Made by a program: the position numbers and the translations under genes. 64,000 nt of DNA, taken from positions 248,001-312,000 of the forward strand of contig NZ_JBGUAW010000001.1 in NCBI RefSeq assembly GCF_041821045.1, written 5' to 3'. Positions 1 to 64,000 of the stretch are shown here, piece after piece; within the stretch, counting starts at the first letter, position 1; every line of letters begins with the position of its first letter. The notes beneath the pieces are model-generated. The model worked only from the letters and a program-made list of their open reading frames with translations. It had not been told where the DNA came from and did not search any database. The stretch comes from Thiohalorhabdus sp. Cl-TMA (GTDB taxonomy: Bacteria > Pseudomonadota > Gammaproteobacteria > Thiohalorhabdales > Thiohalorhabdaceae).

Positions 1-380
1 TCCTCCACCTGCCCACCTTCAGTCACTGGGTGAATATCAAGAGCCAGATGAAGCGGGAGATCCGCGAGCAGGCCGAGGCCATGGTCGGCGAGATCGCCAA
101 GGGTGTGGAGGAATCCTGCGGCATCATGCCGGAGTTCTTCATCCTGGAGGGGCTGCCCCGGGAGCGGATCATCGAGACCGCCCAGGAGGACCGGGCCATC
201 CGCATGGTCGTGGTGGGGGCCTCGGGCGAGCAGGGTCACCGGCGCTCCGTGGTGGCCGGCTCCCTGGCGCGCCATCTGGGCGACCGGTTGACCACGGATC
301 TGCCCTGTCCCTTGCTGGTGGTGCCGCCCCACATGGAAGAGGATGAACTGTGCGAGGGAATTGACTCTCTCGTGCGCTAG
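1..380 (+). CDS. Universal stress protein (UspA family), 5' end cut off by the window
   Basis: The frame is open from base 3 to the TAG at 378-380, so this is the C-terminal ~125 residues of a gene that begins upstream; the GTG at 30 is internal. The visible part has the UspA C-terminal pattern: a strand reading MVVVGASGEQG, a small-residue/Ser stretch (VVAGSLARHL) resembling the ATP-binding glycine-rich loop, and the closing strand CPLLVVP. UspA domains are cytoplasmic nucleotide-binding stress proteins of about 140-160 residues, so roughly one N-terminal beta-alpha unit is missing. A strong hairpin terminator follows within 30 bases, so the gene ends its transcript. ATP binding cannot be judged because the N-terminal part is absent. 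Confidence 0.85.
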   Translation, partial: LHLPTFSHWVNIKSQMKREIREQAEAMVGEIAKGVEESCGIMPEFFILEGLPRERIIETAQEDRAIRMVVVGASGEQGHRRSVVAGSLARHLGDRLTTDLPCPLLVVPPHMEEDELCEGIDSLVR

Positions 381-405
381 ATGTCCCCCTTGTCCCGACG
401 GAAAA

Positions 406-436
406 AAACGGCCCCGGGAACCCGGGGCCGTTTTCG
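406..436. terminator. Rho-independent terminator after the universal stress gene
   Basis: An 11-bp GC-rich inverted repeat (ACGGCCCCGGG / CCCGGGGCCGT) with a short loop is followed by TTTT on the plus strand and preceded by AAAAAAA, so it could work in both directions. Confidence 0.85.
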
Positions 437-493
437 TTATCCAAAGGCAATACGCTTCACTCCCCATTGCGATTGGGGGTCGTCCTTCCGGGG

Positions 494-535
494 TTGCCAA
501 GGCCCCCGGGGGGCGGCATGATTGGGCTTTGGCAA
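494..535 (+). promoter_or_regulatory. Stem-loop in the leader of the dksA-like gene
   Basis: TTGCCAAGGCCC at 494-505 pairs with GGGCTTTGGCAA at 524-535 (12 bp, one G-U) around an 18-nt loop. It ends about 35 nt before the start codon and lacks a U-tract, so it looks like an mRNA leader structure or operator rather than a terminator. Confidence 0.45.
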
Positions 536-569
536 GCCTCGGACAGGGCGTGGATTTGGGAGGAACGCA

Positions 570-1004
570 ATGACCGAAAAGGTCGACCTGGACGAAATCG
601 AACTGGAGCCGGATTACCGGCCCAGCAACGACGAGCCTTACATGAACCCAAAGCAGCTGGCGTTTTTCCGCCGCAAGCTGCTTGACTGGCGCAACCAGAT
701 CGTGGAAGACACCACGCATACGCGTCAGCACATGAATGATTCCGAAAACCAGGCCGATGAGCTGGATCGGGCCAGCCAGGAATCCGACCGTTACACCGAG
801 CTGCGTACCGTGGAGCGGGAGCAGCGCCTCCTCAACAAGATCGATGCCGCCCTGCGGCGGATCGAGAACGGGGAGTTCGGCTACTGCGAGGTGACCGGCG
901 AGCCCATCGGCGTGCGTCGCCTGGAGGCCCGTCCCGTCGCGACCCTGAGTATCGAGGCCAAGGAAGCCCAGGAGCGTCAAGAGCGCCAGATGGCAGAAGA
1001 CTGA
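570..1004 (+). CDS. dksA: DksA-type RNA polymerase-binding factor lacking the zinc cysteines
   Basis: A 144-residue DksA/TraR-family protein. DksA inserts a coiled coil into the secondary channel of RNA polymerase and, with ppGpp, tunes rRNA, tRNA and amino-acid promoters. The coiled-coil tip carries the functional DxxDxA motif (D63, D66, A68). The C-terminal finger reads C106-x2-T109-x17-S127-x2-A130 instead of four cysteines. This is the pattern described for zinc-independent paralogs such as Pseudomonas aeruginosa DksA2 and for many alphaproteobacterial DksA proteins. The ATG at 570 was chosen because GGGAGGA lies a few bases upstream; a longer frame from 522 has no ribosome site. The gene is monocistronic, between two terminators. 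Whether this genome also has a classical four-cysteine DksA cannot be seen here. Confidence 0.9.
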   Translation: MTEKVDLDEIELEPDYRPSNDEPYMNPKQLAFFRRKLLDWRNQIVEDTTHTRQHMNDSENQADELDRASQESDRYTELRTVEREQRLLNKIDAALRRIENGEFGYCEVTGEPIGVRRLEARPVATLSIEAKEAQERQERQMAED

Positions 1005-1027
1005 TCCCGTCCTTCGGAGGACGGATC

Positions 1028-1063
1028 GGGGGCCTTCCGGCGTGCGGAAGGCCCCTTGTTTTT
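1028..1063 (+). terminator. Rho-independent terminator after the dksA-like gene
   Basis: GGGGCCTTCCG pairs with the matching CGGAAGGCCCC a few bases later and is followed by TTGTTTTT. It lies just before the ribosome site of moaB. Confidence 0.85.
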
Positions 1064-1091
1064 CCGGCGACTGCCGGGCAAGGAGAGTCCA

Positions 1092-1610
1092 GTGAGTGAA
1101 CGCGAATTCCAGCCCCTCGGATGCGCCGTGGTGACCGTGTCGGACACCCGGTCCCCGGAGACGGACCGTTCCGGCGATCTGGTGGCCCAGCGCCTGGAGC
1201 AGGCCGGCCATCGGCTGGCGGACCGCCGCATCGTCAAGGACGAGCGCGCCGAGCTGGAGGAAGCCTTCCGGGCCTTGATGGCGGACCCGGAGGTGGCGGT
1301 GGTGATCTCCACCGGGGGTACCGGGATCACCGGCCGCGACGTGACCCCGGAGGCGGCGGATGCCGTGTACACCAAGGCCATCCCCGGCTTCGGCGAGCTG
1401 TTCCGCTGGCTCAGCTACGAGGAGATCGGCCCCTCCACCATCCAGTCCCGGGCCCAGGCCGGCCTGGCCGGGACCACCCTGATGTTCAACCTCCCCGGCA
1501 GCTCCGGCGCCTGCCGGCTGGCCATGGACGCCCTCATCATCCCCCAGCTCGATTACCGCACCCGCCCCTGCAACTTCGCCGAGATGATGCCGCGCTTCTC
1601 GGAGACCTGA
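1092..1610 (+). CDS. moaB: Molybdenum cofactor biosynthesis protein B
   Basis: A 172-residue member of the MoaB/MogA family, which adenylylates molybdopterin before metal insertion; in some bacteria MoaB is an accessory or inactive form. The family core is visible: VTVSDTR near residue 15, the [13 protein letters not shown] nucleotide/pterin loop near residue 80, and [11 protein letters not shown] near the C-terminus. The GTG at 1092 was chosen because AGGAGAG ends about 5 bases upstream. No other moa or moe gene is nearby; the gene stands alone between the dksA terminator and the nitrogen-type promoter region of the next gene. MogA and MoaB are hard to separate by sequence alone, so the symbol is tentative while the family is secure. 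Confidence 0.85.
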
Positions 1611-1662
1611 GCTTTCCGGGCCCGTCCCTGGACGGGTCCCGCGTCTATCCTCGTGCAAACCG

Positions 1663-1679
1663 TGCCCCAGGGTGGTGCA
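1663..1679 (+). promoter_or_regulatory. NtrC-like enhancer site upstream of the Amt-chemoreceptor gene
   Basis: TGCCCC-AGGGT-GGTGCA matches the enteric NtrC consensus TGCACC-N5-GGTGCA at 11 of 12 fixed bases with the correct 5-bp spacer. Its centre is about 140 bp upstream of the start predicted from the sigma-54 site, a usual enhancer distance. A possible extra half-site TGCACA lies at 1711. Confidence 0.6.
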
Positions 1680-1786
1680 AACCGGCGGCTGCTGCCCCGC
1701 CGGGATGCCATGCACACCCGTTCCCGCCTACCCGTCGGCTAAGCGTCGGGGCGATCTTCCCGGGTCCCTTTTCCTTCTTTCGAATG

Positions 1787-1803
1787 CTGGCATTTCCTTT
1801 GCT
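1787..1803 (+). promoter_or_regulatory. Sigma-54 (RpoN) promoter of the Amt-chemoreceptor gene
   Basis: CTGGCAT-N5-TTGCT has the invariant GG (1789-1790) and GC (1801-1802) separated by exactly 10 bp, matching YTGGCACG-N4-TTGCW except for the last two bases of the -24 box. Transcription would begin near 1813, some 38 bases before the ATG. An NtrC-like site lies upstream. Confidence 0.7.
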
Positions 1804-1850
1804 TATTACTCATAAGGGAATACTTATTTTGTAAAAGGGATACATTTTTC

Positions 1851-4103
1851 ATGCAGCTAGTCGTGCGTCGGTTCCTCGCCCTGTACTTGCTCGGAGGCGG
1901 GATGATCGCCCGCGCCGGGCAGAGCCCCGAGGCGGTCCAGAGCAACCTGGACCTCGCCTGGATCCTGATCGCCAGCGCCCTGGTCTTCTTCATGCAGGCC
2001 GGATTCGCGGCCCTGGAAACCGGCATGATCCGGGCCAAGAACTCCCTCAACGTCGCCGCCAAGAACACCGGGGACATCCTCGTGGCGGCGCTTCTGTTCT
2101 TCCTGACGGGCTACGCGCTGATGTTCGGCGATAGCGCCGACGGTCTCTTCGGGACCAGCGGCTTCCTGCTGGGCGGCGTGGAAACCCCCTTCGAATACGC
2201 CTTTTTCCTATTCCAGCTGGTATTTGCCGGAACCGCTGCGACCATCGTCTCCGGTGCCGTGGCCGAGCGCATGCGCTTCGGCGCCTATCTGGTCATCTCC
2301 GCCGCCGTCACGGGCCTCATCTATCCGGTATCCGGGCATTGGGTCTGGGGCGACGGCGGCTGGCTGGCGGGATTGGGATTCGTGGATTTCGCCGGCTCCA
2401 CGGTGGTCCACGCGCTGGGCGGTTGGGTGGGTCTGGTGGGGGCTTGGCTCCTTGGCCCTCGGCTGGGCCGCCTCGCACCGGACGGGACTGCGCGCGAGAT
2501 CCCGCCCCACAACCTCCTGCTCACGGCCATCGGTGTATTCATCCTGTGGCTCGGCTGGTTCGGCTTCAATGGCGGCAGCACCCTGAGCGCCGATGGCAGC
2601 ATCGCCGTGGTCCTGGTGAATACCTTCCTCGCCGCCGCCGCGGGTGGCATCGCCGCCCTCCTCCTTATCCCCCACAACGCGGGCACCCGGGCCATCTCCG
2701 GCGTCCTGAACGGTATCGTGGGCGGACTGGTGGGGATTACCGCCGGCGCCGCCGCCGTCTCCCCCGGGGGCGCCATCCTTATCGGCCTCGTCGCCGGCGG
2801 TGTGGTGGTCGCGGGGGAATGGTTCGTGCTCCATGTCCTGCGGGTGGATGATCCGGTGGGGGCGGTCTCGGCCCATGCCTTCGCGGGCGCCTGGGGTACC
2901 CTGGCCGTGGCGCTGTTCGCCCCGGTGGCCGAGCTCCCCATGGGGGACCGCCTGGCCCAGCTGGGTGTCCAGGGGGTCGGTGTGCTGGCGGTGGCCGCGT
3001 GGGGTCTGGGTACGGGGGCGGTGGTGTTCGGGCTGCTGCGGGCCATGGGCCGGCTGCGGGTCCCCGAGGAGGACGAGGAGCGGGGGCTCAACGAGGCGGA
3101 GCACGGTGCCCGCACGGTGTGGCTGGACACCCTACGGACCATGCAGGCCATTGCCCGCGAACGGGACCTGTCGCAGCGGGCGCCCGTGGAGCCCCACACG
3201 GAAGCCGGCGAGGTGGCCCAGGGCCTGAACGGGCTGCTCAAGGAATTCGCCGGGACCTTCGGCGCCTGGCAGGGAGAGACGGGCCGGGTCTCCGCGGCCG
3301 GGGATCAGCTGGCGGGATCGGCGGAGTCCATCGCCGACAGCGCTCGGGACTCCGCCGATCGTGTGGAGCGCGTCCGTGCCTCGGTCTCGGAGGCGGATAC
3401 GGTGGTGCAGGACGTGGTGGCGCAGATCCAGGAAGTCTCCCGCTCCGCCCGCCACGCCAACGAGCGGACACAGACGGGTCGGCAGGCCGTGGAGCGCGCG
3501 GCCACGGGCATCCGCGAGCTGCGCGCCGCCGGCGAACGGGTGGAGGGTGCCAACCGCACCATCCGGGATATCGCCGAGCGGACCGACCTGCTCGCCCTCA
3601 ATGCCGCCATCGAGGCTGCGAACGCCGGAGAGGCCGGCCAGGGCTTCGGGGTGGTGGCCGACGAGGTGCGGGCGTTGGCCCATCAGACCGCCCAGGCCAC
3701 CTCGGAGGTGGGCGGGCTGCTGGCCGAGCTACAGCAGCGGGCGTCCGATTCCGCCGAGGCGGTGGACGGGCTCCAGACCGCCATGCAGGACATGGCCGCC
3801 ATGGTGGACCAGACGGACCAATCCGCCGACCGGATCGCCGGGGGCGCCGAGCAGCTCGCCGCCACCATGCACGAAGCGGCCGGGGAAACGGCAGGGATCG
3901 CGGAGAGCGTGGGGACCGTGGCCCGCCATGGCGAGGAGGTCCGGGGCGCCTCCCGGGAGCTGGGCGAGCTGGCGCTGGGGCTGCGCCGCTCGCTGGCTGT
4001 CTACCGTCTGCCGGAGGAGGCGGAGGACACGTCGCGGGTCCCCGGAACGCTGGTGGCCCGGTCCCATGTGGCTCAAATGCAAGGTGCGCCGGCCCGGGCA
4101 TGA
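1851..4103 (+). CDS. Ammonium transporter fused to a methyl-accepting chemotaxis signalling domain
   Basis: One uninterrupted 750-residue frame. Residues 1-23 look like a signal peptide. Residues ~30-400 are an Amt/MEP channel with about 11 membrane helices, and its functional residues are kept: the twin histidines (in STVVHALGG and AVSAHAFAG), the gate phenylalanine in LVFAGT, the WFGFNGGS motif and the aspartate of FVDFAGS. Residues ~400-430 are the usual Amt cytoplasmic tail (GLNEAEHG). Residues ~432-465 resemble the second half of a HAMP linker ([18 protein letters not shown]). Residues ~470-725 are a chemoreceptor coiled coil whose hairpin tip spans ~575-606 ([20 protein letters not shown]). 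There is no C-terminal pentapeptide for receptor methylation enzymes. The likely role is a transport-coupled ammonium sensor feeding CheA/CheW. The gene is monocistronic, behind a sigma-54 promoter and an NtrC-like site. Both domain assignments are secure; the sensing role is inference. Confidence 0.93.
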
Positions 4104-4186
4104 GGGCGGTGAAGAGGCCGCTGCACCAATCGGGGGCGGTGGCGGCGCCGCATGCCCCGAAAGGGTGCGGAGCCGGGCCGCGCCCC

Positions 4187-4984
4187 CTACCCGGCGCGGC
4201 GCGCCACCAGCAGGGCGGCGAACACTAGGGCCTGCAGGAGCACGATGAGTGCCCCCACGGGGGCGTTCAGGGGATAGCTGAGCAGCAGTCCGCCCACAGC
4301 GGTGGCCAGACCCAGCAGCGCGGCCAGGAGCGAGACCCAGGCGAAGGTTGCGCCCAGCAGGCGGGCGCTGGCGGCCGGGACCACGAAAAAGCTGGCCACC
4401 AGCACGATGCCGATGAGCTTCACGGAGGCGACTATGGCCAGGGCGCTGAGTCCGAAGAAACCGTAATCCAGCACGCGCACCGGGAGTCCGGACGCCTGGG
4501 CCAGCTCCCGGTCGAAGGTGATCAGGGTCAGCGCCCCCCAGGCGGGGAGCAGGAAGGCCAGCACCGCCACCGCCACCGCACCCAGCCACAGGAGATCGCT
4601 CCACTGGATGGCCAGGATGGAGCCGAACAGGTAGGCGGATAGGGAGGCATTGGCATCGGACAAGGAGAGTAGGATCACGCCCGTGGCCATGCCGGCGGCG
4701 AAAAAGACGCCCACTACCGTGTCCTCCGCTAGCGCTCCGCGGCGGCGCAGATAGGCGATCAACAGGCCCAGGCCCACGGCCACGGGGACCGCCACCAGGA
4801 AGGGCGCCACGCCCAGGTATAGCCCCAGGCCGATGCCCGAGAAGGCGCCGTGGCTCACCCCGGCGGCAAGGAAGCTCATCCGGCGCTGGACCAGGAAGAC
4901 CCCCAGCAGCCCGCCCAGCAGCCCGGTTATGGCTGCCGCCGCCAGGGCCCGCTGCAGGAACGGCAGGCTGAGGAGCTCAAGCAT
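4187..4984 (-). CDS. znuB: Zinc/manganese ABC transporter permease
   Basis: A 265-residue integral membrane protein of the ABC-3 (ZnuB/TroC/MntB) family with eight or nine hydrophobic helices. The N-terminal QRRMSFLAAGVSHGAFSGIG matches the conserved start of this family, and VKLIGIVLVASFFVVPAASA matches the conserved later helix. It is the last gene of znuA-znuC-znuB. The ATG at 4984 overlaps the znuC stop by 8 bases (ATGCTTGA), which supports this start over one six codons upstream. The metal could be zinc or manganese; the permease sequence does not decide it. Confidence 0.88.
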   Translation of the reverse strand: MLELLSLPFLQRALAAAAITGLLGGLLGVFLVQRRMSFLAAGVSHGAFSGIGLGLYLGVAPFLVAVPVAVGLGLLIAYLRRRGALAEDTVVGVFFAAGMATGVILLSLSDANASLSAYLFGSILAIQWSDLLWLGAVAVAVLAFLLPAWGALTLITFDRELAQASGLPVRVLDYGFFGLSALAIVASVKLIGIVLVASFFVVPAASARLLGATFAWVSLLAALLGLATAVGGLLLSYPLNAPVGALIVLLQALVFAALLVARRAG

Positions 4985-5720
4985 GATCCGGTCCCAGCAC
5001 ATGGGCGTGCCCCATGTGGCCGAAGGCCTCGCGCAGGCAGGCCTCCGTAAGCACCTCCGCGGAGGGACCGCAGCCGATGACCCGATGGTTGAGGATCAGG
5101 CAGCTGTGGGCATGGTGGCGCGCCACCTCCCAGTCGTGGGTGATCATGGCGATGGCTACCTCGGGGTGATCGGCCTGGTATTCCTCCAGGTATTGGTAGA
5201 GGTCGTGCTCGCCCACCCGGTCCACCCCGGCCGCCGGCTCGTCGAGCAGAAGCAGGTCCGGCTCGGCCACCAGGGCGCGGGCCAGGTAGACCCGCTGGAG
5301 CTGGCCGCCCGAAAGGGCCGCCAGGGGGCGGTCGGCGAACTCCCCCGCCCCCACCCGGTCCAGGGCCCGCCGAGCCTGGTCCCGGCGGGCGCCGGTCCGC
5401 CATCCCGGCCAGGAGCCGGTGATCCCCGAGATCACCACCTCCACCGCGCGGCCCGGAAAGGTGCGGTCGAAGGTCTTGAGCTGGGGCACGTAGCCGATGC
5501 GCTTGGCGCGGTTGCGGATGGTCCCCGTGTAGCCCTCCAGCCCCAGCAGGCAGCGGAACAGGGTGGTCTTTCCGGAGCCGTTGGGCCCCAGGATGGCGAG
5601 GAAAGCCCCGCTGCGGATCCGGAAGCTGACGTGGTCCAGGGCGGTCACCGCGCCGTAGCGCACGGTGAGGTCTTCCACCTCCAGCAGCGGGTCGCCGGTG
5701 GAATCAGCGGGTGTAGGCAT
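4977..5720 (-). CDS. znuC: Zinc/manganese ABC transporter ATP-binding protein
   Basis: A 247-residue ATPase that powers metal uptake. It has Walker A GPNGSGKTT near residue 45, a Q-loop (GYVPQ), the signature LSGGQLQR near 142, Walker B LLLLDEP and the switch histidine in MITHD. The last ~30 residues are His-rich (HMGHAHVLGPDHA), a common feature in zinc transporters that may help sense or bind the metal. It overlaps znuA by 17 bases and znuB by 8, so the three are translationally coupled. Confidence 0.92.
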   Translation of the reverse strand: MPTPADSTGDPLLEVEDLTVRYGAVTALDHVSFRIRSGAFLAILGPNGSGKTTLFRCLLGLEGYTGTIRNRAKRIGYVPQLKTFDRTFPGRAVEVVISGITGSWPGWRTGARRDQARRALDRVGAGEFADRPLAALSGGQLQRVYLARALVAEPDLLLLDEPAAGVDRVGEHDLYQYLEEYQADHPEVAIAMITHDWEVARHHAHSCLILNHRVIGCGPSAEVLTEACLREAFGHMGHAHVLGPDHA

Positions 5721-6570
5721 CGTGGACCTGCCGGGCGTTGTAGCGGATGAGCTCGGGGTAGCCCGAAATGGCGGGGTCGAACCCCAGCGGATCGAGGACC
5801 GCCACCCGCACGCCGGCCTCGCGGGCCAGGGCCCGGACGGCGGACTCGGGCAGCTGGGGCTCGCGGAAGACGGCGGGAATGCCGGCGCGGCGGATCGTGG
5901 CCAGCAGGTCGCGGATTTTCCGGGGGGCGGGCTCGTTGCCGGCGAGGTCCAGGTAGGTACCTGCCACCTCCAGACCGTAGTGGCGGAAGAAGTACTCGAA
6001 GGCCGGATGGTAGGTCACCACCTTGCGGACCGGCAGGCCGGAGAGCAGGGCGTCGGCCTTGCGGTCCGCGGTCCGGATCGCCGCGATGAACCGTTCGCCG
6101 TTGGCGGCGAAGGCCTCCGCGCGGTCGGGAAGCAGCTCGCCGAGGCGCTCGGCCAGGGCCCGGGCGGCCCGGATCATGACCTCCGGTTCGAGCCAGATGT
6201 GGCCGTTGACCGCTCCCCGCTCGTCCCGTATGGCGTCGAAGGAAACCGTCTCGGACACGGTAAACAGCTGTCCGGACGATACCGCCTCCGTCAGGTAGCC
6301 CTCCACCCGCTGCTGGCCGATGCCGTTGCGGATGACCAGATCCGCAGCCTGGATGCGCGCCATCTCGGCGATGGAAGGCTCGAAATGGTGGGGATCCTGG
6401 CCGCGCTGCACCAGGACGTGCACCTCCGCCGCCCCTCCGGCGACGGCGCGGGCGGTCATGGCGTAGGGCGGGATAGTGGCGACGAGGTCCAGGGAAGCCG
6501 CCGTGGCCGCGGCCGGCAACCAGGCCAGAATGGCCGCGAAGCGGGCCAGCAGACGCGGGCCAAGCTGCAT
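5704..6570 (-). CDS. znuA: Periplasmic zinc/manganese-binding protein
   Basis: A 288-residue cluster A-I solute-binding protein, the capture component of the ABC importer encoded just downstream. An N-terminal signal peptide ends near TAAS. The expected metal ligands are visible: His in QDPHHFEPS, His in NGHIWLEP, His in VVTYHPAF and an acidic residue in the C-terminal VLDPLG segment. The His-rich loop typical of dedicated ZnuA proteins is absent, so manganese remains possible. Upstream lies the DAHP synthase gene (104-bp gap), so this gene may have its own promoter or be read from the gshB-apbE-aro transcript. Confidence 0.88.
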   Translation of the reverse strand: MQLGPRLLARFAAILAWLPAAATAASLDLVATIPPYAMTARAVAGGAAEVHVLVQRGQDPHHFEPSIAEMARIQAADLVIRNGIGQQRVEGYLTEAVSSGQLFTVSETVSFDAIRDERGAVNGHIWLEPEVMIRAARALAERLGELLPDRAEAFAANGERFIAAIRTADRKADALLSGLPVRKVVTYHPAFEYFFRHYGLEVAGTYLDLAGNEPAPRKIRDLLATIRRAGIPAVFREPQLPESAVRALAREAGVRVAVLDPLGFDPAISGYPELIRYNARQVHDAYTR

Positions 6571-6674
6571 GACGGCTCCTTCGAGTGGTGCGGGCGGAGG
6601 GGGAGGAAGACGTTATACAGTACCAGCCCTGTCAAGTCGCGGAGGCGGTGTGTCCGGTCCCCTGAGGCCGGACG

Positions 6675-7793
6675 TTAGAACCGCGGCATGTTCGCCGCCA
6701 GGTGGACGCGGTTCCGATAGGCCTCCTCCACCATGGCAAGATCCCGACTGAAATAGGGCAGCTCCTCCAGGTGGAGCGCCTGGGGGCCGTCCACCAGGGC
6801 TCGTTCGGGCTCGGGATGGAAGTCCGTCAGGACCATGTTGGCACCGGCGATCACCCCCTGCGCGGCCACGTGCTGGATCTCCAGCAGGCCGTCGGGCGCC
6901 CGCTCGCGACTGCCCACGGAGTGGCTGGGGTCCACGCATACCGGCATGCGGGTGAGGCGCTTCACCACCGGCACGTGGGCGAAATCCACCAGGTTGCGGT
7001 GCGGCGCGCCCATGTGGGATTTCACGCCGCGCAGGCAGAACACGATGTTGCGGTTGCCGCTGGCGGCGATGTACTCGCAGGCGTTGAGGGATTCCTCCAG
7101 GCTGATGCCGAAGCCCCGCTTGTAGAGCACCGGAAACCGGTTCTGCGCCCCCACCTCCTTGAGCAGCTCGAAGTTCTGGGCGTTGCGGGTGCCCACCTGC
7201 AGCATGACCCCCGTGGGATTGCCCGCCCGCTCCAGGTTGTCCCGGATTTCCTCGATCTGCTCCGCCTGGGTCACCTCCATGGTCACCACCCGTATGCCGT
7301 AGTTGCCCGCCAGCTCGAATACGTAGGGCAGGCAGTCGGCGCCGTGCCCCTGGAAGTCGTAGGGGCTGGTGCGGGGCTTGTAGGCGCCCATGCGGGTGGT
7401 CACCAGACCGTGGTCGCGCAGGGCGGCCATCATGCGCTCGGTGTTGGTCCGATTGTCCACCGCGCACAGCCCGGCGAACAGGTGGAAGGTGTCCTGCCCG
7501 AAATGCAGGCCGTTGTAGTCGAAGCCCACGGGCTCCACCTGGCCGCGGTGGCGGCCGAGCAGGCGGTAGCGGTCCGAGACCCGGACCACGCGCTCCACCG
7601 CGGGCTCCCCCGCGATCTCGTCGGCGTCCAGCGCCGAGGTATCGCCGATCAGGTAAAGCTCCGTGACGGTCTCCCGCGTGCCGTGCTCCCGGTGATGCCG
7701 GACCTCGATGTCGGGCTTCGCCGCCAGATAGGTGAGCAGGCTCTGGTACTCGGGGTCCTTTTCGTCCACGCCGGTCTTGAGTATGACGATCAT
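6675..7793 (-). CDS. 3-deoxy-7-phosphoheptulonate (DAHP) synthase, type I-beta
   Basis: A 372-residue DAHP synthase catalysing the first step of aromatic biosynthesis from phosphoenolpyruvate and erythrose 4-phosphate, the latter a Calvin/pentose-phosphate intermediate. Residues ~1-90 form the ferredoxin-like regulatory domain seen in Thermotoga-type enzymes; the catalytic barrel follows with GAYKPRTSPYDFQG near residue 160 and VCVDPSHSVGSRERAP near the end. It differs from the E. coli AroFGH subtype. The ATG at 7793 lies 33 bases from the upstream tonB-like stop, so it belongs to that minus-strand run. The trp genes that use its product chain are elsewhere in the window. Confidence 0.88.
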   Translation of the reverse strand: MIVILKTGVDEKDPEYQSLLTYLAAKPDIEVRHHREHGTRETVTELYLIGDTSALDADEIAGEPAVERVVRVSDRYRLLGRHRGQVEPVGFDYNGLHFGQDTFHLFAGLCAVDNRTNTERMMAALRDHGLVTTRMGAYKPRTSPYDFQGHGADCLPYVFELAGNYGIRVVTMEVTQAEQIEEIRDNLERAGNPTGVMLQVGTRNAQNFELLKEVGAQNRFPVLYKRGFGISLEESLNACEYIAASGNRNIVFCLRGVKSHMGAPHRNLVDFAHVPVVKRLTRMPVCVDPSHSVGSRERAPDGLLEIQHVAAQGVIAGANMVLTDFHPEPERALVDGPQALHLEELPYFSRDLAMVEEAYRNRVHLAANMPRF

Positions 7794-7826
7794 GGGCCGC
7801 TCCCAGGGGTTGGTGCGGAACCCGGC

Positions 7827-8792
7827 TCAGCCCCGGTCCGGGGCGCGCAGATCGGAGCCGCGGGTGAAATTGAAATGGTGCCGGATGGGCAGGCCGTCCG
7901 CATAGCGGCGCTCCAGCGCATCGGGGAAAGTGCTGTAGGGGGCCCCGAGGCGGATGATCTGCTTGGCCGCGGCGTCCAGGATGTCGCTGCCCGAGGATTC
8001 CAGGATCCGCAGGTGCGCCAGTGTGCCGTCCGGACGAACCACCGCCTCCACCCGCACCTTGCCCGTCAGGTCGCGCTCCTGGGCCTCCTCCGGGTAGTTC
8101 AGGTTGCCGATGCGCTCCACTTTGGCGATCCAGGCGGAGATGTAGGAAGCGGCCTTGTCCTCGCGCGTGGCCATCCGCGCCCGGTCCGCGGTTTCCCGCG
8201 CGGTGTTGCGGCGCTCCTGATTGTTCCGGTCCCACTGGGCCATTTGCCGATTGGAGGGGTAGAGCTGGAAGGAATCCTTCTCCGGCGTGGCGGGGGCGCT
8301 CCGCGCACCTCCGGAGGATTCTCCGTTGGCCCGCTTTTCGGGGGCTTCCGGGCTGCTGAGCAGCTCCTCCTCCTTCGGTGCGGGTGCGGGCTGCTTCTGC
8401 GGCGCCTCGGTGGGCGTCCGCTTGGCCGGTGCTTTCTCCGCTTCGGCCTTCGGGTCCGGCTCGGGTGGTGTGGGCGCGGGAGCTTCCTGCGCCGGGACGT
8501 TGCTGCGTCCGGCGAAGGGGTTGGCCGCCTCCTTGCGTTTCTCGTCCTTTCCGGCGGCCTTCTGGCTGCGGCTGGCGGCGGGAGCGTCCCGGTCCGGGCT
8601 GTTGGTCTCCCGGGCGGGCATGGGCCGGTATTCCACCATGCGCAGCATCGGGCCCGAGGACGACTCGGGCTCCGGTGCCGTAAAGCCGACCAGGCCCAGC
8701 ACCGCGGCGTGCAGCAGTGCGGATCCCAGCAAGGCCACCAGGAGCCGGGGGTCAAGAGTGTTTTCAGGGGGAGGCCAGGCCATGTGCGTCAT
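7827..8792 (-). CDS. TonB-family energy transducer
   Basis: A 321-residue protein with one N-terminal membrane helix (LLVALLGSALLHAAVLGLV) including the transmembrane His found in TonB, then a long Pro/Ala/Lys/Glu-rich periplasmic spacer (~residues 60-200), then a C-terminal TonB domain starting at NYPEEAQERDLTGKVRVEAV. TonB links the inner-membrane proton motive force, through ExbBD, to outer-membrane transporters. No exbB or exbD is nearby. The ATG at 8792 overlaps the EetB-like gene by 29 bases; an ATG three codons later is an alternative. Its position inside an apbE/EetA/EetB-like cluster suggests an envelope role, but the partner receptor is unknown. Confidence 0.8.
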   Translation of the reverse strand: MTHMAWPPPENTLDPRLLVALLGSALLHAAVLGLVGFTAPEPESSSGPMLRMVEYRPMPARETNSPDRDAPAASRSQKAAGKDEKRKEAANPFAGRSNVPAQEAPAPTPPEPDPKAEAEKAPAKRTPTEAPQKQPAPAPKEEELLSSPEAPEKRANGESSGGARSAPATPEKDSFQLYPSNRQMAQWDRNNQERRNTARETADRARMATREDKAASYISAWIAKVERIGNLNYPEEAQERDLTGKVRVEAVVRPDGTLAHLRILESSGSDILDAAAKQIIRLGAPYSTFPDALERRYADGLPIRHHFNFTRGSDLRAPDRG

Positions 8793-9336
8793 CCGCTCGC
8801 GATTCCCACTCCTGCACCAGTGCATAGGCCGCCAGGCCGTTGATGGTACCCGTTATGGCCGCGCCCGGCCCGAGGATCGGCACCAGCGCGAACAGTCCCG
8901 CGTGCTGCACGAACAGGGCGTAGGCCACGGCCAGCTGACCACCGATATGCGCCACCGCGGCCAGCACGCTGTACCCCACCGGACCCAGCCCCCGTCCCGG
9001 GAGGAGGCTGCCCAGCGCCAGCGCGGCCAGGGCCGCCAGGGCGCCGCCCAGGGACAGCCAGAATCCGGGCGCCAGCAGGGTGCCCAGGAAGATGGCCGCC
9101 ACCACCACCCGCAGCAGGGTGACCATGGCGGCGGTGCGCCATCCCCACAGGCAGAGTGCCGTGACGGTCACCACGTTGGCCAGTCCGGGCTTGAGCCCGG
9201 GGATGATGGGCGGAAGCGCCGCCTCCAGCAGGTGGAGTCCCACCGCGAAGGCGGCCATCCAGGCCAAGTGCGTATCCCGGCGCAGCCGGCTCAGGGCCGG
9301 GGGCTCCCGGAGCGCGCCCTCAGTAATTGATGGCAT
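8764..9336 (-). CDS. Gx transporter/Hpre_diP_synt_I membrane protein (EetB-like)
   Basis: A 190-residue membrane protein with about five or six helices and the family motif PGLKPGLANVVTVTAL near residue 45, characteristic of PF07456. That family was long annotated as heptaprenyl diphosphate synthase component I, but it is a transporter-like membrane protein. In flavin-based extracytosolic electron transfer loci a member (EetB) occurs with a NusG-II protein (EetA) and ApbE, and exactly that set is adjacent here. It overlaps its upstream neighbour by 17 bases and the TonB gene by 29. The true substrate is not established. Confidence 0.8.
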   Translation of the reverse strand: MPSITEGALREPPALSRLRRDTHLAWMAAFAVGLHLLEAALPPIIPGLKPGLANVVTVTALCLWGWRTAAMVTLLRVVVAAIFLGTLLAPGFWLSLGGALAALAALALGSLLPGRGLGPVGYSVLAAVAHIGGQLAVAYALFVQHAGLFALVPILGPGAAITGTINGLAAYALVQEWESRADDAHGLASP

Positions 9337-9718
9337 CCCAGGGCCGTTCCCGGTTGCCGACCACGCGCACCAGGACCTCGTTGGGAACGCAGGCGGCGGT
9401 ATCCCCGACCCGCCGCTGCCAGCCGGCCCGCAGGTCGATCTTGCGCGGTGCCGGCGAGGGCGGCACGAAGCGGATGCCGCCGTCCCGGACCCGGAGATGG
9501 GAGGTCCCCAGCGGCCCTTCCACGGTGAGCTCCCGCTCCTCGCCGAGGGAAACCGTCTCCACCACCTCGCCGCCGGCGACGATCTCGGCCCGGGCCCCGG
9601 GTGCGCCGCCCCCGTAGGCGGCCACCGTCCCGGTGATCGCGCCCACCCAGACCAGCGCGAGCACGGTCCGGTCCCAGGGCGTGGTGGCGCGGCGCAGAAA
9701 GCGGAGCCAAGCCTTCAC
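9320..9718 (-). CDS. NusG domain II-containing protein (EetA-like)
   Basis: A 132-residue protein with one N-terminal membrane anchor (TVLALVWVGAITGTVAAYGG) and an extracytosolic NusG-II domain (PF07009), recognisable from the closing motif GDTAACVPNEVLVRV. The GTG start at 9718 overlaps the apbE stop as GTGA. NusG-II proteins are found in membrane flavin and electron-transfer clusters beside PF07456 proteins and ApbE. Nothing suggests a transcription role: the anchor and the missing NGN domain rule out true NusG. The partner flavoprotein is not in this window. Confidence 0.8.
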   Translation of the reverse strand: MKAWLRFLRRATTPWDRTVLALVWVGAITGTVAAYGGGAPGARAEIVAGGEVVETVSLGEERELTVEGPLGTSHLRVRDGGIRFVPPSPAPRKIDLRAGWQRRVGDTAACVPNEVLVRVVGNRERPWDAINY

Positions 9719-10761
9719 GGGGCGGCAACCTCCTCGGAGCGCCAGTCCAGCCGTGCCTTCATGGCCGGACTGGCATGGGCCTTTCCGGCGGTATCGATCA
9801 CCAGGGCCGGCTGCTCCTTGCCCAGCCGCTGGAACCCCGGTGCGCCCGCCACGAACAGCGCGGTGCTCCAGGCGTCGGCCTCGGTGGCCCGGGGCCCGAG
9901 CACGGTGGCCTGCCGGGCGGCACGGGCCGGGGCGCCGGTGGCCGGATCCAGGAGATGATGGTAGCGGCGTCCTTCGTGCCGGAAGAAGCGCTCGTAGTCG
10001 CCGGAGGTGACGATGGCCTCGCCGTCGTGGAGGGGCACCACCGCCAGCACCCGGTCCCGGTCGCGCGGATTCCGGATGCCCACCCGCCAGGGGCGCCCCC
10101 CGTGGCTGCCGAGGGCCCGCAGATCGCCGCCGGCATTGATCAGGGCGTTCTCCACGCCATGCGCCGCCAAAACCGCGGTGGCCCGGTCCACGGCATAGCC
10201 CTTGGCGATGCCCCCCAGGTCCAGCGCCGCGCCGGGCCGGGTCAGGCGCGCCAGAAGAGCGTCGTGCCGCCGCAGGGCCAGCGCCCGATCCCCGGCGCCC
10301 TGGTCCAGCAGGGCGTCCACCGCCTCGCCGGCGGGCGGCGCCTCCGGAAACGGCGGGGCGCGGAAGCCCCACAGGGCCACCAGACGCCCGAGATGGGGGT
10401 TGAAGGCGTTGGCGCTGGCCCGCTGCACCGACAGCGCCCGGGGCAGTAGCGCTGACAGGGGCCCGTCCAGGGGTGTCCACTCCCCCCGCTCGGCCCGATT
10501 GAAGGCCGCGAGCGCGCTGTCCTCGTCAGTCGGGCCCAGAGCGTCGTGGATACGGCGCATCTCCCGGAAGGCGGCGCCCGCCGCCGCGTGGAACGCTTCC
10601 TTCTCCATGCCCACCGCGGTGATCTCCACCAGGGTGCCCAGGACGAAGGCCTGGTCCTGGCGCGCTTCCGGGGCGCGGTCGCAGGCCGTCAGGGCCAGGA
10701 TGGCCAGGAGCAGCGCGGCGAAAGCCCGGAGTCTCGGAAACCGGCCCTTACTGGGGATCAT
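9715..10761 (-). CDS. apbE: FAD:protein FMN transferase, lipoprotein
   Basis: A 348-residue ApbE. The enzyme covalently attaches FMN, taken from FAD, to a Ser/Thr of exported flavoproteins such as NqrB/C, RnfD/G or FMN-binding-domain proteins. The N-terminus is a lipoprotein signal ending in LTAC, so the protein is membrane-anchored outside the cytoplasm. Core motifs are seen: NPHLGRLVALWGF, ALDLGGIAKGYAVDRA (flavin site), NALINAGGDLRALG and the C-terminal TEADAWSTALFV. The ATG at 10761 overlaps the gshB stop by 14 bases. With the next two genes it forms an ApbE/EetA/EetB-like set. Confidence 0.93.
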   Translation of the reverse strand: MIPSKGRFPRLRAFAALLLAILALTACDRAPEARQDQAFVLGTLVEITAVGMEKEAFHAAAGAAFREMRRIHDALGPTDEDSALAAFNRAERGEWTPLDGPLSALLPRALSVQRASANAFNPHLGRLVALWGFRAPPFPEAPPAGEAVDALLDQGAGDRALALRRHDALLARLTRPGAALDLGGIAKGYAVDRATAVLAAHGVENALINAGGDLRALGSHGGRPWRVGIRNPRDRDRVLAVVPLHDGEAIVTSGDYERFFRHEGRRYHHLLDPATGAPARAARQATVLGPRATEADAWSTALFVAGAPGFQRLGKEQPALVIDTAGKAHASPAMKARLDWRSEEVAAP

Positions 10762-11719
10762 GGAAGGGCGCGCCCCGGGCCAGCCGGCGCTCCAGGGCAT
10801 CGAACAGGTCCGCGCAGATATTGATGCCGGCGTAATGATCCAGTTCCTGCACCCCGGTAGGACTGGTGACGTTGATCTCGGTGACATAGCCCCCGATGAC
10901 GTCGATGCCCACGAATGTCAGGCCGCGGGCGCGCAATTCGGGGCCCAGGGCTGCGCAGATCGCCCGGTCGCGCTCCGTCAGCTCGGCGAGCTCCGTGGTG
11001 GCGCCGGCGGAGATGTTGCCCCGGAAATCACCGCCTCCGGGAACCCGCAGCAGGCCGTGCGGGACCGGCTCGCCGTCCACCAGCAGGATGCGCTTGTCGC
11101 CCCGGGCGGCTTCCGGCAGGTAGTCCTGGGCCATGGCGAAGCGGGTGCCGCGGTGGGTGAGGCTCTCCACCACGGAGTTGAAGTTGGGGTCGCCGGCGCG
11201 CACCAGGAAGATGCCCTCCCCGCCCCGGCCCTCCAGCGGCTTGAGGACCATGGCCTCGCGCTCCTGGAGGAAGGCGTAGAACTCCTTGGGGTCGCGCGCC
11301 ACCAAGGTGGGCGGGGCGAGACCGGGAAAGTAGGCCGTAAACATCTTTTCATTGGCGTCGCGCAGAGTGGCCGGATGGTTGCTCACCAGCGTCGACCCCA
11401 GGGCCCGCTCCAGGAGGTACGTCATGTAGATGTACTCCATATCGAAGGGCGGGTCCTTGCGCATGAGCACCAGGTCCAGCTCGGTGAGCGCGCGGCGCTC
11501 CTCGCCGCCGAGGCTGTAGTGGCTCCCCGGCTCGCGCCGGACCTCCAGCGGATACATGCGCGCCCAGGGCGCCTCGTCGCGGCCGAACAGGTGTCCGGGC
11601 TCCATATAGTAGAGCCGGTAGCCGCGCCGCTGCGCCTCCAGGAGCATGGCGAAGGTGGTGTCCTTGCCGATGTGGATGTCGCCGATGGGGTCCATGACGA
11701 CGCCGAGGCTGGCACTCAT
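10748..11719 (-). CDS. gshB: Glutathione synthetase
   Basis: A 323-residue ATP-grasp enzyme joining glycine to gamma-glutamylcysteine, the second step of glutathione synthesis. It has the N-terminal VVMDPIGDIHIGKDTTFAML, the conserved MRKDPPFDMEYIY near residue 85, the ATP-grasp lysine in MVLKPLEGRGGEGIF near 155, and the C-terminal metal-binding EINVTSPTGVQE. Length is normal (E. coli 316). It heads the compact minus-strand run that continues into apbE. No gshA is present in the window. Confidence 0.95.
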   Translation of the reverse strand: MSASLGVVMDPIGDIHIGKDTTFAMLLEAQRRGYRLYYMEPGHLFGRDEAPWARMYPLEVRREPGSHYSLGGEERRALTELDLVLMRKDPPFDMEYIYMTYLLERALGSTLVSNHPATLRDANEKMFTAYFPGLAPPTLVARDPKEFYAFLQEREAMVLKPLEGRGGEGIFLVRAGDPNFNSVVESLTHRGTRFAMAQDYLPEAARGDKRILLVDGEPVPHGLLRVPGGGDFRGNISAGATTELAELTERDRAICAALGPELRARGLTFVGIDVIGGYVTEINVTSPTGVQELDHYAGINICADLFDALERRLARGAPFHDPQ

Positions 11720-11906
11720 GGCAAATGGGCCTTTCCTGGAAAGTGAATGCTTGGATGCTTATTGTGCCCCGCGTGGCCGCGGCGGCGAACCCCGGAGGCC
11801 GCCACGCTGCCCCGCGCAGAGGCGGGGAAAAGACCGTTGGCGGCAGTTTTGGGGGCGGCCTCCGGCCGCGACAGCCCGGGGCGCTCCGGGGCGATGGACC
11901 TTCCGG

Positions 11907-12638
11907 CTACGCCCCGACGCCGGGGAAATCCCCCCATACGGCTTGCGCCCAGGCCAGGGCGGCCACCGCGGCGGTTTCGGTGCGCAGGGTGCGGGGGCCC
12001 AGGGCCGCCCGGACGAAGCCGGCCTCCACCGCCGCGACCAGCTCCTCGTCGTTGAGGCCGCCCTCGGGGCCCACCAGGAGGTGCAACGGGCCACCCGCTG
12101 GCGGTCCGACGGGCGGGTCGCCCGCCTCGTCGAGGACCAGACCGTGGACCACCCCGGAGGCCAGGGCCGTCTCGAGGGGGGCCGGCTCGACTACCTCCGG
12201 AATCCGGTTGCGCCCGCACTGCTCGCAGGCGGAGGCAGCGATCCTGTGCCAGCGGTCCCGGTTTTTCGCGGCCTTGGGGCCCTCCAGGCGCCGGACGCTG
12301 CGGGCGGTCTGCACCGGCCGGATCTCGGTGACGCCGAGCTCGGTGGCCTTCTGCACCACCCAGTCGAATTTCTCGCCTTTGGACAGGCCCGCCCAGAGCA
12401 CCGTGCCGAGGGGGGATTCCCGCTCCACTGCTCGGAAATCGCCGAGACGCACCACCGGGCGCTTGGTGTCCCCCGCAAGCTCCGCCTGGTGCTCGCCGCC
12501 GGCGCCGCTGAAGACGGTTACCGGGTCGCCCGGCGCCAAGCGCAGGGCCTTCACCAGGTGCCGAGCGGCCTCCTCGGGCAGGGGCAGCTCGGCACCGGGC
12601 TCGGCGGCCTCGGGCAGATAGACCCGGGGAATGCGCAT
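11907..12638 (-). CDS. rsmE: 16S rRNA (uracil1498-N3)-methyltransferase
   Basis: A 243-residue SPOUT-family methyltransferase that modifies U1498 of 16S rRNA in the assembled small subunit. Diagnostic parts are the N-terminal RIPRVYLPE, KGEKFDWVVQKATELGV near residue 95, the glycine loop LLVGPEGGLNDEE near 185 and LGPRTLRTETA in the C-terminal trefoil knot. The ATG at 12638 was chosen because GGGAGGA sits 5-6 bases upstream; an in-frame ATG 12 codons earlier lacks this. A 187-bp gap with GC-rich stems but no clear U-tract separates it from gshB. Confidence 0.93.
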   Translation of the reverse strand: MRIPRVYLPEAAEPGAELPLPEEAARHLVKALRLAPGDPVTVFSGAGGEHQAELAGDTKRPVVRLGDFRAVERESPLGTVLWAGLSKGEKFDWVVQKATELGVTEIRPVQTARSVRRLEGPKAAKNRDRWHRIAASACEQCGRNRIPEVVEPAPLETALASGVVHGLVLDEAGDPPVGPPAGGPLHLLVGPEGGLNDEELVAAVEAGFVRAALGPRTLRTETAAVAALAWAQAVWGDFPGVGA

Positions 12639-12661
12639 GGGGTTCCTCCCTGAGGGCGGGT

Positions 12662-12690
12662 TTGGGTCCGTCATTGTGGCAAGGCATAAT
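12662..12690 (+). promoter_or_regulatory. Putative sigma-70 promoter for the thioredoxin-like gene
   Basis: TTGGGT and CATAAT are separated by 17 bp in the only AT-rich stretch of the divergent rsmE/thioredoxin gap. The same AT-rich block (TATATATTAT on the other strand) may serve rsmE. Confidence 0.4.
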
Positions 12691-12737
12691 ATATAGTTTC
12701 ACGTTGGGGTTTTGCATCGGCTTGAGAGGGAGCGGAA

Positions 12738-13295
12738 ATGGTCCGGACGGAAACGCCGGTTGTGGATAGAAGCTTCATGGTCCCCGAATTCGAGCTGCCC
12801 GGGGTGGACGGCAAGAGCCACCGCCTGGAGGATGTGCGCGGCGAGAACGGTCTCCTGATAATCTTCATGTGCAACCACTGCCCCTATGTAAAAGCGGTGG
12901 AGGACCGTATCCTGCGCGACGTGCGCGACCTCAAGGAGCTCGGCATCGGCACGGCGGCCATCATGTCCAACGACCCCACGGACTATCCCGAGGACTCCTT
13001 CGAGAACCTCCGGGCCCGCTGGGAGGAAAAGGCCTATCCCATGCCCTACCTCTTCGACGAGACTCAGGAGGTGGCCAAGCGCTTCGGGGCCGTGTGTACG
13101 CCGGATTTCTTCGGCTTCAACGCGAGCGGCTACCTGCAGTACCGCGGCCGGCTGGACGAGAGCCGCAAGGAGCCGGTGACCGGCGCCAAGCGCGAGCTCT
13201 TCGAGGGCATGAAGCAGGTGGCCCAGACCGGTCAGGGTCCGGAGGAGCAAATCCCCTCCATGGGCTGCTCCATCAAGTGGAAGGACGACGGCTGA
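12738..13295 (+). CDS. Thioredoxin-fold (AhpC/TSA-like) protein
   Basis: A 185-residue redoxin-family protein. The active-site region FMCNHCPYVKAVEDR has a CNHC pair, in the redox position of thioredoxins and of a bacterial family often called thioredoxin family or alkyl hydroperoxide reductase-like. There is no signal peptide, so it is cytoplasmic. The C-terminal half (FGAVCTPDFFGF...YRGRLDESRK) holds the cis-proline region typical of the fold. It lies 28 bases upstream of the inositol-phosphatase-family gene and may be cotranscribed with it. The substrate is unknown; peroxide reduction is a family-level guess. Confidence 0.82.
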   Translation: MVRTETPVVDRSFMVPEFELPGVDGKSHRLEDVRGENGLLIIFMCNHCPYVKAVEDRILRDVRDLKELGIGTAAIMSNDPTDYPEDSFENLRARWEEKAYPMPYLFDETQEVAKRFGAVCTPDFFGFNASGYLQYRGRLDESRKEPVTGAKRELFEGMKQVAQTGQGPEEQIPSMGCSIKWKDDG

Positions 13296-13323
13296 AGCGG
13301 CTTGCCGCTCCAAGGTTAGAGGT

Positions 13324-14157
13324 ATGACCCAGGCCCCCGTGGTGGATTCCGATCTGGTGGAGCGCGTCGCCGGCATCCTGCGCGACGCCGCCGCCGAGCA
13401 TCTGCTGCCCCGTTTCTCGGGGGGCGGGGCGCCGGCGCGTCTCAAGTCCTGCGGCGGTTTGGTCACCGAGGCGGATAACGCCATGCAGGACGCCATCGGC
13501 GGCGCCCTGGCGGAGTCCTATCCGGAGGTGGGCTTCCTGGGCGAAGAGATGGAGCCCGACGAGCACCGCCGGGCCCTGGAGAGCGCCGATTGCGGCCTGT
13601 GGTGTCTCGATCCTCTGGACGGCACCAGCAACTTCGCCGTGGGTATCCCCATATTCGGGATCTCCGTGGCCTTGCTGGTTCGGGGCGCCCCGGTGCTGGG
13701 CGTGGTCCTGGACCCGGTGCGCGACGAGCTGTTCACCGCCGTTCGGGGGGGCGGGGCGTTCCTGAACGGCGAGCCGATCACCGTCCGCGACACCGGCCCG
13801 CTGGAGCGGGCCGTGGGCTGTATCGATTTCAAGCGCCTGTCCCGCGATGTGGCGCGGGGCTTGGCGGCATCGCAGCCCTTTCACAGCCAGCGCAATTTCG
13901 GCTCCAGCGTGCTGGAGTGGTGCTGGCTCGCCTGCGGGCGGGTGGACTTTTACCTTCATGGCGGGCAAAATTTATGGGATTTTGCGGCCGGGTCCCTTAT
14001 CGCCGCCGAGGCGGGAGCGGACGTGGCCACCATGGACGGCGAGCCGCTTTTCGAGGGCGACATCCTGCGTCGCTCGATCCTCGCCGTGGCGGAGGGCAAT
14101 CTGCGCGCGGAATTGGCCCCCTATCTCTGTCCCGACGAGGGTCCGGGACAGAGATAG
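13324..14157 (+). CDS. Inositol monophosphatase-family phosphatase
   Basis: A 277-residue lithium-sensitive phosphatase fold with the three metal-binding motifs: GEEM near residue 77, DPLDGTSNFAVG near 97 and WDFAAGSLIAAEAGA near 218. The family dephosphorylates inositol phosphates, 3'-phosphoadenosine 5'-phosphate or fructose 1,6-bisphosphate. Because it immediately precedes glpX and the Calvin/glycolytic genes, a sugar-phosphate role is possible, but motifs alone do not decide. Only a 160-base gap separates it from glpX. Confidence 0.85.
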   Translation: MTQAPVVDSDLVERVAGILRDAAAEHLLPRFSGGGAPARLKSCGGLVTEADNAMQDAIGGALAESYPEVGFLGEEMEPDEHRRALESADCGLWCLDPLDGTSNFAVGIPIFGISVALLVRGAPVLGVVLDPVRDELFTAVRGGGAFLNGEPITVRDTGPLERAVGCIDFKRLSRDVARGLAASQPFHSQRNFGSSVLEWCWLACGRVDFYLHGGQNLWDFAAGSLIAAEAGADVATMDGEPLFEGDILRRSILAVAEGNLRAELAPYLCPDEGPGQR

Positions 14158-14318
14158 AGGGCTGGCCGCGCTTTCCGGAACCGATCGGCACGCGTCCGGG
14201 CCGCAGGCATGCGGCCCGGACGCCGCCGTTTTCGTGGCTTGCCGGAGGGCGCGGACCCGTCGCCACGGAGCGAACCGGATACGTCTTGAATTTCCCAATC
14301 TAAATAGGTGGACAGGCT

Positions 14319-15263
14319 ATGCCCATGGAACAGCTGACCATGCCACTCGTCCGTACGACCGAGGCGGCCGCCCGAGGCGCCACGGACTGGATCGGTCGGG
14401 GGGAGAAGGAGCAGGGGGACGGCGCCGCCGTCGAGGCCATGCGTCAGGCCATGACCGCCGTGCCCATGGCCGGCGAGGTGGTCATCGGCGAGGGCGAGAA
14501 GGACGAGGCCCCCATGCTCTACAACGGCGAGCAGGTGGGCAACGGCGAGGGCCCCAAGGTGGACATCGCCGTGGACCCCGTGGAAGGCACCAACTTCCTC
14601 GCCAAGGGCATGCCGGGCTCCATCGTGGTGCTGGCGGCGGCCCCGCAGGGCCAGATGTTCCGGCCCGGCCCCGGGTTCTACATGGACAAGCTGGTTGTGC
14701 CGCCGGCCGCCAAGGGCAAGCTGGACCCCAACGCCCCGCTCGCCTCCAAGCTCGGCGATCTGGCCAGCGCCCTGGACAAGCAGGTGGAGGATCTCCGCAT
14801 TTTCGTCCTCGACAAGCCCCGGCACCAGGACATGATCCAGGAGGTCCGCGCCGCGGGCGCGAGCGTGCGCCTGGCAACCGACGGCGACGTTAGCGGTGGC
14901 GTCATGGCCGCCCTGGGCGAGTCCGTGGACGCGCTCATGGGCGTGGGCGGCACCCCCGAGGGCGTGATCACGGCCTGCGCCGCCAAGGCAGTGGGCGGCG
15001 ACATGTTCGGCGCCATGGCCCCGCAGAAGGACGATGAGGAGAAGCAGATCCGCGAATTCGGCCTCGAGCCGGGTCAGGTACTGACCATGAACGACCTTAT
15101 CAAGGGCGACAACGTCCTGTTCGTGGCTACCGGCCTGACCTCCAGCGACATCCTGGACGGGGTCCAGGATTACGGTGACCTCATCACCACCGACACCATG
15201 GTTATCACCGGTGCCCACGGCACGGTCCAGCGTATTCGGACAGAGAAACCGGTCAGCAGCTGA
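14319..15263 (+). CDS. glpX: Class II fructose-1,6-bisphosphatase
   Basis: A 314-residue GlpX-family enzyme that hydrolyses fructose 1,6-bisphosphate; in cyanobacteria and some autotrophs the same family also acts on sedoheptulose 1,7-bisphosphate. Motifs seen are VVIGEGEKDEAPM near residue 56, the metal/phosphate site VDIAVDPVEGTNFLAKG near 84 and VGGTPEGVITACA near 208. An AGGTGG ribosome site precedes the ATG. It begins the run glpX-tkt-gap-pgk-pyk-fba and provides the irreversible phosphatase step for Calvin cycle or gluconeogenesis. It is somewhat shorter than E. coli GlpX (336). Confidence 0.93.
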   Translation: MPMEQLTMPLVRTTEAAARGATDWIGRGEKEQGDGAAVEAMRQAMTAVPMAGEVVIGEGEKDEAPMLYNGEQVGNGEGPKVDIAVDPVEGTNFLAKGMPGSIVVLAAAPQGQMFRPGPGFYMDKLVVPPAAKGKLDPNAPLASKLGDLASALDKQVEDLRIFVLDKPRHQDMIQEVRAAGASVRLATDGDVSGGVMAALGESVDALMGVGGTPEGVITACAAKAVGGDMFGAMAPQKDDEEKQIREFGLEPGQVLTMNDLIKGDNVLFVATGLTSSDILDGVQDYGDLITTDTMVITGAHGTVQRIRTEKPVSS

Positions 15264-15372
15264 GGTCGGTCTGGGCCCGCCGGAGGTGGGCCTCGGGTCC
15301 GTGCAAACCCGGTCGCGGGCCCATTCGCCAGACGCACCGAATACCGAATCGCCTTGCAAGGAGTAATCTCGA

Positions 15373-17385
15373 ATGGCTGAAGTTTCCCGTAAGCAGTTGG
15401 CCAATGCCATCCGCTTTCTTTCCATGGATGCGGTGCAGGCGGCGAATTCCGGCCACCCCGGCATGCCCATGGGAATGGCGGATATCGCGGAAGTGCTCTG
15501 GAACGACTACATGAAGCACAACCCCGCCAATCCGGATTGGGCCGACCGGGACCGTTTCGTGGTCTCCAACGGCCACGGCTCCATGCTCCTGTACAGCCTC
15601 CTCCACCTCACCGGCTATGACCTGCCCATGGAGGAGCTCAAGAATTTCCGCCAGTGGGGCTCCAAGACCCCGGGCCATCCGGAGAACGGCGTGACCCCCG
15701 GCGTGGAGACCACCACCGGCCCGCTCGGGCAGGGCCTGGCCAACGCCGTGGGCATGGCCATCGCCGAGAAGGAGCTCGCCAACGAGTTCAATCGCGACGG
15801 CCACACCATCGTCGATCACAATACCTACGTGTTCGTGGGTGACGGCTGCCTGATGGAAGGCGTCAGCCACGAGGCCTGCTCCCTGGCCGGCACCCTGGGC
15901 CTGGGCAAGCTGGTCGTCTTCTACGACGACAACGGCATTTCCATCGACGGCGAGATCGAGGACTGGTTCACCGACGATACCCTCAAGCGTTTCGAAGGGT
16001 ACGAGTGGCAGACCATGGCCATCGACGGCCATAACCCCGACGCCGTGGCCAAGGCCATCGAGCAGGCCAAGGCCGAGCCCAACAAGCCGACCCTGATCGC
16101 CTGCAAGACCACCATCGGTTACGGTTCCCCGAACAAGGCCGGCAGCGAGGAGACCCACGGCGCCGCCCTCGGCGACGATGAGGTAGCCGCCACCCGCCAG
16201 GCCCTGGGCTGGGAGGCCGCGCCCTTCGAGGTGCCCGAGGACATCGCCGGGGGCTGGGATGCCCGCAAGGCCGGACAGGCCGCCGAGGAGGACTGGCAGG
16301 CGCGCTTCGAGGCGTACCGCAAGGACTACCCCGAGCTGGCCAGCGAGCTCGAGCGCCGCATGAAGCAGACGGTGCCCGCCGATTTCGAGCAGAAGATGGA
16401 TGCCCTGATCGCCGACTGGCGCGCCAAGGAAGCCAGCGACGCCACCCGCAAGCACTCCGGCAAGATGCTGAACACCATCGCCGAGCAGGTGCCCGAGGTG
16501 CTCGGCGGCTCCGCGGACCTCGCGCCCTCCAATAACACCAAGTGGGAAAACGCCCCCATCATCACGCCCGCTCGCGAGCAGAAGGGCGTGCATGGGCGCT
16601 ACCTGCACTATGGCGTCCGCGAATTCGGCATGGCCGCCATCATGAACGGCATCAGCCTGCATCGCGGCTACCGCCCGTACGGTGGCACCTTCCTGATCTT
16701 CTCCGATTACATGCGCAACGGCATCCGGATGTCGGCGCTCACCCACCAGCCGGTGACTTACGTGTTCACCCACGATTCCATCGGCCTGGGCGAGGACGGC
16801 CCCACCCACCAGCCCATCGAGCAGCTGCCGAGCCTGCGGGCCATCCCCGGCGTCCATGTGTTCCGGCCCGCCGACGCCGTGGAGACGGCCGTGGGCTGGA
16901 AGCTGGCCCTGAGCAGCGGCGACCATCCCTATGCGCTGGTGCTGACTCGACAGAAGACGGGTGCCCTGGACCACACCGACGAGACCGTGGCTAATATTGC
17001 TAGAGGTGGCTACGTTCTGTCGGAGGCCGAGGGCGGCAGTCCGGAGGGTGTCCTCCTGGCTTCCGGCTCCGAGGTGGATCTGGCCCTCAACGCGCAGGCC
17101 GAGCTGGCCAAGCAGGGTAAGAAGGTCCGGGTCGTGTCCATGCCGTGCTGGGAGCTTTTCGACGCCCAGGACGAGGCCTACAAGCAGTCCGTGCTCCCCG
17201 ACTCGGTGAGCAAGCGGGTCGCCGTGGAGGCCGCCGAGACCATGGGCTGGGAGCGCTATGTGGGCCGTGACGGCAAGGCCGTGGGCATCCATCGCTTCGG
17301 CGAGTCCGCTCCGGGCGGAACCCTGTTCGAGAAGTTCGGCTTCGTGCCCGAGGCCGTGGTCAACGCCTACAACGAGCTGGGCTGA
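15373..17385 (+). CDS. tkt: Transketolase
   Basis: A 670-residue thiamine-diphosphate enzyme moving two-carbon units between sugar phosphates in the Calvin and pentose-phosphate pathways. Seen are N-terminal [15 protein letters not shown], the ThDP motif beginning [14 protein letters not shown] near residue 155 and continuing to DDNGIS, and the pyrimidine-domain segment starting [11 protein letters not shown] near 415, followed by [16 protein letters not shown]. Full length. It lies between glpX and gap with a GGAG-type ribosome site; spacing suggests one transcript. Confidence 0.96.
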
Positions 17386-17444
17386 GCGCGAGAACCGCCA
17401 CCGAATTCACGCATCAACATTTCGACGCCTGTGGAGGTAGCAAA

Positions 17445-18458
17445 ATGAGCATCCGCGTCGCCATTAACGGCTACGGCCGCATCGGCCGCAACGTCCTGCG
17501 CGCCATTTACGAGGCCAACCGGCAGAACGAGGTCCAGGTGGTCGGCATCAACGATCTGGGGGATGCCGAGACCAACGCCCACCTGACCAAGTACGACACC
17601 GTCCACGGCAAGTTCCCCGGCACCGTCGAGGTGGAGGGCAACAACCTGGTGGTGAACGGGGACAAGATCTCCGTGCTGGCGGAGCGTGATCCCACCAAGC
17701 TGCCCTGGGGCGACATGGACGTCGACGTGGTCATGGAGTGCACCGGCCTGTTCGTGGAGCGCGACAAGGCCGCCATGCACCTGGAGGCCGGCGCCAAGAA
17801 GGTGCTGATCTCCGCCCCCGGCAAGGGCGACGACCTCACCGTCGTCTACGGCGTCAACCAGGACATGATCGACCCGGACAAGCACCAGGTGGTCTCCAAC
17901 GCCTCTTGCACCACCAACTGTCTGGCGCCCCTGGTCAAGCCGCTGCATGAGAAGATCGGTGTGGATCACGGCTTGATGACCACCATCCACTCCTACACCA
18001 ACGACCAGGTGCTGGTGGACGTCTACCACAAGGACCTGCGTCGGGCCCGCTCCGCGACCCAGTCGCAGATCCCGACCCAGACCGGCGCCGCCGCCGCCGT
18101 GGGCAAGGTGCTGCCCGACCTCAACGGCAAGCTGGACGGCTTCGCCGTGCGGGTGCCCACCACCAACGTCTCCTTCGTGGACCTGACCTTCCAGGCCAGC
18201 CGCAATACCACCGTCGACGAGGTGAACGAGACCCTGCGCGAGGCCTCCGAGGGCGCCCTCAAGGGCATCCTGGGCTATAACGACGAGCCCCTGGTCTCCC
18301 ACGACTTCAACCACGATTCCCGCTCCTCCATCTACGAGGCGCCCCTGACCCGCCTGCTGGAGGGCAATTTCGTCAAGGTGACCTCCTGGTATGACAACGA
18401 GTGGGGCTTCTCCAACCGGATGATCGACACCGCGCAAGCCCTGATGGGCGGCAAGTAA
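17445..18458 (+). CDS. gap: Glyceraldehyde-3-phosphate dehydrogenase
   Basis: A 337-residue GAPDH interconverting glyceraldehyde 3-phosphate and 1,3-bisphosphoglycerate. The Rossmann start [14 protein letters not shown] and the catalytic cysteine motif [12 protein letters not shown] near residue 155 are intact, as is the C-terminal [13 protein letters not shown]. It sits 60 bases after tkt and 14 bases before pgk, and pgk uses its product. Coenzyme preference (NAD or NADP) cannot be settled by eye. Confidence 0.96.
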
Positions 18459-18472
18459 GGGAGCGCGTCTCC

Positions 18473-19672
18473 ATGAGTATCATTCGGATGACGGATCTGG
18501 ACCTGCGCGGCAAGCGGGTCCTGATCCGGGAGGATCTCAACGTCCCCCAGGACGATGACGGCAACATCACCGATGAGACCCGCCTCCAGGCCAGCCTGCC
18601 GACCATTCGGCAGGCCCTGGAGGCCGGGGCCAAGGTGCTGGTCATGGCCCACCTGGGCCGCCCCAAGGGCGAGCGCAACGCCAAGTATACCCTGGCGCCG
18701 GTGGCCAAGAAGCTGGGCGAGCACCTCGGCCGTGAGGTGCCCCTGGTGGAGGACTGGTATGAGGGCACGCCCGACCAGGTGGCCAACCTGGGCGAGGGCG
18801 AGGTGGTGATGCTGGAGAACGTCCGGTTCCACCCGGGCGATACCGAGAACGACGAGGCCTTCTCCAAGCAGATGGCCAGCCTGTGCGACGTCTACGTGAA
18901 CGACGCCTTCGGCACGGCGCACCGCGCCCAGGCCTCCACCCACGGGGTGGCCAGGTTCGCCTCCGTGGCGGCTGCCGGTCCGCTGCTGGCCAAGGAGATC
19001 GACAGCCTCACCGCGGCGCTGGAGAGCCCGCAGCGGCCCCTGGTGGCCATCGTCGGCGGTGCCAAGGTCTCCGGCAAGCTGGAGGTACTGAAGGCGCTCA
19101 CCGACAAGGTGGACCAGCTCATCGTCGGGGGCGGAATCGCCAACACCTTCCTGCTCGCCGAGGGCTGCAACATCGGCGGCTCGCTGGCGGAGCCGGATTT
19201 GGTGGACGAGGCCAAGAGCGTCATCGACGCCTGCCGGGCCAAGGGTGCCGAGGTGCCCCTGCCCACCGACGTGGTGGTGGCCAAGGAGTTCTCCGCGGAC
19301 GCCCCGGTGCGCACCTGCGGCGTGGAGGATGTGCAGGACGACGAGATGATCCTGGACGCCGGCCCGGAGACCGCCGCGCGCTTCGCGGAGATCGTCAAGG
19401 GTGCCGGCACGGTGCTGTGGAACGGCCCGCTGGGCGCCTTCGAGCTGCCCAAGTGCGCCGAGGGCACCCGAACGCTGGCACACGCCATCGCCGATAGCGA
19501 TGCCTTCAGTGCGGCGGGCGGCGGGGACACCCTCGCGGCCATCGCCATGACGGGCATCACCGACAAGATCTCGTATATCTCCACCGGCGGCGGTGCCTTC
19601 CTGGAATGGGTGGAAGGCAAAAAGCTTCCGGCAATTGCGATCCTTGAGGAGAGGGCGGCCGAACAGGCATGA
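18473..19672 (+). CDS. pgk: Phosphoglycerate kinase
   Basis: A 399-residue kinase transferring phosphate between 1,3-bisphosphoglycerate and ADP. The substrate-binding [12 protein letters not shown] near residue 16, AHLGRPKGE near 58, [14 protein letters not shown] near 140 and the nucleotide segment [10 protein letters not shown] near 315 are all present. The ATG at 18473 follows GGGAGCG; longer in-frame starts lie inside gap. Its stop overlaps the pyk start (ATGA). Confidence 0.96.
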
Positions 19673-21111
19673 GGCGAACCAAGATCGTCGCGACACTCGG
19701 GCCGGCAACCGACGAGCCGGGAGTCCTCGACCGCATGATCGAGGCGGGGGTGGATGTATTTCGCCTCAACTTCTCCCACGGTGAGTCCGAAGACCATGTG
19801 CGCCGTGCCCAGGAGGTACGCTCCCGGGCACAGGTCCACAGCCGAACCATCGGGATCCTGGCCGATATCCAGGGGCCGAAGCTCCGCATCGGGCGCTTCG
19901 AGAACGGTGCCGTGGAGCTGGCGGAAGGCCAGCAGTTCATCCTGGACACCTTCACGGAGCTGGGCAACGAGAGCCGGGTGGGCGTGACCTACAAGCGCCT
20001 GCCCGACGATGTGGAGCGCGGCGCCACCCTGCTGCTCAATGATGGCCTGGTGGCCATCTGGGTGGAGGAGGTTCGCGGCCAGGAGATCATCGGCCGCGTG
20101 GTCAAGGGCGGGATCCTGTCGGACAACAAGGGCCTCAACCGCGCCGGAGGCGGCCTCACTGCCCAGGCGCTCACCGAGAAGGACCGCCGGGATATCCATA
20201 CGGTGGCCGAGATCGGCGCCGATTACTTGGCGGTTTCCTTCCCGCGCTCGGCGGCCGACGTCAACAAGGCACGGGAGCTGGTGGACAAGGCCGGCGGGCA
20301 CGCCCGCCTGCTGGCCAAGATCGAGCGCCCGGAGGCGGTGGCGGCCATCGACGAGATCATCGCCGCCAGCGACGCCATTATGGTGGCGCGGGGCGACCTC
20401 GGCCTGGAGATCGGCGACGCCGCCGTGCCCCCGGTGCAGAAGCGCATCATCCACAAGGCGCGCATGGCCAACAAGGCCGTGATCACCGCCACGCAGATGA
20501 TGGAGTCCATGACCCACGCGCCCATCCCCACCCGCGCCGAGGTGTCCGATGTGGCCAACGCGGTCCTGGACGGCACCGACGCGGTGATGCTGTCCGGGGA
20601 GACGGCCACCGGGGACTATCCGGTGGAGGCCGCTGGGGCCATGGACCGGGTGTGCCGGGAGACGGAGCGCTCCGCCTTCGAGGAGAACCCCAGCACCCTC
20701 ACCGGCTTCGGCACCGAGGAAGCCAGCACTGTGGACGAGTCCATCGCGCAGTCGGCCCTGGCCATCGCAAACAAGCTGGAGATCTCCGCCATCGCGGCTT
20801 TCACCACCAGCGGGCGGACCGCCCTCTGGATGTCGCGCGGCGGGACCCGGGCGCCCATCTACGCCCTGTCCCCCGAGCAGCGCACCCGGCGTCAGGTGAC
20901 CATGTATCGGGGTGTCTACCCCATCAGCTTCCCCATCGACCCGGAGAAGCATACCCCCCGCGAGCTGATCGTCACCGCGGAGCAGGAGCTGCGGAGACAG
21001 GGCGCGGTGCGGGAAGGGGATCTAATGATCCTTACCCTCGGCGAGCCGCTCGGTAAGGAAGGGTCCACCAATACGGTGAAGGTGGTCCGTGTCGGGGACA
21101 CGACGCCGTAG
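19669..21111 (+). CDS. pyk: Pyruvate kinase
   Basis: A 480-residue enzyme making pyruvate and ATP from phosphoenolpyruvate. Landmarks are [12 protein letters not shown] at the N-terminus, RLNFSHG near residue 32, the lysine of [10 protein letters not shown] near 220, [13 protein letters not shown] near 237 and the closing [10 protein letters not shown]. The ATG overlaps the pgk stop by 4 bases, so translation is probably coupled. The gene lies in a cassette that otherwise runs in either direction, so pyk would drain fixed carbon to pyruvate. Confidence 0.95.
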
Positions 21112-21181
21112 CCCCTTGAATGGTTTGGATAGATTTTCACGTCGCTAATCTTTGCATGATCGTATAGGAGGCAACCAACCA

Positions 21182-22246
21182 ATGCCTTTGGTATCAATGC
21201 GCCAGTTGCTGGACCATGCCGCCGAGAACGGCTATGGCCTTCCCGCTTTCAACGTAAACAACCTCGAGCAGGTCCGGGCCATCATGGATGCCGCCCGCGA
21301 GGTTGACTCCCCCGTCATCATGCAGGGCTCCGCGGGTGCCCGGAAGTATGCCGGGGAGCCGTTCCTGCGGCACCTGATCCAGGCGGCCGCCGAGGAGTAC
21401 CCCGAGATCCCCATCGCCATGCACCAGGATCACGGCGCCAGCCCGGCGGTGTGCCTGCGCTCCATCCGCTCCGGCTTCACCTCCGTGATGATGGACGGCT
21501 CCCTGGAGGCCGACGGCAAGACCCCCGCTTCCTACGACTACAACGTCCGCGTCACCGCCGAGGTGGTGAATGCCGCCCATTCGGTGGGCGTCTCCGTGGA
21601 GGGCGAGCTCGGCTGCTTGGGCTCCCTGGAGACCATGACCGGGGACAAGGAGGACGGACACGGCGCCGAGGGCGAGATGACCGAGGACATGCTCCTCACC
21701 GACCCCGAGGAAGCCGCTTCCTTCGTCAAGGACACCTCCGTGGACGCCCTGGCAGTGGCCATCGGTACCAGCCACGGCGCCTACAAGTTCTCCAGCAAGC
21801 CCACCGGCGAGGTGCTCCGCATCGACCGGATCAAGGAGATCCACGAGCGCATTCCGGACACCCACCTGGTGATGCACGGCTCCAGCTCCGTGCCGGAGGA
21901 GTGGATCGACATCATCAACCAGTACGGCGGCGAGATCCCCGAGACCTACGGCGTGCCGGTGGAGGAGATCCAGAACGGCATCAAGCACGGTGTCCGCAAG
22001 GTGAACATCGACACGGACATCCGGCTCGCCATGACCGGCGCCGCCCGGAAGCACCTCGGCGAGAACAAGGCTAACTTCGACCCGCGGAAGTTCCTGATCC
22101 CGGCGTACGAGGCCGCCAAGCAGATCTGCAAGGACCGCTACGAGCAGTTCGGCACGGCCGGCAACGCCTCCAAGATCAAGGCCATCGGCGAGGAAGAGAT
22201 GGTCCGCCGCTACGAGGCCGGCGAGCTGGATCCCCGGGTGAAGTAA
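21182..22246 (+). CDS. fba: Class II fructose-bisphosphate aldolase, Calvin-type
   Basis: A 354-residue zinc-dependent aldolase. Zinc ligands are visible in the MHQDHG and [10 protein letters not shown] segments; [20 protein letters not shown] and [13 protein letters not shown] follow the CbbA/FbaA pattern of the subfamily found in Calvin-cycle clusters. It makes fructose 1,6-bisphosphate (and probably sedoheptulose 1,7-bisphosphate) from triose phosphates. AGGAGG at 21166-21171 precedes the ATG at 21182. The gene ends the tkt-gap-pgk-pyk-fba run at a strong terminator. A second, unrelated class I aldolase follows it. Confidence 0.95.
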
Positions 22247-22272
22247 CCGCCTGTCAGCCAAGCCGCCATGGA

Positions 22273-22299
22273 AAGGCCCGGCCCGCGCCGGGCCTTTTT
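22273..22299 (+). terminator. Rho-independent terminator after the class II aldolase
   Basis: AAGGCCCGGC and GCCGGGCCTT pair around a 4-nt loop and run into TTTTT. This ends the Calvin/glycolytic transcript and isolates the following class I aldolase. Confidence 0.9.
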
Positions 22300-22643
22300 C
22301 GTTGTCCCTCCGGCGGCTCGCTCCCCTACTCCCCTTCCGCTTACCCACGATTTTTCGCGGCTTCTTGACCGGCGTAACTTCCACCGCTCGCCCGACCCCT
22401 ACGCACACCTTGAAGGAGCGGGGGATAATCCCAATGTAACGAGGAGCTTCGTTAAAAAAGGGCGCCCATGATGTAGCTGCCGGCAATGCCGAGCGGGGTT
22501 GCTTGCACAAAGGGGGTTGTCTTGGCTGCGTTGCCGAGGCAGCCTAAGCGGCTCAGGAACGCGAGACGTTACTGTAAGTCAAAATGGGTTATCCCTTTTC
22601 ATTCTCACCGGTTAGACCAGACCCACAAAGGGAGGTCGGGACC
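22300..22643 (+). other. 344-bp non-coding region upstream of the class I aldolase
   Basis: No coding frame is supported. It holds the promoter and leader of the class I aldolase. A hairpin GGCTGC/GCAGCC lies at about 22525-22544, and a GGGAGG ribosome site ends near 22636. No known riboswitch motif was recognised and no convincing -35/-10 pair was found. Confidence 0.5.
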
Positions 22644-23690
22644 ATGGCCAATTATTCCTGGAAGCACGCGGAAGAGCTGAAGCAGACCGCCCAGTCCATG
22701 GTGGCCAACTACAAAGGCATCCTGGCGGCGGACGAATCCAATAACACGGCGAGCAAGCGCCTCAAGGAGGTGGGCATCGAGTCCACCGAGGAGAGCCGCC
22801 GCAAGTACCGGCAGCTGCTGTTCACGGCCCCGGAGGCGGACAAGTACATCAGCGGGGTGATCCTCTACGACGAGACCATCCGCCAGGCCGACGATAACGG
22901 CACCGCTTTCCCCGAGCTGCTGAAGGGCCGCGGCATCATTCCGGGCATCAAAGTGGATACCGGCGCCAAGCCGCTGGCCGGCTCCCCGGACGAGAAAGTC
23001 ACCGAAGGCCTGGACGGCCTCCGTGAGCGCCTGGCCGAGTACTACAACATGGGTGCCCGCTTCTCCAAGTGGCGCGCCGTGATTACCCCCGGCGAGGATA
23101 TGCCCACGCGCCAGTGCATGGAGGCCAATGCCCACGCCCTGGCCCGCTACTCCGCGCTGTGCCAGGAAAACGGCCTGGTGCCCATCGTGGAGCCCGAGGT
23201 GCTGATCAACGGCAGCCACAGCATCGACGCCTGCGAGGAAATCACCGAAGAGAACCTCCATATGGTGTTCGACGAGCTGTATCGCCACAACGTCATGCCC
23301 GAGGGCGTGGTGCTCAAGACCTCCATGGTGATCTCCGGCCTGGATGCGCCCAGCCGAGCCGGCGTGGAGGAGGTCGCCGAGCGCACGGTGCAGACGCTGC
23401 AGCGCGTGGTGCCGCCGGCCCTGGGCGGCGTGGTGTTCCTCTCCGGCGGTCAGGGCGACGTGGAGGCCACCCAGCATCTGGATGTCATGAACAAGAAGTA
23501 CAAGAACCAGGTGCCGTGGCGGATGACCTTCTCCTATGCCCGCGCCCTGCAGAACCCGGCCCTGGGCAGCTGGGGCTCCGATATGTCCAACACCGAGGAG
23601 GCCCAGAAGAACTTCGCTTTCCGCGCCAAGCTCAACAGCCTGGCCTCCGAGGGCGAGTATTCCGAGGACATGGAGAGCAAGGCCGCCTGA
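22644..23690 (+). CDS. Class I fructose-bisphosphate aldolase
   Basis: A 348-residue Schiff-base aldolase of the animal/plant-like class I family, unrelated in fold detail and mechanism to the zinc enzyme encoded just before it. It has GILAADESNNTASKRL near residue 25, the conserved KWRAVITPGEDMPT near 147, and the Schiff-base lysine in VVLKTSMVISGL near 225. It does the same reaction without metal. It has its own leader and terminator, so it is a separate transcript. The two aldolases may serve different flux directions or conditions; the reason for keeping both is not shown by the sequence. Confidence 0.95.
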   Translation: MANYSWKHAEELKQTAQSMVANYKGILAADESNNTASKRLKEVGIESTEESRRKYRQLLFTAPEADKYISGVILYDETIRQADDNGTAFPELLKGRGIIPGIKVDTGAKPLAGSPDEKVTEGLDGLRERLAEYYNMGARFSKWRAVITPGEDMPTRQCMEANAHALARYSALCQENGLVPIVEPEVLINGSHSIDACEEITEENLHMVFDELYRHNVMPEGVVLKTSMVISGLDAPSRAGVEEVAERTVQTLQRVVPPALGGVVFLSGGQGDVEATQHLDVMNKKYKNQVPWRMTFSYARALQNPALGSWGSDMSNTEEAQKNFAFRAKLNSLASEGEYSEDMESKAA

Positions 23691-23715
23691 AGGCGGACCT
23701 GATCCCTGGTAAATG

Positions 23716-23745
23716 GCCCCGCCCCTCCGGGCGGGGCTATTTGTT
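23716..23745 (+). terminator. Rho-independent terminator after the class I aldolase
   Basis: GCCCCGCCC and GGGCGGGGC pair around a 4-nt loop and run into TATTTGTTTGTCTT. Confidence 0.85.
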
Positions 23746-23840
23746 TGTCTTGCTTTGAGCCATCAATCACCAATCCCTTCCAAGGGCTTCCTTTGCCTCG
23801 GACCCCACTGGCCCAGGCATCTGGCCGGTATCCGGAAGGG

Positions 23841-23870
23841 CATGTGGCGCATGTGCCTAAATTACACATG
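23841..23870. promoter_or_regulatory. CATGTG repeat and dyad, candidate enhancer-binding-protein site
   Basis: CATGTG occurs at 23841 and 23850, and its complement CACATG at 23865, giving a direct repeat plus a perfect 6-bp dyad with a 9-bp spacer. Its centre is about 100 bp upstream of the start predicted for the sigma-54 site at 23932, a typical position for a sigma-54 activator. No known regulator consensus was recognised. Confidence 0.5.
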
Positions 23871-23931
23871 GGAAAAAGCGGTGGACGGCGAGCAGGGAAA
23901 CGTCTCGCCCCGCAGTTTGGGGCCAGTTCCT

Positions 23932-23948
23932 TTGGCCCGGTTCTTGCT
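23932..23948 (+). promoter_or_regulatory. Sigma-54 promoter of the 92-aa orphan gene
   Basis: TTGGCCCG-N4-TTGCT matches YTGGCACG-N4-TTGCW with a single substitution, and the GG (23934) and GC (23946) are 10 bp apart as required. Predicted start near 23958, giving a ~60-nt leader before the ATG at 24019. Confidence 0.7.
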
Positions 23949-24018
23949 TTCCAAGCCGCAGTACATCCCGGTCTGCAACCGGCGCTTTTCGGAACACCCC
24001 AGCGTAGTGGAGGTAACA

Positions 24019-24297
24019 ATGTCTATTGGCTCTGTGCCCTCGGATCCCAATATCGCCAGGCTGATGCAGAAGCTTCAGCAGGGCGCCGCTGATGGCCCTC
24101 CCCGTGGCGCCGAGACCGAGAAAACCGAGTCCCGGAAATCGGGGGCGACGGCCTCGGATGCGGCCAGCCGTGCCAAGGAGGGAAAGGAAGCGAGCGCGGC
24201 TCCCAAGGAGGACCAGAAGGGCACTGCCCGGACCGCTTCCAAGGAGGACGAGGCGGGGCGGGAGGGCAAGTCCGGCAGGATGGACCGGTACGCCTGA
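24019..24297 (+). CDS. Small Lys/Glu/Ala-rich hypothetical protein under sigma-54 control
   Basis: A 92-residue protein I do not recognise. A clear GGAGG lies 5 bases before the ATG. Residues 1-20 (SVPSDPNIARLMQKLQQG) could form a short amphipathic helix; residues 25-92 are low in hydrophobics and rich in Lys, Glu, Ala, Ser and Gly, so probably disordered. There is no signal peptide, membrane helix or cysteine. It stands alone between the class I aldolase terminator and rpe. A strong sigma-54 promoter and a dyad enhancer candidate precede it, which is the best evidence that it is a real, regulated gene. Sigma-54 genes are often linked to nitrogen, motility or envelope stress; which applies here is unknown. 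Confidence 0.65.
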   Translation: MSIGSVPSDPNIARLMQKLQQGAADGPPRGAETEKTESRKSGATASDAASRAKEGKEASAAPKEDQKGTARTASKEDEAGREGKSGRMDRYA

Positions 24298-24449
24298 GCC
24301 GGGGGTCCGAAAGCCCGTTCCGGCCCGGAAAAGATTGCCGGGGTCCTTCCTAGGGGGACCCGGGCGCCCACCCGGCGCCACGCCAGGTGCCGGGGGCGGG
24401 CTGCGTCTAAAGGGAATGCCCTTTAAGGCATAGTGGATAGCCGATTATT

Positions 24450-24470
24450 CGAACGCACGCTGAGCGTTCG
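24450..24470. promoter_or_regulatory. Dyad near the rpe promoter
   Basis: CGAACGC and GCGTTCG form a perfect 7-bp inverted repeat with a 7-bp spacer. It overlaps a possible -35 (TTCGCA) that is 18 bp from TAAAAT near 24502. The 292-bp rpe leader holds other GC stems (AAAGGG...CCCTTT near 24413) but no gene. Confidence 0.35.
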
Positions 24471-24589
24471 CAAAACCCCCCGCTTCCCGGTAAAATCTGC
24501 CCCTTTCGACCCGCGAGCGAGAAATGGCCCGGCCCCGGCCGGGCAAGCCTATTCATAGAACGGAACATCGAATCGAACGGGGAAGGGTC

Positions 24590-25261
24590 ATGGCGGATTT
24601 CAAGATTGCTCCGAGCATCCTGTCGGCGGACTTCGCGAATCTGGGTGTCGAGGTCCAGGCCGTGGAGAAGGCCGGGGCCGACTACTGCCACTTCGACGTG
24701 ATGGATAACCATTACGTCCCCAACCTGACCATCGGCCCCATGGTCGCCGAGGCACTGAAGCCGGTGACCAACATGGCCCTCGATGTGCACCTGATGATCG
24801 AGCCGGTGGACGAGATCGTTCCCGAGTTCGCCAAGGCCGGGGCCAATATCATCACCTTTCACCCCGAGGCGAGCCGCCACCCTCATCGCACCATCCAGCT
24901 CATCAAGAGCCAGGGCTGCCGGGCCGGCATCTCCCTCAATCCCGGCACGCCAGTGGAGGTGCTCGACTACCTCATGGACGAGGTGGACCTGATCCTGGTC
25001 ATGTCCGTGAATCCCGGCTTCGGCGGCCAGGCCTTCATCGAGTCCGCCATGGACAAGATCCGCGCCATCCGGGAGCGAATCGACAACAGCGGCCGGGATA
25101 TCGAGCTGGAGGTGGACGGCGGCATCAAGGCCGACAACGTCGCCCGGGTGGCGGAGGCCGGCGCCGACGTCTTCGTCTCCGGCTCCGGGATCTTCAAGGC
25201 CGACGACTATGCCGCGCGGATGCAGGAATTCCGCAACGCCCTGAGCGGCGTGAAGCGCTGA
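24590..25261 (+). CDS. rpe: Ribulose-phosphate 3-epimerase
   Basis: A 223-residue TIM-barrel enzyme interconverting ribulose 5-phosphate and xylulose 5-phosphate. Seen are IAPSILSADFANLG, CHFDVMDNHYVPN, LVMSVNPGFGGQAF and ELEVDGGIKADNV, covering the metal-binding His/Asp set. The ATG at 24590 follows GGGGAAGG. It shares one base with gph, the first junction of an rpe-gph-trpEGDC order also seen in Pseudomonas relatives. In this setting it supplies both the Calvin cycle and the pentose-phosphate pathway. Confidence 0.95.
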   Translation: MADFKIAPSILSADFANLGVEVQAVEKAGADYCHFDVMDNHYVPNLTIGPMVAEALKPVTNMALDVHLMIEPVDEIVPEFAKAGANIITFHPEASRHPHRTIQLIKSQGCRAGISLNPGTPVEVLDYLMDEVDLILVMSVNPGFGGQAFIESAMDKIRAIRERIDNSGRDIELEVDGGIKADNVARVAEAGADVFVSGSGIFKADDYAARMQEFRNALSGVKR

Positions 25262-25974
25262 TGAGCACGGAGGAGGCAGTGGTGGGAGTCATGCCGGCAC
25301 GCGGGGTACTCCTCGACCTGGACGGGACCATCCTGGAAACGGTGGGGGACCTCGCCACCGCCACCAACCGCACCCTGGCGGATTTCAAACGGGAGGCGGT
25401 GAGCGAGGAGCGGGTGCGCACCTGGATCGGCGACGGCGTCCGGGCGCTGGTCCGCTTCGCCCTGGAGGCCACGGGCGGCTGCGACGACGCCCTGCTCGAT
25501 GATGCGCACGAACGCTTCATGGTCCATTACGGCGACTGCTTCGCCGACCGCAGCCACCCCTTCCCCGGGGTGGTGGAAGCCCTGGACCACCTTCGGGAAT
25601 CCGGGATTTCCCTGGCCGTGGTCACCAACAAGGCCGCCGCCTTCACCGAGCCGCTCCTGGAGGCCACCGGCCTTTCCGCGCGACTCGACGTGATAATCTC
25701 CGGTGACAGCGTGGCGCGCAAGAAGCCGGATCCGGCCCCGATCCGGGCCGCCCTGGAGCGGATGGGCCTGGAGGCCGATCAGGCCGTCCTGGTGGGCGAT
25801 TCCCGCAACGATGTGGAGGCGGGGCTCGCCGCGGGATGCCGGGTGGTCTGCGTCACCTACGGCTACAACCGGGGCGAGGACGTCTCCACCCTGGGCGCCC
25901 AGCGGCTCGTGGACAGCTTCTCGGCCGTCCGGGATCTCATCCAGCCGGGCGACCGCGCCGTCGAATCCGCCTGA
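25261..25974 (+). CDS. gph: Phosphoglycolate phosphatase
   Basis: A 237-residue HAD-superfamily phosphatase. The nucleophile motif LLDLDGTI, motif II VVTNKAAAFTEPLL, motif III lysine in RKKPDPAPI and motif IV VGDSRNDVEAGLAAG are all seen. Gph hydrolyses 2-phosphoglycolate, the toxic oxygenation product of RuBisCO (also formed in DNA repair), to glycolate. The glycolate oxidase operon glcDEF lies 10 kb downstream. The ATG at 25261 shares a base with the rpe stop; an ATG 10 codons later would give the usual N-terminus and is an alternative start. Confidence 0.9.
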   Translation: MSTEEAVVGVMPARGVLLDLDGTILETVGDLATATNRTLADFKREAVSEERVRTWIGDGVRALVRFALEATGGCDDALLDDAHERFMVHYGDCFADRSHPFPGVVEALDHLRESGISLAVVTNKAAAFTEPLLEATGLSARLDVIISGDSVARKKPDPAPIRAALERMGLEADQAVLVGDSRNDVEAGLAAGCRVVCVTYGYNRGEDVSTLGAQRLVDSFSAVRDLIQPGDRAVESA

Positions 25975-26009
25975 GCACCGACACTGCCAAGGCTATCGGT
26001 AACCGCCCC

Positions 26010-27509
26010 ATGTACACCCCCTCCCGGGAACAGTTCCGCGCCTACGCCGAGCAGGGCTACGATCGCATTCCGGTGGTGCGCGAGATCCTTTCGGACCTCG
26101 AGACCCCGGTTTCGGCCTTCCTCAAGCTGGCGGGCAAGCCGCGCTCCTTCCTGCTGGAGTCCGTGGAGGGCGGCGAGAAATGGGGGCGGTACTCCATACT
26201 CGGCCTCCCCGCCCGGGAGTGGGTGACCCTGCGCGGCGGTACCTTCACCCGCTATTTCGACGGGCGAGTGGTGGAGGAGGTGACCGAGGAGGATCCCCTG
26301 GGCCGGCTGCGGGCGTGGGTGAACGGCGTGCACGTGGCGCCGGTGGAGGGCCTGCCGCGCTTCGCCGGCGGGGCCGTGGGCTACTTCAGCTACGATACGG
26401 TGCGCTACATCGAGGCCATCCCGGAGGCCAACCCGGATCCCCTGGGCATGGCCGACGCCTTTCTGGTGCGGACCGAGCAGCTGCTGGTGTTCGACAATCT
26501 CACCGGCAAGCTGCAGCTGATCCAGCCCGCCGACCCCGGGGATGATCCGGAGGCCGCCTACGTGGGGGCCTGCGAGCAGATCGAGGCGAGCGTGGCCGCC
26601 CTGCGGCGTCCCCTGCCCGAGCGCTCCATGCCCTCGCCGATGGCCATGCGGGAGAGCGATTTTCACCACCACACCAGCCGGGCCGATTTCGAGGCGGGCG
26701 TCGAGCGCGCCAAGGAGTACATCCGGGCGGGAGACATCATGCAGGTGGTGCTCTCGCAGCGCTTCTCGGTGCCCTTCTCCGCACCGCCCTTCGACGTCTA
26801 TCGCGCCTTGCGGACCCTGAACCCCAGCCCCTACATGTATTTCCTGGATACCGGCGAGGCCCAGATCGTCGGCAGCTCCCCGGAGATCCTGGTGCGCCTG
26901 GAGGGCGGGCGGGTAACGGTTCGGCCCATCGCCGGCACCCGGCGCCGGGGCCGGTCCGAGGAGGAGGACCGCTACCTGGAGCAGGAGCTGCTCGCCGACC
27001 CCAAGGAACGGGCCGAGCATCTGATGCTGCTGGACTTGGCGCGCAACGACGTGGGCCGGGTTTCGGTCACCGGGACCGTGGCGGTTGACGATCCCTTCTC
27101 CGTGGAGCGGTACTCCCACGTCATGCACATGGAATCCAACGTGGCCGGCCACATCCGTCCCGATTGCGACGCTTTCGATGCCCTGCGGGCGGCGCTTCCG
27201 GCGGGGACCCTGTCCGGGGCCCCCAAGGTACGGGCCATGGAGATCATCGAGGAGCTCGAGGGTCTGCGGCGCGGGGTATACGGCGGCGCCGTGGGCCACA
27301 TCAGCCACGCATCCCACCAGATGGATACCGCCATCGCCATCCGCACGGCCGTGATCAAGGACGGCTGGTTCCATGTGCAGAGCGGCGCGGGCATCGTGGC
27401 CGACTCCGACCCGGCCACGGAATACGAGGAGACCATGAGCAAGAGCCGGGCCCTGTTCCGGGCGGCGGCCATGGCCGCCCAGGGCCTGGAGACCCCTTCC
27501 GCCCCGTAG
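26010..27509 (+). CDS. trpE: Anthranilate synthase component I
   Basis: A 499-residue chorismate-using enzyme. LLESVEGGEKWGRYS near residue 49 is the tryptophan feedback site; the catalytic domain has YMYFLDTGEAQIVGSSPE, RPIAGTRRRG, GAPKVRAMEIIEELE and QSGAGIVADSDP. The ATG at 26010 was chosen because the earlier in-frame stretch overlaps gph and is not protein-like. Gph and trpE are 35 bases apart, so likely one transcript. Its partner trpG is displaced by ~930 bases, which hold broken gene remnants. Confidence 0.95.
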   Translation: MYTPSREQFRAYAEQGYDRIPVVREILSDLETPVSAFLKLAGKPRSFLLESVEGGEKWGRYSILGLPAREWVTLRGGTFTRYFDGRVVEEVTEEDPLGRLRAWVNGVHVAPVEGLPRFAGGAVGYFSYDTVRYIEAIPEANPDPLGMADAFLVRTEQLLVFDNLTGKLQLIQPADPGDDPEAAYVGACEQIEASVAALRRPLPERSMPSPMAMRESDFHHHTSRADFEAGVERAKEYIRAGDIMQVVLSQRFSVPFSAPPFDVYRALRTLNPSPYMYFLDTGEAQIVGSSPEILVRLEGGRVTVRPIAGTRRRGRSEEEDRYLEQELLADPKERAEHLMLLDLARNDVGRVSVTGTVAVDDPFSVERYSHVMHMESNVAGHIRPDCDAFDALRAALPAGTLSGAPKVRAMEIIEELEGLRRGVYGGAVGHISHASHQMDTAIAIRTAVIKDGWFHVQSGAGIVADSDPATEYEETMSKSRALFRAAAMAAQGLETPSAP

Positions 27510-27670
27510 GCTGAAGCGCCCGCGGGGATTTCCCCGCCTACAGCACTTGGCGCCGCAGTCCTTTTCCGAGCAATATCCGGAACCTGATCGGAGCCCTGCG
27601 CCCCGTTCGGGGTTGGGAAGCCCCGAGTATGCGCCCCTCCAAACGGGGCTGATAGCCAGGGGAGACCGCC

Positions 27671-28273
27671 ATGCGCAATCCCGATCCGAAGCCCGGACGA
27701 CGCCGCTTTCTGGGCATTGCTGTGCGAGGGAGGGGGGCCTGGCCGGTGCAGCGGTGGGCCGTGCCCTCGGCGCGGAGTCCGTGGTGCCCACCGGCGCGAA
27801 GAGCTCCTTGCCGGTGCCCGATTCCACGGCACGCTAGCCAGACGGCTTTGCTACCGTTCGCCAGGGGAACCACGGTGGCCCCCCGGGAGATCACTATGCG
27901 GCACGTGGCCAAGGCCATCGCCGCCTACGAGCGGACCCTGGTGGCCGGGAATTCGCCTTTCGACCGTTGGTGGTTCGAACAGGGCTACGATGGCCGGTTC
28001 GCCGCTACCCTGGAAAAAGCGGACATCGGCGCCTTCAAGACCCCCACCCTGCGCAACGTGGCCGCCACCGGGCCGTACATGCACGACGGCAGCATGGCGA
28101 CCCTGATGGAGGTGGTGGAGTTCTATAACCAGGGTGGCAACGACAATCCCTATCTGGACCGCCGGATCCGGCCCCTGGGGCTCACCGAGCAACAGAAGGA
28201 GGACCTGGTGGCCTTCCTGCGCGCCCTCACCAGCCCCCGCTTCCGGGAAGCGGCCGCCGAGAATGGCTTTTGA
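27671..28273 (+). pseudogene. Broken genes between trpE and trpG: Tat-signal fragment and di-haem cytochrome c peroxidase remnant
   Basis: Two fragments. From 27671, behind a GGGGAG site, the frame starts like a twin-arginine signal (GRRRFLGIAV), then leaves frame at a six-G run (27732-27737). The next frame continues plausibly (GGLAGAAVGRALGAES) to a TAG near 27836, so one base appears lost. From about 27898 the sequence matches the C-terminal half of MauG/CcpA-type peroxidases: AIAAYERTLVAGNSPFDRWW, then directly FKTPTLRNVAATGPYMHDGS and RIRPLGLTEQQKEDLVAFL. In intact relatives a second-haem segment with CxxCH lies between those blocks; here it is gone, and no CxxCH exists anywhere. The remnant is not a working peroxidase. 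GC-rich stems at 27599-27652 precede it. Confidence 0.75.
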
Positions 28274-28442
28274 GCCCGCCCTGCCCGCCTGGACTTCCAG
28301 GCACCCCCGCCGTCCACGGTCGTGATACCATTTTATGCCTCCGCCCGGTTTCTTCCCTCCCCGCCGGCAAGGGAGGGCGAGCGGGGGCGGGTCCCCGGCC
28401 TTCCCGGGCCGGGCCCCGGCAACCCAGGAGGTCAGGGCCGCC

Positions 28443-29042
28443 ATGATCTTGATGATCGATAACTACGATTCCTTCACCTACAACCTCGTCCAGTACCTCG
28501 GCGAGCTGGGCGCGGAGGTGCGGGTGCACCGCAACGACGCCATCGGCGTGGCCGACATCGCGGATATGGCCCCGGACGGCATCGTCATTTCCCCGGGCCC
28601 CTGCTCGCCCAGCGAGGCGGGGATCTCGGTGGAGACGGTGAAGGCCTACGCCGGCCGGATCCCCATCCTCGGCGTGTGCCTGGGTCACCAGTCCATCGCC
28701 GCGGCCTACGGCGGCGACGTGGTGCGCGCCGACGAGGTCATGCACGGCAAGACCTCGGAGATCCTCCACGAGGACACCGGGGTGTTCACCGGCCTGCCCA
28801 ATCCCTTCGAGGCCACCCGCTACCACAGCCTGATCGTGGAACGGGCCACCCTGCCCGCGGAGCTGGCGGTTCATGCCTGGACCGAGGACGGCATCATCAT
28901 GGGCCTTCGCCACCGCGAGCTGGATGTGGAGGGGGTGCAGTTCCACCCGGAATCCATTCTCACCGGTTACGGCAAAGACCTGCTGGCCAACTTCCTGGCT
29001 CGGACCGGCCACCCGGCCGCAGCCCGGCCGGTGGAGGCCTAG
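28443..29042 (+). CDS. trpG: Anthranilate synthase component II (glutamine amidotransferase)
   Basis: A 199-residue class I amidotransferase that supplies ammonia to TrpE. It has [15 protein letters not shown], the nucleophile elbow [10 protein letters not shown] (Cys ~80) and the His/Glu pair in [13 protein letters not shown] near 170. The ATG at 28443 is preceded by AGGAGG. In many gammaproteobacteria the same subunit also serves aminodeoxychorismate synthase. It is followed after 57 bases by trpD. Confidence 0.94.
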
Positions 29043-29099
29043 CGCCGGCGAAGGCGCGGAGGGTCCGCCCCGGAATTCCCGCAGACGGAGAGTATGTGT

Positions 29100-30152
29100 A
29101 TGCCCCGCGAAATGGAGCTGGCAGCCCGCACCAAATCGGCCATCGCCCGCCTGGTTGAGCGTGAGGACCTGCCCCGGGCGGACATGGAAGCGGTGATGCG
29201 CGAGATCATGAGCGGCCAGGCGGCGCCGGAGGAGATTGCCGGCTTCCTGACCGCGCTGCGCATGAAGGGCGAGACGGTGGACGAGATCACCGGCGCGGTT
29301 TCGGTGATGCGGGAGTTCGCCACGCGCATCGAGGTGGACCGCCCCCATTTGGTGGACACCTGCGGGACCGGCGGCGATCTGCAGGGCACCTTCAACATCT
29401 CCACCACGAGCGCCTTCGTGGCCGCCGGCGCCGGGGCCACCGTTGCCAAGCACGGCAACCGCTCGGTGTCCTCCAAGTCGGGTAGCGCCGACGTGCTCAT
29501 GGCCCTGGGCGTGGACCTGGATATCCAGACCGAGGAAGTGGCCCGGGCCATCGAGGAAGTGGGCATCGGCTTCCTGTTCGCACCCCGCCACCACGGCGCC
29601 ATGAAATACGCCGTAGGGCCACGCCAGGCGCTGGGCGTCCGGACCCTGTTCAATGTGCTCGGGCCGCTGGCCAACCCGGCGCTCGCCCCCAACCAAGTGC
29701 TGGGCGTGTTCGACAGCGCGTGGCTGGAGCCGCTGGCCCAGGTGCTTCGGGAGCTGGGCAGCCACCACGTGCTGGTGGTCCACGCCGACGACGGCATGGA
29801 CGAGCTCTCCACCCTCGGCCCCACCCGCATGGCGGAGCTCTTCGACGGCGACATCCTCCACCACGACGTGGATCCGGAGCAGTTCGGCCTCGAACGGCCC
29901 GATCCCGCCGCCCTGCGGGCCGGGGATGCCGAGGAGAACGCCGCTATCCTGCGCGGCGTGCTCGCGGGGGAAGGCGGGCCGCAACGGGACATCGTGCTCC
30001 TGAACGCCGGCGCTGCGGTGTACGCCAGCGGCGTGACCGCCAGCCTGGAGGAGGGCGTGGAGGCGGCCGCCCGCTCCATCGACAGCGGCGCGGCCAAGGG
30101 CAAGCTGGATCAGCTGGCCGACTTCACCCAAGCGGCTCGGAAAGCGGAATGA
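29100..30152 (+). CDS. trpD: Anthranilate phosphoribosyltransferase
   Basis: A 350-residue enzyme joining anthranilate to PRPP. The PRPP-binding LVDTCGTGGDLQGTFNIS near residue 80, KHGNRSVSSKSGSADVL near 118 and VRTLFNVLGPLANPA near 180 are intact. ATGs at 29094 and 29100 are both possible; 29100 has the better spacing from GGAG at 29087. Its stop overlaps trpC (ATGA). Confidence 0.95.
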   Translation: MPREMELAARTKSAIARLVEREDLPRADMEAVMREIMSGQAAPEEIAGFLTALRMKGETVDEITGAVSVMREFATRIEVDRPHLVDTCGTGGDLQGTFNISTTSAFVAAGAGATVAKHGNRSVSSKSGSADVLMALGVDLDIQTEEVARAIEEVGIGFLFAPRHHGAMKYAVGPRQALGVRTLFNVLGPLANPALAPNQVLGVFDSAWLEPLAQVLRELGSHHVLVVHADDGMDELSTLGPTRMAELFDGDILHHDVDPEQFGLERPDPAALRAGDAEENAAILRGVLAGEGGPQRDIVLLNAGAAVYASGVTASLEEGVEAAARSIDSGAAKGKLDQLADFTQAARKAE

Positions 30153-30961
30153 GCGGCAGCGGACGCGCCACCATCCTGGAGGAGATCCTGGGCCGCAAGG
30201 CGGAGGAGCTGGCCGAGCGCCGCGCCGCCCTCCCCGAGCCTGAGCTGCGGGAGCGGCTGGCCGCGGGAGATGCCCCGCCTCTGCGGGATTTCATGGGGGC
30301 GTTGCAGGCCAAGGAGCGCCAGGCCCGACCGGCGGTGATCGCCGAGGTGAAGCGGGCCAGCCCCTCGGCGGGCGTGATCCGCACCGACTTCGACCCCGTC
30401 GCCATCGGCACCGCCTATGCCCGGGGCGGGGCCGCCGCCCTTTCCGTGCTCACGGACCGCGATTTCTTTGGCGGCAGCGACGACTACCTGCGCCAGGCCC
30501 GCGAGGCCAGCGGCCTGCCCGCCCTGCGCAAGGACTTCACCATCGATCCCTACCAGGTGAGCGAGGCCCGCCTGCTGGGCGCGGACTGTGTGCTGCTCAT
30601 CGTCGCCGCCCTGGACGACGATACCCTGGCCGCCTGCCTGGACCGCGCCGCCGAAGAGGGCATCGCCGCCCTGGTGGAGGTCCATGACGCCGCCGAGCTC
30701 GACCGGGCCCTGGGCCTGGGCGCCGAGCTGGTGGGCGTGAATAACCGCGATCTGCATACCTTCGAGACCCGGCTGGCCACCAGCCTGGAGCTGGCCGACC
30801 GTGCTCCGGAAGGCATCACCCTGGTGGCCGAGAGCGGCATCCACAGCCGTTCCGACATCGACCAGCTCCGGTCCGCCGGCATTCCCGCCTTCCTGGTGGG
30901 GGAGTGGTTCATGCGCGCCCCCGATCCCGGAGTTGCCCTGGCCGAGCTCCTAACCGGCTGA
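30149..30961 (+). CDS. trpC: Indole-3-glycerol phosphate synthase
   Basis: A 270-residue TIM-barrel enzyme forming the indole ring. It has VIAEVKRASPSAGVIR near residue 62, LPALRKDFTIDPYQVSEA near 120, LVGVNNRDLHTF near 195 and TLVAESGIHSRSDI near 225. The ATG overlaps the trpD stop by 4 bases. It is the last trp gene here; trpF, trpB and trpA must lie elsewhere, the usual arrangement in Pseudomonas-like genomes. Confidence 0.95.
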   Translation: MSGSGRATILEEILGRKAEELAERRAALPEPELRERLAAGDAPPLRDFMGALQAKERQARPAVIAEVKRASPSAGVIRTDFDPVAIGTAYARGGAAALSVLTDRDFFGGSDDYLRQAREASGLPALRKDFTIDPYQVSEARLLGADCVLLIVAALDDDTLAACLDRAAEEGIAALVEVHDAAELDRALGLGAELVGVNNRDLHTFETRLATSLELADRAPEGITLVAESGIHSRSDIDQLRSAGIPAFLVGEWFMRAPDPGVALAELLTG

Positions 30962-31082
30962 GCCTGCCGGGCTATCCCCCTCCCCGACGCCGTTTTCGCG
31001 CCGGGCTCCCGGGTAGTAGCGGCCGCCGGACCGTGGTGTCATGAGGGCGTTGGTTGCCGTTGGAAGAGTCCCGGAGGCGCCG

Positions 31083-31790
31083 ATGAACACCACGCGCGGT
31101 CCCTGGAGTCGGTTCAAGGCCCGCTGGGCCGGGTGGGAATGGCCGGAGCGCCTGCAGTTCCTGATCGCCCTGCTGCTGCAGCTCGCCCTGCTGGGCGTCT
31201 TCTTCGGCGCCCTGGAGGAGGAGCGCTGGCTGGTGGCCTTCACCGCCTTGGTGGTCCTGGTGCTCACCTACCTGCCCGCCGTCATCGAGCGTCAGCTGGC
31301 CATCCAGCTCCCCATCGAGTTCACCCTGGCCACCTGCCTGTTCCTGTACGCCGCCTTCGGCCTGGGGGAGGTCCAGCGGTTCTATCACCGCTTCTGGTGG
31401 TGGGACCTCCTGCTGCACAGCGTTTCCGCCCTGGTCATGGGCATCATCGGCTTCCTGCTGGTCTACACCTTCCACCAGACCCGCCGGGTGGTGCTGCCGC
31501 CCCTCTATTTCGCCTTTACCGCCTTCGGCTTCGCCGTGACCCTCGGCACCCTGTGGGAGATCTTCGAGTTCCTCATGGACTGGGGATTCGGCTTCAACAT
31601 GCAGAAGTCGGGGCTCCCCGACACCATGACCGACCTCATGGTCGACGTGGGCGGCGCGGCCGTGGCCGCCTGGATCGGCTTCCACTACGTCCGCGACGGC
31701 GATTCCCTGGTGGCGGATCGCCTGCTGCGCCGCCTCGTGGCGAAGAACCCGCGCCTGTTCCGGCAGGATTCGGACTCCGAGCCCGCCTAA
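31083..31790 (+). CDS. DUF2238-type integral membrane protein
   Basis: A 235-residue protein with about six membrane helices. The family-like core RFWWWDLLLHSVSALVMGII, followed by GTLWEIFEFLMDWGFG and DTMTDLMVDVGGA, resembles DUF2238/YjdF membrane proteins, whose function is not established. The charged residues (WD, WEIFEF, DTMTDLM) lie in or beside helices, suggesting a transport or lipid-related site, but this is inference. It follows trpC by 121 bases with its own ATG and could be read from the same transcript. Confidence 0.75.
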   Translation: MNTTRGPWSRFKARWAGWEWPERLQFLIALLLQLALLGVFFGALEEERWLVAFTALVVLVLTYLPAVIERQLAIQLPIEFTLATCLFLYAAFGLGEVQRFYHRFWWWDLLLHSVSALVMGIIGFLLVYTFHQTRRVVLPPLYFAFTAFGFAVTLGTLWEIFEFLMDWGFGFNMQKSGLPDTMTDLMVDVGGAAVAAWIGFHYVRDGDSLVADRLLRRLVAKNPRLFRQDSDSEPA

Positions 31791-31942
31791 TACCGCTCCC
31801 CTTTCGGCTCCCGCCGCGCGGTGCCTCCCTCCCGATCCTGGATGGTAGAAACCCTGATGGGTCTGTGGGAAAGGGCGCCGTATGCTGGTACGGAAAGAAG
31901 GGCCGGACCCGACCGTTCTTCCCCGTTTCGAAGGAGCATGCC

Positions 31943-32548
31943 ATGACCCTCAAGCATCAGCTCGAAAGCGAGTTCCGGCAGCAGAGCAACTGGTCCCTCC
32001 GCCGCCAGATGGGAATTCCCAACAACCGCCGCCTCTGGGTATGCGCCTGCATGGACGAGCGGCTGCCCGTGGACGAGGCCCTGGGCATCCGGGGTGACCA
32101 TGGCGACGCCCACGTCTTCCGCAACGCCGGCGGCATCATCACCGACGATGCCATCCGCTCGGCCATGCTCACCTGCAACTTCTTCGGAACGGAGGAGATC
32201 GTAATCATCAACCACACCGAATGCGGCATGATGTCGGCGCACACCGAGACCCTCCTGCAGGCCTTCAAGGACATGGGCATGGACACGGATGGTGTCCAGG
32301 TGGATCCCGCTACCCCGGAGCTCAAGCTGGAACAGGGGGCGTTCGGCAAGTGGATCCGCATGTTCGATAGCCACTCGGTGGACGACATCTGCGCGCAGCA
32401 GATGGAGTACGTGCGCGGCCATCCGTTGATTCCCGACCACGTCACCGTGAGCGGCTGGATCTGGGAGGTGGAGACCGGCCACCTCCGCCCGCCCCATCAG
32501 CGCCTTTCCGAGCGGGTCAACAGCGCAAGGGAGATGGGTGCCAAGTAG
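31943..32548 (+). CDS. Beta-class carbonic anhydrase-like zinc enzyme (possible COS hydrolase)
   Basis: A 201-residue beta-carbonic-anhydrase-fold protein. The zinc and catalytic residues are present: CMDERLP (Cys, Asp-Arg dyad) near residue 36 and NHTECG (His, Cys) near 92, with HVFRNAGGIITDDAIRS between them. This arrangement is that of the clade D beta-carbonic anhydrases, a clade that also contains carbonyl sulfide hydrolase of Thiobacillus thioparus. A carbonate role fits the carbon-fixation genes; a COS role would fit a sulfur oxidiser. AAGGAG precedes the ATG, and a hairpin terminator follows the stop directly. Confidence 0.85.
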   Translation: MTLKHQLESEFRQQSNWSLRRQMGIPNNRRLWVCACMDERLPVDEALGIRGDHGDAHVFRNAGGIITDDAIRSAMLTCNFFGTEEIVIINHTECGMMSAHTETLLQAFKDMGMDTDGVQVDPATPELKLEQGAFGKWIRMFDSHSVDDICAQQMEYVRGHPLIPDHVTVSGWIWEVETGHLRPPHQRLSERVNSAREMGAK

Positions 32549-32550
32549 CC

Positions 32551-32573
32551 GGCGGCGGCGCCACCGCCTTTTA
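32551..32573 (+). terminator. Terminator after the carbonic-anhydrase-like gene
   Basis: GGCGG and CCGCC pair around an 8-nt loop and are followed by TTTT. Confidence 0.6.
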
Positions 32574-32681
32574 GGGAGTCCCTTTAGGGGGCTTCCCGGG
32601 GGTTGTCTTCGCAAGGTCTGGACCTTAATTCGAGAGTACACAGGGTCGAGACGACGGCCACAACTGTAAGGAGGATGTGCC

Positions 32682-33179
32682 ATGGCGGAAGGACAGCAGC
32701 AGGGTCAACAAGAGGTACAGCGTGTCCCTTCCCGGGGGATGACCCCCTTCGATGAAATGGAACGGATGTTCGAGGAGCTCATGCCGCGCGGCTGGATGCG
32801 GCCCTTCCGCGGCGGCTGGCCCCGCCTCGGTGAGATGGAGGCCTTCGAGGGCCGCTGGCCGCGGGTGGATGTGCAGGACCAAGAGAGCGAAATCCTGGTG
32901 CGCGCGGAGCTGCCCGGGGTGAAGAAGGACGACCTGGACGTGTCCCTCTCCGAGCACACGGTAACCATCAAGGCCACCAGCCGCCGGGAGGAAGAGGAAG
33001 GCGAGCGGGAGGGCGAATACTATCGCCGCGAGATCTCCACCGGCGCCTTCTCCCGGACCGTGGCCCTGCCGTCCGAGGTGGACAGCGATAACGCCAAGGC
33101 GAAGTTCGAGGACGGCATCCTGGAGCTGACCCTGCCCAAGCGTGAGCAGGCCAAGCGGCGCCACATCACCGTGGAATAG
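32682..33179 (+). CDS. Small heat shock protein (Hsp20/alpha-crystallin)
   Basis: A 165-residue ATP-independent chaperone. The alpha-crystallin domain spans ~residues 60-150 with RVDVQDQESEILVRAELPGV, GEYYRREISTGAFSRTVALP and KFEDGILELTLPK, followed by a C-terminal RHITVE tail. The N-terminal arm (MFEELMPRGWM) is short. AAGGAGG precedes the ATG. It sits next to Hsp33, giving a small stress pair, but no sigma-32 promoter was recognised. Confidence 0.95.
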   Translation: MAEGQQQGQQEVQRVPSRGMTPFDEMERMFEELMPRGWMRPFRGGWPRLGEMEAFEGRWPRVDVQDQESEILVRAELPGVKKDDLDVSLSEHTVTIKATSRREEEEGEREGEYYRREISTGAFSRTVALPSEVDSDNAKAKFEDGILELTLPKREQAKRRHITVE

Positions 33180-33323
33180 CCGCCACGCCCCGCGGCAGCT
33201 CGGCATGCGCCCGGCGGGCCCGGCCCGCCGGGCGCTTCGCGTGCCGGCCCGGAAGATCGACCCCCGGTTCCATGTGGGGGAAAATGGGGACTTCCCATTC
33301 ACCGGCCCGTCGTAGAAGGCACT

Positions 33324-34199
33324 ATGCACGATACCCTCAACCGCTTCATGTTCGACAACACCAACGTCCGGGGCCGGCACGTGGCCCTGGACGCCACCTG
33401 GAAGGCGGCCCTGGAGAACACCGACTACCCGGCGCCGGTGCGTGAGGTGCTGGGCGAGCTCATGGCCGCCTCGGTGCTGCTCATCGGAACCCTGAAGTTC
33501 CGGGGCACCCTGAAGGTGGAAGCGCGCGGCGACGGCCCGCTGTCCCTCGTGGTGGTCCAGGCCTCCAGCGAGAAAACCGTCCGGGGTCTGGCCCGCTGGC
33601 AGGGCCCGGTGCCCGCCGACGGCGGCCTGGAGGAGCGCATGGGCGAGAGCGGTTACCTGGTGCTGACGCTGGAGCCGGCCGACGAGGGGCAGATGTATCA
33701 GGGCATCGTGGGCCTGGAAGGGGGCAGCGTGGCCGCGGCCCTGGAAGAGTACTTCGTTCGCTCCGAGCAGCTCCCCACCCGCATCTGGCTGGCCACCGAC
33801 GACGGCCAGGCTGGCGGTCTGCTCCTGCAGCGCATGCCCGACCAGGCCGAGCAGGATCCGGATGCCTGGGACCGGACCGTGCATCTCGCCAGCACCCTAA
33901 CCGACCGGGAGCTCCTGGGGCTGCCCACCAACGACCTGCTCTATCGGCTCTTCCACGAGGAGGAGGTCCGGGTCTTCGACCCCGAGTACGTGAACTTCCG
34001 CTGCGGCTGCTCCCGGGAGAAGGTGGCGGGCATGCTGCGCGGTCTGGGGCGCCGGGAGGTCCAGGAGACCCTGGAACAGGAGGGCGAGGTGCGGGTGAAC
34101 TGCGATTTTTGCGGCAAGGCCTACGTCTTCGATGCCGTGGACGCCGAGCAGCTGTTCGCCAACATGCCCCCCTCCGAAGGCTCCGATTCCCAACACTGA
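33324..34199 (+). CDS. hslO: Hsp33 redox-regulated chaperone
   Basis: A 291-residue holdase switched on by oxidation. The four zinc cysteines are in FRCGCSREKV near residue 228 and CDFCGKAY near 260, the CxC and CxxC pair that releases zinc on disulfide formation. The N-terminal substrate-binding domain begins with DTLNRFMFDN. Full length (E. coli 292). It follows hsp20 by 144 bases and ends about 120 bases before a bidirectional terminator. Confidence 0.95.
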   Translation: MHDTLNRFMFDNTNVRGRHVALDATWKAALENTDYPAPVREVLGELMAASVLLIGTLKFRGTLKVEARGDGPLSLVVVQASSEKTVRGLARWQGPVPADGGLEERMGESGYLVLTLEPADEGQMYQGIVGLEGGSVAAALEEYFVRSEQLPTRIWLATDDGQAGGLLLQRMPDQAEQDPDAWDRTVHLASTLTDRELLGLPTNDLLYRLFHEEEVRVFDPEYVNFRCGCSREKVAGMLRGLGRREVQETLEQEGEVRVNCDFCGKAYVFDAVDAEQLFANMPPSEGSDSQH

Positions 34200-34318
34200 G
34201 GGTCGAAAGCGCGGGCTGCCGAAGCCGTCCGCGGCGGCCCGCGCTCCTCCGGAAATGCCCCTCGGGCTCGGGCGATGCCCGGGATCGCCAAGTGCCCCGC
34301 ATGTTCGGGCCCGAAACA

Positions 34319-34347
34319 GAAAAGGCGGCCCGGAGGCCGCCTTTTTC
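34319..34347. terminator. Bidirectional terminator between hslO and the aminotransferase
   Basis: AAAAGGCGGCC pairs with GGCCGCCTTTT around a 4-nt loop. A-run on one side and T-run on the other serve the two convergent genes. Confidence 0.9.
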
Positions 34348-34365
34348 GATGGCATGGCGTCCGGC

Positions 34366-35547
34366 TCAGCCGAGCTTGGCCATGGCCGCGGAAACCGCCT
34401 TGCCGGTGGTGATGTCGGCGCCCATGTCCGACAGCACGCCCTCCAGCGCGCCCAGGCAGTTGAGCACGTTGGTGGGGTTGGCGGAGTGGCCCATGAGGCC
34501 GATGCGCCAGATCTTGCCGGCCATGGAGCCGAGCCCAGCGCCGATCTCCAGGTTGTACTGCTCCAGCAGGCGGGAGCGCACCGCCGCTTCGTCCACGCCG
34601 TCCGGGACGGTCACGGAGTTGAGCTGCGGCAGGCGGTAGGGCTCCTCCACGAAGAAGGACAGCCCCATGGCCTCGATGCCGGCCTTCAGGGCCTGGTGCA
34701 TGCGCTGGTGCCGGTCCCAGGCGTTCTCCAGCCCCTCCTCCTGGAGGATGGTCAAGGCCTCATGGAGCGCGTAGAGGGGGTTGATGGGCGCGGTGTGGTG
34801 GTAGGCACGCTTGCCCCCGCCGCTGCCCCAATAGCCCATCACCAGGTTGAGGTCAAGGAACCAGCTCTGCACCTTGGTGGACCGCGCCTCGATGGCGTCC
34901 ACGGCGCGCTGGCTGAAGGTCACCGGGGATATGCCGGGGACGCAGGACAGGCACTTCTGGGTGCCGCTGTAGACGGCGTCCACGTCCCACTCGTCCACCT
35001 TGAGCGGGGAGCCGCCCAGGGAGGTGACCGTGTCCATGATGGTCAGGCAGTCATGGTCCCGGGCCAGCTTGGCCAGCGCGGCGGCGTCGGACTGGGCGCC
35101 GGTGGAGGTCTCGGCGTGGACGAAGGCCAGTATCTTGGCCTCGGGGTGCTCCTTGAGCGCCGCCTCGGCGCGATCCGGATTCACCGGGGCACCCCATTCC
35201 TCCTCCACCATCACCGGTGTGCCGCCGCAGCGCTCCACGTTCTCCTTCATGCGCTCGCCGAACACGCCGTTCTTGCACACCACGACGGTGTCGCCCGGCT
35301 CCACCAGGTTGGCGAAGCACATCTCCATGCCCGCCGAGCCGGGGGCGGAGACCGGGAAGGTCAGGGGGTTCTCGGTCTGGAAGGCATACTGCAGCAGGCC
35401 CTTCACCTCTTCCATCATGCCCACGAAGACCGGGTCGAGGTGGCCGATGGTGGGGCGGGACAGGGCCTCCAGGATGCGCGGATGGACATCCGAGGGTCCG
35501 GGTCCCATCAGGGTGCGTTCCGGCGGGTGGAAGGAATTAGCAGTCAT
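34366..35547 (-). CDS. Class V aminotransferase, alanine/serine-glyoxylate type
   Basis: A 393-residue PLP enzyme resembling AGXT and bacterial serine-glyoxylate aminotransferase. Seen are LMGPGPSDVHPRIL, SAPGSAGMEMCFANL, DTVTSLGGSPLKVDEW, and the Schiff-base lysine in YSGTQKCLSCVPG near residue 200. It would convert glyoxylate to glycine with alanine or serine as donor. It is divergent from glcD, so glycolate oxidation and glyoxylate amination share one 198-bp control region, which supports a photorespiration-like role. The ATG at 35547 begins the MTANSFHPPERTLMGPGP homology; upstream codons are not conserved-looking. Confidence 0.87.
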   Translation of the reverse strand: MTANSFHPPERTLMGPGPSDVHPRILEALSRPTIGHLDPVFVGMMEEVKGLLQYAFQTENPLTFPVSAPGSAGMEMCFANLVEPGDTVVVCKNGVFGERMKENVERCGGTPVMVEEEWGAPVNPDRAEAALKEHPEAKILAFVHAETSTGAQSDAAALAKLARDHDCLTIMDTVTSLGGSPLKVDEWDVDAVYSGTQKCLSCVPGISPVTFSQRAVDAIEARSTKVQSWFLDLNLVMGYWGSGGGKRAYHHTAPINPLYALHEALTILQEEGLENAWDRHQRMHQALKAGIEAMGLSFFVEEPYRLPQLNSVTVPDGVDEAAVRSRLLEQYNLEIGAGLGSMAGKIWRIGLMGHSANPTNVLNCLGALEGVLSDMGADITTGKAVSAAMAKLG

Positions 35548-35683
35548 GGGGAATGCCTTGTGTAGTCGTTTGCTTGGCTCGGAAAATGGGAATGATTTTA
35601 AAGTTGCCCATGAAACCGGAGCAAGCTGGGGGCGCGCCCCATCTTGCATGGTTCATAAAAAGACGGTATCAGATCCACCCGGC

Positions 35684-35712
35684 TGTTCATGGTTCGGGTG
35701 GTGGATTATACT
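35684..35712 (+). promoter_or_regulatory. Putative sigma-70 promoter of the glc operon
   Basis: TGTTCA and TATACT are separated by 17 bp and end 34 bases before the glcD ATG, in the AT-rich part of the divergent gap. No glycolate-regulator (GlcC) gene or site was identified. Confidence 0.4.
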
Positions 35713-35745
35713 TGACCTCCCCTCTGAGGAATACGTGCGTCTCCA

Positions 35746-37230
35746 ATGCCCCGAACCGCCGAAGCCCCGGAATCCGCCGAGATAGATCTCCTGGCCCGTC
35801 GCTTCCGGCGTTTTCTGCCCCCGGAAGCGGTGATCACGGAGGAGGAAGAGCTGCGTCCCTACGAGTGCGACGGGCTCTCCGCCTACCGGCAGCTGCCCAT
35901 GGTGGTGGTGATCCCCGAGACGCACGACCAGGTCAGCCAGGTGCTCGCCGTGTGCAGCGAGCTCCGGGTGCCGGTGGTGGCCCGCGGGGCGGGAACCAGC
36001 CTGTCCGGCGGCGCCATGCCCCTGGAGCGGGGCGTGCTCCTTTCCCTGGCCAAGTTCAACCGCATCCTGGAAGTGGACCCGGATAACCGCTGCGCCCGCG
36101 TGGAGCCGGGGGTCCGCAATCTGGCCGTGTCCCAGGCTGCCCAGCCCCACGGGCTGTTCTACGCCCCCGACCCCTCCTCCCAGATCGCCTGCACCATCGG
36201 CGGTAACGTGGCGGAGAACTCCGGGGGGGTGCATTGTCTGAAATACGGACTCACTGTGCACAACGTCCTCGGCCTCCGGGTGCTCACCATGGAGGGCGAA
36301 TGGCTGGAGCTGGGCGGCAAGGGCCCGGACGGCCCCGGCTACGACCTGCTGGCCCTGATGAACGGCTCGGAAGGCATGCTCGGCCTGGTGATGGAGGCCA
36401 CCGTGCGCCTCACGCCGGTGCCGGAGCGGGAGCAGGTCCTGCTGGCCGCCTTCGACGACCTGGAGGCCGCCGGCCAGGCGGTGGCGGACGTCATCGCCGA
36501 AGGGGTGCTGCCGGCGGGGCTGGAGATGATGGACAATCCGGCCATCCGCGCCGCCGAGGACTACGTACGGGCCGGCTACCCCACCGATGCGGCCGCCATC
36601 CTCCTGTGCGAGCTGGACGGCACCAACCGCGAGGTCTCCGAGGAAGTGGCGCGGGTGCGCGAAATCCTCAACCGCGCGGGGGCCACCGAGGTACGGACGG
36701 CGGAGACCCCGGAGCAGGCCGCCACCTTCTGGTCGGGGCGCAAGGCCGCTTTCCCGGCCACTGGCCGCCTGGCGCCGGACTACTACTGCATCGACGGCAC
36801 CATTCCCCGCAAGCACCTGGGCGAGGTGCTCACCCGCATCGGCGAGATCTGCCGCGAGCACGGCCTGCAGGCGGCCAATGTCTTCCACGCGGGGGACGGC
36901 AACCTCCATCCCCTGGTCCTCTACGACGCCAACAAGGAGGGGGACCTGGAACGGGCGGAGGTCGCCGGACTGCGAATCCTGCAGCTGTGCGTGGAGAAGG
37001 GTGGCACCATCACCGGCGAGCACGGCGTGGGCGTGGAGAAGCTCGACGCCATGTGCGGCCAGTTCGCCGGGCCGGAGCTGGAGCAGTTCCATGCGATCAA
37101 GGCGGCCTTCGACCCTCAGGGGCTCCTCAACCCCGGCAAGGCGGTGCCCAGCCTCAAGCGCTGCGCCGAGTACGGCGGCATGCACGTACACCGGGGCGAG
37201 CTGCCCTTCCCGGAGCTGCCGCGGTTCTGA
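35746..37230 (+). CDS. glcD: Glycolate oxidase FAD subunit
   Basis: A 494-residue FAD-linked oxidase subunit that oxidises glycolate to glyoxylate. The FAD-binding PVVARGAGTSLSGGAMP near residue 77 and CTIGGNVAENSGGVHC near 148 are clear, as are DGNLHPLVLYD and the metal/substrate segment GTITGEHGVGVEKL near 420. It forms a membrane-associated complex with GlcE and GlcF feeding electrons to quinone. It starts the glc operon. A 165-bp palindromic repeat separates it from glcE. Confidence 0.94.
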   Translation: MPRTAEAPESAEIDLLARRFRRFLPPEAVITEEEELRPYECDGLSAYRQLPMVVVIPETHDQVSQVLAVCSELRVPVVARGAGTSLSGGAMPLERGVLLSLAKFNRILEVDPDNRCARVEPGVRNLAVSQAAQPHGLFYAPDPSSQIACTIGGNVAENSGGVHCLKYGLTVHNVLGLRVLTMEGEWLELGGKGPDGPGYDLLALMNGSEGMLGLVMEATVRLTPVPEREQVLLAAFDDLEAAGQAVADVIAEGVLPAGLEMMDNPAIRAAEDYVRAGYPTDAAAILLCELDGTNREVSEEVARVREILNRAGATEVRTAETPEQAATFWSGRKAAFPATGRLAPDYYCIDGTIPRKHLGEVLTRIGEICREHGLQAANVFHAGDGNLHPLVLYDANKEGDLERAEVAGLRILQLCVEKGGTITGEHGVGVEKLDAMCGQFAGPELEQFHAIKAAFDPQGLLNPGKAVPSLKRCAEYGGMHVHRGELPFPELPRF

Positions 37231-37244
37231 AAAACGGCTTATGT

Positions 37245-37409
37245 AACCGCCAAGGACGCCAATACCGCCGAGAAAAACGACCCAAAGACGGCAAGGCACC
37301 AGGAAGCCAAGCACGGAAACGGCAATTATGGACAGATTTTTCTGTGTTTTCCTTAGGTGTCTTGGCTTCTTGGCGTTTTTTCCCGCCATTCATGGCGCGC
37401 TTGGCGGTT
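37245..37409. repeat. Long palindromic intergenic repeat, copy A (glcD-glcE gap)
   Basis: About 165 bp with perfect 10-bp terminal inverted repeats (AACCGCCAAG / CTTGGCGGTT) and further internal pairs built from the same unit (GGAAGCCAAG with CTTGGCTTCTTGGCG). A short inner hairpin ACAGA/TCTGT is near 37332. A second copy lies in the glcE-glcF gap; the 3' halves of the two are nearly identical for ~45 bp. No open frame is supported. It resembles MITE- or REP-like chromosomal repeats of GCCAAG type and would fold into a large hairpin in the glc mRNA. Confidence 0.8.
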
Positions 37410-37430
37410 CAAAAACCGATACGGTGAATC

Positions 37431-38504
37431 ATGCCCGAGATCCCCGAAAACGACCGCACCGAGGAGCTCCAGGCCGCCGTGCGCGCCGCCCTGGCCGACC
37501 GGGAGCCCCTGGCCGTTCGCGGCGGCGGCACCAAGGCCTTCTACGGTCGAGCGGGCACCGGCCAGCCGCTAGAAGTGAGTGGCCACTCCGGGATAGTGAA
37601 CTACGATCCCACCGAGCTCGTGGTCACCGTGCGCTCGGGAACCCGGCTCGCCGACCTGGAGGCCCTGCTGGCCGAGCACGGTCAGCAGCTCGCCTGTGAG
37701 CCGCCGCATTTCGGGACGGCGGCCACTGTAGGTGGCATGGTGGCCGCCGGTCTGGCCGGGCCGAGGCGGCCCTGGGGTGGCGCGGTGCGGGACGCCGTGC
37801 TCGGCGCGCGGCTGCTGAACGGCTCCGGCGAGGTGCTGCGCTTCGGCGGCGAGGTCATGAAGAACGTCGCCGGCTACGATCTGTCGCGGCTGATGGCCGG
37901 CTCCCTGGGGACCCTCGGCGTGCTCCTGGAGGTCTCCCTGAAGGTCCTTCCCCGGCCGGCCATGGTCTGCACCCGGGTGCTGGAGCTGGACGGCCGGGAG
38001 GCCCTGGAGCGCCTCGCCCCATGGGGCCGTCAGCCTCTGCCCGTCACCGGCGCCGCCCATCTCGACGGCCGGCTGTACCTGCGTCTGGCGGGCAACGAGG
38101 CGGCGGTGACCGAGGCCGGGGAGCGTCTGGGCGGCGAGGAGCCGGCGGACGGCACCGGTTTCTGGATGGATCTGCGCGAGCAGCGACTGCCCTTCTTCGC
38201 CGGGGAAACACCCCTGTGGCGGCTGAGCGTTCCCCCGGCCGCACCCCTCGGCGAAGGCCGGGAGCCCTTATTGATCGATTGGGGCGGTGCCCAGCGCTGG
38301 CTGCGCAGCGAGGCGCCGGCGGAGACCATCCGGGAGGCGGCGGGGGAGGCCGGCGGCCACGCCGTCCTGTTCCGGGGTGGGGACCGTACCGGCGAGGTAT
38401 TCGCGCCGCTGAGCGGTCCGCTGATGACCGTCCACCGCAACCTCAAGCGGTCCCTGGATCCGCACGGACTGTTCAATCCGGGCCGGATGTACGGCTGGCT
38501 CTAG
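37431..38504 (+). CDS. glcE: Glycolate oxidase FAD-binding subunit
   Basis: A 357-residue subunit related to the FAD domain of GlcD: PLAVRGGGTKAFYGRAGTG near residue 26, VTVRSGTRLADLEALLAEHG near 62, GTAATVGGMVAAGLAGPRRP near 97 and KNVAGYDLSRLMAGSLGTLG near 143. The C-terminal half is divergent, as is normal for GlcE. It needs GlcD and GlcF for activity. The 200-base gap before it and the 184-base gap after it are almost entirely the two repeat copies, unusual spacing for an operon whose genes normally abut. Confidence 0.92.
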   Translation: MPEIPENDRTEELQAAVRAALADREPLAVRGGGTKAFYGRAGTGQPLEVSGHSGIVNYDPTELVVTVRSGTRLADLEALLAEHGQQLACEPPHFGTAATVGGMVAAGLAGPRRPWGGAVRDAVLGARLLNGSGEVLRFGGEVMKNVAGYDLSRLMAGSLGTLGVLLEVSLKVLPRPAMVCTRVLELDGREALERLAPWGRQPLPVTGAAHLDGRLYLRLAGNEAAVTEAGERLGGEEPADGTGFWMDLREQRLPFFAGETPLWRLSVPPAAPLGEGREPLLIDWGGAQRWLRSEAPAETIREAAGEAGGHAVLFRGGDRTGEVFAPLSGPLMTVHRNLKRSLDPHGLFNPGRMYGWL

Positions 38505-38506
38505 CG

Positions 38507-38666
38507 AAACGCCAAGTACGCCAAGAGAAAAGACCTGAAAATCCCAGGGCGCCAAGAAGCCAAGGTCAGGGAAGAAGCAGCGAGCCCATAATTCTCATTT
38601 TGCCTTTGCTTGGCTTCTTGGCGTTTTCTCCCGCCGTTCTTGGCGCGCTTGGTGTCCTTGGCGGTT
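38507..38666. repeat. Long palindromic intergenic repeat, copy B (glcE-glcF gap)
   Basis: About 160 bp, ends AAACGCCAAG and CTTGGCGGTT (one mismatch), with internal GCCAAGAAGCCAAG pairing to CTTGGCTTCTTGGCG. The block from CTTGGCTTCTTGGCG through GGCGCGCTTGG is shared with copy A; the middle (38560-38605) differs, and B carries a short extra TGTCCTTGG near the 3' end. It begins 3 bases after the glcE stop codon. Confidence 0.8.
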
Positions 38667-38688
38667 AATTATAAACAGGCCTCTTCCC

Positions 38689-39909
38689 ATGCAGACCAAT
38701 ATCCTCGAAGAGCTGCAGGAGACCGTGGAGGGCGCGGAGGCCGAGCGCATACTCCGCAACTGCGTGCACTGCGGCTTCTGCAACGCCACCTGCCCCACCT
38801 ACCAGCTCCTCGGTGACGAGCTGGACGGCCCGCGCGGGCGCATCTACCTGATGAAGGACATGCTCGAGGGCGGCGAGGTGAGCAAACGCACCCAGCGGCA
38901 CCTGGACCGCTGCCTAACCTGCCGCAACTGCGAGACCACCTGTCCCTCGGGGGTGGAGTACGGCAAGCTCGTGGATATCGGCCGCGAGATGGTGGAGCAG
39001 CGGGTGAAGCGGCCCTGGCACGAGCGCCTGTTCCGGGGGGTGCTGCGCCGGGTGCTGCCCGAGCCCGGCCGCTTCGGGCCGCTGCTGCACACCGGGCAGG
39101 CGGTGCGGCCGCTCCTGCCTGCCGCCCTGAAGGCGAAGGTGCCGGAGCGGGTCGAGGCGCCCGCCTGGCCCGAGCCGCGCCACGCGCGGCGGATGCTGGT
39201 CCTGGAGGGCTGCGTGCAGCCCGCCCTGTCGCCCCAGATCAATGCCCGGGCGGCCCGCGTGCTGGACCGCCTGGGCATCTCCCTGGTGACGGCGGCGGGG
39301 GCGGGGTGCTGCGGCGCCGTGGATCAGCACCTGGGAGCCCCGGATACGGCGGCCGACCGCATGCGCGCCAACATCGACGCCTGGTGGCCCCATGTGGAGG
39401 CCGGGGCCGAGGCCGTGGTAATGACCGCCAGCGGCTGCGGGGCGCTGGTGCGCGAGTATGCCTACCACCTCCGCGACGATCCCGAGTACGCGGAGCGGGC
39501 CGCCCGGATCAGCGCGCTCACCCGGGATCTGGGCGAGATCCTGGCCGACGAGGACCTCACCCCCCTTCAGCCCGCCGGGCCGGGCCGCATCGCCTTCCAG
39601 TGCCCCTGCACCCTGCAGCATGCCCAGGGCCTGAACGGGGTGGTGGAGGGGGTCCTGCGGCGCCTCGGGGTGGAATTGGCCCCGGTCGACGAGCCCCATC
39701 TCTGCTGCGGCTCCGCGGGTACCTACTCCATCCTGCAGCCGGAGCTGGCCGGCTCCCTGCGTGCGCGCAAGCTCGCCACTCTCACCGCCGGCGATCCGGA
39801 GGCCATCCTCACCGCCAACATCGGCTGCCTCCATCATCTGGCCGCCGGCTCCGACCGTCCCGTCCGCCATTGGGTGGAATGGGTCGACGCGGCCCTGGAC
39901 GGCAACTGA
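38689..39909 (+). CDS. glcF: Glycolate oxidase iron-sulfur subunit
   Basis: A 406-residue protein with two N-terminal 4Fe-4S motifs, [14 protein letters not shown] near residue 25 and [14 protein letters not shown] near 75, and two C-terminal CCG domains ([10 protein letters not shown]-type near 205 and [12 protein letters not shown] near 340) that bind cluster or haem-reductase-like groups. It passes electrons from GlcDE to the membrane quinone pool. It ends the operon. Confidence 0.94.
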
Positions 39910-39927
39910 CTCGGCGCGCCGGGGTGC

Positions 39928-41325
39928 TCAGGACGCCTCCGCAAGCCCGCTGAGCAGCGTCCGTGCCTCCGCGGCCGCGGGGTGGTCGGGATAGCGCCGC
40001 AGCAGGGACGCCAGCGTCCTGCGGGCCCGTTCCCCTTGCCGGAAATCCTCCTTGAGGATACGCCCCGAGAGCAGCACCACGGCGGGCACGTCCGGATGGT
40101 CCGGGTAGCGGTGGCTGAAACGGTTCATCAGCCGCAGGGCCAGCCGGGGGCGTCCCGCCGTGCGGGCGGCCAGGGCCAGGGGGTGCACCTGCTCGGGACG
40201 GCTGGGGCGGAAGGCCGGGTCCCGGTTGAGGCCGTCCTGGGCCACCTCCAGGGCCCGCTCCTCGCGCCCGGCCCGCAGCAATGCCGTAATGAAGGCGCGG
40301 CTTCCCGCCAGGAACGGGCCGTCCTGCTCCAGGGCCCGCAGCACGCCGTAGAGCCGCTCCCATCGATTCAGGTCCTCGGGGGCTTCCAGGACCTCCTCCC
40401 GCAACAGGCGGGCCGCCTCGGTCAGGCGGTTCTCCCGCACCAGCTCGGCCACCCGCTCGCGGCGCACGGGCTCCGCCTTCGCGGGCGGAGTCGGCAGCAC
40501 GGCGGGCCGGCCGACGGCGGGATAGCCCAGCCCGCGGGCCCACACCGCGCCGAGCCCGCCGGCTGCGCGGAAGAGGAACAGCATACCGTAGCCGGCCCAG
40601 AACCCGCCCCCGGCCAGCAGGGCCCACAGGGGCAGCGGCTCGGCGAGCGCGGCCCCCGCCCCGCCGGCGACGAGCAGGAGCAGGACGGCCACCGGGGCCC
40701 AATAGGGGCGGCCGAGGAGTCGGATGGTGCGCCCCAGCAGCACCGGATGCAGCCCGGCGAGCAGGGCGGAAAAAAGACGCCGCTCCCGACCGGTCACCAG
40801 GATGACGGCTGGCAGGAGGGCGGCCATCATCGGCAGGAACAGGCCCAGCACCACCGGCCTGGTAAGGACCAGCAGGGTCAGGCCCAGGGCCCCGTAGGCC
40901 ATGAGCGTCCCCAACAGGGCAACGGTCCGGACCAGCGCCGGACCGTCCGGACGCAGGGTGGGGCGCGGCGCGGGAGCCATGCCGAGGACGGTCTGGTCCA
41001 GGAGGCGGAACCCGAAATGGAGGAGGGTCACGGCCATGAGCAGGCCCACTGCCGGGCCGCCGGCGGGGATGACGGTGGCCGGGGCCAGGGCGGCGGATCC
41101 CGCCAGCAAGGCCAGGGGCCGGGGCCGGAACGGGAAGGTTAGCAGCCGCAGCATCCCCTCGCCCCGGGTCGGTCCCTGCGCCTCCGGGGGCTCCGGTGTT
41201 TCCCGCCGGCAGGGGCAATGTGGCGGGTCATCGGTCAGGCAGCGATCGCAAAGCGGCCGTCGGCATGCGGAGCAGTACCGCTCCGCCGGCTGCTCCGTGT
41301 GGTTGGTGCAGCGGTCCGTGCGCAT
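39928..41325 (-). CDS. B-box zinc finger / membrane / TPR-like protein
   Basis: A 465-residue protein of unknown function. Residues 1-40 hold a B-box-like zinc site with regularly spaced Cys and His (CTNHTEQPAERYCSACRRPL, then CDRC...HCPC). Residues ~60-290 have about six to eight membrane helices. Residues ~310-465 are helical pairs rich in Arg/Leu/Ala that resemble tetratricopeptide repeats (RLTEAARLLREEV, GREERALEVAQDGL, GRPRLALRLMNRFS). The architecture suggests a membrane scaffold with cytoplasmic ends. The ATG at 41325 starts directly at the zinc site behind GGGGGG. It is convergent with glcF (18-base gap). Confidence 0.7.
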   Translation of the reverse strand: MRTDRCTNHTEQPAERYCSACRRPLCDRCLTDDPPHCPCRRETPEPPEAQGPTRGEGMLRLLTFPFRPRPLALLAGSAALAPATVIPAGGPAVGLLMAVTLLHFGFRLLDQTVLGMAPAPRPTLRPDGPALVRTVALLGTLMAYGALGLTLLVLTRPVVLGLFLPMMAALLPAVILVTGRERRLFSALLAGLHPVLLGRTIRLLGRPYWAPVAVLLLLVAGGAGAALAEPLPLWALLAGGGFWAGYGMLFLFRAAGGLGAVWARGLGYPAVGRPAVLPTPPAKAEPVRRERVAELVRENRLTEAARLLREEVLEAPEDLNRWERLYGVLRALEQDGPFLAGSRAFITALLRAGREERALEVAQDGLNRDPAFRPSRPEQVHPLALAARTAGRPRLALRLMNRFSHRYPDHPDVPAVVLLSGRILKEDFRQGERARRTLASLLRRYPDHPAAAEARTLLSGLAEAS

Positions 41326-41432
41326 CGGGTCCCCCCCTTTACTTGGTACCCGAGGTTTTCCAGCTACCCTAGAGGTAAGCCCTGTAGTGGGCAAGACCTC
41401 TGCGGGTCAGCGGGTTTCACTTCCCACCGGCC

Positions 41433-41453
41433 TGTGGACAACTTTGTGGAGGA
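41433..41453 (+). promoter_or_regulatory. Pair of DnaA-box-like sequences, 12 bp apart
   Basis: TGTGGACAA (41433) and TGTGGAGGA (41445) follow TTCCCACCGG in the 157-bp gap between two minus-strand membrane-protein genes. The same CTGTGGAnAACTTTGTGGA core recurs at 42423 and 42847, so this looks like a third, diverged, truncated copy of that element. Confidence 0.45.
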
Positions 41454-41482
41454 ATACGGTATCGCCGTGGTGGCTCCGGCGC

Positions 41483-42205
41483 TCAAGCGGAGTGCCCGGC
41501 CTCGGTACCAGGGGGCCCGGGGAAGATCTCCGTGAAGGCGGCGTAGGTCGCGGCGATCCCCACCGGGCCGAGCACCAGGAACCCCAGTCCGAAGGGGATG
41601 GCGGCCGGTACGGCCAACAGAGCGTAGACCAGACCGAACAGCGCGATGGGGAGCAGGTTGCGTGCGGCGGCCCGTAGGCTGGTCCCCAGGGCGGCCGGGA
41701 TTCCGAGGGCGGCGAAGACCACCAGCGGAGCGGCGAAGTAGAAGGCCAGCACGGCAACCAGTCCAAGCACGAGGACGAGCAGGCCACCAAGGCCGCTCTC
41801 CAGGGCAAAGGGCGCCTCGTGGGCGGGGGCTCCCGGGGCGGGAAGGGCATCCGCCATGCTCAGATAGAGCGCGGCCAGCAGGAAGGTGGTGGCCAGGGCG
41901 AGGCCCCCGAGAAGCAATAGCGGAAGCCGGGTCCGGGAATCGGTCAGGCCGGCGAACAGGTGGTCGAGGCGCACCGGGTCGCCGCGGGCGCCGGATTGCG
42001 CCCCGAGCAGCAGGCCGGCGCCCAGGGCCGGGGTCAGTACCGTGCCCAGCAGCCCGCCCAGCACCGGTACCAGGTTCAGGACCAGTAGCAGCACCACGTA
42101 CAGCAGGATGAGGGCAATCCATTGGGCCGGCTGGGCGCGGAAATTGCGCCACCCGGCGCCAAACCAGGAAAAGGCCCGGCCAATGCCGATTCGTTGCGGT
42201 TCCAT
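41483..42205 (-). CDS. BPSS1780-family integral membrane protein
   Basis: A 240-residue membrane protein with about five helices after an N-terminal amphipathic stretch (GRAFSWFGAGWRNFRAQPAQWI). The pattern of helix pairs, the RNLLPIALFGLVYALLAVPAAIPFGLG region and the closing AATYAAFTEIFP match a second protein encoded at 44267-44995, so the two are paralogs. The family, called BPSS1780-like, has no known function. It is followed downstream by the B-box protein on the same strand and preceded by an 868-bp gap with repeats. Confidence 0.7.
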   Translation of the reverse strand: MEPQRIGIGRAFSWFGAGWRNFRAQPAQWIALILLYVVLLLVLNLVPVLGGLLGTVLTPALGAGLLLGAQSGARGDPVRLDHLFAGLTDSRTRLPLLLLGGLALATTFLLAALYLSMADALPAPGAPAHEAPFALESGLGGLLVLVLGLVAVLAFYFAAPLVVFAALGIPAALGTSLRAAARNLLPIALFGLVYALLAVPAAIPFGLGFLVLGPVGIAATYAAFTEIFPGPPGTEAGHSA

Positions 42206-42403
42206 GAAGCTTCCCTTTTCGCCCGCTTCGGAAACGCGGGCGGCGGTCCGGTTTTCGGTGCCGCCGTATTGTACGCGGATCCTGGGGCGATGAGGACGGT
42301 TGGTGCGGGTAGGCCCGGCCCCTGACGGGCGTGGCTATCCCCTACGGGGTGGGACGGATGATTCCGGGCTTTCCCGGATGAGTGATAGGAGGAGGCCCGA
42401 GTC

Positions 42404-42620
42404 GTTTTTTCCCCACAGAGCTTGTGGAAAACTTTGTGGAATATCCCGGGAAAGCATTCCTGAAGCCCCGGCAGGTGGGCGCTCCGGCGGATTGGCTCAA
42501 TTTCTAGGCATAAAAATATCACTTTAATAACAGTATCTTATGTTTCCGCTCCAGGCTCGGTCCGGATCCTGCGGCCGGAGGAATAAGTGAATACTCGCTT
42601 GTGGATGGGTGAATGGGCGG
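42404..42620. repeat. DnaA-box intergenic element, unit 1
   Basis: A ~217-bp unit with an ordered set of parts: TTTTTTCCCCACAG, then a DnaA box TGTGGAAAA at 42423 (matches TTWTNCACA on the other strand) and a near-box TGTGGAATA at 42435, then CCCGGGA, CCTGAAGCC, an AT-rich core (42506-42541) and AAGTGAATACTCGCTTGTGGATGGGTG. The CCCCACA and TGTGG segments are inverted with respect to each other. The same order occurs in unit 2. No gene is supported. The rest of the 868-bp gap (42206-42403 and 42621-42827) is GC-rich with nothing recognised. Confidence 0.65.
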
Positions 42621-42827
42621 GGCCCGTACCGGCGGTCCCCCTAGGCGGACGAGACAGCGGGGCACGGGCCTGCCCGGACCTCGGTACCCGAAAGGGGAGC
42701 GCCGGACGGCCCGCCCGTGCAGCGTCCGGGGACCCAGTGACTGGTGTGGCCTCCCTGCGGGCTGCGGGAGCCGGTTGGAAGCGTACGCCGGGGAAACCCG
42801 CAGCGCGACAGGGGGGAATCCGGAGTA

Positions 42828-43045
42828 TCCGTTTCCCCACAGGTCCTGTGGAAAACCTTGTGGAAACTCCCGGGATAGTGCCCCTGAAGCCGCATCCGGA
42901 TGGCGCCGGGGCGGTTTGGATCAGTTTGTAGGCATTATATTTATTTTTTAAAAACAGTTATTTGTGTGCATGTAACTGAATCGCAATGAATTGCCGGGGA
43001 GCCTGGCTAAGTGAATGCTCGCTTGTGGATGGGTGCATGCGCGGG
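42828..43045. repeat. DnaA-box intergenic element, unit 2
   Basis: A diverged direct copy of unit 1, 424 bp downstream: TTTCCCCACAG, DnaA box TGTGGAAAA at 42847 and near-box TGTGGAAAC at 42859 (same 12-bp spacing), CCCGGGA, CCTGAAGCC, an AT-rich core (42934-42964, with TTATATTTATTTTTTAAAAA) and AAGTGAATGCTCGCTTGTGGATGGGTG. Conserved blocks and variable spacers suggest the blocks are under selection. The segment ends just before the stop of the isoaspartyl peptidase gene. Confidence 0.65.
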
Positions 43046-43073
43046 GGAGCGCGAAGCTTGCTATGGGGAGGGC

Positions 43074-44012
43074 CTACGCCCCGTCTTCGCCGCCGACCTT
43101 CAGGGCGCCGTGGATGCCCTCCACCCCGGAGCGCACCACGGCGTGGGGCATGTGCTTGGACCGGTGGTCGACACAGGGAGCCCCGTTGCCGTCGATGCCG
43201 ATCAGCCCCGCCTCCGAGCCCAGTTCCCGGCCCAGCTCGTCCAGCACCTCGGAGAGGGCGGCTTCCAGCGGCATGCCTGCAGCGACCCGGCAGGTGACGG
43301 CGCGCGCCGTGCCGTGCCGCATCATCAGCTCACCGTGGCCGGTGGCGGCCACCGCGCAATGGGCATCGGCGAAATGGCCCGCCCCGGGCAGGGGAGCGTC
43401 CCCCACCCGCCCGGGGAGCTTGAGGGCGATGCCGCCCGTGGAGGTGGCGCATGCCAGGGCGCCCTGGCTGTCCAGGGCCACGGCGCCCACGGTGTCACCG
43501 CCCAGGTCGGGGTGGTCCCGCAGCAGTCCGGGGAGCCGGCCGAACTCCTCCGGGGCGTCGTCCATGCGGGCGCGGAGCCGGTTCCAGCGGTTCCGGGCGG
43601 CGGAGGTGATCGGATCGTAGTCGGGATAGCCCAGGCTCCGGGCGAGGCGCAGGGCCGCCGGGCCCGCGAGCAGGACGTGGTCGGTGTGCTCCATGATCGA
43701 CCGGGCCACCCGCACCGGGCTGCGCACCCGGGTGAGCGCGGCGACGTTGCCCGCGGCGAGGGTCGGGCCCCACATGACCCCGGCATCCATCTCTGCCTCA
43801 CCCGTCAGGTTCAGTGTGGATCCGGTCCCGGCGTTGAAAAGCGGGTCGTCCTCGAGGACGCCGACGGCGGAGATCACCGCCTCCAGGGCGGAGCTGCCCT
43901 CCGCCAGCCGCTTGCCGCCGTTCTCCGCCGCCGTGCGGACGCCGAAGGTGAGCTCCCGCTCACGTTCCGGAGGCCAGCTTCCGGCCCCGCCGTGGACAAT
44001 GATGGCGTACAT
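43074..44012 (-). CDS. Isoaspartyl peptidase / L-asparaginase (Ntn hydrolase)
   Basis: A 312-residue N-terminal-nucleophile hydrolase. It starts YAIIVHGGAGSWP, has FNAGTGSTLNLTGEAEMDA near residue 65, and its autocleavage site is GGDTVGAVALD near residue 180, where the Thr becomes the catalytic N-terminus after self-processing. Such enzymes remove isoaspartyl dipeptides and hydrolyse asparagine. The ATG at 44012 is the natural start of the HGGAG homology; reading further upstream gives no protein-like sequence. It lies on the same strand as the BPSS1780 paralog 254 bases upstream. Confidence 0.88.
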   Translation of the reverse strand: MYAIIVHGGAGSWPPERERELTFGVRTAAENGGKRLAEGSSALEAVISAVGVLEDDPLFNAGTGSTLNLTGEAEMDAGVMWGPTLAAGNVAALTRVRSPVRVARSIMEHTDHVLLAGPAALRLARSLGYPDYDPITSAARNRWNRLRARMDDAPEEFGRLPGLLRDHPDLGGDTVGAVALDSQGALACATSTGGIALKLPGRVGDAPLPGAGHFADAHCAVAATGHGELMMRHGTARAVTCRVAAGMPLEAALSEVLDELGRELGSEAGLIGIDGNGAPCVDHRSKHMPHAVVRSGVEGIHGALKVGGEDGA

Positions 44013-44069
44013 GGACACCTCCGGTGACGAGATGCTCGGGAACGTGCATCGTGGAGGAAGGCATGGCCG

Positions 44070-44270
44070 ATGCACGGAGCCGCCATCCCCGTGGGCAATC
44101 TCTGGATCTGGCTCGCCTCGGCGGCCTTCGCCGCCCTCCTGGCCTGGCTGGCCGCCCGCCGGGGCGGGAACCCCGTCCTGTGGGGCGGCTTGGGCTTCTT
44201 CTTCGGGCCGCTCGCCCTGCCCTTCGTCTTCCTGGCCACCGGACGGGGCCGGCGCCCCGGCAAGGGCTAA
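44070..44270 (+). CDS. Small two-helix membrane protein
   Basis: A 66-residue frame with two membrane helices (NLWIWLASAAFAALLAWLAA and LWGGLGFFFGPLALPFVFLA) joined by a basic turn, and a basic C-terminus. GGAGGAAGG lies upstream but about 11 bases from the ATG. It is antisense to the surrounding minus-strand genes and overlaps the end of the BPSS1780 paralog by 4 bases. The composition is protein-like and resembles small hypothetical membrane proteins of many genomes. No function can be assigned. Confidence 0.5.
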   Translation: MHGAAIPVGNLWIWLASAAFAALLAWLAARRGGNPVLWGGLGFFFGPLALPFVFLATGRGRRPGKG

Positions 44271-44995
44271 TCGGCCGGCGCGGGCTCGGGGAAGATCTCC
44301 CGGTATCCCTGATAGGCAGCGGCCGCCCCCACCGGCAGGAGCACGAGGAAGCCGAGGCCAACGGGAATCATGGCAATGAATCCCAGGATCAGATAGAGCA
44401 CCAGGAACAGCAGCACCGGGGCGAGATTCCGGATGCTGGCCATGAAGCTCTGGCGCATGGCCGTTGCCGGGTCCATATCCTGGAAGGTTACCAGGGGGAT
44501 GGCGAAGAGTAGCGCGAAAGTCACCAGCAGGGCCACCAGGACGGCGCCGATGATCCCGCCCAGCGAGGCGGAGGCCGCCGGCATGGCACCCCCGGTCTGC
44601 GGAGTGCCGGTGCCCGCGCCGCCCGGGGCGATCTCGCCGGTGCTGGTGTAGACCAGGATCAGGCCGGCCAGCAGGGTCCCGGCCAGGGCCACCGCGCCCA
44701 GAACCAGGAGCGGCCCGCGGGTGTCCCCGTTGGACAGGCCTCGGAACAGCATGCCCGCGCGCACCTCCTCCGCGCCCCGGGCCGCCCGCGCCATGACCAG
44801 GAAGCCCGCCAGCAGCCCGGGACCGATCATGGCCCCGACGATGGGGCCCAGCAGGGGGAGGAAGTTCAGGACCAGCATGATGAGCAGGTAGCCCACGGCG
44901 GCCAGCACCCAGGAGCCCATCGCCTCCCGGAAGGCGGACCACCCTTCGGCGTACCAGCCGAATCCCCGGCTCGCTGCAACGCGGTTAATCGCCAT
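44267..44995 (-). CDS. BPSS1780-family integral membrane protein, second copy
   Basis: A 242-residue paralog of the protein encoded at 41483-42205. Both begin with an amphipathic stretch (FGWYAEGWSAFREAMGSWVL here), share the LNFLPLLGPIVGAMIGPGLLAGF region, RNLAPVLLFLVLYLILGFIA and the ending YQGYREIFPEP. About six membrane helices. The ATG at 44995 follows GGGAGG. The two copies bracket the DnaA-box elements and the isoaspartyl peptidase, so the segment may have arisen by duplication. Function unknown. Confidence 0.72.
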   Translation of the reverse strand: MAINRVAASRGFGWYAEGWSAFREAMGSWVLAAVGYLLIMLVLNFLPLLGPIVGAMIGPGLLAGFLVMARAARGAEEVRAGMLFRGLSNGDTRGPLLVLGAVALAGTLLAGLILVYTSTGEIAPGGAGTGTPQTGGAMPAASASLGGIIGAVLVALLVTFALLFAIPLVTFQDMDPATAMRQSFMASIRNLAPVLLFLVLYLILGFIAMIPVGLGFLVLLPVGAAAAYQGYREIFPEPAPAD

Positions 44996-45185
44996 GACGC
45001 CTCCCTTTCGTCCTCGCTCCCGGGGCGGGGCGAGGGACTGAATTGCGGGGGCGTGTCCGAGCCCCCTACTGGCAACGTACGGTCCGGCGCAATGCGGCGT
45101 CAATTGACCCGGCCGGCGATGTCCGGGAAGCCCCTTTTCTGTACAATCCGGAGCCCGTTCCGTCCGGGCTCTCGGGGGCACCTTC

Positions 45186-46436
45186 TTGGAATATCTGCAC
45201 TTCGTCCGCGGCCATGCCCGCTTCCTCGCCTTCGGCCTGGTGGCCGTGGCCCTGTCCGGATTCGGACAGACCTACTTCATCTCCCTGTTCGGCGGACAGA
45301 TCCGCGCGGCCTATGCCCTGAGCCACGGGGACTTCGGCCTGCTGTACTCGGCGGCTACGCTGGGAAGCGGGGTGCTCCTTCTGTGGGCGGGCCAGCAGCT
45401 GGATCGCCTGGATCTGCGAGTGTTCGCGGTGCTCGTGGTGCTGGGCGTCGCCTCGGGGAGCCTGCTCATGGCGGCGGCGGGCTCGGTGGCGGCCGTCGGC
45501 GGGGCCATGTTCCTGCTCCGGTTCGCCGGACAGGGGCTCATGACCCACATGGCCTTCACCACCATGGGCCGCTATTTCGAGGCGGGACGGGGCAAGGCGG
45601 TGAGCATTGCCGGCATGGGGCTGCCCCTGGGCGAGGCGGTACTGCCCTCCGCGGCGGTGGCCGTGACCGCCGCCCTGGGCTGGCGGGGCACCTGGAGCCT
45701 CGCGGCCGTCCTGCTGGCCGGCGGCGCCCTGCCCCTGCTCCTGTGGCTGCTGCGCGGCCACGGCACGCGCCGCAGTGCCCTGGAGGAACGGCAGGCGGGC
45801 CGGGACGGCGGCGGGGAGCCGGAGCGCGCCCAGTGGACCCGGGGGCAGGTGCTGCGCGATCCACGCTTCTATCTGATCCTGCCGGCGGTGCTGGCGGCGC
45901 CCTTCATCGTTACCGCGCTGTTCTTCCACCAGGTCCACCTGGCCGCGGCCAAGGGCTGGACCCTGGCCTGGCTGGCCACAAGCTTCGTGGGCTTCGCCGC
46001 CACCCACGTGCTCGGGCTGCTGTTCTTCGGGCCCGTGGTGGATCGTTTCGGTGCCCGTCGCCTGCTTCCTGTGTTCCTGCTGCCCATGGCCGTCGGGCTG
46101 GGGGTGCTGGCGGGCTTCGATCACTTCGCCGCGGCCCCCGTCTACCTGACCCTCACCGGGTTATCCATGGGCGCTACGGGCACCTTGCTTGGCGCCCTGT
46201 GGCCGGAGCTCTACGGCGTGGCCCATCTGGGCGCCATCCGGGCGGTGGTGCAGTCGGCCATGGTGCTGTCCACCGCCGCCTCGCCCGCCGCCGTGGGGGT
46301 GCTGATCGACGCGGGGGTCAGCATGGAGGCGGTGGCCCTGCTGCTGCTCGCCTATATCGCCGGCGCCCTGCTCCTGGCCCTGCTCGGACTGCGGCTGGGC
46401 GACAGCCGCGCGGCCCGGGCCCGGGCGGGCCCGTAG
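45186..46436 (+). CDS. Major facilitator superfamily transporter
   Basis: A 416-residue protein with about 12 membrane helices in two halves separated by a charged loop (residues ~195-225). LWAGQQLDRLDLRV near residue 75 and FFGPVVDRFGARRLLPV near 285 are the loop 2-3 type MFS motifs in each half. The substrate is unknown; the layout resembles the oxalate/formate-antiporter-like and NarK-like groups. The start appears to be TTG at 45186 because no ATG occurs before the first helix. It diverges from the BPSS1780 paralog and converges on nhaA. Confidence 0.82.
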   Translation: MEYLHFVRGHARFLAFGLVAVALSGFGQTYFISLFGGQIRAAYALSHGDFGLLYSAATLGSGVLLLWAGQQLDRLDLRVFAVLVVLGVASGSLLMAAAGSVAAVGGAMFLLRFAGQGLMTHMAFTTMGRYFEAGRGKAVSIAGMGLPLGEAVLPSAAVAVTAALGWRGTWSLAAVLLAGGALPLLLWLLRGHGTRRSALEERQAGRDGGGEPERAQWTRGQVLRDPRFYLILPAVLAAPFIVTALFFHQVHLAAAKGWTLAWLATSFVGFAATHVLGLLFFGPVVDRFGARRLLPVFLLPMAVGLGVLAGFDHFAAAPVYLTLTGLSMGATGTLLGALWPELYGVAHLGAIRAVVQSAMVLSTAASPAAVGVLIDAGVSMEAVALLLLAYIAGALLLALLGLRLGDSRAARARAGP

Positions 46437-46444
46437 GCCGGCGG

Positions 46445-47800
46445 TCAGGCCGGTCGAGGGCGTCCGGGCACCAGGGCGAGCCACAGCAGCCCGCCCAGGC
46501 CCGCCACCAGGGAGGCGGCCAGGATGCCGGTCTTGGCGAGGACGATGGTCTCCTCCATGCCCGCGAAGCCCAGATTGGCGATGAAGATGGACATGGTGAA
46601 GCCGATCCCGCCGAGCAGGCCCACGCCGATGATGTGGGCCGGTCCGGTGCCCGTGGGCAGCTGACCGATGCCCAGCCGGGCGGCCAGCAGGGCGCTGCCG
46701 GCGATGCCGACGGTCTTGCCCAGCACCAGGCCCAGGATGATGCCCAGGGTCACCGGCTGGGTGAGTACCGTGCCCAACTGCTCCGGATGGAGGGGGACGC
46801 CGGCGTTGGCGAAGGCGAAGATCGGAATCACCAGCAGTGCCACGGGCAGGTGGAAGAGGTGCTCCAGGCGCTGCAGGGGGGTTTCCACCTTGTGGACGCC
46901 GTTTTCCAGGGTCTGGACCAGGGCGCGCTGGTCGGGGTTGTGGATCAGGCTGTAACCGGGGCTCGTCTTGCGATCGAAGCGGTCCATGAGCTCGCGTACC
47001 AGCTTGCTGAAGGTGCGGGGGTCGAACTTGGGACGCGCCGGAATGGTCCAGGCGGTGAGGATGCCCGCCAGGGTGGCGTGGACGCCGGATTCCAGCATGG
47101 CCAGCCACAGCAGCCCGCCCACGAGGAAATAGGGCAGCGGCCGGCGGATGCCGAACAGGTTGAAGGCCACCAGCACGGCCAGCCACAGCGCCGCCCAGCC
47201 CAGGGCGCCGAGGACAATGTTCTCGGTGTAGAACAGGGCGATCACCACCACCGCGCCCAGGTCGTCGACGATGGCCAGGGCCACCAGGAAGGTGAACAGC
47301 GCCTTGGGGATGCGGGAGCCCAGCAGGACCATCACCCCCACGGCGAAGGCGATGTCCGTGGCCATGGGGATCGCCCAGCCCGCGGCCATGGGTCCCGAGG
47401 GGTTGAGGGCGACGTACAGCGCCGCCGGCACCACCATGCCGCCGATGGCCGCCACGATGGGCAGGGCGGCCTGGCGCAGGGAGGCGAGCTCGCCCACCAG
47501 GATCTCGCGCTTGATCTCCAGCCCCACCACGAAGAAGAACAGGGCCATGAGGCCATCGTTGATCCAGTGGTGCAGGGTGTGGTCCAGAACCCACGGTCCC
47601 AGGCTGATGGCGATATGGGTGTGCAGCAGCTCCTGGTAGAAATGGGCCACCACGCTGTTGGCGGCCACCAGCGCCAGCAGGGTGGTGGCGATGAGCAGCA
47701 GGCCGCTCGTGGTCTGTTGGTGTATGAACTCCTCGAACGGGGTGGCGATGCGCTCGAAGGTGGGCTCGAGCGGGGCCTGGAAATCCCCCTCTCTATTCAT
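46445..47800 (-). CDS. nhaA: Na+/H+ antiporter NhaA
   Basis: A 451-residue antiporter with about 12 membrane helices exporting sodium in exchange for protons, important in salt and alkaline stress. The ion-binding aspartate pair is in VALAIVDDLGAVVVIALF near residue 185; WINDGLMALFFFVVGLEIKRE near 80 and PMATDIAFAVGVM near 145 are family hallmarks. It is longer than E. coli NhaA (388) owing to an extended loop in the middle (RPKFDPRTFSK...). It diverges from the CpdA-like gene. Confidence 0.94.
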   Translation of the reverse strand: MNREGDFQAPLEPTFERIATPFEEFIHQQTTSGLLLIATTLLALVAANSVVAHFYQELLHTHIAISLGPWVLDHTLHHWINDGLMALFFFVVGLEIKREILVGELASLRQAALPIVAAIGGMVVPAALYVALNPSGPMAAGWAIPMATDIAFAVGVMVLLGSRIPKALFTFLVALAIVDDLGAVVVIALFYTENIVLGALGWAALWLAVLVAFNLFGIRRPLPYFLVGGLLWLAMLESGVHATLAGILTAWTIPARPKFDPRTFSKLVRELMDRFDRKTSPGYSLIHNPDQRALVQTLENGVHKVETPLQRLEHLFHLPVALLVIPIFAFANAGVPLHPEQLGTVLTQPVTLGIILGLVLGKTVGIAGSALLAARLGIGQLPTGTGPAHIIGVGLLGGIGFTMSIFIANLGFAGMEETIVLAKTGILAASLVAGLGGLLWLALVPGRPRPA

Positions 47801-47918
47801 CTCGGCTCCTGGGAGTATTCAAAAGGACGCATTGTTTAGCAGGCCGCCGAAGCCTATGCAACCCGGAAATAAGTAATTCAAATAAGGAATAAGTAGCCGG
47901 CCCTAGCGGGGGAGCCCC

Positions 47919-48671
47919 ATGACAAAGATCGTCCAGATCACGGATACGCACCTCTTCGCCGAGGCGCACGGCCGCCTCGGGGAGGTGGACGTGGACGCGT
48001 CGCTGACCGCCGTGCTTGCCGCCGTACGGCGCGACCACGGCGACGCCGAGCTGGTCCTGGCCAGCGGGGATCTGGCCCAAGAGGAGGTGGCGGCCAGCTA
48101 CACGCGCCTGGACGAGCACCTGGCCGCCCTGCCCGCCCCGGTCTACTGCCTGCCGGGCAACCACGAGGACAAGGCGCTCCTCGCCGAGCAGTGCGCGCGG
48201 GGGCGGCTGCGGTGCGACCGCCGGATCCTGGTGCCGGGATGGCAGCTCGTGCTGCTGGATTCCGCACGGCCGCCGGAGCCGGGCGGACATCTCGAGGCGG
48301 AGGAGCTGACCTTCCTGGAGGCCTGCCTGGCGGAGCACCCGGACCGCGCTGCCCTGGTGGTGCTCCACCACCCGCCGGTCTCCGTGAACAGCCCCTGGAT
48401 GGACGCCATGCGGGTGGACAACGCGCCAGCGCTGCTGGAGGTGCTCGACCGTCATCCGGCGGTGCGGGCGGTGGTCTTCGGCCATGTGCACCAGCAATTC
48501 GAGACCGTCCGCAACGGCGTGCGCTACCTGGCCAGCCCCTCCACCTGCCTGCAGTTCAGACCCGGAGCCGCGGTATCCAGCTACGACGACCGGCCGCCCG
48601 GCTTCCGCTGGCTCCGTCTGGGCGCGGACGGCGGTCTGGAAACCGCGGTGGAGCGCGTGGCCATGGGCTAG
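47919..48671 (+). CDS. Metallophosphoesterase, CpdA-like (3',5'-cyclic AMP phosphodiesterase)
   Basis: A 250-residue calcineurin-like phosphoesterase. The metal motifs are QITDTHL (residue 6), SGDLAQE (near 49), PGNHED (near 78), LHHPP (near 148) and FGHVHQQFE (near 187), the order seen in CpdA, which degrades cAMP. The ATG at 47919 follows a GGGGGAG site. It is divergent from nhaA. Several CpdA-like enzymes act on other phosphodiesters, so cAMP specificity is likely but not certain. Confidence 0.85.
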   Translation: MTKIVQITDTHLFAEAHGRLGEVDVDASLTAVLAAVRRDHGDAELVLASGDLAQEEVAASYTRLDEHLAALPAPVYCLPGNHEDKALLAEQCARGRLRCDRRILVPGWQLVLLDSARPPEPGGHLEAEELTFLEACLAEHPDRAALVVLHHPPVSVNSPWMDAMRVDNAPALLEVLDRHPAVRAVVFGHVHQQFETVRNGVRYLASPSTCLQFRPGAAVSSYDDRPPGFRWLRLGADGGLETAVERVAMG

Positions 48672-48781
48672 TGGGCCAATATCCCGGTCACCGCGGCAAA
48701 AATGTCCAAAGGGGGTCGACCCCGCCCACCGGAAATGGCTAGTCTATTGGCCCCCGAATCCACCACAAAGCGGAGACGCAA

Positions 48782-48970
48782 ATGACCACGGAGGCTCCCC
48801 AGCAGCCCAAGGCGTTCTGTCAGTTCCCGGTTCAGCTCGTGATCGAGGCGATCCTCATGGTGATCGCGGCCAACGTGCCTTTCGGCCTCGCAACGGTCGT
48901 GGTGCTGGCGGCCATCGCCCTGCCATTCTACTGCTTCGCCCAGTCCGAGCCCCCGCAGCAGTCCGCCTGA
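48782..48970 (+). CDS. Small one- or two-helix membrane protein
   Basis: A 62-residue protein with a hydrophobic core (LVIEAILMVIAANVPFGLATVVVLAAIALPFYCFA) flanked by hydrophilic ends. GCGGAGACGC precedes the ATG with fair spacing. It lies 110 bases after the CpdA-like gene and is convergent with the PAS-EAL gene. Not recognised; no function assigned. Confidence 0.5.
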   Translation: MTTEAPQQPKAFCQFPVQLVIEAILMVIAANVPFGLATVVVLAAIALPFYCFAQSEPPQQSA

Positions 48971-48979
48971 GGCCGCCCT

Positions 48980-51025
48980 TCAGAACGCCCCGCCCGGAGG
49001 CGCCGCCCCGGCCAGTGCCGGGATGGCCTCCGGTGGCCTGGGCCGCTCCAGGCCGAAGCCCTGCCCCCGCTCACAGGCCAGCGACTGCAGAAACTGCAGC
49101 TGCGCGTTGGACTCGATCCCCTCCGCCACCACCGCCATGCCCAGGCTCTGGGCCAGCTCGATAACCCCCCGGATCAGGCCCGGGCTGCGTGCCAGGTTGC
49201 GTTCCAGGCCGTCGGTCAGCGAGCGGTCCAGCTTGAGCACGTCGATGGGGAAGTCCTGGAGATAGCTCAGGGCGCTGTAGCCGGTGCCGAAGTCGTCCAG
49301 GGCCATGGTGATCCCCATGCCGCGCAGGACCTGCAGGTTGCGGAGCACGTCCGGCGGGTTCTCGATCAGCAGGCTCTCGGTGACCTCCAGCTCCAGCCGC
49401 TCCTCGGCCATGCCGGTCTCCTCCAGGATCTGCTGGATGCGGGCCAGAAGCCGGGGGTGGCGGAACTGCTCGGGGGAGAGGTTCACCGCCAGGTCCACCC
49501 CGGTCAGGCCCTCCTGCCGCCACCGGGCCATCTGCGCGCAGGCGGTGCGCAGCACCCAGTCGCCGACCGGATGGATCAGGCCGGTGTCCTCCAGCAGCGG
49601 GATGAACTCCGCGGGAGAGACCGGCCCCAGACGGGGGTGCCGCCAGCGCAGCAGGGTCTCTACGCCCACCAGAACGCCGTCGCTCAGCCGGTACTGAGGC
49701 TGGTAGCACAGGTGGAGCTGGTCCTGCTCCAGGGCCCGGTGGAGCTCCACCTCCAGGGCATGGCGATGTTGGGCCTGCTCGTCCCGCTCCGGTGAGAAGA
49801 ATACCGGCCCCCGGACGCGCTCGCTGCGGGCCCGGCCCAGGGCGGTCTCGGCCCGGCTGAGCACCGAGGCGGCGTCGTCGCCGTCCTCCGGATAGACCCC
49901 CACCCCGCACCAGGCTCCCAGGAAGAACTCCTGGTCGGCCACTTCCAGGGGCTCCTCGAGCCGACCCAGCAGGCGCTGGGTGATGCGGCAGGCCCAGCGG
50001 CTGCTGTGCAGTCCCTCGAGCAGCAGCAGGTAACGGTCCGAGCCCACCCGGGCGGCGGTGTCGCTCTCGCTCAGACCCTCCTGGAGCCGCTCGCCCACTG
50101 CCTTCAGCACCTCGTCGCCTATCGCGTGGCCGAGGCTCTGGTTGATGTCGCGGAACTGCCGCAGGTCCACGAGCACCAGGGCCACCGCCTGTTGGTCGTG
50201 ACGGGCCCGAATGATGGCCCGGTCGGCCCGGTTGAGGAGCAGGTCGCGGTTGGCCAGCCCGGTAAGCGGGTCGTGGAAGGCCATCCGCTGCAGGCGCTCC
50301 TCCAGCGCCAGCCGCCGGGTGATGTCGCGGGCGGTGGCCACGAAGCGGCTGATGCTGCCGTCCGGCTCCAGAACAGGGGTGATGGTCTCGTCCAGGTAGA
50401 CCAGCTCGCCCCACCGGGTGCGGTTGGTGAAGACGTCGCGGAAAGCGCGCCCGGCCTCCAGGGCAGTGCTCAGCCGCCGGTAGAAGGCGTCGTCCTCGTA
50501 ATCGGCTCCGAGTATCTCCGCGTTGGGCTGGCCCACCGCCTCGGAGGCGGTGTAGCCGGTAACCCGCTCGAAGGCAGGGTTCACGTACTCGATGCGCCCC
50601 CGCCGGTCGGTGATCCAGACCATATCGCCCAGCTGCTCCAGGGCCTGGCCGAGGAGCCGGTGGCGGCCCTCGGCATGGTCCGCGGGGGCGGCCGGCGGGG
50701 ACAGCAGCAGGGCGGTCAGCCCGTCCCGGATCAGCCCCGTCAGGGTGATCAGGAAGGGGCGGCCGGTGCGGCTCTGGGCGCGCAGGGTCAGGGGCAGGTC
50801 CGGCTCCGGGGCCGATTCCTCGCCGTCCAGCCCGAGGATCTCGGGGGCCACCGGCAGCAGCAGCTCCAGGGGCTGGCCTGCCGCCTCCTCCGGCTGCCAG
50901 CCGAAGCACCGTCCCGCGGCGGGATTGATGGCCTGGATCCGGCCCGCGGGATCCACGGTCACCACCGGATCCGGAAGACGCTCCACCAGCGCGCCGGCCA
51001 GCTGGATCGGTAGTCGGGTCGACAT
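48980..51025 (-). CDS. PAS-PAS-GGDEF(degenerate)-EAL c-di-GMP phosphodiesterase
   Basis: A 681-residue cytoplasmic protein. Two PAS domains (residues ~10-100 and ~125-245, the second with FERVTGYTASEAVGQPNAEI) precede a GGDEF domain whose signature is GSDRY and whose metal site is altered (LVDLRQFRDIN), so it should not make c-di-GMP. The EAL domain keeps its catalytic set: ETLLRW in place of EAL, NLSPEQF, LEVTES, DDFGTGYS, KLDRS and AEGIES, so hydrolysis of c-di-GMP is expected. Its ATG lies 3 bases after the stop of the haem chemoreceptor, making a receptor-phosphodiesterase pair. Confidence 0.88.
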   Translation of the reverse strand: MSTRLPIQLAGALVERLPDPVVTVDPAGRIQAINPAAGRCFGWQPEEAAGQPLELLLPVAPEILGLDGEESAPEPDLPLTLRAQSRTGRPFLITLTGLIRDGLTALLLSPPAAPADHAEGRHRLLGQALEQLGDMVWITDRRGRIEYVNPAFERVTGYTASEAVGQPNAEILGADYEDDAFYRRLSTALEAGRAFRDVFTNRTRWGELVYLDETITPVLEPDGSISRFVATARDITRRLALEERLQRMAFHDPLTGLANRDLLLNRADRAIIRARHDQQAVALVLVDLRQFRDINQSLGHAIGDEVLKAVGERLQEGLSESDTAARVGSDRYLLLLEGLHSSRWACRITQRLLGRLEEPLEVADQEFFLGAWCGVGVYPEDGDDAASVLSRAETALGRARSERVRGPVFFSPERDEQAQHRHALEVELHRALEQDQLHLCYQPQYRLSDGVLVGVETLLRWRHPRLGPVSPAEFIPLLEDTGLIHPVGDWVLRTACAQMARWRQEGLTGVDLAVNLSPEQFRHPRLLARIQQILEETGMAEERLELEVTESLLIENPPDVLRNLQVLRGMGITMALDDFGTGYSALSYLQDFPIDVLKLDRSLTDGLERNLARSPGLIRGVIELAQSLGMAVVAEGIESNAQLQFLQSLACERGQGFGLERPRPPEAIPALAGAAPPGGAF

Positions 51026-51028
51026 GGA

Positions 51029-52690
51029 CTACTCCAGCCGAAACTTGTTGAGGTCGCCGTCCAGGCCGCTGGCCAGCTCCTCCAGCTCCCGGGCCGCGGA
51101 TTCGAGCTGGGAAACGCTTCCGGCCACCTGGTCCACGTTCCCGGAGATATCGCCCATGTTGTCGGTGGTCTCGCCCATGGTGGCGGCGAGCTCCTCGGCG
51201 GCGGTGGCGATCTGGTTGGCGTTGCCCTCCGTGCTCTGGATCTGCTCCATCACCCCCTGCATCTGCTCGGTGACGTGGCTCATGGCCGATACCGAGGAAT
51301 CCGACTGGCTGCGCAGCTCGGAGACGATGTCGCTCACCTGCTCCGTGGCCTGGGAGGTCTGCTCGGCGAGCTTGCGCACCTCGTCGGCCACCACGGCGAA
51401 GCCCTTGCCGTGCTCGCCGGCGTTGGCCGCCTCGATGGCGGCGTTGAGGGCCAGCAGGTCGGTCTGCTTGGCGATGCTCTGGATGGTCTCCATGATCTGG
51501 TCCACCCGCTTGCTGGACTCCTGCAGCTGGCCGATGCGGTCTGAGGCCTGCTCCACCGATTCCATGCCGCTGCGGGTCTGCTCGGTGCTGGCCGAGGCCG
51601 ACTGCGAGACCTCCTGGATGTTGTTGGCAACGTCCTGCACCACCTGATTGACCTCCTGGGCGGAGCTGCTCACGTCATCGACCCGCTGGTTGGCGGCGGA
51701 AGCGCTGCTGGCCAGCTCGTCGGCGGTGGCGGACAGCTCCTGGTTGGCGGAGGCCAGCTGCGAGCTGCGGTCGCGCCAGTCCTGGAGGATGCCCCCCAAG
51801 GAATCGGTAAAGTGGTTGAAGCCGTGGCCCAGGGCGCGAACCTCCGCCAGGCCCTTCTCCGGCAGCCGGTGGGTCAGGTCCCAGTCGTCGGTGACGTGGC
51901 GCAGTCCTTCCACTACCTGGTTCACCGGCTGCGAGACGGTGCGGCGCAGGGACCACGCCAGTACGCCCAGCCCCAGCACCAGCAGCAGCACCGAGACCCC
52001 TGCCCCGCGCCACATACTGGCCGCTGCCTGGGCGTCCGCCTTGTCGAGGGGAATGATCACCTCGAAGGCGCCGTGCAGGTCGCCCACCTCCTTGTCTTCC
52101 ATCCTGTGACCGGTGATGTCCGTGCCGTCGGAGTTGCCCCATAGCTCTTCGGAGCGCGCTGGGTCGCCGTGGCAGTTCATGCAGACCTCGCCCAGGCGAA
52201 CGGGGCGGAAGTAGCGTACGGCGTTGGCGGACTTGTCCACGAAGGAATACTCCTCGGCACCCGGGTTGTCCCGGAAGTGGCGGAGCGCCCGCATCTCGGT
52301 CGACGTGGCCTTGTGGTCGGAGTCCCGGGGGTTCTCGCGGATGGGCCGGAACTCGAAGCCGGCTTCCTCGGCCTTGGCCTGGGCGGCGCGCCAGGCGGTT
52401 ACCACCGGCACCGCCGACAGCACCTTCTCCATGCCGGCTTCCTGGCTGGGCGCCTCGGCCATCCAGCGGCGCAGGCGCTCGGTGGAGAACAGGCCTTGCG
52501 CCCATTTCTCCGCGACCTGGTTGCGGGTGGCCTCCGCCATGAGCACCAGGGCCCGCGCCTCGGTGGTGGCGGCCTCTTCCGCCTTGCGGTACTGGTCGGC
52601 GCTGTAGAGGGCGAACAGGACGGCGATGATAATAGCGAAGATGGCGCCGCCGGTGAGGCTGGCGCGGATGGCGATGGTGTTCCAGCGCAT
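51029..52690 (-). CDS. Methyl-accepting chemotaxis protein with periplasmic c-type haem (DUF3365/Tll0287-like)
   Basis: A 553-residue receptor. One N-terminal membrane helix ([20 protein letters not shown]) leads to a ~200-residue periplasmic domain with a single haem motif CMNCHGDP near residue 170, after [12 protein letters not shown], the pattern of Tll0287-type (DUF3365) sensors. A second helix ([20 protein letters not shown]) leads to HAMP (~240-295), then a signalling domain with tip [20 protein letters not shown] and no pentapeptide. It should sense redox state, oxygen or a haem ligand. The ATG at 52690 was chosen because the upstream Pro-rich stretch is not receptor-like. It is cotranscribed with the PAS-EAL phosphodiesterase. 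Confidence 0.9.
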
Positions 52691-52835
52691 GGTGATGGCT
52701 CCCGCAGTGCTCGAAGGCCCCCTTTCTGCAGGCGGGATATTATCCGGAGGGGGCACGGTCGGGAAGGACGGAGTGACGGACGGCGGCCGGACGAATGTCA
52801 GCGGTGTCCGGCGCGGATGAGCGGCGGCGGGGGGA

Positions 52836-54059
52836 TCAGGCCAGACCGAGGGCCGTGCGTACCGTGTCCAGGTTGCGGCGGCTCACCGGGACACGGTCGC
52901 CCTGCTCGGTGTCCATGACCAGATAGGTCTGGCCGTCCAGGGTCTTGAGGGTGGTCACGTGGTCCAGGTTCACCAGGTAGCTGCGGTGGCTGCGCAGGAA
53001 GCCCCGGCTCTCAAGGCGGCGTTCCAGATCGGCCAGGGACAGGTTGGCGAGGTGATGGTCGCGCTCGGTGAAGGCCAAGGCGTAGTTGCCCTCCGCCTGG
53101 AAGAAGCGCACCCGCTCGGGATCGAGGAAGGCGATGTCGCCGCTGCTGTCCACCGGCAGCCTGTGGAAGCCCGGCCCGGTATCCTCCCGGCGCATGCGGT
53201 CGAACCCCTCGCGGGCGGCCTCCACGATCTCCCGGTACATGGCCTGGCTGGAGGCGGCGCTCGGCGGCTCGGCGGCGCTGTCGCCGGCCCGCATGACCGC
53301 CGACAGGCGCTCCACCTCGCCGTAGCCGTCGTAGTGGGCGAGCAGTACCAGGGAGACCGGGATCTCGCGGCCGGAATCCAGCAGGGCACCGGGACCCTGC
53401 CAAAAGCCCTCGCGCACGGCGGTGGCTAGGCCCTCCTCGCGAAGCCGCTGGCGGGCCCATGGTGCGAGCAGGTCCTCCAGGGTTTCGCCGGGCTCGGGGG
53501 CGGTCCCGCTCAGGCCCATGGCCGCCAGGCCGCTGCGGTTGCGGTAGAGGATGGTGCCGTCGGGGGCGGTAATGACCACCAGGTCGGGGGTGGTCTCGAC
53601 GATCTCCAGGAGCTGGCGGCGGGCGGCCTCCTCCTCCCGTTCGCGGGTGACGTCCTCCTGGATGCCCACGTAGTGGGTGAGGGCCCCCTGGTCGTCGCGG
53701 ACTGGCGAGATGTGCAGACGGTTCCAGAACAGGGAGCCGTCCTTGCAGTAGTTGCGCAGCAGGACGGTGGCGGTTCCGCCGGCGGTGAAGGCGGCGCGCA
53801 GCTCGGCGATCCCCGGCTGGTCCCGGTCGTCGCCCTGCAGGAAGCGGCAGTTGCGGCCCAGGATCTCCCCGGCGGTGTACCCGGTCATCCGCTCGAAAGC
53901 GGGGTTGGCGTAGACAATGGGGTTGTCCGGCCGGGTGTTGTCGGTGATCAGGATCCCGTTGGGCGCGGCGTCCACGGCCCGCCGCAGGATGCGCAGGCCG
54001 CAATCCTCGGTGTCCGCAAGCTGGCTGTAGGGATCCCGCGCGCGGTGATCGGTGGTCAT
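52836..54059 (-). CDS. LOV-PAS-LytTR blue-light-responsive transcription factor
   Basis: A 407-residue one-component regulator. Residues ~25-140 are a true LOV domain: the photo-reactive Cys71 lies in [11 protein letters not shown], with [12 protein letters not shown] and YVGIQEDVT completing the flavin-binding set. A second PAS (~145-265) lacks these. The C-terminal ~105 residues are a LytTR DNA-binding domain ([47 protein letters not shown]). Light-driven flavin-Cys adduct formation would change DNA binding. It starts 16 bases after the queF stop, so the two are probably cotranscribed; the chemoreceptor-phosphodiesterase pair follows it. Its DNA target is unknown. Confidence 0.9.
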
Positions 54060-54075
54060 GGCCTCGTCTTCGGTG

Positions 54076-54537
54076 TCATCCCCGGCCGCGGTAGCTGGGC
54101 ACCCCCTGCTCGGGGATCCATACTCCCGCGGGCGGCTCCCCGGTCTGATAGAAGATATCGATGGGAATGCCGCCCCGAGGATACCAGTAGCCGCCGATGC
54201 GAAGCCACTTGGGCCGGACGGCGGCCTGGAGGCGCTTGGCGATGGTCAGGGTGCAGTCCTCGTGGAAGGCGCCGTGGTTACGGAAGGCGCCCAGGAACAG
54301 CTTCAGCGACTTGCTCTCCACGATGTACCCGTCGGGCACGTAGTCCACCATCAAGTGGGCGAAATCCGGCTGGCCCGTCACCGGGCACAGGGAGGTGAAC
54401 TCGGGCACCGTGAAGCGGACCAGGTAATCCCTATCCGCGTGCGGGTCCGGAACCGCCTCCAGGCGGGCCTCCTCCGGACTCCCGGGCAGCGGCGAATCCG
54501 TACCGCCGAGGTAGTGCAGGTCTTGGTAGTCGGGCAT
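54076..54537 (-). CDS. queF: NADPH-dependent 7-cyano-7-deazaguanine reductase
   Basis: A 153-residue single-domain QueF that reduces preQ0 to preQ1. The catalytic cysteine is in [13 protein letters not shown] near residue 50 and the NADPH/substrate motif is [20 protein letters not shown] near 75. It completes the preQ1 branch with queC, queD and queE encoded about 1 kb upstream on the same strand. It is followed at once by the LOV regulator. Confidence 0.95.
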
Positions 54538-54658
54538 GATCGACGAAGGCCGGGGTTGGGTTGCGTCGACGGGCCCGCGGAGGGGCCCGCAGCGGGCCGT
54601 TCCCGCTGCGGGCCATGATACCAGGAGGCGGCGGGGAAAGCGCCCCGCCCCGGCGTGC

Positions 54659-55291
54659 TCAGAAGTGGAACAGGAGGGAGGCGCTGATCAGGGAGCTGTC
54701 GCGGCTGCGGATCCGCTCCTCGTTGCCGTCGTGCTCGATCTGTTCGTACTCGCCGCGGATGGAAATGGGCCAGGGCAGATTCACCTGCGCCCCGAGGCCC
54801 CAGGCGAAGTCCGTGCCGTCATGGGAGACGCTGAAGTCCGCCTGGTTATTTCCCGTTTCCAGGTCCGTGTCCACTTCCCAGACCGCGGCGCCCACCTTGC
54901 CGAAGAAATCGAAGCCGTCCGACACCGGCAGATACCCCACCAGGTAGCCGAACCAAGCCTGGATATCAACCTTGTTGCGGCCTCCGAATACGTCACCCCC
55001 CACGCTGCCGCCGGGCTCGCCCAGGTCGGCGTAGGCGGCCTCGATGCCGAGGAAGGGGTTGAAGCGGAAACCGGCGAACAGCTTGTAGGCGGTGTCCGAC
55101 TCATCGAAGGTGTAGGTGTTGTCCTGCACTCGGCCTTCTTCCTCATAGCGGAAGTCGCCGGCGCCCGCTCCCAGGTAGAAGCCCTGCCAGCCCAGCTGCC
55201 GGTGGTGATGATCGGCGTACTGCGCCGCCGCGCCCCCGGAAGCCAGCAGGAGGGCGGCGCCCAGGCCCATGTGGCGCTTGCGGATGCGCAT
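54659..55291 (-). CDS. Outer-membrane beta-barrel protein (OmpA/OmpW-like fold)
   Basis: A 210-residue protein with a signal peptide ([14 protein letters not shown]) and then alternating aromatic/hydrophilic strands ending in the outer-membrane signature SASLLFHF with a terminal Phe. [21 protein letters not shown] and [13 protein letters not shown] are typical of eight-stranded barrels of the OmpA-like group. The mature N-terminus has HHH. It interrupts the que genes, lying between queE and queF, with no link to queuosine that I can see. No ligand or role is evident. Confidence 0.8.
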
Positions 55292-55417
55292 GATTGGTCC
55301 CCGTCCTCGAAGTCCCGAATGTCTTATCCACTCTAGGCACGGCTGACGGGGACACCAATTGGGACGGGCTCCCGGGAAGGGCGGGAGAGCCCCTACACCG
55401 GCCGGGGTCGGGACGGA

Positions 55418-56149
55418 CTACACGCCCCGGCGGTTGCCCCAGGCCAGGACATGGAGCTGCGGAAGCACGGAGGCCGCGTACCAGCGGTCGGCGTTGGTCC
55501 GCTCCACCAGCCAGCGGAAGCGGTCCATGAGGTCCTCCGAGTCGGGCGCGCCCGCGGGCTCGGGGTTGCCCACCTGGAGGTAGAAGGGGTGCCCGGGATA
55601 GTTGGCGGCCAGCTCCCGGGCGTAGCCGTAGTCGGCCTCGTTGAAGACCACTACCTTGAAGGTGGTCTCTGGACCGTTCCCGGCGGCGTCCAGGCAGGCT
55701 TCCAGCTCGGCGAGGCCGGTGACATGGCCGCTGGACGGGCCCTTGGGGGACAGCGTCAGGCTGTCCAGGGCGGAAAACCAGTCCGCGGCCACGGAGCCCT
55801 GGGTCTCCAGGGTGAAGGTATGGCCCCTCTCGTGGCCGGCCTCGATCAGGCCGCCCAGGGGCTGCAGGGCCGGATTGCCCCCGGAAACGCTCACCAGGAT
55901 CGGCCCGCCCGCGAGGCGGTCCACCTCGGACAGGATTGTCCCGGCGGCCATGGAGGTCCATTCCTGGCGGTGCTCGGGGAGCACGGCGAACAGCGTGTCG
56001 CACCATTTGCAGCGGTAGTCGCATCCCCCGGTGCGGACGAACACCGTGGGCCGGCCCATGTGCCGTCCCTCCCCCTGGACGGTGGGGCCGAAGATCTCCG
56101 AGATGCGCAGGCGCTCCTCCCGGCCGGGCGCGCCGGCGCTAGAGGTCAT
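55418..56149 (-). CDS. queE: 7-carboxy-7-deazaguanine synthase
   Basis: A 243-residue radical SAM enzyme making CDG from carboxytetrahydropterin. It starts [20 protein letters not shown] and carries the cluster motif [10 protein letters not shown] (C-x3-C-x2-C) near residue 45, plus [10 protein letters not shown] near 90. It overlaps queD by 11 bases and follows it in the queC-queD-queE order. Together they convert GTP to preQ0, given a GTP cyclohydrolase elsewhere. Confidence 0.95.
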
Positions 56150-56666
56150 TGATGCTGCCGTCCGGGCGCTTCCACCAGGGCGGCTCCGGAAAGCGGTCCG
56201 CTGGCAGGACCAGGTCCGGATCGCCTTCGAAGGTGACCGTATTGGTGGGGGTCTCCTCGATGGTCACCTCCACGCAGCGCAGATCGCCGCCCTGCTCCGC
56301 CAGGAAGGTGCTCACTTTGGCCATGAAGCAGGCGGCCAGGGCTTCCGTGGAGGGGTCGCCGGGGGTGACGAGGATGCGATCGAGCAGCGAAGGCTCCTGT
56401 TCGCGGAAATAGGTCAGGAGCGGATCCTGGTCGGAGAGCTGCAGGGTGTGGTCCACCCGCTCGTCGATCCAGGCGTGCCAGCGCTTCTTGGCGGCATGGA
56501 AGGGGGTGACCATGTTGGCCTGGCCGTCCAGCGGTTCGGGGTGGCGCGCCTGCAGGCGGACGGTGACGAGCTCGTTGTGCCCGTGCGGCACGCCGCACGG
56601 GCCGTTGTAGAGGGACAGGAGCCGGTGGCTCATGCTGTAGCGGCGGGTGAAGGCCAGGGTGAACAT
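56139..56666 (-). CDS. queD: 6-carboxytetrahydropterin synthase
   Basis: A 175-residue QueD/PTPS-family enzyme making 6-carboxytetrahydropterin. The zinc His ligands are in SMSHRLLS near residue 13 and in [13 protein letters not shown] near 27, with the active Cys in the same segment; [15 protein letters not shown] closes the fold. It is longer than E. coli QueD (121), with a middle insertion around [20 protein letters not shown]. Its start lies 3 bases after queC. Confidence 0.9.
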
Positions 56667-56669
56667 GGC

Positions 56670-57365
56670 TCAGGCTCTCTCGCGCAGGGCTTGCCGCCAG
56701 TAATCCGGGTCGGCGTAGCGGGTGGGGTCGGTTACCCCCGCCAGGTGGAAGGCCTCCCGGCGCTCCACGCAGGTGCCGCAGCGCCCGCAGTGCAGCTCCC
56801 TGCCCTGATAGCAGGACCAAGTCTCCGCGAAGGGTACGCCGAGACGCGCCCCCTCGGCGACGATCTCCGCCTTGGAGCGCTCCACGAAGGGGGTGTGGAA
56901 GGCCACCTCCCCCAGCCCCTCCAGGGCGCGGTTCTCCATCTCGGCGAAGGCCGTCACGAATCCCGGCCGGCAGTCGGGATAGACGAAGTGGTCGCCGCCG
57001 TGCACCGCGGCCGCCACCCGATCCCAGCCCCGGGCATTGGCCATGCCGAAGGCGATGGTGAACAGGATGGCGTTGCGGTTGGGCACCACGGTAACCGCCA
57101 TGTTCTCCGCGGCGTAATGGCCCTCGGGCACGTCCACGGTATCGGTGAGCGCAGAGCCGGAGAGGTGCCGGCCCAGGGCGGCGAGGTCCACCACGTCGTG
57201 GGAGGCGCCCAGCCGCTCGGCGGCGCGCCGGGCGAAGTCCAGCTCCTTGCGGTGGCGCTGGCCGTAATCGAAGGTGACCAGACCCGCCAGGTCGCCCTCG
57301 GCGGCCACCATCTCCGCGAGCGTAACCGAGTCCAGTCCACCCGAGCAGACCACCAGCGTCGGCAT
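56670..57365 (-). CDS. queC: 7-cyano-7-deazaguanine synthase
   Basis: A 231-residue ATP-dependent enzyme converting CDG to preQ0. The ATP-binding loop VVCSGGLDSVTLAE is at the N-terminus and the zinc Cys set is in SCYQGRELHCGRCGTCVERR near residue 190. It heads the queC-queD-queE operon, with gaps of 3 bases and an 11-base overlap. Confidence 0.95.
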   Translation of the reverse strand: MPTLVVCSGGLDSVTLAEMVAAEGDLAGLVTFDYGQRHRKELDFARRAAERLGASHDVVDLAALGRHLSGSALTDTVDVPEGHYAAENMAVTVVPNRNAILFTIAFGMANARGWDRVAAAVHGGDHFVYPDCRPGFVTAFAEMENRALEGLGEVAFHTPFVERSKAEIVAEGARLGVPFAETWSCYQGRELHCGRCGTCVERREAFHLAGVTDPTRYADPDYWRQALRERA

Positions 57366-57490
57366 GCGTCCGTATCCTTGCGTGGGAAGCTTCTCCTTGG
57401 AGCGGAGCGGCGCGCCAAGGTTCCGGAATTATCGCATAGACGCGCCCCATTGCCGCTAGGCGGTCCGGGGCGCGGACGGGCGGCCGCGGC

Positions 57491-59926
57491 TCAGGAGCCG
57501 GGGGAGGTGCCGATGCGCTGGAGGGTGCGCTGGAAATCCTGCGGGGCTTGTGGCCGCGCGAACAGGAAGCCCTGCACCTCCTGACAGAAGAGGTCCGCCA
57601 GGTAGTCCGCCTCCGCCTGGGTCTCCACGCCCTCGGCGGTGACGCGGAAGCCGAATCCGTCAGCCAGAACGAGCAGGGACTGGAGGATGGTCTGATTGTC
57701 GGGGTCGGCGTCGATGCCGTTGATGAAGGTGCGGTCGATCTTCATGCGGCTGGCCGGGAAGCGCTTCAGGTAGGCCGGCGACGAGAAGCCGGTTCCGAAA
57801 TCGTCCAGGGCGATGGCGACGCCCATGCCCTGCAGGCGGCGAAGCTGGTGGAGGTGGGCCGACTCGTCGCGCAGGAGGGCCTCCTCCGTGACCTCCAGCT
57901 CCAGGTGGCAGGGCGCCAGGTCGTGGTGGTCGAGGATGGCCTGGATGCGGTCGGGCAGGGATTCCGAGTCCAGCTGGATGGGCGAGAGGTTCACGGCCAC
58001 CCGTTCCAGCAGGAAGCCGTTGTCCCACCAGGTTCGGAAGGCGGCGCACGCCTGGTCCAGGATCTGCTCGCCGAGCTCGTGGATCAGCCCCGTTTCCTCG
58101 GCCACCGGGATGAACCGGCCGGGGGGGATCCAGCCTTCGTCGGAGAACCAGCAGCGGGCCAGGGCCTCGGCGCCGACGATGCGCCCCCGGGCGAGATCCA
58201 GGATGGGCTGGAAGTAGGCCTGCACCGTCCCGTTGTCCAGGGCCCGGCGGATGCCCTTCTCCACGAAGAACCGCTCCGCGGTGGCTTCCGAGAGGCCCCG
58301 GGAGAAGAACCGGTACTGGCTGCCGCCCGCTTTCTTGGCCTCGAACATGGCCGTGTCCGCATGCTGCAGGAGCGTGGGGGCGTCCTGCCCGTCATCGGGA
58401 AACAGCGAGATGCCGAGGCTGGCCCCCGCGAACAGGGAATGGCCCGCCACCTCGAAGGGCGAACGGAGGACGGTGAGCACCTTCTCCGCCACCTGCACGG
58501 CGCCCTCCGTGCCCTCCAGGTGATCGAGGAACAGGACGAACTCGTCCCCGCCGAGGCGGGCCACCAGGTCCGTGGACCGCACCTGGGCCTCCAGGCGCCG
58601 GGCCACCTGATGCAGCAGGTCGTCCCCCGCGGGGTGGCCGAGGGTGTCGTTCAGGTACTTGAAACGGTCCAGGTCCAGCAGGATGAGGGCCTGATGCTCG
58701 CCGGTCCGCTCGGTGAGGGCGTGCGTCAGGCGCTCCTCGAGCTGGGCGCGGTTGGGGAGGCTCGTCAGCGGGTCGAAATAGGCCAGCTGGCGCAGGCGCT
58801 CCTCCAGGGCCAGCCGCTCCGTCACGTCCCGGCCCGTGGCGATATAGTGGGTCACCTCCCCAGCCTCGTTGTGCACCGGGGAGATGGTCTCGTCGATATG
58901 GATCTTCCGGCCGTCCCGGGTCCGGTTGATGGAGATCTCCCGGTGGGGCTGTTCGTGGCGGAGATTCTTGCCAAGGCGGGCGTAGAAGCTCTGGTCGTGC
59001 CACCCCGACTGCAGCAGCTCGCCCACCGTGTGCCCCAGGGCCTCCTCCGCGGCGTAGCCGGTGGCCGCCTCGAAGGCCGGGTTGACGTATTCCAGCCGGC
59101 CGTCGGTGTCCGTGATCCAGACCATGTCCGCGGCCTGGTTGAGGGCCCGGGACAGCTTGCGTAGCTCCTCCTGGGCCTCCCGGGAGGGGCGCAGGTCGCG
59201 GGCGATGGTGGAGAAATAGCGGAGCGTGCCGTCGGGCGCGTGGTGGGCCAGGATGGTCTGCCAGACCGGGATCTCCGTGCCCCCCGCGTCCAGGAAGGCG
59301 GTCTCCCCCTCCCAGTAGCCCACCTCCCTGGCCTCGGGCAGGGCCTTGTGGGCAATGGTCTGAATGGCCCAATTCGGATGCGAGTCGGCCATGCGCCATT
59401 GCCGGATGGGCTCCTTCTCGGGGAGCCCCAAAAGCCGCTGGGCCGCGCGGTTGTGGTAGAGGACCCGGCCGTCCGTGTCCGCGATGCCCACGAAATCCGG
59501 GGTGGCCTCCAGGATCTCCGCCAGGCGCTGACGCTGCTCCTGGAGGCTCCGCTGGTCGGTGAGCTCGTTGAGGATGGCCACGAAGTGCGGCTCACCGTTC
59601 AGCTGGATGCGGGCGATGCTGGCCGCCGCGGGAAAGAGGATCCCGTCCTTGCGGCGGCCGCATATCTCCCCCCGCTCGCCCATGCGGCGCGTCCCCTCCC
59701 CGCCGTGGACAAAGCGATCCACCATATCCCGGTGAACCGCGCGAACCGCGTCGGGGATCAGCCAGTCGAGGGGCCGGCCCAGGACTTCGTCCCGGGAATA
59801 GCCGAAAATCCGCTCCGCCGCCGGGTTGAAGTAGCGTATGTGCTGCCGGTCATCGATGAGCACCACTGCGTTGGGTGTCTCTTGCAGAAGCGGCTGACCG
59901 AGAAGGTGCTCCAGGGATGCGGGCAT
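57491..59926 (-). CDS. PAS-PAS-PAS-GGDEF-EAL c-di-GMP turnover protein
   Basis: An 811-residue cytoplasmic protein with three PAS domains (residues ~15-120, ~125-245, ~255-370), a GGDEF domain and an EAL domain. The GGDEF signature is intact (RLGGDEFVLFL) with LLDLDRFKYLNDTLGH and an RSTD inhibitory site five residues upstream. The EAL domain has GAEALARCW, NLSPIQLD, LEVTEEALL, DDFGTGFS, KIDRTF and AEGVET. Both activities are possible. The start at 59926 was chosen because AAGGA lies about 6 bases upstream; a GTG six codons earlier also exists. A nested set of inverted repeats lies in its upstream region. Confidence 0.88.
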   Translation of the reverse strand: MPASLEHLLGQPLLQETPNAVVLIDDRQHIRYFNPAAERIFGYSRDEVLGRPLDWLIPDAVRAVHRDMVDRFVHGGEGTRRMGERGEICGRRKDGILFPAAASIARIQLNGEPHFVAILNELTDQRSLQEQRQRLAEILEATPDFVGIADTDGRVLYHNRAAQRLLGLPEKEPIRQWRMADSHPNWAIQTIAHKALPEAREVGYWEGETAFLDAGGTEIPVWQTILAHHAPDGTLRYFSTIARDLRPSREAQEELRKLSRALNQAADMVWITDTDGRLEYVNPAFEAATGYAAEEALGHTVGELLQSGWHDQSFYARLGKNLRHEQPHREISINRTRDGRKIHIDETISPVHNEAGEVTHYIATGRDVTERLALEERLRQLAYFDPLTSLPNRAQLEERLTHALTERTGEHQALILLDLDRFKYLNDTLGHPAGDDLLHQVARRLEAQVRSTDLVARLGGDEFVLFLDHLEGTEGAVQVAEKVLTVLRSPFEVAGHSLFAGASLGISLFPDDGQDAPTLLQHADTAMFEAKKAGGSQYRFFSRGLSEATAERFFVEKGIRRALDNGTVQAYFQPILDLARGRIVGAEALARCWFSDEGWIPPGRFIPVAEETGLIHELGEQILDQACAAFRTWWDNGFLLERVAVNLSPIQLDSESLPDRIQAILDHHDLAPCHLELEVTEEALLRDESAHLHQLRRLQGMGVAIALDDFGTGFSSPAYLKRFPASRMKIDRTFINGIDADPDNQTILQSLLVLADGFGFRVTAEGVETQAEADYLADLFCQEVQGFLFARPQAPQDFQRTLQRIGTSPGS

Positions 59927-59957
59927 AACAGTCCTTTTGGGCACCGGACCCCCATCC

Positions 59958-60025
59958 GGTACCGCTGAACGGGAGTAGTCCGTTTGTACCAGGAATAAGG
60001 GAAAACCCCTAGGGGTTTTCCCTTA
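59958..60025. promoter_or_regulatory. Two adjacent dyads upstream of the GGDEF-EAL gene, one a 30-bp perfect palindrome
   Basis: 59996-60025 is a perfect 30-bp palindrome centred on CCCCTAGGGG. Next to it, nested pairs GGTAC (59958) with GTACC (59986) and AACGG (59968) with CCGTT (59980) form a second dyad. They lie 30-100 bases before the start codon on the minus strand. They may be operators, or the palindrome may be the terminator for queG read-through; the A/T-rich flanks fit both. The rest of the 203-bp gap is AT-rich near 60095-60130. Confidence 0.45.
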
Positions 60026-60147
60026 AAAATGAAAACGTAGAACGGCGCCCGCGGGGAAGGTGGGAAAGGCCCGGCCCGGCGGCAAGGGCTACAGCCTTAT
60101 TGTAATTATCTGTAGTTACTTATTTTTCGCCGGAATGGCACACTCTC

Positions 60148-61275
60148 CTAGCTTCCGCACTCCGCAAGCGCCGCCTCCCATTCCTCCCGGACAGCCATGT
60201 CCGCCTCCGTGTCCCGGCGGGTCGGCGCCTCCGCCTCCAGCCGCTCCGGGGAGAGCCGTCCCAGGGCCCATACCGCCATGGCCCGCACCAGCTCGGATCC
60301 GTCGTCCAGCAGCTCCGCCGCCACCGGCACCAGTCCCCGGTCGCCGCTGTTGCCCACGGCGATCACCACGTTGCGCACGAAGCGGTCACGGCCCAGGCGT
60401 TTGACGGGAGAACCGGAGAATAGGGTCCGGAAGGCGTCGTCGTCGAGGCGTGCCAGCTCAGCCAGGGCGGGGCGGTTCAGGGCCTCCCGGGCCTGGAGCC
60501 ACTCGTTGCGGGCGGTGGCGGCGAACTTGTTCCAGGGGCAGACGGCCAGGCAGTCGTCGCAGCCGTAGATCCGGTTGCCCATGGCGGGACGGAGCGGCCG
60601 CGGGATGTGGCCGCCGTGCTCGATGGTCAGGTAGGAGATGCAGCGGGTGGCGTCGAGCTGATAGGGCGCCGGGAAGGCGTCCGTGGGACAGACGTCGAGG
60701 CAGCGGCGGCAGCTCCCGCAGAAGTCCGCCTCCGCGTCGTCGGGCTCCAGCGCCAGGGTGGTGAAGACCTCTCCCAGGAACAGCCAGGAGCCGAACGTCC
60801 GGGAGACGGCGTTGGTGTGCTTGCCCTGCCAGCCCAGCCCGGCCGCCTGGGCTAGCGGTTTCTCCATGACCGGGGCGGTATCCACGAACACCTTGATCTC
60901 TCCGCCGAATTCCGCGATGAGCCAGCGTCCCAGCTGCTTCAGCCGCTTCTTGATCACGTCGTGGTAGTCCCGGCCGCGGGCGTAGACGGAGATCATTCCC
61001 GTATCCGGGTGCTCCAGGTCCTCCAGCGGGTCATGGTCGGGGCCGTAGTTCATGCCCACGACGATCACCGTGGCCGCCTCCGGCCACAGGGTGCGCGGAT
61101 CGCCGCGCCGGTCCGCATGCCGGGCCAGCCAGCCCATGTCCCCGTGGCGGCCCCGGGCCAGGTAGTCGGCCAGCCCCGCCCGGGCCTGCTCCGACAGCTC
61201 GGCGCGGGCGAAGCCCACGGCGTCGAAGCCCACTTCCAGGGCCTTGGCGCGGATGGCGTCCTTGCAGTCGTGCAC
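60148..61275 (-). CDS. queG: Epoxyqueuosine reductase
   Basis: A 375-residue cobalamin- and iron-sulfur-dependent enzyme that makes queuosine from epoxyqueuosine in tRNA. The N-terminal domain has [18 protein letters not shown], the MNYGPDHD segment and [20 protein letters not shown]. Two ferredoxin-like clusters follow: [16 protein letters not shown] near residue 195 and [15 protein letters not shown] near 245. A short HEAT-like repeat region closes the protein. GTG at 61275 was chosen because GAGG lies about 8 bases upstream and the homology starts within ten residues. With queC, D, E and F this window holds most of the pathway. Confidence 0.92.
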
Positions 61276-61545
61276 GGTGCGGGCCTCGTGTGGCTGGAAA
61301 TCATCGCAATGCCGGCGGGCGGGGTCCCCGGGCACCTCGCATGGTACCGGTTTAGTCAGCGCTTGCCTGCCCGGAGGTTCCCGAAAGGGCCGGGCCGAAC
61401 CGTCCGTGGATACCCCGACATACGGACGGAAGTGGGTCCATGGTTGCTCCCATCTGTCACTAGAAGTAGAAATAGGCCCATAAAACATGCTTCTGCCCCT
61501 GAGCTGCGGTTGTACCGGGGCGATGAAGAACGGAGGAGGGGGGAA

Positions 61546-62721
61546 ATGCAGGTCCAGCAGGCCGTCATTCCGGGCAAGATCCCGGCGTTCAAGTTCGGTA
61601 GGCAGTCCATGCTCCAGGACGCGCTGTCCGACGCCCACTTGGTCATGGTCTTCGGGCCGCTGAAGAAGATGCAGAGCAGCGGTCTCCCCAGGCTCCTTCG
61701 GGAGCATTATCCCGATGCGGAGGTCATCGGCTGCAGCACTTCCGGCGAGATCAGCTCGGCGGAGGGGGTCACCGAGGACCCGGTGACGGTTACCGCCGTC
61801 CACTGGAGCCGCACGCACATGCGGGTGGAGGAGGCACGAGCTCGGGACATGGGGCTTTCCTTCAACGCCGGCTGGCAGCTCGGAGAGCGGCTCGCGGGGC
61901 CGGATCTGGCCGCCGTCCTGCTGCTGGCGGACGGCTTGGCGGTGAACGGCTCGGACCTGCTGGTGGGCCTGCAGCAGGTCCTGCCGCCGGAGGTGCCCGT
62001 CCTGGGCGGACTGGCCGGGGACAACGCGGCCTTCACGCACACCGTGGTCCTGCATAACGACAGGGTGCAGTCCGGATACGCCGTGGCCGTGGGCCTCTAC
62101 GGCCGGGGTCTGCGGGTCGGCTCCGGGTCGCTGAGCGGCTGGGAGCCCTTCGGTGCCCTCCACACGGTGACGCGCTCGCTGCGCAATACGGTCTACGAGA
62201 TCGACGGGCGGCCCGCGCTGGAGGTGTACAAGGAGTACCTGGGCACCGAGGCCGGCCGGCTTCCTGGCAGCGGGCTCTCCTACCCGGTAGCGGTGATGGA
62301 TGGCGAGGGCGCTGGGGAGGAGGCGGAGATCCAGCTGGTCCGGACGCTGCTGGGCGTGGACGAGAAGGAGCAGAGCCTGGTCTTCGCCGGCAATATCAAG
62401 CAGGACGCCCGCATCCGGATCTGCCGCAGCACCGAGCACCAGCTCATCCAGAGCGCCGGGGAGTCGGGGCGGAGCGCGCTGGGGGAAGCGGGCTCCGGCT
62501 CCGGGCTGGCCCTGCTGGTGAGCTGCGTGGGGCGCAAGCTGGTCCTCGGTCGGCGGGTGGCCGATGAGGTGGAAGCGGTGAGCCGGGCCTTCGGCCCCGA
62601 GGCGGTCCTGACCGGGTTCTATTCCAACGGCGAGATGTGTCCCGGCCGCCGGGAGCCGCGCAGCCTCCTGCACAACCAGACCATGACGGTGGCCCACCTG
62701 GAAGAGGTGGACGATCCCTGA
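61546..62721 (+). CDS. FIST-domain sensory protein
   Basis: A 391-residue protein of the FIST_N plus FIST_C architecture. The N-terminal half has [16 protein letters not shown] near residue 65 and [20 protein letters not shown] near 155; the C-terminal half has [30 protein letters not shown]-type features near 340-370, here as [14 protein letters not shown] and [14 protein letters not shown] domains are predicted to bind small ligands such as amino acids and usually precede signalling domains; here the protein stands alone. A strong GGAGGAGG precedes the ATG. A 270-bp divergent gap separates it from queG. Confidence 0.87.
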
Positions 62722-62808
62722 CCCCTCCGGCGCCCGGCCCGCGTAAAGTCTGGCCCGGCACGCGGCCCTGTAGGAGAATGCCCGCGCAATGCCGAGGCGA
62801 GGATTCCC

Positions 62809-63384
62809 ATGGTAGACGACCGGTTGCAGCTCGATATCCCCGGATGGCTGGAGGCCATGGCGCCCCGCGACGCCTGCATGCCCGACGCCGAGGCCCGCAT
62901 GCGCTTGGCCGTGGCGCTGGCCGACGCCAATGTCGCCCACGGCGGCGGCCCCTTCGGCGCGGTGGTGGTGGAGCGGACCAGCGGGCGGCTGGTGGCTTCC
63001 GGGGTGAACCTGGTGGAGCCGGCCAATCTCTCCATCGCCCACGCCGAGGTGGTGGCCCTGTCCCTCGCCCAGCAGCGGCTCGGCAGCTATGACCTGGGCG
63101 GCCGTCCGGAGTGGGATTACGAGCTGGTGACCAGCGCGGAGCCCTGTATCCAGTGCTTCGGCGCCGCCATCTGGGCGGGGGTCCGCTCGGTGGTGTGCGG
63201 CGCGCGCTCCGCGGACGCCGAGGCAGTGGGCTTCGACGAGGGTCCCAAGCCCGCGGACTGGGTGGCGCACCTGGAGGCCCGGGGCATCGCCGTGCACCGC
63301 GACGTCCTGCGGAACGAGGCCGCCCAGGTGATCCGGGACTATGTGGCCCGCGGCGGGGCCGTGTACAACGCCCGCGGCTCCTGA
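62809..63384 (+). CDS. Cytidine/deoxycytidylate deaminase-fold enzyme (guanine deaminase-like)
   Basis: A 191-residue zinc-dependent deaminase. The active-site motifs are [12 protein letters not shown] near residue 83 (His ligand and catalytic Glu) and [16 protein letters not shown] near 110 (two Cys ligands). The segment [12 protein letters not shown] is typical of the guanine-deaminase branch of the family. Nucleobase specificity is not decided by these motifs. It follows the FIST gene by 87 bases and converges on the cupin gene. Confidence 0.82.
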
Positions 63385-63394
63385 CTCCCCGGCC

Positions 63395-63886
63395 TTATCT
63401 CGACCAGCGCTCCCCTTCCTCGGCGCCGCGCATCCAGGCCTCCAGGGCCGCTGCCTCCGCGCCGCCCTCCTCCGGGGCCCAGTCGGCGAAGTCCTTGTCC
63501 GTCAGGGGCGCGTACGGCCCCGGCTTGATCTCGAACAGGACGGTACCCGGCGCCAGGGCCGCGAGGCTGTGCCAGGTACCGGCCGGGATCTCCGCCCCGT
63601 ACAGGGGGCCGCCGGCGCGGATCTCGCAGCGCTCCGTCACCATCCCCGAATCGTCGAAGGTCAGGCAGGCCGCGGCCCCGGACAGGGCCAGGAACAGCTC
63701 CCACTTGGGCGGCGAGCCGTGGCGGTGCGGGCGCACATAGGTGCCCGGCTCGAAGGCGTTCAGCATGCGCTGCACGGGGTCGGTCAGCTCCGGGTGCAGG
63801 TTGTCGTTGGCCCGCAGCCGGTCCCGGTCGCGGGCCTCCCCGCGCAAGGCATCCAGGCGGGTATCGTCGATTCGGGTGATGGGCAT
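63395..63886 (-). CDS. WbuC-type cupin metalloprotein
   Basis: A 163-residue single cupin. The metal-binding His set lies in [19 protein letters not shown] near residue 55 (His, His, Glu) and [10 protein letters not shown] near 105. [20 protein letters not shown] near 30 is the WbuC-family N-terminal signature. WbuC proteins occur beside O-antigen and lipopolysaccharide genes, but none is visible here. Function unknown. Confidence 0.75.
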
Positions 63887-64000
63887 GATCGCCTCCTGCG
63901 TTTGCGGAACCGACGGGCCTCGCTCCCCCGGGCTCCCGGCCGACGGCCATAGCCGCTAGAATCGGCGCGGAGGCTACAATAAGGGGGGGATGCCATGCCT
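63887..64000 (+). promoter_or_regulatory. Divergent gap with possible start of the next gene at the window edge
   Basis: TACAAT at 63975 could be a -10 box, and AAGGGGGGG precedes an ATG at 63990 (another at 63995). Too little coding sequence remains to support a gene. Confidence 0.25.

Follow-up and report, generated by a model that had tools for sequence, protein, structure and literature searches.

A putative sigma-54-dependent transcription unit encoding a hydrophilin-like orphan protein between fba and rpe of Thiohalorhabdus sp. Cl-TMA

The sigma-54 promoter consensus is TGGCACG-N4-TTGCW (PMC3538637), and the closest described arrangement to the one reported here is that of the PEP-CTERM genes under PrsR. 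The passages of Haft 2006 that deal with these promoters give a 17-nt box, a spacer of 62.8 ± 10.6 nt, a sigma-54 site, and 71 nt to the start codon, and state that a few such sites precede other genes (PMC1569441). On the side of the product, the closest described proteins are the hydrophilins and LEA-like proteins of bacteria, in which the hydrophilin rule asks for glycine above 6% and a hydrophilicity index above 1 (PMC7448490).

The locus lies in a 64,000-nt stretch of DNA (the window), in an 899-bp gap between the gene for class I fructose-bisphosphate aldolase (fba, stop at 23690) and rpe (24590). With the PEP-CTERM/PrsR promoters, as outlined in those passages (PMC1569441), it shares a 17-nt (T/C)GT-N11-ACA frame, a spacer of 61–65 nt, a sigma-54 site and about 70 nt to the ATG, whereas the letters of its box misfit the motif of the genus and its product is not a PEP-CTERM protein. 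With the hydrophilins and LEA-like proteins (PMC7448490), the 92-aa product shares glycine above 6%, a hydrophilicity index above 1 and predicted disorder, but in sequence it resembles neither LEA proteins nor any Pfam family, and it has an N-terminal helix. Other small genes of the genus that follow sigma-54 sites (L018/L032 and L021/L029) have the same class of promoter, 45–47 nt from promoter to ATG, and products of 93–138 aa; they are common to the congeners and look hydrophobic or membrane-like, whereas the 92-aa gene was found in one species only.

We consider, with confidence somewhat above even, that the locus is a real, species-restricted sigma-54 transcription unit, driven by an enhancer-binding protein (bEBP) and encoding a hydrophilin-like protein. 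The unit is probably ordinary in kind rather than a new kind of system.

Layout of the fba-rpe gap and the probable sigma-54 promoter

The features of the gap are as follows, with positions counted in the window.

23708..23745, + strand: intrinsic terminator of the upstream fba, with a 17-pair stem and a T-rich tail, setting fba apart from the orphan unit
23841..23846, + strand: first CATGTG copy (direct repeat), read from the sequence; local p of the triple ~0.01
23852..23868, + strand: TGTGCCTAAATTACACA, a 17-nt TGTG-N9-CACA dyad and proposed bEBP site, centred at about -99
23932..23948, + strand: probable sigma-54 promoter TTGGCCCGGTTCTTGCT, with the -24 GG at 23934-23935 and the -12 GC at 23946-23947
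24005..24012, + strand: Shine-Dalgarno region, about GTGGAGGT, strong and read from the sequence
24019..24297, + strand: ORF of the 92-aa orphan protein, with a predicted helix at 10-24, a disordered polar tail and hydrophilin-like composition
24467..24496, + strand: sigma-70-type promoter-like site belonging to rpe itself; the congener G002 has the GGTAAAATC core upstream of rpe as well (same locus as L054)

The TGTG-N9-CACA dyad is the core of a larger CATGTG-N9-CACATG dyad at 23850-23870, and transcription from the sigma-54 promoter is predicted to start near 23958-23959. All positions given by the first-pass annotation were right. Gene names were taken from reading the translations unless a family search is cited. 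Named in this way, a class II-type and a class I-type fructose-bisphosphate aldolase gene adjoin at 21182-23690 of the window, after pgk and pyk. A search for RNA families returned sub-threshold matches only, located at the fba terminator, and no second copy of the region was found within its own genome, short chance matches aside.

The promoter TTGGCCCGGTTCTTGCT fits 11 of the 12 specified consensus bases with correct spacing of GG and GC, the single departure being A to C (TGGCCCGGTTCTTGCT), and its earlier description as near-perfect is borne out. The strict search pattern TGGCNCGNNNNTTGCW has 7 matches in the 3.74-Mb genome and 19 across three genomes of the genus, where the raw count does not exceed that of the reversed pattern used as control (19 vs 21). 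The two patterns differ in placement: 15/19 strict matches were intergenic in the three genomes vs 2/21 for the control (Fisher p 1.4e-5, with the L026 site, called intergenic by the script, reassigned by hand to coding before the test, as it lies inside a tilS-like gene). In the own genome only, the figures were 6/7 vs 1/7 (p 0.03). The intergenic matches include sites before pilA, a PEP-CTERM gene, a fliK-like gene, a PQQ-dehydrogenase-like gene, and small genes that the congeners have in common. The sigma-54 DNA-binding domain PF04552 had one match per genome (E 7.5e-69), and the genome has 17 strong PF00158 matches to bEBPs.

Since strict matches in the genus are mostly intergenic when set against the reversed control, the sigma-54 promoter at 23932-23948 is probably real. 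A strict match ahead of a start codon is likelier to be genuine than spurious, given this intergenic placement and a genome encoding both RpoN and bEBPs. The ORF starts 70 nt beyond the end of the promoter, compared with 45–69 nt in other sigma-54 genes of the genus (L018, L020, L021, L014).

Other sigma-54 sites were observed in the genus. L028 (G000:C11:91707) lies upstream of an apparent PQQ-dependent (methanol-type) dehydrogenase gene, and L031 (G001:C11:89801) is a strong site before a short ORF (22 codons, good ribosome site MTGRLLFLLIFVAMAWGLPKLM), possibly for a small membrane peptide. The small hydrophobic proteins L018/L032 (138 aa) and L021/L029 (93–94 aa) have sigma-54 sites ahead in both congeners, and L021/L029 is divergent from a moaA-like gene.

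The CATGTG triple and its candidate activator

The arrangement CATGTG-N3-CATGTG-N9-CACATG, reported by the first-pass annotation, is present at 23841-23870 (CATGTGGCGCATGTGCCTAAATTACACATG) and occurs once in the 3.74-Mb genome. When the 173 bp upstream were shuffled, a hexamer triple of mixed orientation within 30 bp appeared in 1.0% of cases. Some 6-bp dyad is expected 0.9 times by chance in the same 173 bp, so the dyad by itself is unremarkable. A search for dyads near other sigma-54 sites and near bEBP genes found none. In the congener G001, the exact dyad (L033) overlaps with the site of ribosome binding ahead of a cytochrome b561 gene, and no sign was seen of a regulon common to this dyad and that of the window.

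The dyad did not match the patterns tried for NifA, NtrC, NorR, GlrR, TyrR and FleQ. The upstream site of NifA has the pattern TGT-N10-ACA. A NifA-activated promoter was rejected, as this pattern is missing from 23745-23932 and the spacing here is N11. The NifA site has also been printed as TGT-N10-AGA (PMC3538637). A NifA-like bEBP, named by reading its sequence, is present in the genome (L083).

The TGTG-N9-CACA dyad may be a site for an enhancer-binding protein. That an uncharacterised Fis-type bEBP uses the whole triple as its operator, and so controls a newly arisen, species-specific disordered protein (a de novo gene under strict sigma-54 control), is a possibility that we hold to be doubtful.

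Somewhat more doubtful still is that the unit belongs, as an outlier, to the PrsR (PEP-CTERM/exopolysaccharide) regulon and is activated by PrsK-PrsR through a diverged box, so that its small protein would be produced alongside the surface proteins sorted by exosortase. The layout here, with a 17-nt TGT-N11-ACA, 63 nt, the sigma-54 site and 70 nt to the ATG, agrees with the geometry given in the promoter passages of Haft 2006 (PMC1569441), and TGT-N11-ACA falls at the observed distance in 0.34% of shuffles. PrsR is encoded in the genome (TIGR02915, 725.7 bits with a cut-off of 502.6), together with nine PEP-CTERM matches. A de novo motif search from random starting points, applied to 13 PEP-CTERM promoters of the genus with sigma-54 sites chosen by eye and in some cases by relaxed consensus, returned about (T/C)GTCGAAAA-nn-TTTACA; the boxes lie 61–65 or 72–74 nt from the TGG, and the window site, at 64 nt, is in the first range. 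The letters speak against membership: on the distance-constrained motif the window site scores 0.5 vs leave-one-out scores of 2.7–17.7 for the PEP-CTERM promoters, a score reached by 14% of shuffles and 11% of random window stretches, and it is without the TTT before ACA. On the unconstrained motif, sigma-54 promoters of genes other than PEP-CTERM do as well. The product, moreover, has neither a PEP-CTERM, which is usual but not universal for the regulon, nor an obvious signal peptide.

Membership in the PrsR regulon thus fails on the letters of the box, far below the genus motif, while the geometry fits. The dyad had been annotated as a site not recognised; as letters it indeed fails as a PrsR box, but its layout is that of the PEP-CTERM/PrsR promoters. 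It may be a diverged PrsR site, or it may be bound by another Fis-type activator whose sites are similarly placed.

Clear PrsR-type boxes about 60–75 nt upstream of the sigma-54 sites of PEP-CTERM promoters were observed in the own genome (L098, L101, L103, L107, L109, L111, L113) and in G001 (L099, L102, L104, L106, L108, L110). The two distances preferred by the boxes of the genus are one DNA turn apart; the promoter passages of Haft 2006 give the spacer as a mean and spread only (PMC1569441).

The predicted 92-aa protein and its probable gene

The protein consists of Ala 17%, Ser 11%, Gly 10.9%, Lys 10%, Glu 10% and Arg 9%, with a net charge of +2, a GRAVY of -1.20, and nine bulky hydrophobic residues among 92; the earlier label Lys/Glu-rich is only loosely right, with Ala, Ser and Gly each at or above the share of Lys and Glu. 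By charge and hydropathy it falls on the disordered side of the boundary (0.366 vs 0.421). AlphaFold, run on the single sequence and therefore weak, predicts a helix at 10-24 (mean pLDDT 87 for residues 11-20, 56–68 for the remainder) and a short low-confidence helix at 46-51, with no other structure. The earlier description of the protein as disordered accordingly applies to its polar tail, but not to the N-terminal helix. The C-terminus reads GRMDRYA, and no match was found in Pfam or NCBIfam. FlgM, suggested by size and charge, was rejected solely on inspection and on the absence of a family match.

With Gly at 10.9% and a hydrophilicity index of 1.20, the composition is that of a hydrophilin, and among the 61 called proteins of the window it is the only one with Gly above 6% and GRAVY below -1. 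Such a class is defined by composition and is not evidence of function; our best guess, a tentative one, is a hydrophilin-like protectant that would be produced under some specific stress or nutritional condition.

With nine neighbouring genes as the training set of a codon model, the 92-aa frame had a coding score of +12, compared with -29 to -136 for the other frames and -54 for the upstream extension in the same frame. Dinucleotide shuffles (3000) scored -63 +/- 16 and none reached +12 (z about 4.6), and a simple gene call with the codon model across the window selects the ORF. Ten other genes of the genus with a sigma-54 site ahead score 0.05–0.91 per codon, and the ORF, with 0.13, is near the bottom of this range. 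Synonymous codon choice is not host-like (-0.10 per codon vs +0.29 to +0.46; GC3 0.79 vs about 0.90), as would be expected of a young or foreign gene. The ORF is probably a real gene, in agreement with the earlier reading on this point, whereas the designation "possibly novel effector" found no support in its word effector.

No homologues of the protein were found in 56 relatives or 369 genomes of the class (overlapping sets), nor in GTDB contigs, viral contigs, phages, plasmids, Pfam, NCBIfam or PHROGs. The searches gave merely weak low-complexity matches with E above 0.003, most of them with internal stops; for a low-complexity protein, distant relatives could escape such searches, close ones should not. 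Its annotation as an orphan of no recognisable family thus stands. The fba-rpe gap is about 6 kb in G001 and about 343 bp in G002, and the ORF is absent from it in both congeners. In G001 (L012, about 3700-9000) the gap is occupied by a large Rhs/YD-repeat-like ORF, and because of this the gap seems to take up species-specific genes. In everything searched the protein is an orphan, and it is probably the product of a young species-specific gene. Neither frame nor promoter is conserved among relatives, an outcome that had been set in advance as refuting; it weighs less here, since the coding signal comes from within the sequence itself and the neighbours simply lack the gene in this gap.

It is improbable that the sigma-54 promoter serves as a second, conditional start for rpe-gph-trp, in which case the ORF would be incidental to the leader or would encode a leader peptide. 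Read-through would be possible, as the stretch from 24297 to rpe (24590) showed no intrinsic terminator, but rpe has a promoter-like site of its own at 24467-24496, the ORF combines a good ribosome site with a coding signal, neither G001 nor G002 has a strict sigma-54 match in the fba-rpe gap, and the RNA structure of the transcript is not unusual against shuffles (z -0.28). Chance, that is, an open frame in a GC-rich spacer with a fortuitous promoter match ahead, is more improbable still: the spacer is unconserved, the protein is of low complexity and the frame stays open in about 15% of shuffles, but its coding score was unmatched in all 3000, sigma-54 matches this strong are mostly intergenic in the genus, and start, ribosome site and spacing are mutually consistent.

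The proposed unit and its meaning

In the species-restricted sigma-54 unit that we prefer, sigma-54 RNA polymerase would bind at 23932-23948 and stay silent until activated, and a bEBP bound about 99 bp upstream, at the TGTG-N9-CACA dyad, would remodel it through ATP hydrolysis. The transcript would carry a 60-nt leader with a strong ribosome site, and its translation would yield the 92-aa protein, in which a single amphipathic helix precedes a disordered tail. Three parts of this model are inferred: that the dyad is the bEBP site, which bEBP acts there, and what the protein does. Against the model counts that a protein without homologues, as judged by sequence comparison, offers no evolutionary sign of selection.

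Readings of this kind can usefully be tested by asking whether strict sigma-54 matches fall within or between genes, the reversed pattern serving as control. Because a sigma-54 promoter depends on an activator of its own, it is not easily acquired by accident. If expressed as predicted, the unit would exemplify all-or-none, enhancer-dependent control of an orphan gene; beyond this, the protein would be of interest mainly to researchers on this genus.
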